Shown one piece after another: positions 1 to 41,473 of a stretch of DNA of 41,473 nt; position 1 is the stretch's first letter; every line of letters begins with the position of its first letter. The translations under genes and the position numbers were made by a program. The DNA comes from Candidatus Nomurabacteria bacterium GW2011_GWE2_34_25 (lineage in GTDB: Bacteria; Patescibacteriota; Minisyncoccia; Phycocordibacterales; UBA9973), in assembly GCA_000990325.1 (NCBI GenBank), contig LBPS01000013.1, positions 1-41,473 on the forward strand, in the 5' to 3' direction. Below the pieces are notes generated by a model that was not told the DNA's origin, ran no database searches, and was given only the letters and a program-made list of their open reading frames with translations.

Positions 1-1
1 T

Positions 2-445
2 AAAACTTTAAAAGATATAGAGAAAGCTCTTAATATAAACGAAGATAGTGTTGTCTACGATTTAGGTTGTGGGGATGGAAGAGTTCTTTTTTATTTATAT
101 AAAAATAATCCTAAGGCTAAATATATAGGAATTGAAAATAGTCAATTTCCCCTCCTTGTTTTCAATGTTAGAAATTGGTTTTTCAAGAGAAAAAACAAAT
201 CAAATATTTCAATCATTGGAAAAGACTTTTTTGATGTAAACTTGTCAGATGCTACTCATATATTTACTTATCTTTACCCAAATGTAATGGATGATCTAAT
301 CCCAAAGCTAGATAAAGAACTTAAATCAGGGACTCGTTTAATTTCAGCATCTTTTCGTTTTACTGGTAGACGTGAAATAGAAGAAATTGATTTAAAAAGG
401 AACAATTACCAACTAGCAAAAAAAGTATATGTTTATGAATTTTAG
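2..445 (+). CDS. Class I SAM-dependent methyltransferase, 5' truncated by the window edge
   Basis: The frame is open from base 2 and ends with TAG at 443-445, giving 147 residues of the C-terminal part. Near the start it shows VYDLGCGDGRV, the glycine-rich SAM-binding motif I of class I methyltransferases, followed by YIGIEN (the acidic motif II loop) and THIFTYLYPNVMDDL, where a motif IV region is expected. The internal ATG at 242 is not the start, because the SAM-binding motif lies upstream of it in the same frame. The beginning of the gene lies outside the window. The substrate cannot be told: small Parcubacterial methyltransferases of this shape are usually left as class I methyltransferase. 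The fold is clear from the motifs; the function is unassigned. Confidence 0.85.
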   Translation, partial: KTLKDIEKALNINEDSVVYDLGCGDGRVLFYLYKNNPKAKYIGIENSQFPLLVFNVRNWFFKRKNKSNISIIGKDFFDVNLSDATHIFTYLYPNVMDDLIPKLDKELKSGTRLISASFRFTGRREIEEIDLKRNNYQLAKKVYVYEF

Positions 446-472
446 ATAAAATCCACTAGTTGCGTAATAGAA

Positions 473-501
473 TTTACTTAAATTATATTACGGAGTATAA
501 T
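473..501 (+). promoter_or_regulatory. Sigma70-type promoter for the gene at 510
   Basis: TTTACT at 473-478 and a perfect TATAAT at 496-501 are separated by 17 nt. The ATG at 510 lies 8 nt after the -10 box, so the transcript should start at or within a few bases of the start codon (leaderless). Confidence 0.6.
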
Positions 502-509
502 AATAATAT

Positions 510-2762
510 ATGATAACGAGCGATCTAATTGAGTATATAAAAATACAACTCAATAAAAATATTTCCAAAGATTTGATTATTTCACGACTCTCTCAAGTGG
601 GATGGAGGGCTGAAGATATTGAAGAGGGCTTTTTGTCTATTGAGACATCTCTAACTCCTCCTGTATTAGAAGCTAGTCTGTCTGCTGAAAATTTAAATAA
701 AGAAGAAGATATTAAGATAAAGGATGAAGACGGTGCGAAGACTGTTGATCCCTATCGTGAATTACCTGATGGAGTGGAATTGGAAAGTAGAGAGATATAT
801 AGAACTCCAAATTTTAAGAAGGAAGAAATACACACTCCTCCTACTGTGGAAAAGACAACCGAGAAAATCGAACCAGTAAAAATATGGGCTCCTACAACAA
901 TTCCAACTAAGATTGAAGAAACAAAGATAACCCCAGAACCTAAGAAAGAAGAAGCAGTAGAATTCTCAACAAATAAAGAGGTAGCGCCATACAGACTAGA
1001 AGTTGAAGGTGGAGAAAAACCTAATACTGATGAAATAAAAAAATCTTCTGACTTGGAATTTATCCCAACAATAAATAAAAATCCTTTTTCAAATCCTATT
1101 ACACAGACAATAGATAAGGTCGAGAGTCCCTTAATCTCACGAGAATTTATTCCATCAACAGAGAAGAATCCTTCTTCGGAACTAGTACCCCAGAAAGTTA
1201 ACTTACCCCCTCTTAAAATATCAAATACTAAAACTCCTATCCCGGAAAAAAGGATATCGGATATGGTGCAAAAAAGCGCTATGATATCTTCTTATTCTCA
1301 AGATATTTTAGCTGCAAAAAAGGAAGAACCCATTATCACTAAAAAAAGCAATTTACTTTTAAAGATAGGAATTTTAATGTTTATTATCGGTCTTGTTGGT
1401 GGAATGGTTTTTGCTTTTGTTGAAGGATATTTAAGGATTCCTTGGTTAAATATTAATCTTTCTGTTGTTAAGAAAGATCCTAAAACAATAATTTTGAATA
1501 CTTCTTCTTCGCTTTCAAAACTGAAATCATACAAAGTAGAAAACAATATAAGCATTTCATCCCCATCATTATCCAATATAACCACTGGATTATCTAGTGG
1601 AAGTGTAGTTGCATCAAAAGATCGAGATTCTATATCTGTAAACACTAAGGGCATAGTAAATCATTTAAACAATAAATTAATGTTTGATTACATTTTGAAT
1701 CTCGAGAGTTCTATTTTAGAAAATGATATAAATAGTAATTGGAAATATAACGGAACGGATCTATATGTATCGATCCCAGATTTGAACCAAGTCTTGGGTA
1801 GTGACGCTCCAGTTGCCACAGCAGTATCATTAAAGCCCGATCAATTAAATTTAATTATTCCAGAATTATCAAGCGAGATGCAAAAAACAGTAAAAGATAT
1901 TGATATCTACAACTTGATGTCGGGGGAAGTTCCTCTATATATAAAAAATGAAGTATCTTCAATTTTTAAAGAATTTATTAATAATTTAGAATATTCAGAG
2001 AAGGCAGATGAAAATATACGTGGAGTCGATACATATCACTATGAATTAACTGCCGACCGTCAATCAACAAAGAAATTTCTGACTTCTCTTACAAATATTT
2101 TTGTTGTGAAACTTACCGCAGATCAAAAAAGCAATTTAGATGAGGTATTGGGTTCATCGAGCATAAGTTCTTTTGAAGTTTGGATTGGTAAGAATGATGA
2201 TAATTTATATCAAATAAAGTTCACATTAAATACTCCTTTGTCTAAAGTATTAGACTTAAACGACAGCGGAATAGCTGGTAATGAAGTAAAATTAGATTGG
2301 ATGATTACATATTATGACTTAGATGTTCCAAATAATATCAATTTTCCTGATGCACAATTAGATATGATTGAGTTTATAAAAAGTATTAGAGATGTAAAAA
2401 TTAAAAATTTCATTTCCTCTTTTAGATCACATGCGGTATTATTCAAAAATGCAGTGGGTTCTTTTGGAACAAGATCCAATCCTGCAGGAAGCTGTACTAA
2501 CCCAAACCCTGGATCAATCTTTTCTCCTAAGGGCCACAATAAAGGGGCGGATCAAAGCGTAGGTTCTATAGCAGAGATTATGAACTCCTTACTTTCGATA
2601 ACAAACGGAGCAGGGTCTTGCTATTCTACCTCGAGGGAGTGGGCTCTCAGCGCTCCACTTTCTACGGTGACAGAAGGAGGCACTTCCAACTTTTATTGTG
2701 TTGATACTACGGGGAACACAACAATATTACAAACTCCTATAACTGGACCAGCTTGTAAATAA
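510..2762 (+). CDS. Membrane-anchored protein with long disordered linker and pilin-like C-terminus
   Basis: 750 residues. Residues 1-45 form a small helical domain of the kind often found at the start of CPR membrane proteins. About 50-275 is a Glu/Lys/Pro-rich low-complexity stretch, presumably disordered and cytoplasmic. One transmembrane helix follows at about 283-305 (LLLKIGILMFIIGLVGGMVF). The external part (about 306-640) looks beta-rich with many Ser/Thr/Asn, broadly like lipoprotein-type carrier folds. The last ~110 residues carry four cysteines and the stretch EWALSAPLSTV followed by YCVDTTG, which resembles the C-terminal domain of Parcubacterial type IV pilin-like proteins. The start is set by a promoter 8 nt upstream. 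The gene stands alone ahead of tRNA-His. Function is not known; a surface role linked to pili is inference. Confidence 0.7.
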   Translation: MITSDLIEYIKIQLNKNISKDLIISRLSQVGWRAEDIEEGFLSIETSLTPPVLEASLSAENLNKEEDIKIKDEDGAKTVDPYRELPDGVELESREIYRTPNFKKEEIHTPPTVEKTTEKIEPVKIWAPTTIPTKIEETKITPEPKKEEAVEFSTNKEVAPYRLEVEGGEKPNTDEIKKSSDLEFIPTINKNPFSNPITQTIDKVESPLISREFIPSTEKNPSSELVPQKVNLPPLKISNTKTPIPEKRISDMVQKSAMISSYSQDILAAKKEEPIITKKSNLLLKIGILMFIIGLVGGMVFAFVEGYLRIPWLNINLSVVKKDPKTIILNTSSSLSKLKSYKVENNISISSPSLSNITTGLSSGSVVASKDRDSISVNTKGIVNHLNNKLMFDYILNLESSILENDINSNWKYNGTDLYVSIPDLNQVLGSDAPVATAVSLKPDQLNLIIPELSSEMQKTVKDIDIYNLMSGEVPLYIKNEVSSIFKEFINNLEYSEKADENIRGVDTYHYELTADRQSTKKFLTSLTNIFVVKLTADQKSNLDEVLGSSSISSFEVWIGKNDDNLYQIKFTLNTPLSKVLDLNDSGIAGNEVKLDWMITYYDLDVPNNINFPDAQLDMIEFIKSIRDVKIKNFISSFRSHAVLFKNAVGSFGTRSNPAGSCTNPNPGSIFSPKGHNKGADQSVGSIAEIMNSLLSITNGAGSCYSTSREWALSAPLSTVTEGGTSNFYCVDTTGNTTILQTPITGPACK

Positions 2763-2868
2763 TAAAATTTTAATAGCACCTAGATTTTTTAGGCATTTTC
2801 TGGTATAAAGGGGGAGTCACCATTGTATTTTATGATGGTAAAAGTAATAGTGTTTGTATAGATGATAT

Positions 2869-2944
2869 GGTGCCTATAGTGTAACGGTTAGCACTAGAGT
2901 TTGTGGAACTCTCAGTTTGGGTTCAAATCCCAGTAGGCACCCCA
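2869..2944 (+). tRNA. tRNA-His (anticodon GTG), CCA encoded
   Basis: A full cloverleaf can be folded. The acceptor stem is GTGCCTA (2870-2876) with TAGGCAC (2934-2940), with the extra G at 2869 opposite C2941, the hallmark of tRNA-His. The anticodon stem is AGAGT/ACTCT and the loop TTGTGGA gives anticodon GTG. The T-loop is GTTCAAATC. CCA follows at 2942-2944. Confidence 0.95.
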
Positions 2945-2980
2945 AAACAAAAACCCCTGAAAAGGGTTGTTTTTGTTTTG
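2945..2980 (+). terminator. Intrinsic terminator after tRNA-His
   Basis: AACCC pairs with GGGTT across a short loop, extended by complementary AAAACAAA and GTTTTTGTTTT arms and ending in a T-rich run. It lies directly behind the encoded CCA. Confidence 0.8.
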
Positions 2981-3032
2981 AAATATCCTCACTTACTCAA
3001 AAGAGTTCTCTTGTGGTAATATTATAAACATA

Positions 3033-4154
3033 ATGAAAAATATACTCCCTATAGTTTTTATTGTGACTTTTATAACCTTTCTAATAGGACTTGGTCACTT
3101 TGTAATATATAAAAGTTTGTTGGCAATTTTTGATATAACTGTTTTCAGAGTAATAAATATTACAAGAATCTTCTTTATCTCTGGGTCACTCAGTTTCGTA
3201 GTTATGACTATATTAACCAACTATGGATACAATAAAGTCTTCTCTTTCTTATATGAGACAAGTGCTATTTGGCTTGGCACTGTTTACTTTCTATTTATTG
3301 CAAGCGTTATATTCATGATAGTTTGTGGAGTTGGATCCCTTTTTAATATGCCAACTATTGCTATTAGAATCATTGGAATGGTTCTTTTGTCAGCAGGATT
3401 AGGCATTAGCGTCTATGGAGTTATCCATACATATTATTTGAAAGTTACAAATTATACAGTAAAAATAAATAACCTTCCTGACGTTTGGAACAACAAGAAG
3501 ATAGTGATGTCTGCCGACACTCATTTTGGAAATATTCGGAATGTTCGTTTCGGAGAAAGGCTTGTGAAGAAAATAAATGAGGAGAATCCTGACTTAGTTC
3601 TAATAGCAGGGGACTATTATGATGGGCCACATATAAATGATGGAGAGATTGCAAATGTTTTAAAAGATATTCACTCTAAGAAGGGGATAATATTTGCTCC
3701 TGGAAACCATGAGGAATATGGTAATAGTGGAGAGTTTAGTAAATTGTTAACTGATGCTGGTGTCCTAGTTCTTTCCAATAGAACAACAAACATTGATGGA
3801 ATACAGATATCGGGTGTTGATTATACTACTGGTTCAAACAAAGAATTACTATCTTCAGTGATAGGCAACATGAATTTATCAAAGGGAATACCCCAAATCC
3901 TTATTAAACATGCACCCAACAATCTATCGGTCGTAGCTGACGAAGGGTTTGATCTTGTTGTTTCGGGGCATGTCCACCGGGGACAAGTATGGCCAGGCCA
4001 GTGGATTGTGAAGATGATATTTAAAGAATTTTCATATGGATTAAATTATTTTAATAAAACAGCTGTAGTTACAACTAGTGGTGCTGGTACATGGGGTCCA
4101 CCACAGAGAGTAGGGACCAATAGTGAAATTGTTGTAATTAATCTTGAAAAATAG
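3033..4154 (+). CDS. Membrane metallophosphoesterase (YkuE/YaeI-like)
   Basis: 373 residues. The first ~140 contain four to five hydrophobic helices. The calcineurin-like metallophosphoesterase domain follows with all core motifs: D162-x-H164 (ADTHFG), GD at 193-194 (AGDYYD), GNHE at 224-227, H293 (IKHAP) and GHVHRGQ at 312-318. These residues bind two metal ions and hydrolyse phosphoesters; in the YkuE/YaeI branch, membrane-bound members are linked to lipid or cell-envelope phosphoesters. The active site could face either side of the membrane. It follows the terminator of tRNA-His with a short spacer holding a TAATAT box at 3017-3022, and appears to be a single-gene unit. The substrate is not determined. 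Confidence 0.88.
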   Translation: MKNILPIVFIVTFITFLIGLGHFVIYKSLLAIFDITVFRVINITRIFFISGSLSFVVMTILTNYGYNKVFSFLYETSAIWLGTVYFLFIASVIFMIVCGVGSLFNMPTIAIRIIGMVLLSAGLGISVYGVIHTYYLKVTNYTVKINNLPDVWNNKKIVMSADTHFGNIRNVRFGERLVKKINEENPDLVLIAGDYYDGPHINDGEIANVLKDIHSKKGIIFAPGNHEEYGNSGEFSKLLTDAGVLVLSNRTTNIDGIQISGVDYTTGSNKELLSSVIGNMNLSKGIPQILIKHAPNNLSVVADEGFDLVVSGHVHRGQVWPGQWIVKMIFKEFSYGLNYFNKTAVVTTSGAGTWGPPQRVGTNSEIVVINLEK

Positions 4155-4193
4155 CATGAAAAACCATCTATTTTTTATGTTCAATATTTAGGT

Positions 4194-4199
4194 TATAAT
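4194..4199 (+). promoter_or_regulatory. -10 box (TATAAT) for the gene at 4206
   Basis: A perfect TATAAT lies 6 nt before the ATG at 4206, implying a leaderless transcript. No convincing -35 is visible. Confidence 0.55.
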
Positions 4200-4205
4200 A
4201 CACTT

Positions 4206-5906
4206 ATGAATTCAGAAACTAAGATTTGCCAGAATTGTAAAAAAGACTTCACAATTGAGCCCGATGACTTCTCTTTTTATGAGAAGATGAAGGTGCCAGT
4301 GCCTACTTGGTGTCCGGACTGTAGGATGGTTCGTCGACTTATATGGAGAAATGAGCGTAATTTATTTCGTAGAAAAGATGCACTCACAGGAGAGGATTCC
4401 TTCTCTGGTTTCCCTGCTGAAGCCAATTTGCAAACATATGAAAATAGTTATTGGTATGGAGATAAATGGAATTCTCTAGATTATGGAATGGATTATGATT
4501 TCTCTAAGCCATTCTTTAAACAATTTTATGATCTCCTATCTCGAGTACCACTTATGGCAAAATCATCTGCTAGTTTTATGATTAATTCAGATTATTGTAA
4601 TGAAGCTGGAAGACTTCGTAATGCGTATCTATGCTTCGATTCAGATTTTGTTGAAAATTCTGCCTATCTAGTTAAAGCTACAAACATGAATGACTCCTTT
4701 GACTCTCACGAAGTAATAGAGGGTGAACTATGCTATGAAGATGTTATGGTCTACAAATCTTATAGAACTTTTTATTCTCTAGACTGTGAAAGCTGTGTAG
4801 ATGTTTGGTTTAGTAAAGGACTTCGAGGATGTACAAACTGTTTTGGGTGTGTAAATCTACGAGGTAAATCTTATTATTTTTTTAACGAACAATTACCAAA
4901 AGAAGAATATGAAAAAAGGTTATCTGAATTAAATTTGGGGTCTTATGAATCAATCTCAAAAATACGTATTAAGGTTTTAGAATTTTGGCAAAAATTTCCG
5001 GTGAAATATTATCATGGAATACGAAACATCAGTTTTACTGGTGATAGAATTAGTGACTGCAAAAATGTTCGTGACTCTTTTTCAATACAAGAAGGTGAGA
5101 ATATGCGCTACATAGAGATCAGTGTTCTTAAGGCTGCTAATTCATATGATTGCGTCCAGCTTTTCATGGGAGTTGAAAATGCTTATGAGTGTACAACAGT
5201 AGGAGAAGGGGCATATAATTTGAGATATTGTTTTAATTCTTGGGGCGGTTCACGAGATCTGGAATATTGTGGTTATTGTATAGGAGTAGTTGATTGTTTT
5301 GGTTGTGTAGGATTAAAGAAGAAACAATATTGTGTTTTTAATAAACAATACACAAAGGAAGAATATTTTGATCTTGTAGAAAAAATAAAGAAACACATGA
5401 ATGATATGCCATATGTTGATCACATAGGACGGTCCTATGTATATGGTGAATTTTTCCCATCTGAATTTTCACCTCTTGCATACAATGAAAGTCTTGCTCA
5501 AGATTACGTTCCTATAAATAGGGAACAAGCAAAAGAAAAAGGATTTGTATGGCGTGAACCAAATGCACGTGAATTTCAAACTACAATTAAAGGAGTAGAC
5601 CTACCTGATTTAATTAATGATGTGCCAGAAAGTATTACTAAAGAAATTATTGCTTGTGAGACTTGTAAGCGTGCTTATAGAATAGTCCCTATTGAATTAC
5701 AGTTTTATAAACGTATTGGCTTACCTTTACCTCACAAGTGTCACAATTGCCGATTTCTAGATCGTTATGAATTTATTAACAAACCAAAACTATACCATCG
5801 TTCTTGTATGAAAGAAGGATGTGAAAACGAATTTGAAACCTCATATTCTCCTGACAGTTCGGAAATAGTATATTGTGAGAAGTGTTACCAACAAGAAGTG
5901 TATTAG
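4206..5906 (+). CDS. Cys-rich zinc-ribbon protein typical of Parcubacteria, function unknown
   Basis: 566 residues with more than 30 cysteines. It opens with a treble-clef or ribbon-like pair of CxxC motifs (CQNC at 8-11 and CPDC about 30 residues later) with the stretch KVPVPTWCPDCR. A second related pair lies near the C-terminus (CETCKRAY followed by LPLPHKCHNCR), then CEKC at the end. The repeat of the phrase 'FYxxxxxPxPxxCxxCR' at both ends shows the two zinc modules are duplicates of each other. The centre has repeated Cys-containing segments such as CTNCFGCVNLR and CGYCIGVVDCFGCVGL, which look like imperfect repeats of a beta-helix or solenoid. Proteins of this architecture are widespread in Parcubacteria, but I know of no assigned function. 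Zinc binding is inferred from the CxxC pairs. Confidence 0.75.
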   Translation: MNSETKICQNCKKDFTIEPDDFSFYEKMKVPVPTWCPDCRMVRRLIWRNERNLFRRKDALTGEDSFSGFPAEANLQTYENSYWYGDKWNSLDYGMDYDFSKPFFKQFYDLLSRVPLMAKSSASFMINSDYCNEAGRLRNAYLCFDSDFVENSAYLVKATNMNDSFDSHEVIEGELCYEDVMVYKSYRTFYSLDCESCVDVWFSKGLRGCTNCFGCVNLRGKSYYFFNEQLPKEEYEKRLSELNLGSYESISKIRIKVLEFWQKFPVKYYHGIRNISFTGDRISDCKNVRDSFSIQEGENMRYIEISVLKAANSYDCVQLFMGVENAYECTTVGEGAYNLRYCFNSWGGSRDLEYCGYCIGVVDCFGCVGLKKKQYCVFNKQYTKEEYFDLVEKIKKHMNDMPYVDHIGRSYVYGEFFPSEFSPLAYNESLAQDYVPINREQAKEKGFVWREPNAREFQTTIKGVDLPDLINDVPESITKEIIACETCKRAYRIVPIELQFYKRIGLPLPHKCHNCRFLDRYEFINKPKLYHRSCMKEGCENEFETSYSPDSSEIVYCEKCYQQEVY

Positions 5907-5912
5907 TAATTT

Positions 5913-6173
5913 ATGCAAACTTTAAAAAATAATATGAAACTCGAAGTCATTGGATCAGGATGTAAAAAGTGTAAAGCATTGTTTGAATTGACGGAAATCG
6001 TTGCTAAGGAACTGGGTATTCATGATACAGTTCTATATAGTACAGATATAAACAAAATTGTAGCAATGGGGCTTATGAGTAGCCCTGTCTTAACTGTAAA
6101 CGATAAGCCTGTTCTGGTTGGTATGTTGCCAGATAAAGAAAGATTAAAGGAAATTATTTCTAAAAACATTTAA
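5913..6173 (+). CDS. Small thioredoxin/glutaredoxin-like protein (redox-active disulfide protein 2 type)
   Basis: 86 residues with the thioredoxin-fold start MKLEVIGSGCKKCKALFEL. CKKC is the redox-active CxxC, and the later segment SSPVLTVNDKPVLVG supplies the expected cis-proline (SP). This is the archaeal/bacterial MTH895-like family. The ATG at 5934 (MKLEV) is an equally good or better start, since seven residues before it are not part of the fold. It lies 6 nt after the Cys-rich gene and 1 nt ahead of a permease gene. This thioredoxin-like plus ArsP/YraQ permease pairing is common in bacteria, and the protein probably delivers or receives electrons for a thiol- or metalloid-related step. 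The exact partner is unknown. Confidence 0.85.
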   Translation: MQTLKNNMKLEVIGSGCKKCKALFELTEIVAKELGIHDTVLYSTDINKIVAMGLMSSPVLTVNDKPVLVGMLPDKERLKEIISKNI

Positions 6174-6174
6174 T

Positions 6175-7140
6175 ATGTTTTATCCCATACAACTACTAGC
6201 TGATTGGTTAACTTATACAGTCTTTGGAATTATCCCAAAGACCTTACTAGCTTCGGCTGTAAATTTCTTCATTTTTGACACTATTAAAATCTTTATTCTT
6301 CTTGCTGGTATTATTTTTATTGTTTCTATAATTCGTTCGTATCTACCACCAGAGAAAATACGAGTAATACTTTCACGAAAGAATAAATATATAGGAAATG
6401 TCCCAGCCTCACTTCTAGGAATCATTACTCCGTTTTGTTCTTGCTCAGCTATTCCACTTTTCCTTGGTTTTGTTCAGGCGGGGGTCCCACTTGGAACTAC
6501 ATTTTCTTTTCTAATAGCATCACCAATGATTAACGAAGTAGCACTTGTATTACTCTTGGGATTATTTGGTTGGAAGATTGCAATTATCTATATAGTAACA
6601 GGCCTCATTATCTCAATACTTTCTGGGGTTGTAATAGGCTCTTTAAAAGTAGAAAATCTTGTTGAATCATTTGTTTATGAAAATTCTGTAAATGGAAACA
6701 ATCTTGAACTACCTAGTTTATCTCGCATAGAAAGAATTAATTATGCACTAGATTACACAACAGATATTTTGAAAAAAGTTTGGCCTTACATACTAGTAGG
6801 TATTGGTCTCGGAGCTTGGATACATGGTTATTTACCTGCTGACTTCTTGGTAGAATATGCTGGGTCTGGTAAATGGTATGCTGTACCACTTGCTGTACTT
6901 ATCGGTATTCCTCTTTATTCAAATGCGGCAGGAGTAATACCTCTCGTATCTGCACTAACAGAGAAAGGTGTATCTATGGGTACTACGCTCGCATTTATGA
7001 TGTCTGTAACGGCCTTATCACTTCCAGAATTTATGATTCTTAAGAAAGTTATGAAAATAAAACTTATCTTTATTTTTGCAGGAATTGTAAGTGTAGGGAT
7101 AGTATTTACAGGGTATTTATTTAATATTATTTTAAAATAA
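6175..7140 (+). CDS. ArsP/YraQ-type permease (UPF0718, DUF318)
   Basis: 321 residues with about eight hydrophobic helices. The family signature TPFCSCSAIPLFLGFVQAG is present at about 83-101, with the conserved Cys-x-Cys in a membrane helix, followed by SFLIASPMINEVAL. A second half repeats the theme (IPLYSNAAGVIPLV). Members of this family include ArsP, which exports trivalent organoarsenicals; many others have unknown cargo. It starts 1 nt after the thioredoxin-like gene, so the two are translated from one message. A role in moving a thiol-reactive compound is inference. Confidence 0.87.
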   Translation: MFYPIQLLADWLTYTVFGIIPKTLLASAVNFFIFDTIKIFILLAGIIFIVSIIRSYLPPEKIRVILSRKNKYIGNVPASLLGIITPFCSCSAIPLFLGFVQAGVPLGTTFSFLIASPMINEVALVLLLGLFGWKIAIIYIVTGLIISILSGVVIGSLKVENLVESFVYENSVNGNNLELPSLSRIERINYALDYTTDILKKVWPYILVGIGLGAWIHGYLPADFLVEYAGSGKWYAVPLAVLIGIPLYSNAAGVIPLVSALTEKGVSMGTTLAFMMSVTALSLPEFMILKKVMKIKLIFIFAGIVSVGIVFTGYLFNIILK

Positions 7141-7155
7141 TATTTTAAAAGACCG

Positions 7156-7184
7156 GTTACAATTTGAGAAAAAGATAGTATAAT
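7156..7184 (+). promoter_or_regulatory. Promoter for the gene at 7191
   Basis: GTTACA at 7156-7161, a 17-nt spacer and TATAAT at 7179-7184. The ATG is 6 nt after the -10 box, so the transcript should be leaderless. Confidence 0.6.
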
Positions 7185-7190
7185 GCCCTT

Positions 7191-7739
7191 ATGAACAACC
7201 CACAAAAACTTGGTATTAAAGTATTCTACTATTATCTTTCCAGAAAGATTTCGCTAGGAGTTATACTACTAGTAGTTTCTTTTATTGTTTCATCTTCGAA
7301 AGATTTCATCGTATCAAAGATGGTTATGCTTTTGCCTGTTAGTGTTACAGCAGTTGTCGTCAACTTTTTAACTAGTGGATTATTTATCATATCAGCTGTA
7401 TTTATACTTGGAGCATTTGTAACAAGTTGGTTTAAATATACAAGTTGTGACTTTTCTTTAGACGAGAATGCTTTCAATATTAGAAGAGGATTCTTCACTA
7501 AGAAGGAAATTTCTATACCATATAGACAAATTCAGAATGTAAATATTGAGCAATCTATAAGTCACAAAATGCTCGGAATTGGTAAGTTGGTTATCCTAAC
7601 AGAAGGGGACCATAGTGAAAATAATGGTGAAGCTTCTGGAGGATCTTTTGATGTTATAGACTACGTTTTAGCACATAAAGTTCGTGAATTTATCTTACAA
7701 AGAGCTAATTTTCAAATAGTTAAGGATTCTACAATTTAA
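7191..7739 (+). CDS. Membrane protein with bacterial PH domain (bPH2/YdbS-like)
   Basis: 182 residues. Two transmembrane helices (about 22-38 and 52-80) are followed by a bacterial pleckstrin-homology domain of the YdbS/YdbT type: FNIRRGFFTKKEISIPYRQIQ is divided here as FNIRRGFFTKKE and ISIPYRQIQNVNIEQS, and GIGKLVILTEGD follows. In this family the conserved R-G-F and P-Y-x-x-I-Q positions form the first strands of the fold. The role of these proteins is poorly known, and they are often linked to the envelope. Its own promoter sits just before the ATG, and the mutarotase gene begins 11 nt after its stop. Confidence 0.82.
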   Translation: MNNPQKLGIKVFYYYLSRKISLGVILLVVSFIVSSSKDFIVSKMVMLLPVSVTAVVVNFLTSGLFIISAVFILGAFVTSWFKYTSCDFSLDENAFNIRRGFFTKKEISIPYRQIQNVNIEQSISHKMLGIGKLVILTEGDHSENNGEASGGSFDVIDYVLAHKVREFILQRANFQIVKDSTI

Positions 7740-7750
7740 AATTTAAAAAT

Positions 7751-8560
7751 ATGAAAGAAAATAGTAGTTTTGAAAAAACACACGAATTAAAAATTGAAAC
7801 CATTAAAGGGCCTAATGGTTGCGAAGTCTCTTTTTGTCCTCTACGTGGTGGAATTATAACCTCGTTAAAGTTAAACGGGAAAGAGCTTCTTTTCCTAGAT
7901 AAAGAAACATTTAAAAATAAAGAAGTCAGTGTTAAAGGGGGAATTCCATATCTATTTCCGAATGCTGGACCATTAGATCCAAATACCAAATTTCCCAATT
8001 TAGCACAGCATGGGTTTGCTAGAAATTTAGAATGGAAAAATGAAAATACAGAAAATGGATTTTGTATAACTCTAGTTTCAAGCGAAGAAACCAAAAAATT
8101 ATATCCTTATAATTTTAAATTCTCTATTAAGGGAAGTTTTAATGAAGACAGTTCATTTACCATGGAAACAGAAATAGAAAATCTGGAAGAAAATGAAGAT
8201 ATGCCTATCTCAATGGGGCTACATCCGTATTTTAATGTTTCGAATGAAGAAAAGAAAAATATTAAATTTAATTTTGAAGGCGGAAAATATGTCGAAGAGC
8301 AAATAGAAAGTTGGGCCAATGGTAAGGCCATTTCTATTGAAAATCCAGGAGTTCCAATAGAAGTTGAGATTCCAGGATTAGGAACTTCAGTTATTGATCT
8401 ATCAAAAGAATTTAAAAGGATCTGGGTATGGTCTATGTCTGGGAAGGACTTTGTGTGTATTGAACCAGTAATGAGAGACAAAAATGGACTTCTGAATAAT
8501 CCAGAATTAATAAAACCGAAAGATACATTTAAAGCTAGTGTTAATTTCAAGCTGGATTAG
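7751..8560 (+). CDS. Aldose 1-epimerase family protein (galactose mutarotase-like)
   Basis: 269 residues covering the whole beta-sandwich of the mutarotase-like superfamily. Recognisable parts are GGIITSLKLNGKELLFLD near the N-terminus, GGIPYLFPNAGPL, QHGFARNLEW (the substrate-binding His-Gly-Phe-Ala-Arg), MGLHPYFNV (the second catalytic His) and CIEPVMRDKNGL with the general-base Glu. Enzymes of the family interconvert the alpha and beta anomers of free or phosphorylated hexoses. The absence of a signal peptide places it in the cytoplasm. It lies just upstream of manC, consistent with a role in feeding hexose anomers into nucleotide-sugar synthesis. Whether it prefers a hexose or hexose 6-phosphate cannot be told. 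Confidence 0.88.
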   Translation: MKENSSFEKTHELKIETIKGPNGCEVSFCPLRGGIITSLKLNGKELLFLDKETFKNKEVSVKGGIPYLFPNAGPLDPNTKFPNLAQHGFARNLEWKNENTENGFCITLVSSEETKKLYPYNFKFSIKGSFNEDSSFTMETEIENLEENEDMPISMGLHPYFNVSNEEKKNIKFNFEGGKYVEEQIESWANGKAISIENPGVPIEVEIPGLGTSVIDLSKEFKRIWVWSMSGKDFVCIEPVMRDKNGLLNNPELIKPKDTFKASVNFKLD

Positions 8561-8579
8561 TTCTTTGTTGTATTTTTGA

Positions 8580-8585
8580 TATAAT
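8580..8585 (+). promoter_or_regulatory. -10 box (TATAAT) for manC
   Basis: A perfect TATAAT lies 9 nt before the manC ATG. The leader would be at most a few bases. Confidence 0.5.
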
Positions 8586-8594
8586 CTATCTTAT

Positions 8595-9704
8595 ATGGTT
8601 AAAACAAAAAATGATAATAAATATGTTTTAATAATGGCTGGAGGCTCTGGTTCAAGATTGTACCCACGTTCCACAGACGATTTACCTAAACAATTTCAGC
8701 AAATTATTGGAGAAAAAACACTGATAGAACAAGCATACGATAGAGCTCGAAGGATTGTTGCTGATGATCATATCTATGTTTCTTCCAATCATAAATATAT
8801 AGATTTGATAAAAAAGTATTTACCCAACATTCTAAGTGAAAATTATATAACTGAACCTGTTAAGAGAAATACTGGTCCTGCAATATCATTGGCGACAGCT
8901 ATTATTTATAAAAAAGACCCAAAGGCTGTTATTGTAGCTACACACTCTGACCATCTTGTCTTAAAGATAGATGAATACGAAAAAGTAATAAAAACAGGAA
9001 TTAAGGTCGTTCAGAAAAAAACTAATCATATTTTATGTATTGGTATAACGCCAACATCTCCTCACACTGGACTGGGGTATATTGAAAAAGATAAAAAATT
9101 TGCTCAAGTTGATGGCTCTATTGTTTTCAGTACAAAAAGATTTGTAGAGAAACCAAACCTGGATTTAGCTAAACAATACGTTTCATCTGGAAACTTCTTT
9201 TGGAATGCTGGCTATTTTATTTGGCAGGCTAAACACTTCTTGGGAGAGCTTAAGAAATATGACTTAAAACTTTATAATGGAGTTACTAAAATAGCGGAAG
9301 CGAAAGGAAGTAAAAATTTTATTAAAACTTTAGATAAAGAATTTATTAAATTTAAAGATATTGCCGTTGATCATTTAATTATGGAGAAAACACCGAACCT
9401 CCTTGTCCTGCCAGTTGATATTGGCTGGTCAGATATTGGGAGCTGGGATGTCGTGGCAGATATGGTTGATGTAAACGAGAAGGATGTTCATGGAAATTAT
9501 TCAAAAGGTATGGTAATAAACATAGATACACATAATACTATTATTTTTTCCCATGATAATGCTAAAGTTATAGCGACTATAGGCCTCGATAACTATATAA
9601 TAGTAACCACAGAAGAGGCTATTGTGATAGTCCCTAGAGGAAGGAGTGAAGATGTTAAGAATATTGTTTTAGAATTAGGGAAAAGGAGAACGGATGAGAT
9701 ATAA
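8595..9704 (+). CDS. manC: Mannose-1-phosphate guanylyltransferase
   Basis: 369 residues. The nucleotidyltransferase signature IMAGGSGSRLYPRSTDDLPK is at about 13-32, with the final Lys that contacts the sugar phosphate. RFVEKP, FFWNAGYFIW and VDIGWSDIGSW follow, all typical of ManC/ManB-type GDP-mannose pyrophosphorylases. The enzyme makes GDP-mannose from mannose 1-phosphate and GTP in the cytoplasm. It is the short form without the fused C-terminal phosphomannose isomerase cupin of type II enzymes. That cupin is encoded separately at 10418. Two GH130 genes downstream may supply mannose 1-phosphate by phosphorolysis. Its stop overlaps the next gene's ATG by one base. Confidence 0.92.
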   Translation: MVKTKNDNKYVLIMAGGSGSRLYPRSTDDLPKQFQQIIGEKTLIEQAYDRARRIVADDHIYVSSNHKYIDLIKKYLPNILSENYITEPVKRNTGPAISLATAIIYKKDPKAVIVATHSDHLVLKIDEYEKVIKTGIKVVQKKTNHILCIGITPTSPHTGLGYIEKDKKFAQVDGSIVFSTKRFVEKPNLDLAKQYVSSGNFFWNAGYFIWQAKHFLGELKKYDLKLYNGVTKIAEAKGSKNFIKTLDKEFIKFKDIAVDHLIMEKTPNLLVLPVDIGWSDIGSWDVVADMVDVNEKDVHGNYSKGMVINIDTHNTIIFSHDNAKVIATIGLDNYIIVTTEEAIVIVPRGRSEDVKNIVLELGKRRTDEI

Positions 9705-10363
9705 TGTATATTATGGGTATCAATAAAATTAAAATACCTAAACAAATAGCTTCTCTTCTTATACTGGCTGTTGTTTTAAATATTGTTAGAATGTTTTTGT
9801 TCCATACGACATCTTCTCTTTACATGTTCTGGAATATCTTTCTGGCATTTGTACCATTTTTCATAAGTTCTATTTTGTATTTACATACGACTAAAGAAAA
9901 TATTATAAAACCATTTTTCATAATAGGCTTTGTTCTTTGGTTGTTGTTTTTACCGAATGCCCCTTATGTAATGACAGACTTTATACACTTAGGAAGAGTT
10001 AAGACTATCCCTGTCATGTATGATATATTCTTCTTCTTCAGCTCTGCTTATGTATCGTTACTTATGGGGTTATACTCTCTTCGTCATATGGAAAAGATAA
10101 TTCTCTTAAAATTTTCAAGAAGGGTTGTAAATATAGTAATCCCGATTATCATTTTATTTGCAAGTTTTGGTATGTATTTAGGCCGATTCTTACGATTCAA
10201 TAGCTGGGATTTGTTCACAAGCCATACATCATTACTTTCTACTATTTGGGATATATTTACGAAAAGTAACAATTATATCAACGTTTATTCATATACAGTA
10301 CTGTTTTTCTTCTTTATCTACATAGCCTACGTTTCTTTCAGGAGTGGAGACAAAAATAGCTAG
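9704..10363 (+). CDS. DUF1361 integral membrane protein
   Basis: 219 residues with six to seven transmembrane helices. The motif WLLFLPNAPYVMTDFIHLG at about 84-102 is the signature of the DUF1361 family, in which the NAPY-x-x-TD core is invariant. Function is not known; family members are widespread in bacteria and CPR genomes. The ATG overlaps the manC stop (TAATG), but the Met four codons later at 9713 is also possible. Co-transcription with manC suggests a link to surface glycans, which is inference from position only. Confidence 0.82.
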   Translation: MYIMGINKIKIPKQIASLLILAVVLNIVRMFLFHTTSSLYMFWNIFLAFVPFFISSILYLHTTKENIIKPFFIIGFVLWLLFLPNAPYVMTDFIHLGRVKTIPVMYDIFFFFSSAYVSLLMGLYSLRHMEKIILLKFSRRVVNIVIPIIILFASFGMYLGRFLRFNSWDLFTSHTSLLSTIWDIFTKSNNYINVYSYTVLFFFFIYIAYVSFRSGDKNS

Positions 10364-10403
10364 TAGTCCGACTCTTTGTATAAACAAAGTAATCTTCATG
10401 TGC

Positions 10404-10409
10404 TATAAT
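10404..10409 (+). promoter_or_regulatory. -10 box (TATAAT) for the cupin gene
   Basis: A perfect TATAAT lies 8 nt before the ATG at 10418. A small hairpin CTTTG/CAAAG at about 10373-10388 just upstream may end the previous transcript. Confidence 0.5.
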
Positions 10410-10417
10410 ATTCCAAT

Positions 10418-10768
10418 ATGATTAAAGCTAATTCTTTTCAAGTAGAGCGACCATGGGGGAACTTCAGACAATTTACGAAGAACGCTATTTCGACTGTTAA
10501 GATAATCACAGTAAATCCTAATGAATCTCTTAGTTTACAAAGTCACGAAAAAAGATCAGAATTTTGGCACGTAATTTCTGGAAGTGGAACAGTAGAGATA
10601 GGTGAAGTAAAAAAAGAAACTACTGTAGGCGATGAGCATGAAATAGCTATTGGAGAAAAGCATCGACTTTCAGCGGGGGTGTCGGGAATACAAGTTTTAG
10701 AAATTGCGACGGGGGAATTTGATGAAAGTGACATTGTTCACTTTGAAGATAAATATGGAAGAGTATAA
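10418..10768 (+). CDS. Single-domain cupin, mannose-6-phosphate isomerase (type II) like
   Basis: 116 residues. It starts with VERPWGNFRQF, the conserved start of the C-terminal isomerase domain of bifunctional type II phosphomannose isomerase/GDP-mannose pyrophosphorylase. It contains LSLQSHEKRSEFWHVISGSG, a cupin motif 1 with likely metal ligands His-x-x-x-(x)-Glu and His, and the second cupin motif GEKHRLSAG. Isomerases of this type interconvert fructose 6-phosphate and mannose 6-phosphate. In this genome the two activities of the fused enzyme are split between this gene and manC at 8595. No phosphomannomutase lies in the window. Single-domain cupins can have other sugar substrates, so the isomerase activity is likely but not proven. 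Confidence 0.8.
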   Translation: MIKANSFQVERPWGNFRQFTKNAISTVKIITVNPNESLSLQSHEKRSEFWHVISGSGTVEIGEVKKETTVGDEHEIAIGEKHRLSAGVSGIQVLEIATGEFDESDIVHFEDKYGRV

Positions 10769-10781
10769 AAGAATTAAGATT

Positions 10782-12026
10782 ATGGAAAAGAAGAAAAAAT
10801 TAATAACTAAAAAAGTTTCTAAAAAAGTCGCTAAAATTGCCTCTGTTAAAATTACAGCGAGTAAAAGAAAACTTAAGGTTGTTAAAGTTGTAAAAAAAAT
10901 AAAACCCAAATTAAAGAAAGTATTATTACAAAAAACAAAAAAGAAAGAAAGTGCTCCTAAAAAAGAATCAGGTATCCGACTAAAAAGAGTTGCACACAAT
11001 CCTATACTTTCACCTAGTTTGTACGGATGGGAATCGGAAGCCGCTTTTAATCCGACGGCTGTAGTCTGTGGGGGGAAGGTGCATTTGTTCTATAGGGCAC
11101 TTGGATCTGATGGGATTTCTAGAATAGGGTATGCATCAAGTAATGATGGTATCAACTTTGATACTAGGCTGACTTACCCTGTATATACTGCGGAGACATA
11201 CGAAGAAGCTAGAAAACACTGGCCATATACTTCTCCCGCAAGACTAACTTATAGTCCAAGCCTATACGCTTCTGGAGGAGGGTGGGGTGGATGTGAAGAC
11301 CCAAGAGCCGTCGTCATCGACGGATACGTCTATATGACCTTCAATGTGTTTAATGGTTGGAATTCTATGCGAGTAGCAGTGGTTTCAATCAAGGAAGAAA
11401 ATTTAATAAACAAAAAATGGATTTGGGAAAACTTTGCTTACCTTTCTCCACTAGGAGACAGGCAGAAGAATTGGGTTCTTTTCCCTGAAAAGATAAATGG
11501 GAAGTTTGCGATTTTCTGTAATTTGGATAAAGGAGATCCCAATAAAGTATTCGTTGCTTATGTTAATAATTTAGATGAATCAGAAACTCCTTCACAAAAT
11601 GAAGCGCCTGATCCACAGCGAATGCCCGATCATGAAGTTGCTTGGCATTATAGGACTCGTAGTGCGGCTTGTTCACCGATAAAGACCAAAGACGGCTGGC
11701 TTCTCCTCTATCATGCAATGGATAAAAAGGAACCAAATAAGTATAAAGTAGGAGCTCTTTTGCTTGATTTAGAGAATCCAGAGAAAGTTCTTTATAGGTC
11801 ACATCATCCAATCTTGGAACCCGACTTATGGTATGAGAATGATTATAAGCCAGGGATTGTCTATGCCAATGGAGCAGTTGTTAAAGATGGGACACTTCTT
11901 GTATACTACGGTGGCGGAGATAAGTATGTATGTGTCGCATCTGTAGACTTACAAGAGCTTATAGATAGTATGAAAGAAGATAAGATTATCAAATTAAAAA
12001 ATATTAGAGAAATAAAAAAGATATAA
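10782..12026 (+). CDS. GH130 family glycoside phosphorylase/hydrolase with Lys-rich N-terminal extension
   Basis: 414 residues from the ATG at 10782; in-frame ATGs at 10758 and 10704 overlap the cupin gene and are less likely. Residues 1-65 are a very basic Lys/Val-rich tail, unusual for this family. The five-bladed GH130 propeller follows with AHNPILSPS, FNPTAVVCGGKVHLFYRA, the catalytic CEDPR at 171-175 (D173 is the expected general acid), NWVLFPEKINGKFAIF and KTKDGWLLLYHAMD. GH130 enzymes act on beta-mannosides; several use phosphate to release mannose 1-phosphate, others hydrolyse. Position beside manC and the cupin isomerase suits a phosphorylase feeding mannose 1-phosphate. There is no signal peptide, so it acts in the cytoplasm. 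The basic tail might bind nucleic acid or the membrane; that is a guess. Confidence 0.85.
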   Translation: MEKKKKLITKKVSKKVAKIASVKITASKRKLKVVKVVKKIKPKLKKVLLQKTKKKESAPKKESGIRLKRVAHNPILSPSLYGWESEAAFNPTAVVCGGKVHLFYRALGSDGISRIGYASSNDGINFDTRLTYPVYTAETYEEARKHWPYTSPARLTYSPSLYASGGGWGGCEDPRAVVIDGYVYMTFNVFNGWNSMRVAVVSIKEENLINKKWIWENFAYLSPLGDRQKNWVLFPEKINGKFAIFCNLDKGDPNKVFVAYVNNLDESETPSQNEAPDPQRMPDHEVAWHYRTRSAACSPIKTKDGWLLLYHAMDKKEPNKYKVGALLLDLENPEKVLYRSHHPILEPDLWYENDYKPGIVYANGAVVKDGTLLVYYGGGDKYVCVASVDLQELIDSMKEDKIIKLKNIREIKKI

Positions 12027-12027
12027 T

Positions 12028-13965
12028 ATGTACGTTGCTAAAAAGTCAGAACACAATCCGATACTAGTGCCGAACAAAGATCATTACTGGGAAGAATTCG
12101 CAACTTTCAACTTGAGCCCTGTCAAAAAAGGGAAAAATATTTATGGTTTATATCGGGCCATATCTGCAGTTGATAGCCTGACTCCACAAAAGCAGGTTTC
12201 TATTGTAGGTATTGGTAAGAGTAAAGATGGTATACACTTCGAAGACAGAACTCCTTTTATTAAACCAGAAAAAGTTTGGGATGCTTGTGGATGTGAGGAT
12301 CCAAGGGTTACCTTCTTTGAAGGTAAGTATTATGTATTTTATACTGCACTTTCTGACTTTCCTTTCTCGGCAGAAAGTATAAAAGTGGCGGTGGCCGTAT
12401 CTAAAGATTTAAAGAAAGTAGATGCGCGACACCTAGTAACACCTTTTAATGCAAAAGCCATGACTCTTTTCCCAGAGAGGATTAACGGCAAGATTGTCGT
12501 AATTTTCTCACTTCATACTGACATGCCTCCTGCAAAAGTTTGTATTGCAAAGCTTGATCGTATAGAAGAGCTTTGGGATGAATCTTTCTGGGAGAAATGG
12601 ATAATAGACGCCGATAAGCATACTGTGGATTTTCGGAGGAATGAGTACGACCACTTGGAAGTGGGAGCTACTCCTATAAAAACTAAGAATGGATGGCTAC
12701 TTGTCTACTCTCATATTCAAAATTATTTTCCTCATCCAGAGAGACTTGATCGTATCTTTGGGATAGAGACATTACTTCTAGACATAAATGATCCTACGAA
12801 AATCGTTGGCAGAACAGTCGGTCCTATACTTGTGCCAGAAGAAAATTATGAACTTAGGGGATATGTCGATAATGTTATTTTCCCGACGGGAACTATTTTA
12901 GATAAAGATAAGCTCTCCATTTACTATGGAGCTGCTGATACAACTGTATGTGTGGCATACGTTTCTATTTCTGATTTGATAAATACAATGGATTTAGACA
13001 AAAACAGTGAATGGAAATTTAAACGCCATATAGAAAATCCAATTATAATTCCAAAGCCTGAGAGTGACTGGGAAGCTAAAGCTACTTTTAATCCAGCAGC
13101 CATATACTTGGGAGGGAAGACTCACATACTTTATAGAACTCTTTCAAATGACAATACTTCTTTTATTGGATATGCATCAAGCAAAGATGGACTTAAGATA
13201 GATGAAAGATTGGACAAGCCAATATATATACCTCGAGAAGATTTCGAAATGAAGAAAATGTCAAATGGAAATTCTGGTTGCGAAGACCCACGTCTTACTC
13301 AAATAGGTAAGGATATATATCTTTGTTATACAGCTTATGACAGTGTGAATCCACCGAAAGTAGCGGTGTCGTCGATAAGTGAAAAAGATTTCCTTGCTCA
13401 CAATTGGAATTGGAGCAAACCATTTATTATAACTCCTTCCGGACTAGATGATAAAGATACTTGCATATTTCCTGAAAAATTTAAGGATGGCTACTTTATA
13501 CTTCATCGTGTAAACAATGAAATGTGCGGAGACTACATGACCTCGCTTGATGCAAGTGCTGATAAGATAGATAAGTGTATACGAGTGATTGGTCCACGTA
13601 TAAATAAATGGGATAGTCTTAAGGTAGGTATTACTGCTCCTCCTGTCAAAACAAAATACGGATGGTTGCTACTTTACCACGGGGTATCACGAAGTCACAA
13701 CACTTATCGAATTGGGGCAATGCTTCTTGATCTTAAAGATCCAGCAATAGTCCTTGCTCGGACAGCAGATCCGATATTTGAACCAGAGGAAGATTATGAA
13801 AAGTTTGGAGTTGTGAACGGAGTAGTATTTCCTTGCGGTATGGTTGTTCGAGACAAAAAACTTTTTATATATTACGGAGGAGGGGACAAAGTGACAGGGG
13901 TAGCCACAATAAAGCTTTCCAATATAGTGGATCCTCTAGTTCATGGGTCAAAGTTTGAAGACTAA
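12028..13965 (+). CDS. Tandem GH130 protein (two propeller domains in one chain)
   Basis: 645 residues holding two complete GH130 modules. Domain 1 spans about 1-315: SEHNPILVPN, CEDPR at 89-93, LFPERINGKIVVIF, KTKNGWLLVYSH, IYYGAADTTVCVA. Domain 2 spans about 330-640: ENPIIIPKPESDW, FNPAAIYLGGKTHILYR, CEDPR at 418-422, IFPEKFKDGYFILHR, KTKYGWLLLYHGVS, IYYGGGDKVTGVA. GH130 enzymes are normally single-domain chains of 300-400 residues that oligomerise, so a covalent tandem is unusual. Both copies keep the catalytic Asp. The gene starts 1 nt after the single-domain GH130 stop and ends in front of a strong terminator. The two domains may form an internal dimer or act on different linkages. Confidence 0.85.
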   Translation: MYVAKKSEHNPILVPNKDHYWEEFATFNLSPVKKGKNIYGLYRAISAVDSLTPQKQVSIVGIGKSKDGIHFEDRTPFIKPEKVWDACGCEDPRVTFFEGKYYVFYTALSDFPFSAESIKVAVAVSKDLKKVDARHLVTPFNAKAMTLFPERINGKIVVIFSLHTDMPPAKVCIAKLDRIEELWDESFWEKWIIDADKHTVDFRRNEYDHLEVGATPIKTKNGWLLVYSHIQNYFPHPERLDRIFGIETLLLDINDPTKIVGRTVGPILVPEENYELRGYVDNVIFPTGTILDKDKLSIYYGAADTTVCVAYVSISDLINTMDLDKNSEWKFKRHIENPIIIPKPESDWEAKATFNPAAIYLGGKTHILYRTLSNDNTSFIGYASSKDGLKIDERLDKPIYIPREDFEMKKMSNGNSGCEDPRLTQIGKDIYLCYTAYDSVNPPKVAVSSISEKDFLAHNWNWSKPFIITPSGLDDKDTCIFPEKFKDGYFILHRVNNEMCGDYMTSLDASADKIDKCIRVIGPRINKWDSLKVGITAPPVKTKYGWLLLYHGVSRSHNTYRIGAMLLDLKDPAIVLARTADPIFEPEEDYEKFGVVNGVVFPCGMVVRDKKLFIYYGGGDKVTGVATIKLSNIVDPLVHGSKFED

Positions 13966-13986
13966 AACATTTTTAATAAAAATGTT
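13966..13986 (+). terminator. Hairpin terminator after the GH130 operon
   Basis: AACATTTTT (13966-13974) pairs with AAAAATGTT (13978-13986) across a 3-nt loop, 1 nt after the stop codon. Confidence 0.6.
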
Positions 13987-13993
13987 CGCCCGC

Positions 13994-14021
13994 TTCATAT
14001 AGATTTAATAATCTATATGAA
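13994..14021. repeat. Perfect 12-bp inverted repeat between GH130 operon and ABC exporter
   Basis: TTCATATAGATT (13994-14005) and AATCTATATGAA (14010-14021) are perfect complements with a 4-nt loop. It may be a second terminator or an operator upstream of the promoter at 14033. Confidence 0.6.
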
Positions 14022-14032
14022 TTTAGGGGGTT

Positions 14033-14082
14033 TTGAAGTTGGGCTAATTTGTGGTATAATACAAAAAGAGGGCTGAAAGCCC
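14033..14082 (+). promoter_or_regulatory. Promoter and leader hairpin for the ABC exporter
   Basis: TTGAAG (14033-14038) and TATAAT (14055-14060) have a 16-nt spacer. The leader then forms GGGCT/AGCCC (14070-14074, 14078-14082) followed by TTTATTG, a small attenuator-like hairpin before the ATG at 14095. Confidence 0.55.
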
Positions 14083-14094
14083 TTTATTGCGTGT

Positions 14095-15876
14095 ATGGAT
14101 AAAGAAAAAGATTATAATAATTTACATAGAGGATTAGTTCTCAAATATTTTTGGGAGGTTATTAGACAATATAAAATATCCTTTTTTGTTGTTATTTTTA
14201 CTATCATTTTAGTGTCTATAATGGATGTTTATATACCTTTCCAATTTTTAAAACTTTTTAATATTTTTTTAACTAATGATTTTTCTTTTGTTAAACAAGC
14301 ACAACACATTTTCCTTTTCATTTTTGTTTTAAAAATAATTAGTTGGGGATTACGAAGAACTATAGAATTTACAAACTTTTATTTTGTTTCTCATGTTGAA
14401 GCTGGACTAAGGGAACAAGCTTTTTCTTCTATGATGAAACATTCTAAGTCATTTTTCTCTAATAATTTTAGTGGATCTCTCACTCAAAAAATAAATAAAT
14501 ATATTCGAGCTTTTGAAAAATTAAATGATAGATTAGTAAGAGATGGGATTGCTTTGGTTATTAAATCTATTGGGACAGTTACAGCTATTTATATTCTTCT
14601 TCCAAAATATTCATATATTTTAGGAATATTTTGTTTTGTGTTTTTATTAACAGCTATGATTTACACTCGTTTGAAATTAAAATACGATATTATTGCAGCT
14701 CTTGCTGATACGAAAACACATGGATCATTGGCTGACTCAATTAGTAATCATCCTTCAGTTCAGTTTTTTGCTGGACATGAATATGAAAATGAAAGGATAA
14801 CAAAAGTAGTAGGAGAACAACAAAAAGCCACAATATTTAACTGGAATCTGTGGGGAGGGTTGGGGACAATACAAGGACTTTATATATTAATAGTTGAGTT
14901 TGTTATTTTTTGGATTGCTATTGGAGATTGGAAGTTAGGATTGATAGGATTACCAGTTATTGTATTAATTCAAACATACATATATCGTCTTATAGAAAAT
15001 CTATGGGATTTTGCGTCTATTACAAAAGCTTTCTATGAAGCATTTGCTGATGCTCAAGAGATGGCGCTAGTCATGGAGAAGCCTTATGATATAAAAGACG
15101 AAGTGACAAATGAATTAAAAAATGTAAAAGGAGAAGTAGTGTTTGAAAACGTCACTTATATATACGACAAGAATAATACAAAAGTATTTGATAACTTCTC
15201 TCTTACAATACCTGCAGGGCAGAAGCTTGCGATAGTCGGAACTTCTGGAGCAGGGAAGTCGACTTTCGTCAATCTTCTTATGAGACTCTTCAACTTAACT
15301 TCGGGGAAAATTATGATTGATGGAGTAGATATCGCAACAGTTTCCCAAAAGAATTTACGTGAAGAAATAGGATTCGTGCCTCAAGACCCAGCTCTCTTCC
15401 ATAGATCACTACTAGAGAATATACGTTATGGAAGACGAGATGCTACAGACGAAGAAGTAAAGGAAGCAAGTCGCCTAGCTAATTGTGATAAATTTATAGA
15501 TAGATTGCCACTTGGCTATGATACATACGTGGGAGAGAGAGGGATAAAGCTTTCAGGTGGAGAGCGTCAACGCGTAGCTATTGCTAGAGCTATTCTTAAG
15601 GATGCACCGATACTTGTACTCGATGAAGCGACTTCGGCTCTCGACTCAGAATCTGAAATGCTTATACAAGAAGCTTTGCATAACTTGATTAAAAACAAAA
15701 CGACGATAGTTATCGCCCATAGGCTTTCGACTGTTCGTGCTATGGATAGAATTATTGTGATAGAGGATGGAAAGATAATAGAAGACGACAATCACGATGA
15801 ACTCTTGAATAATAAAGATGGTATATATAAAAAACTCTGGGATATACAGTCTGGAGGTTTTGATACCACTGAATAA
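14095..15876 (+). CDS. ABC exporter, fused permease and ATPase
   Basis: 593 residues. The N-terminal ~310 residues form the six-helix type 1 exporter membrane domain. The nucleotide-binding domain holds Walker A GTSGAGKST at about 381-389, the Q-loop VPQDPALFHRS, the signature LSGGERQRVA at about 486-495, Walker B PILVLDEATSALD and the switch HRLS. It would work as a homodimer, pumping a lipid, peptide or glycan outwards at the cost of ATP. It has its own promoter and follows the mannose cluster, so a glycoconjugate cargo is possible. Cargo cannot be assigned from sequence. Family exporters are abundant in CPR genomes. Confidence 0.9.
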   Translation: MDKEKDYNNLHRGLVLKYFWEVIRQYKISFFVVIFTIILVSIMDVYIPFQFLKLFNIFLTNDFSFVKQAQHIFLFIFVLKIISWGLRRTIEFTNFYFVSHVEAGLREQAFSSMMKHSKSFFSNNFSGSLTQKINKYIRAFEKLNDRLVRDGIALVIKSIGTVTAIYILLPKYSYILGIFCFVFLLTAMIYTRLKLKYDIIAALADTKTHGSLADSISNHPSVQFFAGHEYENERITKVVGEQQKATIFNWNLWGGLGTIQGLYILIVEFVIFWIAIGDWKLGLIGLPVIVLIQTYIYRLIENLWDFASITKAFYEAFADAQEMALVMEKPYDIKDEVTNELKNVKGEVVFENVTYIYDKNNTKVFDNFSLTIPAGQKLAIVGTSGAGKSTFVNLLMRLFNLTSGKIMIDGVDIATVSQKNLREEIGFVPQDPALFHRSLLENIRYGRRDATDEEVKEASRLANCDKFIDRLPLGYDTYVGERGIKLSGGERQRVAIARAILKDAPILVLDEATSALDSESEMLIQEALHNLIKNKTTIVIAHRLSTVRAMDRIIVIEDGKIIEDDNHDELLNNKDGIYKKLWDIQSGGFDTTE

Positions 15877-15893
15877 TGCTATCTTTTTATTTT

Positions 15894-16020
15894 AAGCACG
15901 CAAACTTCATAAAATTGCTCTCGGACTCACCACACATATTTTCTTGCTAGAAAATTGCTCTTCTCGCCCCGTCGGTCTGCGAAAGGGTTCGCTCGAGAGC
16001 AATTTTATTGCGTTTGCTTA
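15894..16020. repeat. Long imperfect palindrome (3'-end palindrome family), copy 1
   Basis: The arms ATAAAATTGCTCTCG (15909-15923) and CGAGAGCAATTTTAT (15994-16008) are perfectly complementary, and TAAGCA/TGCTTA pairs further out. The core carries TCTCGGACTCACCACACA and AAGGGTTCGCTCGAGA, both also present in the copy at 36361. It lies between the convergent ABC and terC genes, and the terC stop codon is inside the right arm. It probably ends transcription from both sides, but its shared core suggests it is also a dispersed element. Confidence 0.75.
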
Positions 16021-16925
16021 TTTAATTTCACTGATTTGAAGACGAAGTATCCGATTATAGCGAAAGTTAGAAGAGGGGAAACGTATGAAGGAATATGAAC
16101 TCCAAATGCGTCTGCCATCATAACTATCCCTAGAACGAAGATAGAATACATAGCTCCATTTTTCAAGAAGGCGTACTTTTTAATTCTATCTATATTACTG
16201 ATAGTTAACTTTCTTAATACAAAAGCACCAAGTCCATTACCTAAAATAATAAGAGGAACAGAAAGTGTAAAGGCAAAAGCTCCAAGAACTCCATCTATAG
16301 AGAATGTCATATCGATTATTTCTAAATAAAGAATTTTACTAATATCAGACATCTTGTTGTCGCTTGAGAGAAGAGCCTTCTCTCCTTTTTCAGCATTTTC
16401 TTTGAATCCGTGAGTTATGAAAAATGCTGTTGATCCAACAACTGCTGAAAACGCCAGCATAGGGTTTATTTTGAGAGCATACCAGACTACAACAGCAAGA
16501 AGTATTGATACTATTGCGAAGAACCAGACTCCATTTTTGAAAAAGAATTTTTCGTGACGTAGTCCAAAGTTCTTGGTTTCAAGGAATAGCCAATGAAAGA
16601 AAAGAAAGACAAGGAATATTCCTCCTCCTAAGAGAAGTATGGGGGCGGATTCTTCAATAGCAAGGTGAACACTAGGATCATTGGAAAAAGCGGCGGTTAA
16701 AGACCCGATAGGTCCCAATGATGGCATTGTGGCCCAAATGATAGCCCAAGGCAAAAGTCCACGGACTACGAAAACTGCAAAGAAAAATCCATAAAGTAGA
16801 AACCAGCGACGACCCTTTTTGCCCATGGTGCCCAAAACTTCAGCATTTATAACGGCGTTATCAATACTTGAAATAACTTCAAATAGACAAAGTCCCAAAA
16901 CCGTAAGAATCATTGTGAAAATCAT
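16005..16925 (-). CDS. TerC/DUF475 family integral membrane protein
   Basis: 306 residues with eight or nine transmembrane helices. The family-defining acidic helix signatures are visible: EVISSIDNAVINAEVL near the N-terminus and its counterpart DMTFSIDGVLGAFAF at about 206-220. In TerC-like proteins these Asp residues sit in the membrane and are thought to bind a metal ion. TerC relatives are linked to manganese export and tellurium resistance, while the DUF475 branch has unknown cargo. It is transcribed away from its neighbour at 16976 from a divergent promoter region. Its last codons and stop lie inside a long palindrome. Confidence 0.87.
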   Translation of the reverse strand: MIFTMILTVLGLCLFEVISSIDNAVINAEVLGTMGKKGRRWFLLYGFFFAVFVVRGLLPWAIIWATMPSLGPIGSLTAAFSNDPSVHLAIEESAPILLLGGGIFLVFLFFHWLFLETKNFGLRHEKFFFKNGVWFFAIVSILLAVVVWYALKINPMLAFSAVVGSTAFFITHGFKENAEKGEKALLSSDNKMSDISKILYLEIIDMTFSIDGVLGAFAFTLSVPLIILGNGLGAFVLRKLTISNIDRIKKYAFLKNGAMYSIFVLGIVMMADAFGVHIPSYVSPLLTFAIIGYFVFKSVKLNKQTQ

Positions 16926-16932
16926 GTTATAT

Positions 16933-16938
16933 ATTATA
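16933..16938 (-). promoter_or_regulatory. -10 box (TATAAT on the minus strand) for terC
   Basis: A perfect TATAAT on the minus strand lies 7 nt before the terC ATG, implying a leaderless message. Confidence 0.55.
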
Positions 16939-16963
16939 CATAGTTTTCTAAATAAATAAATGT

Positions 16964-16969
16964 TATATT
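16964..16969 (+). promoter_or_regulatory. -10 box (TATATT) for the DUF5674 gene
   Basis: TATATT lies 6 nt before the ATG at 16976. Together with the terC box it makes a compact divergent promoter region of about 50 bp. Confidence 0.4.
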
Positions 16970-16975
16970 GTATCT

Positions 16976-17326
16976 ATGGAAATAAAGATATTAGACCATA
17001 AAATAAGTATTAAAGAAGTTAAGGAATTAGCAGACTTTTGGTATGGCACAATGATAAAAGGTTGTGTTGATGTGGAACTTGGACGGGTAGCTCTCGGAGG
17101 GGATTATCATATTGAATCTTCTGAACTTTTAACTGCAAGTGACTCAAAATTTGAAGATGTATGGGGTTTCAATATTCGTTTTGAAGAAGATACTGACGGA
17201 GTACTTGAGTTTGATTCAATGGTGAATATTAAACCGAACTTTGGTAATAGATCACGAGGAATAAATAATGAAGAAATACTAGAGAAAGCTCGTACAATAA
17301 TTTATAAATTTATTGAATTAAAATAA
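16976..17326 (+). CDS. DUF5674 family protein
   Basis: 116 residues. The pattern VDVELGRVALGGDYHIES, SKFEDVWGFNI, FDSMVNIKPNFGNRSRGI matches the DUF5674 family: a hydrophobic Val-Asp-Val strand, a G-G-x-x-H turn, a W-G-x-N-I strand and the terminal GNRSRG. Members are short, soluble and found mainly in CPR bacteria and cyanobacteria. The function is unknown. It is the first gene of a small run with the 98-aa protein that follows 3 nt later. Confidence 0.8.
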   Translation: MEIKILDHKISIKEVKELADFWYGTMIKGCVDVELGRVALGGDYHIESSELLTASDSKFEDVWGFNIRFEEDTDGVLEFDSMVNIKPNFGNRSRGINNEEILEKARTIIYKFIELK

Positions 17327-17329
17327 TTT

Positions 17330-17626
17330 ATGGAGAAAAATTCACTTTTTTATATGGCAAACTTATATCCAGAAATAGGAAGGATGTTTTCATATTACGA
17401 TTCTGGTAAAAAGGAAGCCGGAGATAATGCAAAAAAACGAGCTCTTAACATAGTGGATACTATACTTACTTTTAGAGATATAAAGCCTGCAGGTAGGGAA
17501 GAGTGGTCTGTCATAAAGAATTTTATATTGGGCTTCGATGAATTAGATAGCTTTGAAAAAACTATCTTGGAAAAATATTCTGAACCTTTTTCTTATAAAT
17601 TTATGAATCAGTATACTTTATCATAA
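17330..17626 (+). CDS. Small protein of unknown function
   Basis: 98 residues, soluble, predicted mostly helical. It contains YPEIGRMFSYYDSGKKEAGD, AKKRALNIVDTILTFRD and AGREEWSVIKNFIL, but I recognise no family. Many Parcubacteria carry proteins of this general look (about 100 residues, helical, with a conserved Trp near the middle). It lies 3 nt after the DUF5674 gene, so it is likely co-translated. Codon use and base composition match the neighbours, which supports a real gene. No function is proposed. Confidence 0.65.
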   Translation: MEKNSLFYMANLYPEIGRMFSYYDSGKKEAGDNAKKRALNIVDTILTFRDIKPAGREEWSVIKNFILGFDELDSFEKTILEKYSEPFSYKFMNQYTLS

Positions 17627-17646
17627 AACAAAGCCTAGCTTAAAAT

Positions 17647-17666
17647 TCCAGCAAGGCTGGTAAAAT
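17647..17666 (+). promoter_or_regulatory. Hairpin and -10 box ahead of the glycosylase-like gene
   Basis: CCAGC/GCTGG (about 17648-17660) forms a short hairpin that may stop the upstream transcript. TAAAAT at 17661-17666 lies 6 nt before the ATG at 17673, so the message would start at that leader codon. Confidence 0.45.
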
Positions 17667-17672
17667 AAAAAC

Positions 17673-17699
17673 ATGGAAACAAAGAATTATCAAATATGA
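17673..17699 (+). CDS. Possible 8-codon leader peptide coupled to the glycosylase-like gene
   Basis: An ATG 6 nt behind a TAAAAT box opens the short frame METKNYQI, whose TGA stop overlaps the ATG of the next gene as ATGA (17696-17699). This is the classic geometry of translational coupling. It would let a leaderless message deliver ribosomes to the main start. The peptide itself is unlikely to have a function. The case rests on geometry alone. Confidence 0.4.
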   Translation: METKNYQI

Positions 17700-18310
17700 T
17701 CTCGTATAATTTAAGAAAATATAAAAATGAATGTCAAAAGATAAATGATAATAAACTTGTTTTTATTCCAAAATTAGATTCAGAAAATGGAAAAGGTAAA
17801 ATAAAAATAATGTTTATTAATGAAAGACCTGGTCCTAAAACCAAAAGAACCGACCAAGTATCTTTTGATAATAATGATCCATCAGCAAAATTATTTAAAT
17901 ATCTTTTTGACAAAACATTTGGTTTAAATTATCGTCAATTTATTTTCATAACAAATGCAATAATTTGGGTACCAGACGAAGAAAAACCAAGAAACTATAA
18001 ACCAACGAAGAAAGAGTTAATAAACGAGGTAAATCTTAAAATTCTGAAAGATCAGATAAAAAATATTAAACCTAAGGTAATTGTTTCTCTTGGAAATAGT
18101 GCACTTTATTCCTTAAAACATATTTACAAAGAATCAACGCAACTAAAAACTTACTCATTGAAGAAAAATATAGGAGATTTAGTAAAAGATACCCCAATAC
18201 CTATTTATCCCGTTTATCATACAGCATTATTGGCTCAAAGCACGAGAAAAGGAATACAACAAGAAAAAGATTGGTTAAAAATGAGAAAGAAAATAAAAAG
18301 GCTTATTTAA
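17696..18310 (+). CDS. Uracil-DNA glycosylase superfamily protein
   Basis: 204 residues. The fold order of the family 4/5 uracil-DNA glycosylase superfamily is visible: KIMFINERPGPKTKRT (motif 1 region; the usual form is GEAPG), FIFITNAIIWVPDE with N-x-x-x-W (motif following the beta-strand), KPKVIVSLGNSALYSL (strand and G-N/S turn), and PVYHTALL, where the usual H-P-S/A motif 2 has become His-Thr-Ala. Family members remove damaged bases from DNA. The altered motif 1 (NERPG instead of GExPG) means the activity may differ. The start overlaps a short leader frame by ATGA. It is followed by a 315-bp gene-free region. Confidence 0.7.
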   Translation: MISYNLRKYKNECQKINDNKLVFIPKLDSENGKGKIKIMFINERPGPKTKRTDQVSFDNNDPSAKLFKYLFDKTFGLNYRQFIFITNAIIWVPDEEKPRNYKPTKKELINEVNLKILKDQIKNIKPKVIVSLGNSALYSLKHIYKESTQLKTYSLKKNIGDLVKDTPIPIYPVYHTALLAQSTRKGIQQEKDWLKMRKKIKRLI

Positions 18311-18625
18311 TTTAAATTCATCCACCCCGTCTCTACGAGCCACCCCTCAAGAGGGGAATAAATGCGAATAAAATGCAATTTTCGGGGGCTTGATAGTTTT
18401 GAAAATGGAAGAATTTTTATTATGAAAATATCCTTTAATAGTAGTCTTCTAAGAGCGACTTTTAGGGGAAATTTAGAAAACCATTGACGACTTCTTGATA
18501 TTTTTATGTAGTGTCTAAAATGCTTTCTTTTGCTATTGCAGTCTTGCATAAGACAAGAGTATAATATAAACCCAAAAGCAAAAGTAAGAGCAAAAGGAAA
18601 CATTATTAATTAAAATTAAAAAAAT
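18311..18625. other. Gene-free stretch with a hairpin repeat and the nrdJ promoter
   Basis: About 315 bp without a credible gene. CCCCTC/GAGGGG (18343-18348 and 18351-18356) forms a GC-rich hairpin with a 2-nt loop inside an otherwise AT-rich stretch, likely part of a dispersed intergenic repeat. TATAAT at 18560-18565 is the likely nrdJ promoter -10, leaving a leader of about 55 nt that is A-rich and without a clear Shine-Dalgarno site. A 98-codon frame on the minus strand looks like chance. Confidence 0.5.
18560..18565 (+). promoter_or_regulatory. -10 box (TATAAT) for nrdJ
   Basis: A perfect TATAAT with a weak TTGCAG at 18536-18541 (18-nt spacer). In contrast to most genes here, the leader to the ATG at 18626 is about 55 nt long. 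Confidence 0.5.
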
Positions 18626-20959
18626 ATGACCTCAAAAAAGAAAGTGTCTAGTTCTAAAAAAGTTGTCAAAAAAAGTGAGGAAGTTTTGGTTGAGAAAAAA
18701 GTAAGCAAGAATATTTTTATTAAAAGCGTTCTAAAAAGAGATGGAGTTTTAGTTCCTTTTGAATTTGAAAAAATAGTGAATGCTATTAATAAAGCTATGC
18801 TTGCAAGTGCTGAAGGGTCTATTGAAGATGCTAGAATGGTGGCCAATAGAGTACTGGACGAAATAGTTAAAATAGCCAAGAAATATAAGAACTTTTTGCC
18901 AACAGTTGAGGGTGTTCAAGATACTGTCGAGCAAGAACTTATGCTGTCTGATTTCGTTAAAACTTCTAAGAATTATATTCTTTATCGTGAGGAGCGAGCA
19001 CGACTTCGAGCTCATAGTTTAAGTGTGCCAGCACATTTAAAAAAACTAAATGAAGAAAGTAAGAAATATTTTAGGAATCCACTTTCAGAATTTGTTTATT
19101 ATCGCACATATGCAAAGTGGATTGAAGAAGAGGGAAGAAGAGAAACATGGATTGAGACGATCAATCGATATGTCGAATTCATGAAAAGTAAATTAGGAGA
19201 TAAACTTAAAGAAAGTGAGTACGATGAAGTTCGCGAAGCAATATTAAAACAAGAAGCGATGCCATCAATGAGACTTTTACAATTTGCGGGGAAAGCAGCT
19301 GATAAGACCAATGTCTGTGCTTATAATTGTTCTTTTATTGCACCTTCTAAATTTCAAGATTTCGGAGAAATTATTTATATCTCAATGTGTGGAACAGGAG
19401 TAGGATTCTCTGTTGAAAGTAAGAATATTCAATCTTTGCCTCAAATTAAAAATCAAACAGGTAAAAAGTTGCCAACCCACGTTGTCCCCGACTCAAAAGA
19501 AGGTTGGGCGGATGCATTTGTCCTTGGTATGAAAACTTGGTTTGATGGTAATGATATTGAATTTGATTTCTCTCAATTACGTCCAGCGGGAGCCAGATTG
19601 ATGACGATGGGAGGCAAGAGTTCCGGTCCAAAGCCCTTGATAGATCTACTTGGTTTTACTCGCGAGCGTATCTTACGACGACAAGGAAGACACCTAAGGA
19701 ATATAGACGCTCACGATATTATCTGTAAAATTGGAGAATGTGTCGTTTCTGGAGGTGTTCGTCGAAGTGCCCTTATATCGCTTTCAGATTTAGACGATTC
19801 CGAAATGCGTGACGCCAAGAATGGACAATTCTGGGCTAATGAGGGACAACGTATGCTTGCCAATAATTCTGCTGTTTATAATACAAAACCAACTGAGACA
19901 GAATTCTTGAAAGAATGGGTTGCTCTTATGGAATCTCAAACAGGCGAGAGAGGAATATTTAACCGTGGTTCTTTGTATACCTCATTACCTAAAAGAAGAA
20001 TCGAAAAATCAGCTGACTTTATAGGAGAGATGGGAACAAATCCATGTGGAGAAATAATTCTTCGTTCCAAACAATTTTGTAATTTATCAGAAGTTGTTGC
20101 TCGAGCCGAAGATACAGAAGAATCTCTAATGAGGAAAATTCGGGTAGCTACAATTATTGGTACATATCAATCCACTTTGACAAAGTTTGGGTATTTATCA
20201 AAAGAATGGAAAGATAATTGTGACGACGAAAGATTACTAGGAGTTTCAGTCACTGGGCAGTGGGATTCAAAATTAGCTCGAGATCCTCAAATATTAACAA
20301 AACTTCGATTGGAATCTATTCGTGTAAATAAAATATATGCTAAGAGATTTGGTATCAGCGAGTCAACCTGTATAACAGCTGTTAAGCCGTCAGGGACAGT
20401 TTCGCAAACAGTTGATTGTGCATCAGGAATGCATCCTCGACATGCTCCTTACTATATTCGTCGTATTCGTATTTCAGCTACAGACTCACTATTTAAAATG
20501 ATGAAAGATCAAGGGGTGCCTTATCATCCCGAAGTTGGACAAACTCTTGGTGAAGCCAATACTTTTGTTCTTGAATTTCCAATGAAAGCCCCGGTTGATG
20601 CTATTTGTAAAGATGATATATCTGCGATTGATCAGCTTGAACACTGGAAAATTGTTAAAGTGAATTATACTGAACACAATCCTTCGGTGACAGTGTCTGT
20701 GGGAGAGAATGAATGGATTCAAGTCGCACACTGGCTCTATCAGAATTGGGATATTGTCGGAGGGCTTTCATTCCTTCCACGTAGTAATCATGTTTATCAG
20801 CTTGCTCCATATGAAGCAATTGACGAGAAAACCTACAAAGAGCTTGTCAGTAAAATGCCAGACTTCGATTTTTCAAAAATTATAACTTATGAATTGAGAG
20901 ATGAAACAGAAGTCAAAAGGGAACTAGCTTGTGTTTCTGGTGTTTGTGATATAGTGTAG
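18626..20959 (+). CDS. nrdJ: Adenosylcobalamin-dependent ribonucleoside-triphosphate reductase (class II)
   Basis: 777 residues. A Lys-rich start is followed by an ATP-cone at about 30-125 (VLKRDGVLVPFEFEKIVNAI). The catalytic barrel carries NVCAYNCSF (first redox Cys), ISMCGTGVGFSVES, and TNPCGEIILRSKQFCNL at about 470-486. In that last segment the spacing Cys-Gly-Glu to the second Cys is 11 residues, the same as Cys408/Glu410/Cys419 of the monomeric Lactobacillus leichmannii enzyme. The C-terminal CVSGVC (769-774) is the shuttling disulfide. The enzyme makes deoxyribonucleotides using adenosylcobalamin to generate the thiyl radical, with no need for oxygen or a second subunit. Next to it lie a membrane transporter subunit and a cobalamin riboswitch, so the cell's need for B12 is explained by this gene. 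Confidence 0.93.
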   Translation: MTSKKKVSSSKKVVKKSEEVLVEKKVSKNIFIKSVLKRDGVLVPFEFEKIVNAINKAMLASAEGSIEDARMVANRVLDEIVKIAKKYKNFLPTVEGVQDTVEQELMLSDFVKTSKNYILYREERARLRAHSLSVPAHLKKLNEESKKYFRNPLSEFVYYRTYAKWIEEEGRRETWIETINRYVEFMKSKLGDKLKESEYDEVREAILKQEAMPSMRLLQFAGKAADKTNVCAYNCSFIAPSKFQDFGEIIYISMCGTGVGFSVESKNIQSLPQIKNQTGKKLPTHVVPDSKEGWADAFVLGMKTWFDGNDIEFDFSQLRPAGARLMTMGGKSSGPKPLIDLLGFTRERILRRQGRHLRNIDAHDIICKIGECVVSGGVRRSALISLSDLDDSEMRDAKNGQFWANEGQRMLANNSAVYNTKPTETEFLKEWVALMESQTGERGIFNRGSLYTSLPKRRIEKSADFIGEMGTNPCGEIILRSKQFCNLSEVVARAEDTEESLMRKIRVATIIGTYQSTLTKFGYLSKEWKDNCDDERLLGVSVTGQWDSKLARDPQILTKLRLESIRVNKIYAKRFGISESTCITAVKPSGTVSQTVDCASGMHPRHAPYYIRRIRISATDSLFKMMKDQGVPYHPEVGQTLGEANTFVLEFPMKAPVDAICKDDISAIDQLEHWKIVKVNYTEHNPSVTVSVGENEWIQVAHWLYQNWDIVGGLSFLPRSNHVYQLAPYEAIDEKTYKELVSKMPDFDFSKIITYELRDETEVKRELACVSGVCDIV

Positions 20960-20975
20960 ATTAAGTTTGAGTTTC

Positions 20976-21049
20976 GCAAGTATATGTAAAATTATTTTCG
21001 CTTTACCCTAAAGGGCTCCGACGCGACAAATAATTTTACATATACTTGC
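20976..21049. repeat. Perfect 22-bp inverted repeat at the nrdJ 3' end
   Basis: GCAAG...TTATTT (20976-20997) and its exact complement (21028-21049) flank a 30-nt GC-richer loop. It lies 17 nt after the nrdJ stop and runs into the region where the next gene's N-terminus should be. It resembles the other 3'-end palindromes in layout, but its core is only weakly similar. Confidence 0.75.
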
Positions 21050-21073
21050 TTCACTATCGCTTTTGCAATCAGA

Positions 21074-21541
21074 TTGATACCATTTAGAGCTCCAAATGTG
21101 GAGCCTATTATGGCCACTATAATGCCATTTGGGAAAGTTTATGGTGGTCTTTATGCTTTCACATTTGGATTCTTTAGTATTGTATTGTTTGATGCTGTGA
21201 CTTCAGGACTTGGTATATGGACACTCGTCACGGCTTTGGCTTATGGTTCTCTTGGACTTGGTGCATCTTATTTCTTTAAGAATCGTTCTGGCTGGAAGAA
21301 TTATGCAGTATATGCAGTCATGGCGACAATTCTCTATGATGCTATTACAGGGCTTACTATTGGACCACTATTCTTTCATCAGTCATTCCTAGTGTCTTTA
21401 GTAGGACAGATTCCATTTACAGCTCTTCACTTGCTTGGGAATGTATCTTTTGCTATAGTACTTTCACCAGTTATTGAAAAATGGGTAGCAAGAGAAGAGA
21501 GGAGTGTCGTTAGAGTAGAAAAAGTTGTTTTGGTTAGTTAG
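21074..21541 (+). CDS. ECF transporter S component (probable cobalamin or precursor uptake), start uncertain
   Basis: 155 residues from a TTG at 21074. RAPNVEPIMATIMPFGKVYGG at the N-terminus is divided here as RAPNVEPIMA and TIMPFGKVYGG: the Asn-Val-Glu-Pro motif and following helix are typical of energy-coupling factor substrate-binding subunits. Four to five helices follow. The first helix of the family seems to lie further upstream: the frame stays open back to about 20990 and reads FTIAFAIRLIPF just before the motif, but without ATG, GTG or TTG codons, and it runs into the 22-bp palindrome. So the true start is unclear and the N-terminus may have been altered. The ATPase and T subunits of the transporter are not in the window. 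Cobalamin as cargo is inferred from nrdJ and the riboswitch next to it. Confidence 0.72.
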   Translation: MIPFRAPNVEPIMATIMPFGKVYGGLYAFTFGFFSIVLFDAVTSGLGIWTLVTALAYGSLGLGASYFFKNRSGWKNYAVYAVMATILYDAITGLTIGPLFFHQSFLVSLVGQIPFTALHLLGNVSFAIVLSPVIEKWVAREERSVVRVEKVVLVS

Positions 21542-21564
21542 TCGTATTTTAAAAATTTAAACCT

Positions 21565-21685
21565 ATGTATTTGGAAGTGAGGTGTGATTCCTCCACTGTG
21601 CCGCAACGGTAATGCTCGTAAGAGATAAGTCCGATCTTAATACAATGGTGACCCCCGAGCAGGAGAAATCTACTATTATCTTTAG
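21565..21685 (+). ncRNA. Cobalamin riboswitch
   Basis: GGAAGTGAGGTGTGATTCC followed by TCCACTGTGCCGCAACGGTA matches the conserved core of cobalamin riboswitches (GGTG...ACTG.GCCCGCAACGGT form), and AAGTCCGATC matches the downstream AGTCCGA element. It lies 24 nt after the transporter gene and just upstream of a strong terminator. GCAGG at 21659-21663 can pair with CCTGC at 21695-21699 of the terminator, offering an antiterminator. B12 would therefore shut off the two genes downstream. The core match is strong; the switching pairs are inferred by eye. Confidence 0.88.
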
Positions 21686-21687
21686 AT

Positions 21688-21716
21688 AAAAGCCCCTGCG
21701 AAAGCAGGGGCTTTTA
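21688..21716 (+). terminator. Riboswitch-controlled terminator
   Basis: AAAAGCCCCTGC and GCAGGGGCTTTT pair perfectly across a 4-nt loop and end in TTTTATTG. It stands between the cobalamin aptamer and the first DUF4430 gene. Confidence 0.9.
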
Positions 21717-21745
21717 TTGTAATCTTTATAAATTTATCAAATCAT

Positions 21746-22267
21746 ATGAAAACAAAAGAACAAAAAATTTTAATAGGAGGTTTGGTTATTTTATTAATTT
21801 TTATTATAAGCTTTCTCTATTTAAATTTTAATAGCAAAGAAAGTTTTGTAATTGATACTTTTAAGAAAGACGCTCAAATAGAAAATCTTCCAGAGCCACC
21901 TTCTACAAAAGAAGCAGTAAAAGTAGAAAAAGTATTACAGATAGAGTCTAAGGCTCTATCTGTAAATATGATCAAAGTTTCTTTAAATGTTTTCGATAAA
22001 AAATATGAAGTAGAGACAAAAGAAGGGACATCGGTGTTCGAAATGATGAAAATATTGGAAGAGAAGAGCACTCCTCTTAATACATTTAGCTTCCAATATA
22101 AAGAAGTTTCAGGATTGGGAAGCTTTATTACAGAGATAAATGGAGTAAAGGGAACTCCCGGGAAGTACTGGATGTATTATGTGAACGACAAGCTCGCTTC
22201 CGTCGGAGTCTCGCAATATATACTAAAAGATGGAGATATTATTAATTGGAAAAATGAAGGGATATAA
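21746..22267 (+). CDS. Membrane-anchored DUF4430 protein (transcobalamin C-terminal-like), riboswitch-controlled
   Basis: 173 residues. A single N-terminal helix (about 8-27) anchors it outside the membrane. The rest is one DUF4430 domain: a strand-rich start with EGTSVFEMMKILEEK, FSFQYKEVSGLGSFITEING, and the signature KYWMYYVNDKLASVGVSQY ending in DGDIINWKN. DUF4430 is the fold of the C-terminal beta-domain of animal intrinsic factor and transcobalamin, which closes over the vitamin, and it is also found in bacterial surface proteins. It lies behind the cobalamin riboswitch and 3 nt upstream of a larger partner. Cobalamin binding is inferred from family plus regulation. Confidence 0.87.
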   Translation: MKTKEQKILIGGLVILLIFIISFLYLNFNSKESFVIDTFKKDAQIENLPEPPSTKEAVKVEKVLQIESKALSVNMIKVSLNVFDKKYEVETKEGTSVFEMMKILEEKSTPLNTFSFQYKEVSGLGSFITEINGVKGTPGKYWMYYVNDKLASVGVSQYILKDGDIINWKNEGI

Positions 22268-22270
22268 TTT

Positions 22271-24388
22271 ATGATAAAAAATATTTTAAAAAAGTTTATA
22301 GTTTTGTTTGGAATAGGATTTATTTTATTTGGATTTAATTTTACAAATGTAAATGCTGAAGAAATTTTTACACCTACACCACTTGAATGTACAGCACCTC
22401 AAATATTAAACGAAGCAGGGGATACTTGCGTTGACGTAGTCGCAACACCAGCAGTTTTAGTGTGTGTTCTACCTCAAGTAGAAGTTGCTGGAGTATGTAC
22501 TACTCCAGCAGTAGAGCCCACACCAGATCCTGTTCCAGACAAATTAAAAGAGCAAGTTGTTATTAGAAATGGAGATATTATCTTGTATGATGGATTTTAT
22601 GAACTACCCGAGTCAGGAATAATTTCGATTCCAGATAAAGATGGTGTTGCTCATGATATAGATGCACGTAGTGTCCTCGCTATATTTTACGGTATTGATA
22701 ATACTAGTGATAACTTTTCAATTTCTACGTTGGAATATAGTGGTGTTTATGATTCTCTGTACATGAAATGCTTAACTCCAAGTGGAGGAGAGAGCCTTTG
22801 TGATAACTGGCAGTATGTCGTAAACGATTCCTATCCATACGTTGGGATGGACAAAAATGTTTTAAGTGGAAATGAAAAAATTTACATATACTTTGGACAA
22901 CAGAATAGAGTTCTCTTAAATAAAAATTCAATAAAAGATAACGAAGAATTAAATATTACTGCTGAAAAGTATGACTATGAGCATAATCTTTGGCTTTCTC
23001 GTAGTGGGGTTACTGTAGGAGTTACCAAACCTGATCCAAATAATCCTTGGTCTCCAAATGATGAGATTCAAAAAAGGGTTGATGATACAACAGCCGTCGC
23101 CACTTTTTTATCTGTACCAGAGGGTGAATACAATGTAGGAATTAAAGAGGATTATTATTGGCCAACAGAAAAGCTAGTTGTTACTAAATTTGTTCCAGAA
23201 AATAATGGTGGTGGAGGTCCTATTACTCCTTTACCTCCTAAAACTTTTTCTATTTCAAAAGCTTTCGAATTCCTTTTATTAAACCAGAAGAGTGACGGCT
23301 CATTTGGATCTCCAATGTATACAGACTGGGTAGCGATAGCCTCCAAAGCGGGGGACAATGCCGACTTGAAATCAAAACTTGCAAATTATCTTAAATCAAA
23401 TCCTATAGATAGTGGAGTGGTCACTGACTATGAGAGGCGAGCGATGGCATTGATGGCTCTCGGTATAAATCCGTACAATGGGACAGATATAAATTATATA
23501 AATAAAATAATAGACAGCTTCGATGGAACACAATTTGGAGACACGAGCTTAATAAATGATGACATCTTTGCTTTGATAGTTTTAAAAAATGCTGGATATA
23601 CTGGAAGTGATGAAAAAATAGCTAAGGATGTTGATTATATAGTTTCTAAGCAGTTCTCAGATGGTTCATGGGGAAGTATAGATATGACAGGAGCAGGAAT
23701 ACAAGCCTTGAGAGGTTTTGAAAATATAAATGGAGTAGGTGAGGCAATATCAAAAGGAGAATCTTATTTAGTTTCAAATCAAAAAAGTGATGGAGGGTTT
23801 GGAAATTCTTTTGCAACATCTTGGGCATTGCAATCATTATTTACTAATAGCAATATATTAAGAGCAGAAGATTACTTAGTTTTGAAGCAACAGATAGACG
23901 GTGGATTAGAAAATATTGGTGATGACATAAACACTCGTGTATGGTCTACAGCTTACGCTATCCCAGCTATTCTACATAAACCATGGAGTAGTATAATGGA
24001 TAATTTCTCTAAGCAAGAAGTGGCTCCGTCATCATCACCATCATCTTCTTCTACGTCTTCTGGGTCGGAAGAAATAAAAAAGGAAATTGCCACTCCTGTT
24101 ATAGCAGTAGAAGAGAAGAAAGATATAGAAGTACTTCCAAAATTAGAAGATAAAAAAATAACTAAGTTAGCAATAAAACCAATAGTAAAAACAAGCGTAG
24201 TAAAAAATATAAAAGTAGAGAAGCCTGTATCTCAAAAATTAAAAGAGGAGGTTGTAAGGGGAAATCCTCTTTCTGCTAGCGCCATAGGGGCGAGCGAGTC
24301 AAATAATGGCTTCTTGTCTATAATTCATAATCTGATATCGAAGATAAAAGCTCCGTTTGTCTGGCTTCTTGTTAAGCTTGGATTCTGA
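22271..24388 (+). CDS. Exported DUF4430-like plus alpha-alpha toroid protein, likely cobalamin-capturing
   Basis: 705 residues. Signal peptide at 1-30 (ending NVNA), a short Cys-containing Pro-rich linker (about 36-90), then a DUF4430-like domain at about 95-220 with DNWQYVVNDSYPYVGMDKNV. A beta-sandwich spacer follows. Residues ~330-585 form a prenyltransferase/terpene-cyclase-type alpha-alpha toroid with repeats of the kind QKSDGSFGS, QFSDGSWGS and QKSDGGFGN. A Ser/Glu/Lys-rich stalk and a weak C-terminal hydrophobic segment end the chain. Animal cobalamin carriers combine the same two folds, toroid then DUF4430; here the order is reversed. It is the second gene behind the riboswitch. Capture of cobalamin at the cell surface is inference. 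Confidence 0.82.
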   Translation: MIKNILKKFIVLFGIGFILFGFNFTNVNAEEIFTPTPLECTAPQILNEAGDTCVDVVATPAVLVCVLPQVEVAGVCTTPAVEPTPDPVPDKLKEQVVIRNGDIILYDGFYELPESGIISIPDKDGVAHDIDARSVLAIFYGIDNTSDNFSISTLEYSGVYDSLYMKCLTPSGGESLCDNWQYVVNDSYPYVGMDKNVLSGNEKIYIYFGQQNRVLLNKNSIKDNEELNITAEKYDYEHNLWLSRSGVTVGVTKPDPNNPWSPNDEIQKRVDDTTAVATFLSVPEGEYNVGIKEDYYWPTEKLVVTKFVPENNGGGGPITPLPPKTFSISKAFEFLLLNQKSDGSFGSPMYTDWVAIASKAGDNADLKSKLANYLKSNPIDSGVVTDYERRAMALMALGINPYNGTDINYINKIIDSFDGTQFGDTSLINDDIFALIVLKNAGYTGSDEKIAKDVDYIVSKQFSDGSWGSIDMTGAGIQALRGFENINGVGEAISKGESYLVSNQKSDGGFGNSFATSWALQSLFTNSNILRAEDYLVLKQQIDGGLENIGDDINTRVWSTAYAIPAILHKPWSSIMDNFSKQEVAPSSSPSSSSTSSGSEEIKKEIATPVIAVEEKKDIEVLPKLEDKKITKLAIKPIVKTSVVKNIKVEKPVSQKLKEEVVRGNPLSASAIGASESNNGFLSIIHNLISKIKAPFVWLLVKLGF

Positions 24389-24394
24389 TATAAT
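24389..24394 (+). promoter_or_regulatory. -10 box (TATAAT) for the thioredoxin gene
   Basis: TATAAT begins directly after the TGA of the upstream gene and lies 7 nt before the ATG at 24402, another leaderless layout. Its position supports 24402 over the upstream in-frame ATG at 24357. Confidence 0.55.
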
Positions 24395-24401
24395 ATGTAA
24401 T

Positions 24402-24968
24402 ATGAAAACTAAATTTTTTGTTGTATTTATTGTGGTCACAGTTATTGTTGTAGGAGGATTAGGTGTTTTTGTGAATAGAGATACTTCAGGACCTTCAAAA
24501 TACGATGGTCTTGCTAAAGCTTTAAAAGATAAAGGGGCGGAGTTTTATGGGGCTTTTTGGTGTCCTCATTGCCAAGAACAAAAAGCTGAATTTGGTACTT
24601 CAAAAAAATATTTACCCTATATAGAATGTGCAAATACAGACAATACAGTAAAACAGATCTGTATTGATGAAAAGATAGAAGGATATCCCACATGGAGGTT
24701 TAAAGATGGGATTACTATTAACTCTGAAAAAGAACCATTAATTTGTGAAATAAAAACTGATAAAAACGTAGGTCCAGAATTTTGTAAGGATAGGTCTTCT
24801 CAATACTATAGAACTTGGATATTCCCTGATTATGGTTTTTCTGTAAGAAGTCCTATCGATCCAATTAAAGATGGAATTATTTGGAAATTTCCTTCAGGAG
24901 CAGAAGCTAGTGGGAAAATGCCACTTTCATCATTGGCCGAACAAATTCAATTTAGCCTACCTCAATAA
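24402..24968 (+). CDS. Membrane-anchored thioredoxin-like protein (CPHC)
   Basis: 188 residues from the ATG at 24402; the in-frame ATG at 24357 lies inside the preceding gene and is rejected. An N-terminal helix (about 4-24) anchors the protein. The thioredoxin-like domain has FWCPHCQEQK at about 51-60 with active site CPHC, and the cis-proline region EGYPTWRF. This is the form seen fused or next to VKOR and DsbB systems, where it acts as the periplasm-side oxidant of cysteines. A second Cys pair lies downstream (LICEI, EFCKD). The next gene encodes DsbB 1 nt later, so the two make an oxidative folding pair. Exported proteins of this window with paired cysteines are plausible clients. Confidence 0.87.
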   Translation: MKTKFFVVFIVVTVIVVGGLGVFVNRDTSGPSKYDGLAKALKDKGAEFYGAFWCPHCQEQKAEFGTSKKYLPYIECANTDNTVKQICIDEKIEGYPTWRFKDGITINSEKEPLICEIKTDKNVGPEFCKDRSSQYYRTWIFPDYGFSVRSPIDPIKDGIIWKFPSGAEASGKMPLSSLAEQIQFSLPQ

Positions 24969-24969
24969 T

Positions 24970-25518
24970 ATGCCTGCATATTTAGAAATTGTAAATAAAA
25001 CTTTATCATTAGGAACAATCTTTCTACAAGCTGTTATTTTAATGATTTTGGTAACATTGATTTTGTTTCGAAAAAGGGATAATCCATTGTTATTGTTTTT
25101 TAAAAAATATACATTCCTCTTTGGTTTTCTTGGAGCCTTAGGAGCTTTTGCTTTGTCTATATTTTATTCTAATTTTGTTGGATTTCCTCCTTGTGAACTT
25201 TGCTGGATACAAAGAATTTTCTTATATCCACAATTGATACTTTTTGGAATGGAATTATACAAAAGAGATCGATCAATTGTCGATTTTAGTATTGTCTTTG
25301 CAATCCTTGGATCTATCACTTCTATTTACCATATATACGTTGAAGCTGGTGGTACGAGAGGTCTAGCCTGTGCTGATCCATCACATGGGGGAGTTTCTTG
25401 TGCGGTTAGATATATATATGAATTCGGATATGTCACAATGCCAATCATGGCTCTCACCTTATCGTTATTTATCATCGTACTTCTGGTTAATTATAAATAC
25501 ATGGCGAGAGTTAAATAA
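24970..25518 (+). CDS. dsbB: Disulfide bond formation protein B
   Basis: 182 residues from the ATG at 24970, which fits 1 nt after the preceding stop; longer in-frame starts overlap that gene. Four transmembrane helices are seen. The first external loop holds FPPCELCWIQRIF, the quinone-side CxxC with the conserved Trp-x-x-Arg. The second holds CADPSHGGVSC, the pair that oxidises the partner thioredoxin. DsbB passes electrons from the oxidase partner to membrane quinone. The upstream CPHC protein is the likely partner. A strong terminator follows. Confidence 0.92.
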   Translation: MPAYLEIVNKTLSLGTIFLQAVILMILVTLILFRKRDNPLLLFFKKYTFLFGFLGALGAFALSIFYSNFVGFPPCELCWIQRIFLYPQLILFGMELYKRDRSIVDFSIVFAILGSITSIYHIYVEAGGTRGLACADPSHGGVSCAVRYIYEFGYVTMPIMALTLSLFIIVLLVNYKYMARVK

Positions 25519-25526
25519 ATTTAAAA

Positions 25527-25563
25527 AAACAAAAAATCTCTGCTTAGACAGAGATTTTTTGTT
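25527..25563 (+). terminator. Intrinsic terminator after dsbB
   Basis: AAAAAATCTCTG pairs with CAGAGATTTTTT across a 6-nt loop, with a T-rich end. Confidence 0.85.
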
Positions 25564-25573
25564 TTATATTTGA

Positions 25574-25579
25574 TATACT
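25574..25579 (+). promoter_or_regulatory. -10 box (TATACT) for the pilus operon
   Basis: TATACT lies 7 nt before the ATG at 25587. The first ATG at 25581 would sit 1 nt after the box, so the second ATG is the more likely start. Confidence 0.5.
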
Positions 25580-25586
25580 AATGTAT

Positions 25587-27350
25587 ATGCATATTGATGA
25601 GGGGACAATTGTAAATCTTTTAAATACTTCTGGGCTTGTCAGTAAGACTGATGTAGCCATGGCGCAAAAGAAAGCCAAAGAAACTAATCAAACACTAGGT
25701 TCTGTTTTGATGAGTGAAGGAAAACTCACTGAAAAAGATTGGAATAGCATGCAGGCTGTTTCACTCGGGATTCCATTTGTTAGCTTAAAGGGTGAACATA
25801 TTTCGCCAGAAGTTTTGAATTTGATTCCTGAACCAATTGCCCGTAACAATAATATCATTGCTTATAAAAAGTCTACTTTAGGTCTTGAAGTAGCAATGCT
25901 TGATGTAGACAATTTGCCAGTTATCGACTTTATCAAAAAGAAAGTGGGGCTTCGAATCCTGCCACGCATGACTTCTTCTGATTCTATTAAAGAAGCTCTT
26001 TCTTTGTATAAGAAAAGTTTACAGGCTGACTTTGAAGATATTATTAAAAAAGAAAGCAATTCTTTAAATCCGATTGCGGACAGTTCTTTTATGGGTGAGA
26101 AGTTTAATAATTCCGAAAAAACAGAGAAAGAATTAGCTGAAGATTTACCAATTGTGAAGATTGTTGACACCCTTATTTCACACGCTATTTTGCAGGGATC
26201 ATCGGATATTCATATTGAGCCAGGAGAAGAATCATTGGTAGTTAGATATCGTATTGATGGAATTTTACATGATGCCATGGTATTACCCAAAGATACCGCT
26301 CCTGGAATAGTTGCTCGCATAAAAGTGTTATCCAATTTAAAACTTGACGAGAAACGTCTTCCTCAGGATGGTAGATTTAAAATTATAAATGATTCTGGTC
26401 GCGTTTCTTTTCGTGTTTCAACTCTCCCTACGTATTTTGGAGAAAAGACTGTTATCCGTATATTACGAGAAAATGCCAAAGGATTTTCTTTGGAAGGACT
26501 TGGTTTCCATGGAGAGGCATTAGAGAGAATACATAGAGGAATGAAGAAAAGAAATGGAATGTTGCTTGCTGCAGGACCAACTGGTTCTGGTAAGACGACG
26601 ACACTATATACAATGCTCGACATATTAAATACACCAGATGTAAATATATCAACCGTTGAAGATCCAATCGAATATCAGATGGCCAGAATTAATCAAACAC
26701 AGACAAAGTCAGAGATTGGGTTAACTTTTGCCAATGGGCTCCGAACTCTTCTTCGTCAGGACCCTGACATAATAATGGTTGGAGAGATTCGTGATGGAGA
26801 AACAGCTTCTTTGGCAGTTAATGCTTCTTTGACAGGGCATTTGGTTCTTTCAACAATTCACACCAATTCAGCTGCAGGAGCAATTCCTCGTATGATAGAT
26901 ATGGGAGTAGAACCTTTTCTAATTGTTTCAACAGTCAAGACGGTTATTGCTCAACGTTTGGTTCGTAAACTCTCAGAAGAAAAAGAAAAATACTTTTTGA
27001 GTGAAGTAGAATTAAAGGCTCTAGGGAAGGTTGTTAATCTAGATATTGTTCTTGAAACTTTAAAGAAAGAAAAAATAGTAAAAGAAGATGCCAAGTGGCC
27101 CGATATTCCTTTCTATAAACCAAAACCAAATAAAGATTCCCCTGATGGATATAAGGGACGAGTAGGGATTCATGAGGTACTAGAAGTAAGTTCAACGATC
27201 AAAGAGTTAATTTTAAAAAATTCCTCAACAGACGATTTGGAGAAAACAGCCAAAAAAGAAGGAATGATGACAATGCTTGAAGACGGAATCTTCCTAGTGG
27301 CATCGGGAGTTACTTCTACCGAAGAAGTACTACGTGTGGTTTCTGAATAA
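25587..27350 (+). CDS. pilB: Type IV pilus assembly ATPase
   Basis: 587 residues from the second of two close ATGs. An MshEN-type N-domain (about 1-145) is followed by the hexameric motor: SSDIHIEPG (Asp box start), RYRIDGILHD, GPTGSGKTTTLYTML (Walker A at about 330), EDPIEYQM, DPDIIMVGEIRD (Walker B with Glu), and LVLSTIHTNSA. The zinc-binding tetracysteine often present near the C-terminus of PilB is absent. It powers pilus extension in the cytoplasm and contacts PilC encoded next. Pilus fibres help episymbiotic CPR cells attach or take up DNA. The stop is followed, after an insertion element, by pilC. Confidence 0.93.
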   Translation: MHIDEGTIVNLLNTSGLVSKTDVAMAQKKAKETNQTLGSVLMSEGKLTEKDWNSMQAVSLGIPFVSLKGEHISPEVLNLIPEPIARNNNIIAYKKSTLGLEVAMLDVDNLPVIDFIKKKVGLRILPRMTSSDSIKEALSLYKKSLQADFEDIIKKESNSLNPIADSSFMGEKFNNSEKTEKELAEDLPIVKIVDTLISHAILQGSSDIHIEPGEESLVVRYRIDGILHDAMVLPKDTAPGIVARIKVLSNLKLDEKRLPQDGRFKIINDSGRVSFRVSTLPTYFGEKTVIRILRENAKGFSLEGLGFHGEALERIHRGMKKRNGMLLAAGPTGSGKTTTLYTMLDILNTPDVNISTVEDPIEYQMARINQTQTKSEIGLTFANGLRTLLRQDPDIIMVGEIRDGETASLAVNASLTGHLVLSTIHTNSAAGAIPRMIDMGVEPFLIVSTVKTVIAQRLVRKLSEEKEKYFLSEVELKALGKVVNLDIVLETLKKEKIVKEDAKWPDIPFYKPKPNKDSPDGYKGRVGIHEVLEVSSTIKELILKNSSTDDLEKTAKKEGMMTMLEDGIFLVASGVTSTEEVLRVVSE

Positions 27351-27360
27351 AAGGAATGAA

Positions 27361-27479
27361 TCCCGTTAGAAGCCGCGGTCACGGGATAAAAAAGTAAATT
27401 AATAATAAATATTTTAAATAAAAAATAGTAAGTTGTGTTAGTTATAGAAATATAACGACCGCGACCTGCTTCTAACGGG
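27361..27479 (+). mobile_element. 119-bp start-codon element (MITE-like), copy in front of pilC
   Basis: Terminal inverted repeats: left TCCCGTTAGAAGCCGCGGTC and right GACCGCGACCTGCTTCTAACGGG, with four extra bases (AGGT) in the right arm. The middle ~70 bp is AT-rich without a gene. A 5-bp direct repeat ATGAA flanks it (27356-27360 and 27480-27484), and the right copy is the pilC start. Removing one repeat and the element restores an AAGGA-ATGAAATTT junction just behind pilB. Confidence 0.85.
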
Positions 27480-28694
27480 ATGAAATTTAAATATAAAGAA
27501 CAAAGTAAAGAGGGGAAAATTATTGAAGGGATTGCAGAATCTCCTGATATGTTTGCTTTAGCTAAAGAGATAAGAGAGCAGGGTGGGGTTCCTCTTTCAA
27601 TCAAAGAATTTAATGAAAAAGGCATTAAAAATATTGTAAACTTTGATGTATTTACCGGAGTTTCACTCTCTGAAAAGATTATGTTTACTAACAATCTTAG
27701 TGGAATGCTTTCAGCTGGTCTTGCTCTTACGCGAGCACTTTCAGTTTTAGAAAAACAGACATCTAATAAATATTTCAACGGTGTTTTAAAAAGTTTAATT
27801 GACGACATTAACGGAGGAGGCACACTTTCTTCTGGAATGAAAAAGTTTCCGAAAGTTTTTTCTGGGGTATTTGTTTCAATGGTGCATTCAGGAGAAGAAT
27901 CTGGTGGCTTACCTAGGACTCTTTCTGAAATAGGTATCACACTAAAGAAAACTTATGATCTAAATAAAAAGATTAAGGGAGCACTTATATATCCAAGTGT
28001 TATACTTTTTGCTATTTTTGCCATTGGAATATTAATGATGATATATGTGGTACCAACACTTACTGCAACATTTAAAGATGTAGGAATGGAATTGCCTGCT
28101 TCAACACAATTTATAATATTTATATCCGATTCCCTTAAAGACCACTTTTTACTTTTTGCTACAGCCATGGCTGCATTCATTGGGTCTTTTGTAGCTTTTG
28201 CAAAACTTAAATCAACACAAAAATATTTTGATCTCATTATACTTAAAATTCCATTACTTGGAACTCTGATTAGAGAGATGAATACAGCCAGGACAACTCG
28301 GACTTTATCCTCCTTGATTTCATCGGGAGTTGATCTTTCGAGAGCTTTAACTATTACAGAAGAAGTTTTGCAAAATGTTCATTATAAAAAATTAATACAT
28401 GATGCTGTTCTTTCTATAGAGAAAGGAGTTTCACTCTCTGCTTCTTTTAAGAAACACCCGGAACTTTATCCTATTATGGTAGGTGAAATGATTGAAGTTG
28501 GAGAAGAGACTGGTAAATTATCTTCTATGCTTATGGATATAGCCAGCTTTTATGAAAATGAAGTAGATGACAAAACGAAAAATTTATCAACTATTATAGA
28601 GCCAGTATTAATGGTGTTCATCGGAGCTGCTGTAGGATTCTTTGCTGTTGCGATGATTAAACCGATGTATTCGGTTATGGATAGTATAAAATAA
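27480..28694 (+). CDS. pilC: Type IV pilus inner-membrane platform protein
   Basis: 404 residues of the GspF/PilC family: a short N-terminal region (KYKEQSKEGKIIEGIAESPD) and two copies of the T2SSF domain, the first at about 65-190 with GLALTRALSVLEKQ and VSMVHSGEESGGLP, the second at about 265-395 with GVDLSRALTITEEVL and GEMIEVGEETGKL. Three transmembrane helices are present (about 165-185, 215-240, 370-395). PilC links the PilB ATPase to pilin insertion and extraction. Its ATG is also the right-hand flank of a 119-bp element, so the native upstream leader was displaced by it. Three prepilin genes follow with spacing of 0-3 nt. Confidence 0.93.
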   Translation: MKFKYKEQSKEGKIIEGIAESPDMFALAKEIREQGGVPLSIKEFNEKGIKNIVNFDVFTGVSLSEKIMFTNNLSGMLSAGLALTRALSVLEKQTSNKYFNGVLKSLIDDINGGGTLSSGMKKFPKVFSGVFVSMVHSGEESGGLPRTLSEIGITLKKTYDLNKKIKGALIYPSVILFAIFAIGILMMIYVVPTLTATFKDVGMELPASTQFIIFISDSLKDHFLLFATAMAAFIGSFVAFAKLKSTQKYFDLIILKIPLLGTLIREMNTARTTRTLSSLISSGVDLSRALTITEEVLQNVHYKKLIHDAVLSIEKGVSLSASFKKHPELYPIMVGEMIEVGEETGKLSSMLMDIASFYENEVDDKTKNLSTIIEPVLMVFIGAAVGFFAVAMIKPMYSVMDSIK

Positions 28695-28697
28695 TAT

Positions 28698-29168
28698 ATG
28701 TATATATTTAAAAACAAAGGTATAACAATAATAGAAATTTTGATAGTAATTGCTATCATTGGGATTATTTCTGCTATTATATTTGTTAATCTTTCTGATT
28801 TTCGAAATGAACAATCTTTAAAAAATACCTCGATTGATATTGTTTCTGTTTTAAATAAAGCAAGACAGAAAACACTTTCTTCGGTTAATTCAATGAATTA
28901 TAGTGTTCATTTTGAGACAGGGAGTGCAACACTTTTCACTGGGACGATTTATAACTCTTTGGATTCTTCAAATGAAGTAATTTCTTTTGATCCATCAGTA
29001 AATATTCCTGTATCAGGTGGCTTAAATATTGGTGGTGGAAGTGATGTAACCTTCGAACGTTTAACAGGTGATACAATAGGTGGTACAATCATTATAAGTT
29101 TGGTTTCTGATTCCACTCAACAAAAAACGGTTACAATAAATAAAACAGGTGTCATAAGTTCTAATTAA
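28698..29168 (+). CDS. Type IV prepilin (pseudopilin-like)
   Basis: 156 residues. A short leader MYIFKNKG precedes the processing site KG-ITIIEILIVIAIIGIISA, with the conserved Glu at +5 of the mature chain and a ~20-residue hydrophobic helix. The leader would be cut after Gly by prepilin peptidase (PilD, not in the window). The globular part is beta-rich with few cysteines, like minor pilins of the FimT/GspH type. It starts 3 nt after pilC. Whether it is the main fibre subunit or a minor one cannot be told from sequence. Confidence 0.88.
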   Translation: MYIFKNKGITIIEILIVIAIIGIISAIIFVNLSDFRNEQSLKNTSIDIVSVLNKARQKTLSSVNSMNYSVHFETGSATLFTGTIYNSLDSSNEVISFDPSVNIPVSGGLNIGGGSDVTFERLTGDTIGGTIIISLVSDSTQQKTVTINKTGVISSN

Positions 29169-29741
29169 ATGCTTACTAATTATAAAAAAAATAATAATCT
29201 CGGGCTTACCCCCACACCTACTTTCAAGAGTAGGAGAAAGTGGGTGTCGGGGTTTACTATTATAGAGATCCTCATCGCATGCTCTATCATTACTGTATCA
29301 ATGTTTGCTTTAATGCAGACGGCACAGAAAGGATTGACTTTATCCTATCAGGCTTTAAAAAAGTCACAGGTTAATTTATTACTTGAAGAAGGAGCTGAAG
29401 CAGTAAAATCCATAAGAGATAACAATTGGGCAACAATAGATGGATTGAGCCTTGATACTCCGTATTATTTATTTTTTAATACAACCACTAAATCTTGGAT
29501 ACTTGATGATACTTCTACCACTAGTCTATCTGGACATATTCCCACATATCCTATTGATGGGGTCTTTATTCGTACAGTCAACATCTCTTCTGTCGGGAGG
29601 GATGTTGATGATGATATTTTAGTTTCAGGTGGTACTATCGATATTCGTACAAAATTGGTAACAATATCTGTGTCATGGCCAATACCTGGATCTACAAGTT
29701 CTAAGAGTCTATCTTTTTATATAAGTGATATTTTTAATTAA
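29169..29741 (+). CDS. Type IV prepilin with unusual long leader encoded by a hairpin
   Basis: 190 residues. The leader is 28 residues long, ending SRRKWVSG, and then the processing site G-FTIIEILIACSIITVSM with Glu at +5. Leaders of prepilins are usually 5-15 residues. The DNA for residues 14-28 forms an inverted repeat (29208-29253), suggesting that a palindromic repeat was inserted here in frame. The remainder resembles PilV/GspI minor pilins, with EEGAEAVKSIRDNNW, a motif common in Parcubacterial pilus subunits. No spacer separates it from the previous gene. Confidence 0.85.
   Translation: MLTNYKKNNNLGLTPTPTFKSRRKWVSGFTIIEILIACSIITVSMFALMQTAQKGLTLSYQALKKSQVNLLLEEGAEAVKSIRDNNWATIDGLSLDTPYYLFFNTTTKSWILDDTSTTSLSGHIPTYPIDGVFIRTVNISSVGRDVDDDILVSGGTIDIRTKLVTISVSWPIPGSTSSKSLSFYISDIFN
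29208..29253. repeat. Inverted repeat within the prepilin leader
   Basis: ACCCCCACACCTACTTTC (29208-29225) pairs with GAAAGTGGGTGTCGGGGT (29236-29253) with two mismatches and a 10-nt loop. CCTACT (29217-29222) can instead pair with AGTAGG (29229-29234), giving two exclusive hairpins. It is in frame and GC-richer than its surroundings. Confidence 0.7.
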
Positions 29742-29742
29742 T

Positions 29743-30315
29743 ATGATCATAGATTATAAAATAATAAATTTTCATAAATATATTGATTTACAAAAAACTT
29801 TTTACAAAAAAAAGGGTTTAAAACAAGGGATTAGTATTATAGAAATAATAATTTACTTAGCTCTATTTACGACTATTTCAATAGTAGTTATAAATTCTTT
29901 TATAATTGTTATTTCAACCTTTTCTACTATTAGGGCAAATCATGATTTAATAAACGCAGGATCAAATTCTATGGAAAGAATATCTCGTGAAATCCGTCAA
30001 GCCAAAAATATTGATATAGTTAATAGTACTTTTGATTCAAACTCAAGTATCTTAAGATTAAATGATACAAATGGAACTAGTTATGTAGTTTTTGATAAGA
30101 GTGGAAACGGTCTGCGTATTTCTAAAAACGGTGTAACTATTGGTAATTTGTTGACCGACAATGTCATCTTAAATAAGTTAATTTTTACTAGGATATCAAC
30201 ACCTAATAGCGAGGGAGTAAAAATAGAAATAGAAGTAGAAGACATAAATGATAAAACAGAAAGAATAGAAAAATTCTGCAACACTGTTATATTAAGGGGA
30301 GGGTATCAAAATTAG
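29743..30315 (+). CDS. Type IV prepilin (PilW-like)
   Basis: 190 residues from the ATG at 29743, 1 nt after the previous stop; an in-frame ATG at 29725 overlaps that gene. The leader of about 27 residues (ending KKKGLKQG) leads to G-ISIIEIIIYLALFTTISIVV with Glu at +5. The globular part includes NSMERISREIRQAKNIDIVN, a helix typical of PilW/GspJ-type minor pilins, then strands. It belongs to the pilus operon and would join the priming tip complex. Its function in this genome is inferred from the N-terminal motif and position. Confidence 0.87.
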   Translation: MIIDYKIINFHKYIDLQKTFYKKKGLKQGISIIEIIIYLALFTTISIVVINSFIIVISTFSTIRANHDLINAGSNSMERISREIRQAKNIDIVNSTFDSNSSILRLNDTNGTSYVVFDKSGNGLRISKNGVTIGNLLTDNVILNKLIFTRISTPNSEGVKIEIEVEDINDKTERIEKFCNTVILRGGYQN

Positions 30316-30361
30316 TGGAAAGTAGTAAATAGAAGGTAGAGAGAAAAAATAATAAATTCAA

Positions 30362-32092
30362 ATGCAAAATAATATTAAAAATAAATACAATGGAGGTGCA
30401 GCAATGATGGTAGTCGTTATATTTTTTATTTTTATAAGCCTGACTATTTTAGTGGGAGTTGTAAATCCAACTGTACGTGAATTTAAAATTGCATCAGATA
30501 GTTTCAAATCAAAACAGACATATTTCTTGGCAGAATCGGGAGTTGAAGATGTTCTCTATAGATTGAGAAATAATAAACAAACTAATGGGACAGAGAGTCT
30601 GGTGTTGGGAGATTCAGAGGCCGTAACAACCGTTACTGATATTTCTAATGGTCAAAAGGAGATTACTTCATTGGGTGATACGAATTCATTACAGAGAAAA
30701 GTTAAATTAGTAATTGATACTGGAGTAGGGGTTTCATTCAGTTACGGTGTTCAATCTGGCGCAGGGGGGTTTGTTATGAATAATGGTTCAAGGGTAGTTG
30801 GAAGTATTTATTCAAATGGTAATATAACTGGTTCAGGTACTATTACAGGGAGTGCGAGTTCTGCTAACTCTTCTGCGCTGGTAGCAGATCAGTCAAATGG
30901 TAGTGGAACTCCACCAATAGATATAACATTTGGTAATACAAATGGTACTCAAGATTTTGCACAAAGCTTTATGGTTGGAAATACAGGAGTTTTAAATAAA
31001 ATTCAATTATATATAAAAAAGGTTAGCACTCCTTCAAATATCACTGCACGTATTGTGTCTGATCTAAATGGAAGCCCAAGTGGTACTACTTTAACATCCG
31101 CTACTATATCTACCTCAACAATTTCAACAAATTACGGTTGGATTGACGTTCCTTTTTCCAGTCATATACAGCTTTCATCTAGTACAACATATTGGCTAAT
31201 ATTAGATGTAACTACTTCTTCAACTAAATATTATAAAATAGGAGCCAATAATAATGGATATCCAAACGGGGTTAGTAAAACAGGTGGATTTGGTGGTACA
31301 TGGAGCAATACCACACCATCAGGGTCAGACGGTTATTTTAGTGTTTATCTGGGTGGTTTGACGGGGTTGATTAGTGGGATAACAATTGGAACTAATTCAA
31401 ATGATGGGGCATATGCAAATACAATTAATAATTCAAATGTTGCAGGTACTATTTATTGTCAAACTGGTAGTGGAAACAATAAATCATGTAATACATCTCG
31501 ACCAGACCCTGTGCAGATAGCGATGCCAATATCAGAACAAAATATTTTAGACTGGAAAGATGCTGCTGCTGAGGGTGGCACTTATAATGGTAATTATGTC
31601 CTTTCTTCAAATGCCACACTAGGGCCTAAAAAAATTACTGGCAACTTGGTGGTATCCAATGGTGTAACCTTAACACTAACAGGAACAATTTGGGTTCAAG
31701 GTTCCTTGACTGTCAGTAATAATGCTATTATAAAGCTAGCTTCTGGTTATGGTAGCTCTGAGGGTTTGATTGTTACTGATGGTACTATTTCTATAAGTAA
31801 TAATTCTACTTTTCAAGGTTCAGGGACTTCAGGTAGTTATGTAATGGCCCTCAGTACTTCTTCATCTACGTCAGCTGTTACATTAGCAAATAATGGCGGT
31901 GCGGTTGTCTTATATGCATCAAATGGGACAATAAATGTAGCAAATAATGCAACAGCAAAGTCACTAACGGGTTATTATATAAATCTAAGCAATAATGCTG
32001 TCATAACTTATGACGAAGGACTCACAAATTCAAACTTTTCAAGTGGTCCATCGGGAACATGGAATGTAAATAGCTGGCAAGAGGTTGAATAA
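30362..32092 (+). CDS. PilX-like minor pilin fused to an adhesin-type domain
   Basis: 576 residues. The start GGAAMMVVVIFFIFISLTIL is a pilin-like helix that lacks the usual Glu at +5, as in PilX/GspK-type tip proteins; YFLAESGVEDVLYRLRN follows, typical of Parcubacterial PilX. From about 195 to 320 a beta-sandwich of the choice-of-anchor R type is inserted (FAQSFMVGNTGVLNKIQLYI, TTYWLILDV). The C-terminal part (about 330-575) is Ser/Thr/Asn/Gly-rich with beta-helix-like repeats of NNA/SNN (VSNGVTLTLTGTIWVQGSL). Such a protein would sit at the pilus tip and make contact with a surface or host cell, which is inference. It is last in the operon, with a weak hairpin (AGGC/GCCT, 32092-32104) after it. 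Confidence 0.8.
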   Translation: MQNNIKNKYNGGAAMMVVVIFFIFISLTILVGVVNPTVREFKIASDSFKSKQTYFLAESGVEDVLYRLRNNKQTNGTESLVLGDSEAVTTVTDISNGQKEITSLGDTNSLQRKVKLVIDTGVGVSFSYGVQSGAGGFVMNNGSRVVGSIYSNGNITGSGTITGSASSANSSALVADQSNGSGTPPIDITFGNTNGTQDFAQSFMVGNTGVLNKIQLYIKKVSTPSNITARIVSDLNGSPSGTTLTSATISTSTISTNYGWIDVPFSSHIQLSSSTTYWLILDVTTSSTKYYKIGANNNGYPNGVSKTGGFGGTWSNTTPSGSDGYFSVYLGGLTGLISGITIGTNSNDGAYANTINNSNVAGTIYCQTGSGNNKSCNTSRPDPVQIAMPISEQNILDWKDAAAEGGTYNGNYVLSSNATLGPKKITGNLVVSNGVTLTLTGTIWVQGSLTVSNNAIIKLASGYGSSEGLIVTDGTISISNNSTFQGSGTSGSYVMALSTSSSTSAVTLANNGGAVVLYASNGTINVANNATAKSLTGYYINLSNNAVITYDEGLTNSNFSSGPSGTWNVNSWQEVE

Positions 32093-32113
32093 GGCTTTTT
32101 GCCTATTTTGTGG

Positions 32114-32119
32114 TAAAAT
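32114..32119 (+). promoter_or_regulatory. -10 box (TAAAAT) for tpiA
   Basis: TAAAAT lies 6 nt before the tpiA ATG, a leaderless layout. Confidence 0.5.
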
Positions 32120-32125
32120 AGGGTA

Positions 32126-32887
32126 ATGAAGCCAGTAAATAAACTTATAATTGCCAATTGGAAAATGAATCCGCAAAAGAAGACTGAAGCGGAGGCTATT
32201 TTTAAAGATATCTCAACATTTGTAAAAAATATAAAAAATACTGAGATTATCATTTGTCCACCATTTCCCTACTTTTTTATTAAAGACAAAATTAAAGGTA
32301 AGAAATTAAAATTGGGTAGCCAAGATGTTTTTTATGAAAAAGAAGGATCACACACAGGAGAAGTGTCAGCTTCAATGCTTAAGGATTTTGGAGTCGAATA
32401 TGTTTTAGTAGGACATTCTGAAAGAAGATCACTTGGGGATACGAATGATCAAGTAAATAAGAAAATTTTAGCTGTAATTAAATCAAAAATGTGTCCGATT
32501 TTTTGTATTGGTGAGAGTGAGAAAGATGCCAATGGATTCTATTTATCTTTTATTAAACAACAAATAACGGAAGGTCTTTTAGCTGTGACGAAATCCCAAG
32601 CGAAGAATATCATCATTGCTTATGAACCTATCTGGGCGATAGGGAGTAATGCTACCAGAGTTGCTACTCCAGCTGAATTTACTGAAATAAGAATTTTTAT
32701 AAAAAAGATACTTTCCGATTTATACGATATTAAAACTGCTAGTGGAGTAAGAATTCTATATGGAGGATCAGTCAATCCTTTAAATGCAGAGTCTTTTATA
32801 AAAGAAGGAGGGGCAGATGGCTTGCTTGTTGGACGTGATAGCCTAACTCCTAAAAAGTTTATTCAGATTATTAATTTAGCAAGGTGA
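32126..32887 (+). CDS. tpiA: Triose-phosphate isomerase
   Basis: 253 residues, standard length. The TIM barrel carries IIANWKMNP (Asn/Lys of the active site), LVGHSERRSLGDT (catalytic His), IIAYEPIWAIGS (catalytic Glu with loop 6) and ILYGGSVNPLNA. The enzyme interconverts dihydroxyacetone phosphate and glyceraldehyde 3-phosphate in lower glycolysis. It ends with TGA, which shows TGA is a stop in this organism. pgk follows, separated only by a start-codon element; before that insertion pgk would have begun 3 nt after this stop. Confidence 0.95.
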   Translation: MKPVNKLIIANWKMNPQKKTEAEAIFKDISTFVKNIKNTEIIICPPFPYFFIKDKIKGKKLKLGSQDVFYEKEGSHTGEVSASMLKDFGVEYVLVGHSERRSLGDTNDQVNKKILAVIKSKMCPIFCIGESEKDANGFYLSFIKQQITEGLLAVTKSQAKNIIIAYEPIWAIGSNATRVATPAEFTEIRIFIKKILSDLYDIKTASGVRILYGGSVNPLNAESFIKEGGADGLLVGRDSLTPKKFIQIINLAR

Positions 32888-32895
32888 TGAATGAA

Positions 32896-33012
32896 TCCCG
32901 TTAGAAGCCGCGGTCGCAGTTTCTATTTGTGGATTAGTATAAAAATAATTATTTAATTTAATCAAGCAATGTAGGTTCTATTAAAAATAGACCGCGACCT
33001 GCTTCTAACGGG
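32896..33012 (+). mobile_element. 117-bp start-codon element (MITE-like), copy in front of pgk
   Basis: The ends are the same as in the pilC copy: TCCCGTTAGAAGCCGCGGTC on the left and GACCGCGACCTGCTTCTAACGGG on the right, again with AGGT extra in the right arm. The ~70-bp AT-rich middle differs from the pilC copy. The 5-bp direct repeat ATGAA flanks it (32891-32895 and 33013-33017), and the right copy is the pgk start codon. Confidence 0.85.
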
Positions 33013-34137
33013 ATGAAATCAATAAAAGACATAGAAAATTTGAAAGGGAAACATGTAATTGTCCGCGTAGACTTCAATGTTCCACAAGATAAAGATGGAA
33101 AGATTCTAGATGATTTTCGTATTAAGTCTATACTTCCGACAGTAGAATATTTACAGAAAAAGGGAGCTATAGTAATACTAGTTGCACATATTGGTGAAGG
33201 TGGAGAGAAGAGCTTAAAGCCTGTTGCTATAAGGCTCAAAAAGTATCTTCCAAACATTAAATTCATCGAGTCATCTATCTTTTCAGATGAGACTAAAAAA
33301 ATTACAGGGACTCTTAAGAATGGAGATGTTGCACTTTTTGAAAATTTACGTAGAGAAATAGGAGAGAAGACGAACTCCCCATCTTTTGCTAGAGGTCTTT
33401 CCCGTTTTGGAGATATATATGTGAATGATGCTTTCTCTGTATCGCATCGAGTCCACGCTTCTATCGTTGGTATTACAAAATATTTACCAAGTTATGCAGG
33501 GCTTCAACTTATAGATGAGATAAATAATTTGTCGAAAGCTTTTAATCCCAAAAAACCTTTTTTGTTTATTTTGGGTGGTGCTAAATTTGAAACTAAGATT
33601 CCTTTGATTAAAAAATTTCTTCGTGATGCGGATCATGTATTTATCGGAGGAGCTATCGCCAACGATTTCTTTAAAGGTAAGGGTTATGAAGTAGGAACAT
33701 CTTTAGTGAGTGATGGTATGGTTCAAGTAAAATCTTTTTTTAAGAATAAAAATTTAGTTATACCGACTGATGTTGTAGTTACCAAAGGAAGCCTAAGTCG
33801 CAATGTTAAGCCAAGTGATGTAACGCACGATGAATGCATTGTCGATATTGGCAAAGATTCAGTTGAGGTGATAAAGGGTCTTATAGAGAAAGCACAGTTT
33901 GTGCTTTGGAATGGACCGCTTGGGATATATGAAAGTGGCTTTGGAAGTGCGACAGAAAATATTCTTAAAATTCTTTCCAAGAGTAAAGCTGTCAGTATTG
34001 TCGGAGGAGGGGACACTGTGGCCCTCATTACAAAACTAAAACTAGGTGATAAGCTCGGCTTCGTCTCAACTGGCGGTGGCGCCACTCTCGACTTCCTAGC
34101 CAAAGGCACTCTACCGGGGATAAAAGCATTGAAATAA
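33013..34137 (+). CDS. pgk: Phosphoglycerate kinase
   Basis: 374 residues, a little shorter than the usual 385-400. Motifs: VIVRVDFNVPQDKDGKI, LVAHIGEGGE, FENLR, VNDAFSVSHRVHAS, FILGGAKFETK, VLWNGPLGIYE, VGGGDTVALI and STGGGATLDFLAKGTLPG, covering the 3-phosphoglycerate and nucleotide sites. The usual S-H-L-G-R-P segment is replaced by AHIGEGGE, probably a lineage variant. It makes ATP from 1,3-bisphosphoglycerate. It belongs with tpiA in a glycolysis pair, but a 117-bp element now separates them, carrying both the duplicated start codon and a short upstream frame. Confidence 0.94.
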   Translation: MKSIKDIENLKGKHVIVRVDFNVPQDKDGKILDDFRIKSILPTVEYLQKKGAIVILVAHIGEGGEKSLKPVAIRLKKYLPNIKFIESSIFSDETKKITGTLKNGDVALFENLRREIGEKTNSPSFARGLSRFGDIYVNDAFSVSHRVHASIVGITKYLPSYAGLQLIDEINNLSKAFNPKKPFLFILGGAKFETKIPLIKKFLRDADHVFIGGAIANDFFKGKGYEVGTSLVSDGMVQVKSFFKNKNLVIPTDVVVTKGSLSRNVKPSDVTHDECIVDIGKDSVEVIKGLIEKAQFVLWNGPLGIYESGFGSATENILKILSKSKAVSIVGGGDTVALITKLKLGDKLGFVSTGGGATLDFLAKGTLPGIKALK

Positions 34138-34148
34138 ACTTTTTATGT

Positions 34149-34154
34149 TACAAT
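34149..34154 (+). promoter_or_regulatory. -10 box (TACAAT) for recJ
   Basis: TACAAT lies 7 nt before the ATG at 34162, a leaderless layout. Confidence 0.45.
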
Positions 34155-34161
34155 CGTTATT

Positions 34162-35853
34162 ATGCCGAATGAAATTGAACTTTTAGATTTACTGCTGAAA
34201 AATAGGGGGATAAAGGAAGAAGATAAGGAGAAATTTTTGAACCCTTCGTACGAAGAGGGGATTTACGATCCATATCTAATGAAAGATATGGAGAAGACGG
34301 TGGTAAGGATATTTGAGGCTGTAGAGGCGAAAGAAAAAATAGTGATATATAGTGACTATGATTGCGATGGTATTCCAGCTTCTGTCATAATGCATGATTT
34401 CTTCACAAAAATTGGTTATACCAACTTTACTATTTATATTCCTGATAGGCATGATGAAGGCTATGGTCTTCATATGGATGCTATAAAGAATTTTATAAAT
34501 GAAGAAGTGGACCTCCTCATAACTTTTGATTTAGGAATCACAGCTGTGGACGAAGTAGTAGAAGCAACAGCTGGAGGAATAGATGTGATAATCACAGACC
34601 ATCACTTACCTCACGCACAAGTTCCTCGTGCTTATGCGATTTTGAATCCTAAACAAGATGGGTGTACATATCCAGATACAATGCTTTGCGGAGCAGGAAT
34701 AGCCTTTAAACTTATCCAAGCTCTTATAATAAAATATGGAGAATATTGGAAAATAAATAAAGGCTGGGAGAAATGGTTGCTCGATATGGCAGGTATAGCA
34801 ACACTTGCTGATCAAGTGCCACTTCTAGATGAGAATAGAGTCCTAGCCACTTATGGTTTAAAAGTTTTGCAGAAAGGGAGACGTTTGGGACTTGTTGAAA
34901 TCTTCAAAAAAGCTGGAGTAGATATCACCAAACTTTCTGAAGAGGATGTTACTTTCACCTTGGCTCCTCGTATTAATGCGGCGTCTAGAATGGCAGATCC
35001 GATGATGGCATTTGAAATGCTTTCTGCAACTGATGCAGTAATAGCGAAAGCCTCGGCTGATAACTTGGCAAAAATAAATGATGAAAGGAAAATTATTGTC
35101 GCTCATATGATGAAGGAAGTAAAAAAAGTTTTAGGTAAAAGAGAGGACAAGAAGGTGATAGTGATAGGGAACCCTACTTGGAGAGTGGGGGTCTTGGGAA
35201 TCATAGCTTCAAAAATTGCCGAAGAATACAAAAGGCCAGCTTTCGTTTGGGGAACGGATGGTAGTGATGATCTTAAAGGATCTTGTCGTTCGTGGGGTGG
35301 TGCTAACTTGGTAGAAATAATGACGGCTCTTCCTGAGAATAGTTTACTTGGTTTTGGAGGACATGCGGGGGCTGGGGGGTTCTCGGTGGCACAAACAGAA
35401 ATACATTTTCTAGAAGAAAGAATTCTAAATGTGTATGGAGAGGAGGAAGAGATAGAAGTCGCCTTATCGGCGACCCGCCGAGGAGGCGGGATAAATGAGA
35501 GTATAGAAGGAGCAGAAGCAATTATAAGTATTGATGATATAACAAGTGGCAACTACAATGTTATCGAAAAGCTTGCTCCTTACGGAGAGGGGAATCCTAA
35601 GCCTAAATTTTTATTTAAAGAATTGCCTATATATGGTATAAAAGAATTTGGTAAAGAGAAGAATCATTTAGAATTAAGTTACTTAAATAGTAAAGGGAAG
35701 ATAGTCAAAGCGATAGCCTTCTTCAAAACAAGAGAGAGTTATAATAATATCCTTAATGTAGGGGAGAGAATAGACTTGGTTGCGACTTTTGAGAAAAGCA
35801 CTTTTGGGGGTAGGACGGAATTAAGACTCCGAATTGTAGATATAATATGTTAA
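34162..35853 (+). CDS. recJ: Single-stranded-DNA-specific exonuclease
   Basis: 563 residues, close to E. coli length. DHH-family motifs: IYSDYDCDGIPASVIM (motif I/II Asp residues), LLITFDLGI, IITDHHLPHA (DHH), LNPKQDGC, APRINAASRMADP and the DHHA1 motif GFGGHAGAGGFSV. RecJ digests single strands 5' to 3' in recombination and repair. At about residues 437-445 a short Arg/Gly stretch (ATRRGGGINE) is encoded by the GC-rich hairpin CCCGCC/GGCGGG (35474-35490) in a variable loop, most likely a micro-insertion. The OB-fold C-terminal domain ends with LRLRIVDII. rnhA starts 9 nt after the stop. Confidence 0.92.
   Translation: MPNEIELLDLLLKNRGIKEEDKEKFLNPSYEEGIYDPYLMKDMEKTVVRIFEAVEAKEKIVIYSDYDCDGIPASVIMHDFFTKIGYTNFTIYIPDRHDEGYGLHMDAIKNFINEEVDLLITFDLGITAVDEVVEATAGGIDVIITDHHLPHAQVPRAYAILNPKQDGCTYPDTMLCGAGIAFKLIQALIIKYGEYWKINKGWEKWLLDMAGIATLADQVPLLDENRVLATYGLKVLQKGRRLGLVEIFKKAGVDITKLSEEDVTFTLAPRINAASRMADPMMAFEMLSATDAVIAKASADNLAKINDERKIIVAHMMKEVKKVLGKREDKKVIVIGNPTWRVGVLGIIASKIAEEYKRPAFVWGTDGSDDLKGSCRSWGGANLVEIMTALPENSLLGFGGHAGAGGFSVAQTEIHFLEERILNVYGEEEEIEVALSATRRGGGINESIEGAEAIISIDDITSGNYNVIEKLAPYGEGNPKPKFLFKELPIYGIKEFGKEKNHLELSYLNSKGKIVKAIAFFKTRESYNNILNVGERIDLVATFEKSTFGGRTELRLRIVDIIC
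35474..35490. repeat. GC-rich hairpin inside recJ
   Basis: CCCGCC-GAGGA-GGCGGG: a perfect 6-bp stem with a 5-nt loop in an AT-rich gene. It is in frame and codes part of TRRGGG in a loop not conserved in the family. Confidence 0.65.
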
Positions 35854-35856
35854 AAT
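35851..35856 (+). promoter_or_regulatory. -10 box (TAAAAT) for rnhA
   Basis: TAAAAT overlaps the end of recJ (stop at 35851-35853) and lies 6 nt before the rnhA ATG. Confidence 0.4.
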
Positions 35857-35862
35857 ATTTTT

Positions 35863-36360
35863 ATGAATAAAACTTTGGAAATATATACAGATGGTTCATC
35901 GTTGGGGAATCCAGGGCCTGGAGGGTGGGGAGTTGTTATTTTGATTTCAAATCAAAATAACAACGAGTTAAAAGTTGAAAGTGAAAAGTTAAAAGTAATA
36001 GAACTAGGCGGAGGAGAGAAAAATACGACGAATAACCGCATGGAACTTCAGGCTGTCATAGAAGCACTCAAATATATTTGCACTAGGCAAGACCTAGTAC
36101 AAAGTGAGGTGACTATTCATGCAGACTCAGCATATGTTTTAGGAGGGGTAACTACTTGGATACATGGTTGGGAAAAGAATGGATGGAAGACCGCCAACAA
36201 AAAGCCGGTAATGAATCAAGAACTATGGAAAGAGTTAATTGGCTATGTTCGAGAATTTAAAGGCAAAATAAATTGGCAGAAAGTAAAGGGACACTCGGGG
36301 CATGTTTACAATGACAAAGCAGATGAGATAGCGACAAGTTATGCGTCGAGACAAAAATAA
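35863..36360 (+). CDS. rnhA: Ribonuclease HI with two palindrome-coded insertions
   Basis: 165 residues. Catalytic residues D10 (IYTDGSSLGNPGPGGWG), E61 (TTNNRMELQA) and D88 (IHADSAYV), then WQKVKGHSGHVYNDKADEIA with the last Asp and loop His. It cleaves RNA in RNA-DNA hybrids. Between strands 1 and 2 there is an extra stretch ISNQNNNELKVESEKLKV that is coded by a perfect 33-bp palindrome (35932-35964) followed by near-repeats of AGTTGAAAGTGAAAAGTTAAA. A second hairpin (ACTAGG/CCTAGT, 36082-36098) codes TRQDLVQ between the first helix and next strand. Both lie in surface loops, so the enzyme should stay active. Confidence 0.92.
   Translation: MNKTLEIYTDGSSLGNPGPGGWGVVILISNQNNNELKVESEKLKVIELGGGEKNTTNNRMELQAVIEALKYICTRQDLVQSEVTIHADSAYVLGGVTTWIHGWEKNGWKTANKKPVMNQELWKELIGYVREFKGKINWQKVKGHSGHVYNDKADEIATSYASRQK
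35932..35964. repeat. Perfect 33-bp palindrome inside rnhA
   Basis: The two 16-nt arms (35932-35947 and 35949-35964) around a single central base are exact complements. It is in frame in the loop between the first two strands and is followed by tandem near-copies of AAAGTTGAAAGTGAAAAGTT. Confidence 0.9.
36082..36098. repeat. Second hairpin inside rnhA
   Basis: ACTAGG (36082-36087) and CCTAGT (36093-36098) pair across CAAGA; TTGC and ACAA extend the stem with one mismatch. It codes TRQDLV in a surface loop. Confidence 0.6.
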
Positions 36361-36489
36361 AATAAAACACTCCATAAAAAAATTCTCGGACTCACCACAC
36401 AATAAAATTCTGCTGAATTTTTTGCTCGTACTCGGGCCGTCGCCCTCCGTAAGGGTTCGCTCGAGAACATTTTTATTACGTGTTTTATT
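36361..36489. repeat. Long imperfect palindrome (3'-end palindrome family), copy 2
   Basis: AATAAAACAC (36361-36370) pairs with GTGTTTTATT (36480-36489), and ATAAAAA with TTTTTAT further in. The core has TCTCGGACTCACCACACA and AAGGGTTCGCTCGAGA in common with the copy at 15894, and TTCTGCTGAA, GCCGTCGC and CTCCG in common with the copy at 39568. It begins directly at the rnhA stop and fills the gap to comEC. No gene is seen in it. Confidence 0.78.
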
Positions 36490-36512
36490 AATTTAGATAT
36501 TTTTTTTGTAAT

Positions 36513-37802
36513 ATGTCTAAAAAAGAAGTTATAATAATTTTTATTTTAATAATAGTTGCTGTTGTTCGGTTTTTCTTTTTTATACCTAAGGGTCCTGATT
36601 ATAATGATGTGGTCGGGCAGGACGTTTCTCTCATTGGTATTGTTAGCGAGGATCCTGATATACGCTTGAAAACTAAGCATTTAAATGTAAAATTAAAAGA
36701 TAAAGATGTAAATATTTTAGTTTTTGTAGGGAGAGAGGTAGAAGTAAACTATGGAGATGAGATAGAGGTGAGGGGAGTACTAGAAGAGCCAGAGAATTTT
36801 ACGACAAATACTGGGAAAGAATTTAATTACAAAAGATATCTAGCCAATAAAGATATTTATTATTTAATTAAGAATGCTGAAATAAAAATAATAACGAGAG
36901 AAAATGGAAGTAAATTAAAAAGTTTACTTTATAAAATTCGTGCATCTTTCATGCGAAATATAAATAATGTAATACCCTCACCTGAGAGTGACTTGGCCAA
37001 TGGATTGATCCTTGGGGCTAGGGGAGGATTTGATGAAGATACTAAGCAAGAATTTATAGATACAGGAACGGTACACATTATTGCTCTTTCGGGGTACAAC
37101 GTATCTATAGTTGCTGAAAACGTAATGAAAGCTTTTAGTTTAATTCTTTCACAAACGATAGCAATTATATTAGGAGTTGTTGTGATATTACTTTTTATAA
37201 TTATGACTGGAGCAAGTGCGACAGCAATACGAGCAGGAATAATGGCGACTATAATGCTTTTAGGTAGAATGACAGGCAGAAAATATTTGGCAGGTAGAGC
37301 TTTGGTAATAGCAGGATTTGTCATGATAGCTTATGACCCAAGAGTAATAGTTGATATGTCTTTCCAACTATCTTTCATTGCTACATGGGGAGTACTTTTC
37401 ATAACTCCAAAAACACTAAAATGGTTTAGGTTTCTACCACTTCGTTTTGGATTTAGAGAAATGGTGGCATCGACAGTTGCAGCGACTATAGCAGTACTTC
37501 CGATACTTCTTCATCTGACTGGAGTCTTTTCCCTTGTATCTTTGCCGGCAAACTTTCTAATACTTCTTCTGATTCCCATAGCGATGCTCTTTATATTTAT
37601 TACTGGAATTTCAGGATTCATCACTCCGGTACTTGCTGTAGCCTTCGGGTATATAACATACTTGATACTTCTATATATGCTTTCGGTAATTCACTTCTTT
37701 GGCTCATTGTCATTTTCTTCGGTATCTATTCAATCTTTCCCACTTGTCCTTACTATCGTCATCTATGGCTTTTTACTTTGGTGGGTGCATAAAGATAATT
37801 AA
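36513..37802 (+). CDS. comEC: ComEC/Rec2 membrane channel part (N-terminal and competence domains)
   Basis: 429 residues. An N-terminal helix, then an OB-like DUF4131 region (about 30-125) with FNYKRYLANKDIYYLI, and the competence domain with about eight helices: ALSGYNVSIVAENVM, ATAIRAGIMATIMLLGRMTGR, DPRVIVDMSFQLSFIATWG. These are hallmarks of the ComEC channel that takes single-stranded DNA through the membrane. The C-terminal metallo-beta-lactamase domain of full-length ComEC is missing and is found as a separate gene at 38704. Uptake of foreign DNA is likely a source of nucleotides and genes for such reduced cells; pili for DNA capture are encoded upstream. Confidence 0.9.
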   Translation: MSKKEVIIIFILIIVAVVRFFFFIPKGPDYNDVVGQDVSLIGIVSEDPDIRLKTKHLNVKLKDKDVNILVFVGREVEVNYGDEIEVRGVLEEPENFTTNTGKEFNYKRYLANKDIYYLIKNAEIKIITRENGSKLKSLLYKIRASFMRNINNVIPSPESDLANGLILGARGGFDEDTKQEFIDTGTVHIIALSGYNVSIVAENVMKAFSLILSQTIAIILGVVVILLFIIMTGASATAIRAGIMATIMLLGRMTGRKYLAGRALVIAGFVMIAYDPRVIVDMSFQLSFIATWGVLFITPKTLKWFRFLPLRFGFREMVASTVAATIAVLPILLHLTGVFSLVSLPANFLILLLIPIAMLFIFITGISGFITPVLAVAFGYITYLILLYMLSVIHFFGSLSFSSVSIQSFPLVLTIVIYGFLLWWVHKDN

Positions 37803-37823
37803 TAATTATGAATTAAAAATTTT

Positions 37824-37871
37824 AATAAAATACATCACTGTGAGCGATCGCTCACAGTGATGTATTTTATT
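37824..37871. terminator. Perfect 48-bp palindromic bidirectional terminator
   Basis: Each 24-nt half is the exact complement of the other, centred on GCGATCGC, with AATAAAA on the left and TTTTATT on the right. It lies between the convergent comEC and sodA genes and can end both transcripts. Confidence 0.9.
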
Positions 37872-37879
37872 TATAGTAG

Positions 37880-38473
37880 CTATGAAGCATTTTTGAAATT
37901 TTGTTCAATTATACTCCAATTTAAATTTGCAAAAAAACTCTCGATGTACTTTTTCTTTTCTGCTGGAGTATAGTCCAGATAGTAAGAGTGTTCCCACATA
38001 TCAAGAGCAAGTACTATAGAAGTTCCAGCTAGGTGGCCTAGGTGTTGCTCGTCTACCCAAGAGATAATTAACTTGTCGCTTGATTTGTCATAATAAAGCA
38101 TAGCCCAACCAATACCACGGGTTAATGCGACAAATTTAAAATGATTTAAGAAATTTTCAAAAGAACCCCATTCTTTTTCTAATGATTTATATAAAGATCC
38201 TTCTTTATTTATTTCTTTACTTCCATCAGAAAGAGAAGAGAAGTAGTATTCATGATTGCGCATGCCACCGAATTCAAAACCGAGGCGACGTTGTAGCTCT
38301 CCTAATATAAAAGCGTTTTTCTCTGGATCATTTTTTAATTCATATAATTTATTAAATATTGTATTTGTGTTTGTCACGTAACCCTTATAAAGCTTTCGAT
38401 GCTCTTCAATTGTTTTTTCACTGATACCAACCAATTTTGGTATATTAAATGTTTTTGTTGTGAATGTTTCCAT
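37880..38473 (-). CDS. sodA: Iron/manganese superoxide dismutase
   Basis: 197 residues. All four metal ligands are in place: H25 (EEHRKLYKGY), H74 (MRNHEYYFSS), D158 and H162 (LALDMWEHSYYLDY). GIGWAMLYYD before the last pair matches the family. It converts superoxide to peroxide and oxygen. The lack of a signal peptide places it in the cytoplasm. Fe or Mn use cannot be decided with certainty. The start codon is the junction with a 119-bp start-codon element; the original leader, with a TATAAA box 6 nt before the duplicated ATGGA, can still be seen beyond it at about 38598-38610. It splits the comEC pair on the opposite strand. Confidence 0.93.
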   Translation of the reverse strand: METFTTKTFNIPKLVGISEKTIEEHRKLYKGYVTNTNTIFNKLYELKNDPEKNAFILGELQRRLGFEFGGMRNHEYYFSSLSDGSKEINKEGSLYKSLEKEWGSFENFLNHFKFVALTRGIGWAMLYYDKSSDKLIISWVDEQHLGHLAGTSIVLALDMWEHSYYLDYTPAEKKKYIESFFANLNWSIIEQNFKNAS

Positions 38474-38592
38474 CCCGCTTAGAGACAGGTCGCGGTCGGT
38501 ATATATAATCTTGATAACAACGACTAGTCTTTATATTATTTATTAATTTATTTTATTTTTGTTAGAAACTGTGACCGCGGTCTCTAACGGGA
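38474..38592 (-). mobile_element. 119-bp start-codon element (MITE-like), copy in front of sodA
   Basis: On the minus strand it begins TCCCGTTAGAGACCGCGGTC and ends GACCGCGACCTGTCTCTAAGCGGG, with the same AGGT extra bases in the second arm. The direct repeat ATGGA (minus strand) flanks it at 38593-38597 and 38469-38473; the latter is the sodA start. The middle is AT-rich and unlike the other two copies. Confidence 0.83.
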
Positions 38593-38644
38593 TCCATAAT
38601 GTTTTTATAAATATTTAATGTTAATATATAAAGTATAACACGTG

Positions 38645-38703
38645 TCCCGTTAGATATCTCTATTTATCAAACAGGCCATAATTATTCATAATATCTAACT
38701 GGG
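38645..38703 (+). mobile_element. 59-bp degenerate start-codon element in front of the ComEC nuclease-like gene
   Basis: TCCCGTTAGATAT on the left and ATATCTAACTGGG on the right are inverted repeats with one extra base. The right end abuts the ATG at 38704, as in the other copies. No clear target duplication is seen (left flank ACGTG, right flank ATGGA), so it may be old or trimmed. Confidence 0.6.
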
Positions 38704-39576
38704 ATGGAACTAAATAGAAAAAATCTACCATATTTACTCCTCATAATTCTACTTATTTGCACTATTGGTATATGGTTTTTTATTTTTAAGAGTAATCGTC
38801 AGAATGATTATCTGAAAGTTGTATTTTTGGATGTGGGGCAAGGAGACGCTATATACATAGAAGCTCCAAATGGAAAGCAGATGCTTATCGACGGAGGACC
38901 AGATGCAAGTCTTCTGTCGAGACTTTCTCAAGTTATGCCTTTTGCAGATCGATCTATAGATATAATACTTGCCACTCATGCTGACATGGATCATATAGGA
39001 GGATTTCCACTTTTGTTAGATAATTATAAAATTAAAAACATTATTGAAAATGGAGCAGAAGGGGATTCTAAAATTTATACAAGCTTAGAAGAAAAAATCA
39101 TAAAGAAAAAAATAAATAAAGTAATTGCTAAAAGAGGCATGCAAATTATGCTAGATAAAAAAAGAAATATTTATTTTGATATTATTTTCCCTGATAGGGA
39201 TGTATCAAGTTTTGAAAGTAATGATGGCTCAATAGTAGGGAAGCTTACGTATGGAGAAAGTACTTTCATGCTGACGGGAGATGCTACAACTTATACAGAG
39301 AATTTAATAGGCTGGAATGAAAGTGACGCTATTTTAGACTCTGATGTTTTAAAACTTGGACACCATGGATCCCGAACTTCTTCGGGTATTCCTTGGCTTG
39401 AAAAGGTAAGCCCTGAAGTTGCGATTATCTCTGTCGATAAAAATAATAAATATGGGCATCCACATAAAGAAATTCTTGATAGGCTTTCATTTTTACAGAT
39501 TCCGTATTTGAGTACTTCTGATGTGGGGAATATAATTTTTAAGAGTGATGGAATGAAACTAATATACGCAAAATAG
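38704..39576 (+). CDS. ComEC C-terminal metallo-beta-lactamase domain as separate gene
   Basis: 290 residues. An N-terminal helix (about 8-28) anchors the domain outside. The metallo-beta-lactamase fold shows FLDVGQGDAIYIEAPNGK, LIDGGPD, ATHADMDHIGGF (the HxDxDH-like site: H-A-D-M-D-H), MLTGDATTY and LKLGHHGSRTSS. This is the standard C-terminal part of ComEC, thought to degrade the non-transported DNA strand. It pairs with the channel gene at 36513, from which it is separated by sodA on the other strand. The start is set by the 59-bp element whose end abuts the ATG. Its stop lies inside the left arm of a palindrome. Confidence 0.9.
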   Translation: MELNRKNLPYLLLIILLICTIGIWFFIFKSNRQNDYLKVVFLDVGQGDAIYIEAPNGKQMLIDGGPDASLLSRLSQVMPFADRSIDIILATHADMDHIGGFPLLLDNYKIKNIIENGAEGDSKIYTSLEEKIIKKKINKVIAKRGMQIMLDKKRNIYFDIIFPDRDVSSFESNDGSIVGKLTYGESTFMLTGDATTYTENLIGWNESDAILDSDVLKLGHHGSRTSSGIPWLEKVSPEVAIISVDKNNKYGHPHKEILDRLSFLQIPYLSTSDVGNIIFKSDGMKLIYAK

Positions 39577-39670
39577 CTCTTCTCGAAGGGTCCGCATAAT
39601 TTTCTGCTGAAAATTTGCTCATTGCTCGAGCCGTCGCTCTCCGCCGGCCCCTTCTCAAAGACTATTTTGC
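39568..39670. repeat. Long imperfect palindrome (3'-end palindrome family), copy 3
   Basis: GCAAAATAG (39568-39576) and CTATTTTGC (39662-39670) close the outer stem; TTCTCGAAGGG and CCCCTTCTCAAAG pair inside. The core shares TTCTGCTGAA, TTTGCTC, GCCGTCGC and CTCCG with the copy at 36361. The left arm includes the last codons and stop of the upstream gene. Confidence 0.72.
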
Positions 39671-39692
39671 TTCTATTAGTTTTTTGAATGCA

Positions 39693-39727
39693 AAATAAAA
39701 ATCTCGACAATGTCGAGATTTTTATTT
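39693..39727. terminator. Terminator after rpmB
   Basis: AAATAAAAATCTCGACA and TGTCGAGATTTTTATTT are perfect complements around one central base. It includes the rpmB stop codon and can act on both strands. Confidence 0.82.
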
Positions 39728-39967
39728 GATGATTCCGGCTTTTTTTAGAACTGCGTAGGCACCATTTTTATTGATAGTTTTAATAGCTTTTGTGGAGATA
39801 GTAAGGGGGAAGTACTTTTTAAGTTCAGGAACGTATACACGCTTCTTCTGAAGGTTTGTGTATTTACGAACCATACCTGTAGGGTTGAATTTGGTGGCAC
39901 GAACAACGTTGGAGTAGCCTCCTGCCATTTTTGAGCCCTTTTTTGTTATATCACAAACTTTTGCCAT
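39722..39967 (-). CDS. rpmB: Ribosomal protein bL28
   Basis: 81 residues. MAKVCDITKKGSKMAGGYSN, then KFNPTGMVRKYTNLQKKRVY and PLTISTKAIKTINKNGAYAV are the standard L28 pattern. It has the early Cys (C5), but the other cysteines of a zinc-ribbon form are absent, so it is probably a zinc-free type. It binds the large ribosomal subunit near the exit region. A possible Shine-Dalgarno (AGGA) lies about 9 nt upstream on the minus strand, unusual in this window. It faces a GIY-YIG element across a ~40-bp divergent region. Confidence 0.93.
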   Translation of the reverse strand: MAKVCDITKKGSKMAGGYSNVVRATKFNPTGMVRKYTNLQKKRVYVPELKKYFPLTISTKAIKTINKNGAYAVLKKAGIIK

Positions 39968-40007
39968 ATGTGAGTCCTATGCTATCATATAAACTATGGA
40001 AATGCAA

Positions 40008-40283
40008 TCCCGTTAGAGATAATTATGTATTACTACACTTATGTATTAAAAAGTAAGAAGGATGGTAAATTTTACACTGGATTTACAAATGATCTACGGA
40101 AGCGCCTTTCATATCATAATAGTGGTAGGTCTATCTATACAAAAGGTAGAGGCCCATTCGTTGTTGTTTATTATGAAGCATGTTTAGAAAAAGAAAAAGC
40201 AATGTCGAGAGAATTATATTTAAAATCGGGAATGGGCAAGCGTTATCTTAAAAATAGATTAGGCGCTTCCTATCTCTAACGGG
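40008..40283 (+). mobile_element. Autonomous-looking GIY-YIG start-codon element
   Basis: 276 bp. The ends TCCCGTTAGAGATA (40008-40021) and TATCTCTAACGGG (40271-40283) are inverted repeats. A 6-bp direct repeat ATGCAA flanks it (40002-40007 and 40284-40289), the right copy being the first two codons of the M50 protease. Nearly all of the interior is the GIY-YIG gene, whose TAA stop is inside the right repeat. The ends match those of the gene-less copies at 27361, 32896 and 38474. Confidence 0.85.
40025..40279 (+). CDS. Small GIY-YIG nuclease encoded inside the element
   Basis: 84 residues, a bare GIY-YIG domain. YTYVLKSKKDGKFYTGFT (4-21) holds the GIY (Y4-T-Y6) and YIG (Y17-T-G19) positions in the variant form of UPF0213/UvrC-like single-domain proteins. 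R25 or R27 in NDLRKRLSYHN and E63 in MSRELYLKSGMG are the likely catalytic Arg and metal-binding Glu. There is no DNA-binding domain beyond the fold. Proteins of this kind are very common in Parcubacteria and usually called GIY-YIG nuclease. Here the gene is bounded by terminal repeats only 17 nt from its start and overlapping its stop, so the nuclease probably mobilises the element. A repair role would not explain the target duplication. Confidence 0.88.
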   Translation: MYYYTYVLKSKKDGKFYTGFTNDLRKRLSYHNSGRSIYTKGRGPFVVVYYEACLEKEKAMSRELYLKSGMGKRYLKNRLGASYL

Positions 40284-40913
40284 ATGCAAGCCATAGATGG
40301 AATATTTTATATAGTAGTACTTATAATGTCTGTAGTGGTTCATGAAGTAGCTCATGGATACACAGCCTATCTTCTTGGTGACAATACAGCTCGCAATAGT
40401 GGACGTCTTACTTTAAATCCTATCAAACACCTTGATCCTTTTGGCTCTGTTATCCTTCCTTTACTTCTTGTCTTTATGAATGCTGGCTTTGTCATCGGTT
40501 GGGCAAAGCCTGTACCTTATAACCCCGCAAATCTTCGTGATGAGAGGAAAGGAACCTTTCTTGTATCAGTTGCAGGAATAGTTGCGAACCTTATACTCGC
40601 TATTGTCTTTGGATTACTTATGAGGTTTGCCCCTTTATTTATAGGTGTTGCTTTTCTTGGAGCATTTTATAAAATCGCATCTATTATTGTTTTATTAAAC
40701 TTAGTACTTGCACTGTTTAACCTAATACCTATTCCACCTCTTGATGGTTCAAAAATTTTGTTTTCATTTTTACCTGTTAAATATAGGTATATAGAGAACT
40801 TTCTAGAAAAGTGGGGAATGTTTCTACTTCTCTTTTTCATCCTTGTGCTTTGGAGTAAAGTGGCTCCTATAATTTTCATAGCTTTTCATTTAATTACAGG
40901 GATTTCTATTTAA
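40284..40913 (+). CDS. Site-2 protease family membrane metalloprotease (M50)
   Basis: 209 residues with about five to six helices. The zinc site HEVAHG (HExxH) is at about 20-25, WAKPVPYNPANLRDER is the conserved loop, and NLIPIPPLDGSK (N-x-x-P-x-P-x-L-D-G) holds the third ligand Asp. Members of this short branch cleave within the membrane, often without a PDZ domain; substrates are unknown here. The first codons ATGCAA are also the right flank of the GIY-YIG element. The left flank copy keeps the old leader with a TATAAA box 8 nt ahead, so the original gene was probably leaderless. Confidence 0.9.
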   Translation: MQAIDGIFYIVVLIMSVVVHEVAHGYTAYLLGDNTARNSGRLTLNPIKHLDPFGSVILPLLLVFMNAGFVIGWAKPVPYNPANLRDERKGTFLVSVAGIVANLILAIVFGLLMRFAPLFIGVAFLGAFYKIASIIVLLNLVLALFNLIPIPPLDGSKILFSFLPVKYRYIENFLEKWGMFLLLFFILVLWSKVAPIIFIAFHLITGISI

Positions 40914-40927
40914 AAAATACAAATAGA

Positions 40928-40956
40928 TTGTTACACCTCTATCTAAATGTTAAAAT
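40928..40956 (+). promoter_or_regulatory. Promoter for the beta-helix gene
   Basis: TTGTTA (40928-40933) and TAAAAT (40951-40956) have a 17-nt spacer; the ATG at 40963 is 6 nt away, so the transcript is likely leaderless. Confidence 0.55.
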
Positions 40957-40962
40957 ACATAC

Positions 40963-41473
40963 ATGACTATTCTTAACAGAAAACCCTCTTTCTTCTTTAA
41001 ACTATCCTTAATCTCTTTTTCTCTTTTTCTCTTCTCCTTCTCTTACGCTTCTGCTAGTACTTACTATGTATCTAGTACAGATGGTAATGATACATGTACA
41101 GGATTATCACAAGTAGCTTATACTACAGGAGTAACTGCTTGTCCTATTAAGACCTTAACTAAACTAAATACTAAAACCTTCTCCCCCGGAGACTCTATAC
41201 TCTTTAAGAAAGGAGACACTTTCTATGGATCTATTACTGTATCCCAATCAGGAACAGCTGGTAACCCTATTACTTTCTCTTCCTATGGTAGTGGAGAGAA
41301 ACCTATTATTACTGGATTTACAGATGTTACTTCCTGGACTAACTTAGGTAACAATATCTGGGAATCAACGAATACGGTATCTACCTTATCTTATTTAAAT
41401 GTAGTTTCAGTAAATAACGAGAATGCAACAATGGGAAGAACTCCGAATGAGGGGTCTGTATATACAGTTGACA
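40963..41473 (+). CDS. Exported right-handed beta-helix type protein, 3' end outside window
   Basis: 170 residues are visible before the window ends. A signal peptide with a long Ser/Phe/Leu-rich core is cut after about residue 31 (SYASA). The mature start ASTYYVSSTDGNDTCTG and FSPGDSILFKKGDTFYGSIT are the opening of the pectate-lyase-like beta-helix proteins common in CPR and other bacteria: a first turn with 'YYV(S)...G(N)D' and then 'F.PGD.I.F..G..F.G...V..SG..GNPITF..YG'. Many of these are large surface or secreted proteins with polysaccharide-degrading or adhesive domains. The C-terminus is not in the window, so the role cannot be set. It has its own promoter just upstream. Confidence 0.82.
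   Translation, partial: MTILNRKPSFFFKLSLISFSLFLFSFSYASASTYYVSSTDGNDTCTGLSQVAYTTGVTACPIKTLTKLNTKTFSPGDSILFKKGDTFYGSITVSQSGTAGNPITFSSYGSGEKPIITGFTDVTSWTNLGNNIWESTNTVSTLSYLNVVSVNNENATMGRTPNEGSVYTVD

Follow-up and report, generated by a model that had tools for sequence, protein, structure and literature searches.

The window analysed here, a 41,473-nucleotide stretch of Candidatus Nomurabacteria DNA, raises the question of why short open frames with similar N termini lie directly upstream of several of its genes. The initial annotation had listed four such frames, beginning MNPVR, MDPVR, or MQSR, as translation from a captured start codon into the end of a repeated element, and all four were found in the sequence, from ATGs at 27356, 32891, 38597 (minus strand), and 40002. 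That observation stands once refined: what the peptide chiefly represents is a footprint, in all probability that of a start-codon-targeting mobile GIY-YIG element with miniature copies. Five element copies with matched ends TCCCGTTAGA…TCTAACGGGA are present in the window, and each abuts a gene start (pilC at 27480, pgk at 33013, sodA at 38473 on the minus strand, and ORFs at 40284 and 38704). The features, read from the sequence except where a domain model or relatives are named, are as follows.

27356 to 27360, plus strand: captured start codon and next bases, ATGAA, left of the pilC copy; recurs at 27480 to 27484; the empty site is ATGAAATTTAAATA in five relatives.
27356 to 27397, plus strand: leader frame MNPVRSRGHGIKK, then a stop, translated from the captured ATG at 27356.
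27361 to 27480, plus strand: copy 1, 120 bp long and gene-less, with ends TCCCGTTAGAAGC...GCTTCTAACGGGA; the pilC start codon takes its A from the final base of this copy.
27480 to 28694, plus strand: host gene pilC (T2SSF, Pfam PF00482), read from the rebuilt ATG.
32891 to 32895, plus strand: captured start codon ATGAA of the pgk copy; frame MNPVRSRGRSFYLWISIKIII, then a stop, from the ATG at 32891; empty sites in relatives.
32896 to 33013, plus strand: copy 2, gene-less, 118 bp, preceding pgk; empty sites in relatives.
38593 to 38597, minus strand: captured start codon ATGGA of the sodA copy; frame MDPVRDRGHSF, then a stop, from the ATG at 38597.
38473 to 38592, minus strand: copy 3, gene-less, preceding sodA (Sod domains); one additional base in the right end (TAAGCGGGATG).
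38645 to 38704, plus strand: copy 5, a short, diverged copy of 60 bp, TCCCGTTAGATAT...ATATCTAACTGGGA (from the minus-strand reading), preceding the gene at 38704.
40002 to 40007, plus strand: captured start codon ATGCAA, a longer duplication; frame MQSR, then a stop, from the ATG at 40002.
40008 to 40284, plus strand: copy 4, gene-bearing, 277 bp.
40025 to 40279, plus strand: gene for a GIY-YIG nuclease of 84 aa, with an ATG of its own and a TAA stop within the right end (Pfam PF01541, 1.1e-16; nearest solved structure UPF0213 BH0048, 1zg2).

Judged by sequence alone, the product of the ORF at 40284 resembles a membrane protein of the site-2-protease type.

The ends of the element are perfect inverted repeats, (T/C)CCCGTTAGA...TCTAACGGG(A/G), and the recurrence of the shared ends TCCCGTTAGA...TCTAACGGGATG is far above chance. 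The exact right end had 9 matches in the 767-kb genome, TCTAACGGGATG was present in the genomes of 29 of 61 relatives, often repeatedly, and the reversed pattern was almost absent. Relatives carry hundreds more copies of the element, and matches were obtained in 38 of 380 genomes of a phylum-wide sample, some with 10-25 copies. Loci were fetched and 124 right ends were read, with the left end within reach in 106. Most elements are gene-less and measure 115-125 bp (about 120 bp), and a gene-bearing minority of 273-280 bp (about 275-285 bp among the relatives) contains a single GIY-YIG ORF. The ends match over 13 bp, the variable positions 11, 12, and 13 being complementary in 104, 101, and 104 of the 106 copies, respectively, compared with a shuffled mean of ~53. 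G-U pairs are nearly missing among these co-varying positions, so that DNA repeats fit better than pure RNA pairing of the ends. A point against the mobile-element reading is that, in a transcript, pairing of the 13-bp ends could mask the right-hand start codon. In 32 of 97 copies a perfect local hairpin adjoins the inner side of the right end (1.8% in shuffled sequence), with stems that differ and are compensated, which suggests a folded single strand at some step. As in a MITE, the copies are short and gene-less, with terminal inverted repeats, a duplicated target, and empty counterparts in relatives.

Of the 106 two-ended copies, 73 repeat the host start codon exactly, and all 73 were at gene starts. 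Counted from the ATG, the exact left repeat includes one further base in 21 copies, two in 49, and three in 3, with no duplications of 7 or more bases in this set. Open reading frames of at least 50 aa follow 71 of the 73; the other two are a nested copy and one at a truncated glycosyltransferase gene. An ORF of at least 100 aa was opened in 102 of the 124 copies versus 9.7% of random ATGs. Start codons constitute 30% of the ATG sites outside genes in the window, which gives P ~3e-39 for 73 of 73 under neutral landing, presuming that start codons and intergenic ATG sites are equally open to insertion. Because most copies had been located via a pattern containing ATG, two checks free of that bias were made, and both agree. 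A search ending at GGG, inspected by eye, gave paired ends ~105-130 bp apart with the ATG on the gene side among the matches listed for two genomes (G045 and G053). Among the gene-bearing copies found via their protein, 25 of 32 had NTG at their right-hand end, with an ORF of at least 50 aa opening there in 22 of the 25. In two of the gene-bearing copies without a right-end NTG (L257 and L266), CAT precedes the left end; here the nuclease gene is apparently oriented away from the host gene, whose start codon would abut the other end. Copies away from a gene start are also present (L003, L028, L006, L186, and L188), and about half of the GTG-type matches are intergenic, mostly the shorter ones. 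Two further candidate non-gene copies, L049 and L050, were set aside since they resemble left ends seen from the opposite strand, L050 being the left end of the element preceding pgk in a second genome, G023.

The left repeat had been described as the old start codon with its upstream region, and the exact duplications agree with this description, as do the empty sites at pgk and pilC. In at least seven same-genus relatives, pgk starts ATGAAATC or a close variant directly after tpi and is element-free; the nearest of them, G004, has a PGK that is 91% identical. The pilC gene starts ATGAAATTTAAATA, again element-free, in five relatives. G023 has its own, different insertions at both genes, and these two start codons were hit independently in the window genome (G000) and in G023, by copies that differ in subfamily or end type. 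From the dispersed copies, the duplications, and the empty sites we infer that the element is mobile. That the matched ends are instead an immobile, native cis-regulatory RNA hairpin of start regions in the candidate phyla radiation (CPR), with the repeated ATG a coincidence, is scarcely credible: restriction to gene starts, paired ends, and the local right-hand hairpin with its co-varying stems would suit such a structure, but the empty sites contradict it, and the exact duplications, nested and tandem copies, gene-bearing versions, and independent insertions at pgk and pilC all speak against it.

The start codon of the displaced gene is rebuilt with a base of the element. The base preceding the left CCCG is T with ATG genes in 149 of 150 cases, C with GTG genes in 29 of 29, and G with a CTG gene in 1 of 1. 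In G023, pilC reads ...aggaATGAA-CCCCGTTAG...CTAACGGGG-TGAAATTT, that is, the left repeat ATGAA is retained and the gene start is now GTG; the same gene starts with ATG in five relatives, and the GTG in G023 adjoins a C...G copy. This change from ATG to GTG, together with the match of the end base, indicates that the element contributes its final base as the first letter of the new start codon. Since the element supplies that base, the true duplication is TG plus 1-3 bases. Other C...G copies with an ATG on the left and a GTG on the right are L193, L285, L295, L299, L305, and L307.

On the mobile-element reading, the element enters a start codon behind its first base and ahead of the TG, and TG with 1-3 further bases is duplicated. 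The GIY-YIG protein may cut or move the element, with staggered cleavage behind the first NTG base and again 3-5 nt on, and the gene-less copies would be moved in trans. The old start codon and upstream region remain on the left, and on the right a new start codon forms from the last base of the element (A or G) and the target TG, so that the gene stays readable. Translation of the displaced gene would begin at this right-hand codon, presumably through Shine-Dalgarno-independent internal initiation or through re-initiation.

The element start TCCCGTTAGA is constant, so only three leader frames are possible from a captured ATG, and the length of the repeat from its A sets the frame: five bases give M-x-P-V-R, four give M-x-P-L-E, and six give M-x-S-R-stop. 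The 81 copies with an ATG just to the left divide into 51 with M-x-P-V-R, 24 with M-[IVL]-P-L-E/K, 4 with M-x-S-R-stop, and 2 odd cases; frames other than M-x-P-V-R thus account for 37%, a minority of the copies and not most of them. The near constancy that had been ascribed to the first eight codons does not extend across these three classes, and past codon 5 it is found only in the GCCGCGGTC subfamily. Nor does each frame end inside the element, as had been stated: some stop at the right-end TAA, one stops at a TGA overlapping the ATG of the gene, and one (L032) reads through. The L032 leader frame crosses the entire element in frame with the host gene and yields the N-terminal extension MDPVRDVLL...LPISNGMDTNN.

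Three meanings had been offered for these peptides, namely a by-product, a leader coupled to the real gene, and a means of tolerating leaderless hosts. The M-x-P-V-R frame shows no excess of open length in the using over the non-using copies (Mann-Whitney p = 0.79), and the M-x-P-L-E frame is marginally longer when in use (p = 0.04, uncorrected). Selection on the leader frame was not found in the short copies. One-base departures of the left repeat, judged by eye, affect the ATG positions at least as often as the following bases, and some copies with an intact downstream gene lack a left ATG; several of the copies scored as having no left ATG are two elements in tandem, with the outer left ATG located farther upstream. 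The null result for frame length, the failure to spare the ATG, and the copies without a left ATG favor the by-product, which is the best reading for the short copies, and the peptide of gene-less copies is most likely neutral. It is unlikely that the captured ATG and short frame form a functional leader, on which ribosomes melt the left arm and re-initiate at the right start so that the host gene is expressed. Retention of the left ATG in most copies, the TAA-CGGG-ATG contained in the element, the near lack of Shine-Dalgarno sites, and frames that stop 4 nt before the right ATG or overlap it (L036, L052, L102, L107, L109, L112, L117, and GIY-YIG copies) speak for such a leader; however, frame length is independent of use, the three frames differ and one has just four codons, intact genes follow some copies without the left ATG, and by eye the ATG positions are no better conserved than their neighbors. 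Coupling is unsupported as a general function because many copies have no left ATG or stop after four codons.

The tolerance of leaderless hosts is compatible with the data and nothing more specific: Shine-Dalgarno sites are nearly absent (1 of 73), and a -10-like box at leaderless spacing precedes 29 of 71 captured ATGs versus 30 of 122 other starts (p = 0.023). This scarcity and this excess suggest that the target cue might be promoter DNA in its melted state or else the start region as such. We also considered a hairpin by which a Shine-Dalgarno site lying upstream is brought near the gene, and dropped this model because such sites are so rare.

The gene-bearing copies share their ends, target, and duplication with the gene-less copies. 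The window GIY-YIG protein matches PF01541 with 61.3 bits (cut-off 22.6), and the gene is under purifying selection (median pN/pS 0.29 for 276 pairs). It occurs in 114 of 148 genomes of the order, and not all such genes have these ends. No transposase gene of a known class (DDE, HUH/Y1, serine, or tyrosine) was found in the gene-bearing copies, where GIY-YIG is the sole gene. Many of these copies finish ...FLSLTG with a TGA overlapping the host ATGA, and others finish ...SYL at the right-end TAA. In five GIY-YIG copies from different genomes (L191, L195, L203, L255, and L256), the captured host ATG is in frame and is the sole apparent start, the ORF lacking its usual own start at L120/L255 (G048:C9, about 7077-7316), L191, L195, L203, and L256; the readings are MNPVRDNKSWYTYILLSKKDG..., MNTVRDNEGFAYVYVL..., MNPVTVKKSWYTYVL..., and similar. 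Some gene-bearing copies thus appear, from their reading frames, to borrow the captured host start codon for their own GIY-YIG gene. Use of the captured ATG as the GIY-YIG start is a third role that the initial annotation had not foreseen.

GIY-YIG nucleases are known from introns, and an intron-like element excised from the RNA would leave an mRNA with a single start codon. Matched ends with an internal right-hand hairpin, a weak, below-cut-off match to an NCBIfam group I intron endonuclease model, and the presence of the element at essential-looking genes (bL35, bL31, and IF-1, named by sequence) accord with this idea, which is nonetheless very improbable: the window has no Rfam intron match at the gathering threshold, the right-hand host start codon is already complete without excision, and the ends co-vary almost without G-U pairs, like DNA repeats. 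The only Rfam matches in the window were a tRNA and a cobalamin riboswitch, both away from the element copies, so that a riboswitch or intron reading of the copies was rejected, as was a group I/II intron, whose catalytic core has no Rfam match in the window. The cobalamin (AdoCbl) riboswitch, at 21547-21677, is barely over the Rfam threshold.

The mobile-element reading was compared with known systems. I-TevI and the T4 Seg proteins are GIY-YIG enzymes of mobile-intron genes or free-standing homing endonucleases and, as here, a small enzyme is tied to a mobile segment. In our case there is no intron, and there are many different target genes, inverted ends, and a short variable target duplication, and no separate DNA-binding domain is visible in the 84 aa. 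A homing endonuclease with one allelic target site was rejected since the many unrelated genes targeted have only the start codon in common. The closest solved relatives of the nuclease are UPF0213/COG2827 proteins (BH0048, 1zg2; EF2693, 1ywl), which as far as known are ordinary host genes; the window gene instead fills an element of 277 bp bounded by inverted ends. Short palindromic mobile DNA with in-frame peptide footprints in many proteins is also known from Rickettsia, whose palindromic elements lie within coding sequence and contribute to the translated protein; here the host protein is normally unchanged. Bacterial MITEs such as Correia and ERIC are short, gene-less, and often gene-adjacent, with inverted ends, target duplications, and many copies (PMC10969869); the present element differs in that its insertion point is the start codon itself, the first base of which it supplies, and in having a gene-bearing partner with a GIY-YIG nuclease as its only gene and no known transposase class. 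That 2024 review of prokaryotic MITEs mentions neither "start codon" nor GIY-YIG (PMC10969869). The nearest published trace, in the same host group, is a survey of CPR rRNA-gene insertions reporting GIY-YIG insertions that match no intron model and apparently were not spread by homing (PMC11270868). The survey reports rRNA genes only and does not describe ends, duplications, or start-codon targeting (PMC11270868). In the open-access literature we found no description of a start-codon-targeting element; a subscription or preprint report may exist.

Tentatively, and with rather less assurance than for the mobile-element reading itself, we propose an element of ~280 bp powered by a lone GIY-YIG domain of 80-90 aa that recognizes translation or transcription start sites and not a fixed sequence, uses its terminal base to rebuild the start codon, and commandeers the captured start for the nuclease in a subset of copies. 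Such an element, if real, would represent a new insertion-sequence class and rank among the smallest self-sufficient ones. The element lands on start codons, those of essential-looking genes included, and sustains the genes by supplying part of the codon, which poses the problem of how so small a nuclease could locate gene starts. Its footprints account for one class of short, spurious N-terminal frames found in CPR genomes and provide gene callers with a signature, TCTAACGGG before ATG or GTG. The filled and empty sites form natural pairs for studies of initiation in bacteria almost without Shine-Dalgarno sites.

Several related structures were also observed. Tandem pairs at L045, L048, L056, L066, and L067 in G023 have a diverged relative, TCCCTGTTCGCGAT...ATCACGAGAGGGA, followed directly by a standard copy, and at L066 an outer ATGAG duplication encloses both members. 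GIY-YIG elements with other ends (CCCTGTTAAATA, CCCCGTGAAATAA) that are not at ATG (L227, L228, L275, L276, L220, and L279) are sister families with another target. Short GTG-type copies of 46-80 bp were found at L182, L288, L289, L301, and L308; several are intergenic, and some have mirrored flanks (ATCCAC-CCCG...CGGG-GTGGAT); these copies resemble terminator-like hairpins. The window also contains two copies of a second, unrelated repeated hairpin, ...CTCGGACTCACCACACA...CTCGAGAACATTTTTATTACGT, at 15892-16025 and 36369-36481, and a loopless perfect 24-bp palindrome, AATAAAATACATCACTGTGAGCGA plus its reverse complement, at 37824-37871 between convergent genes.
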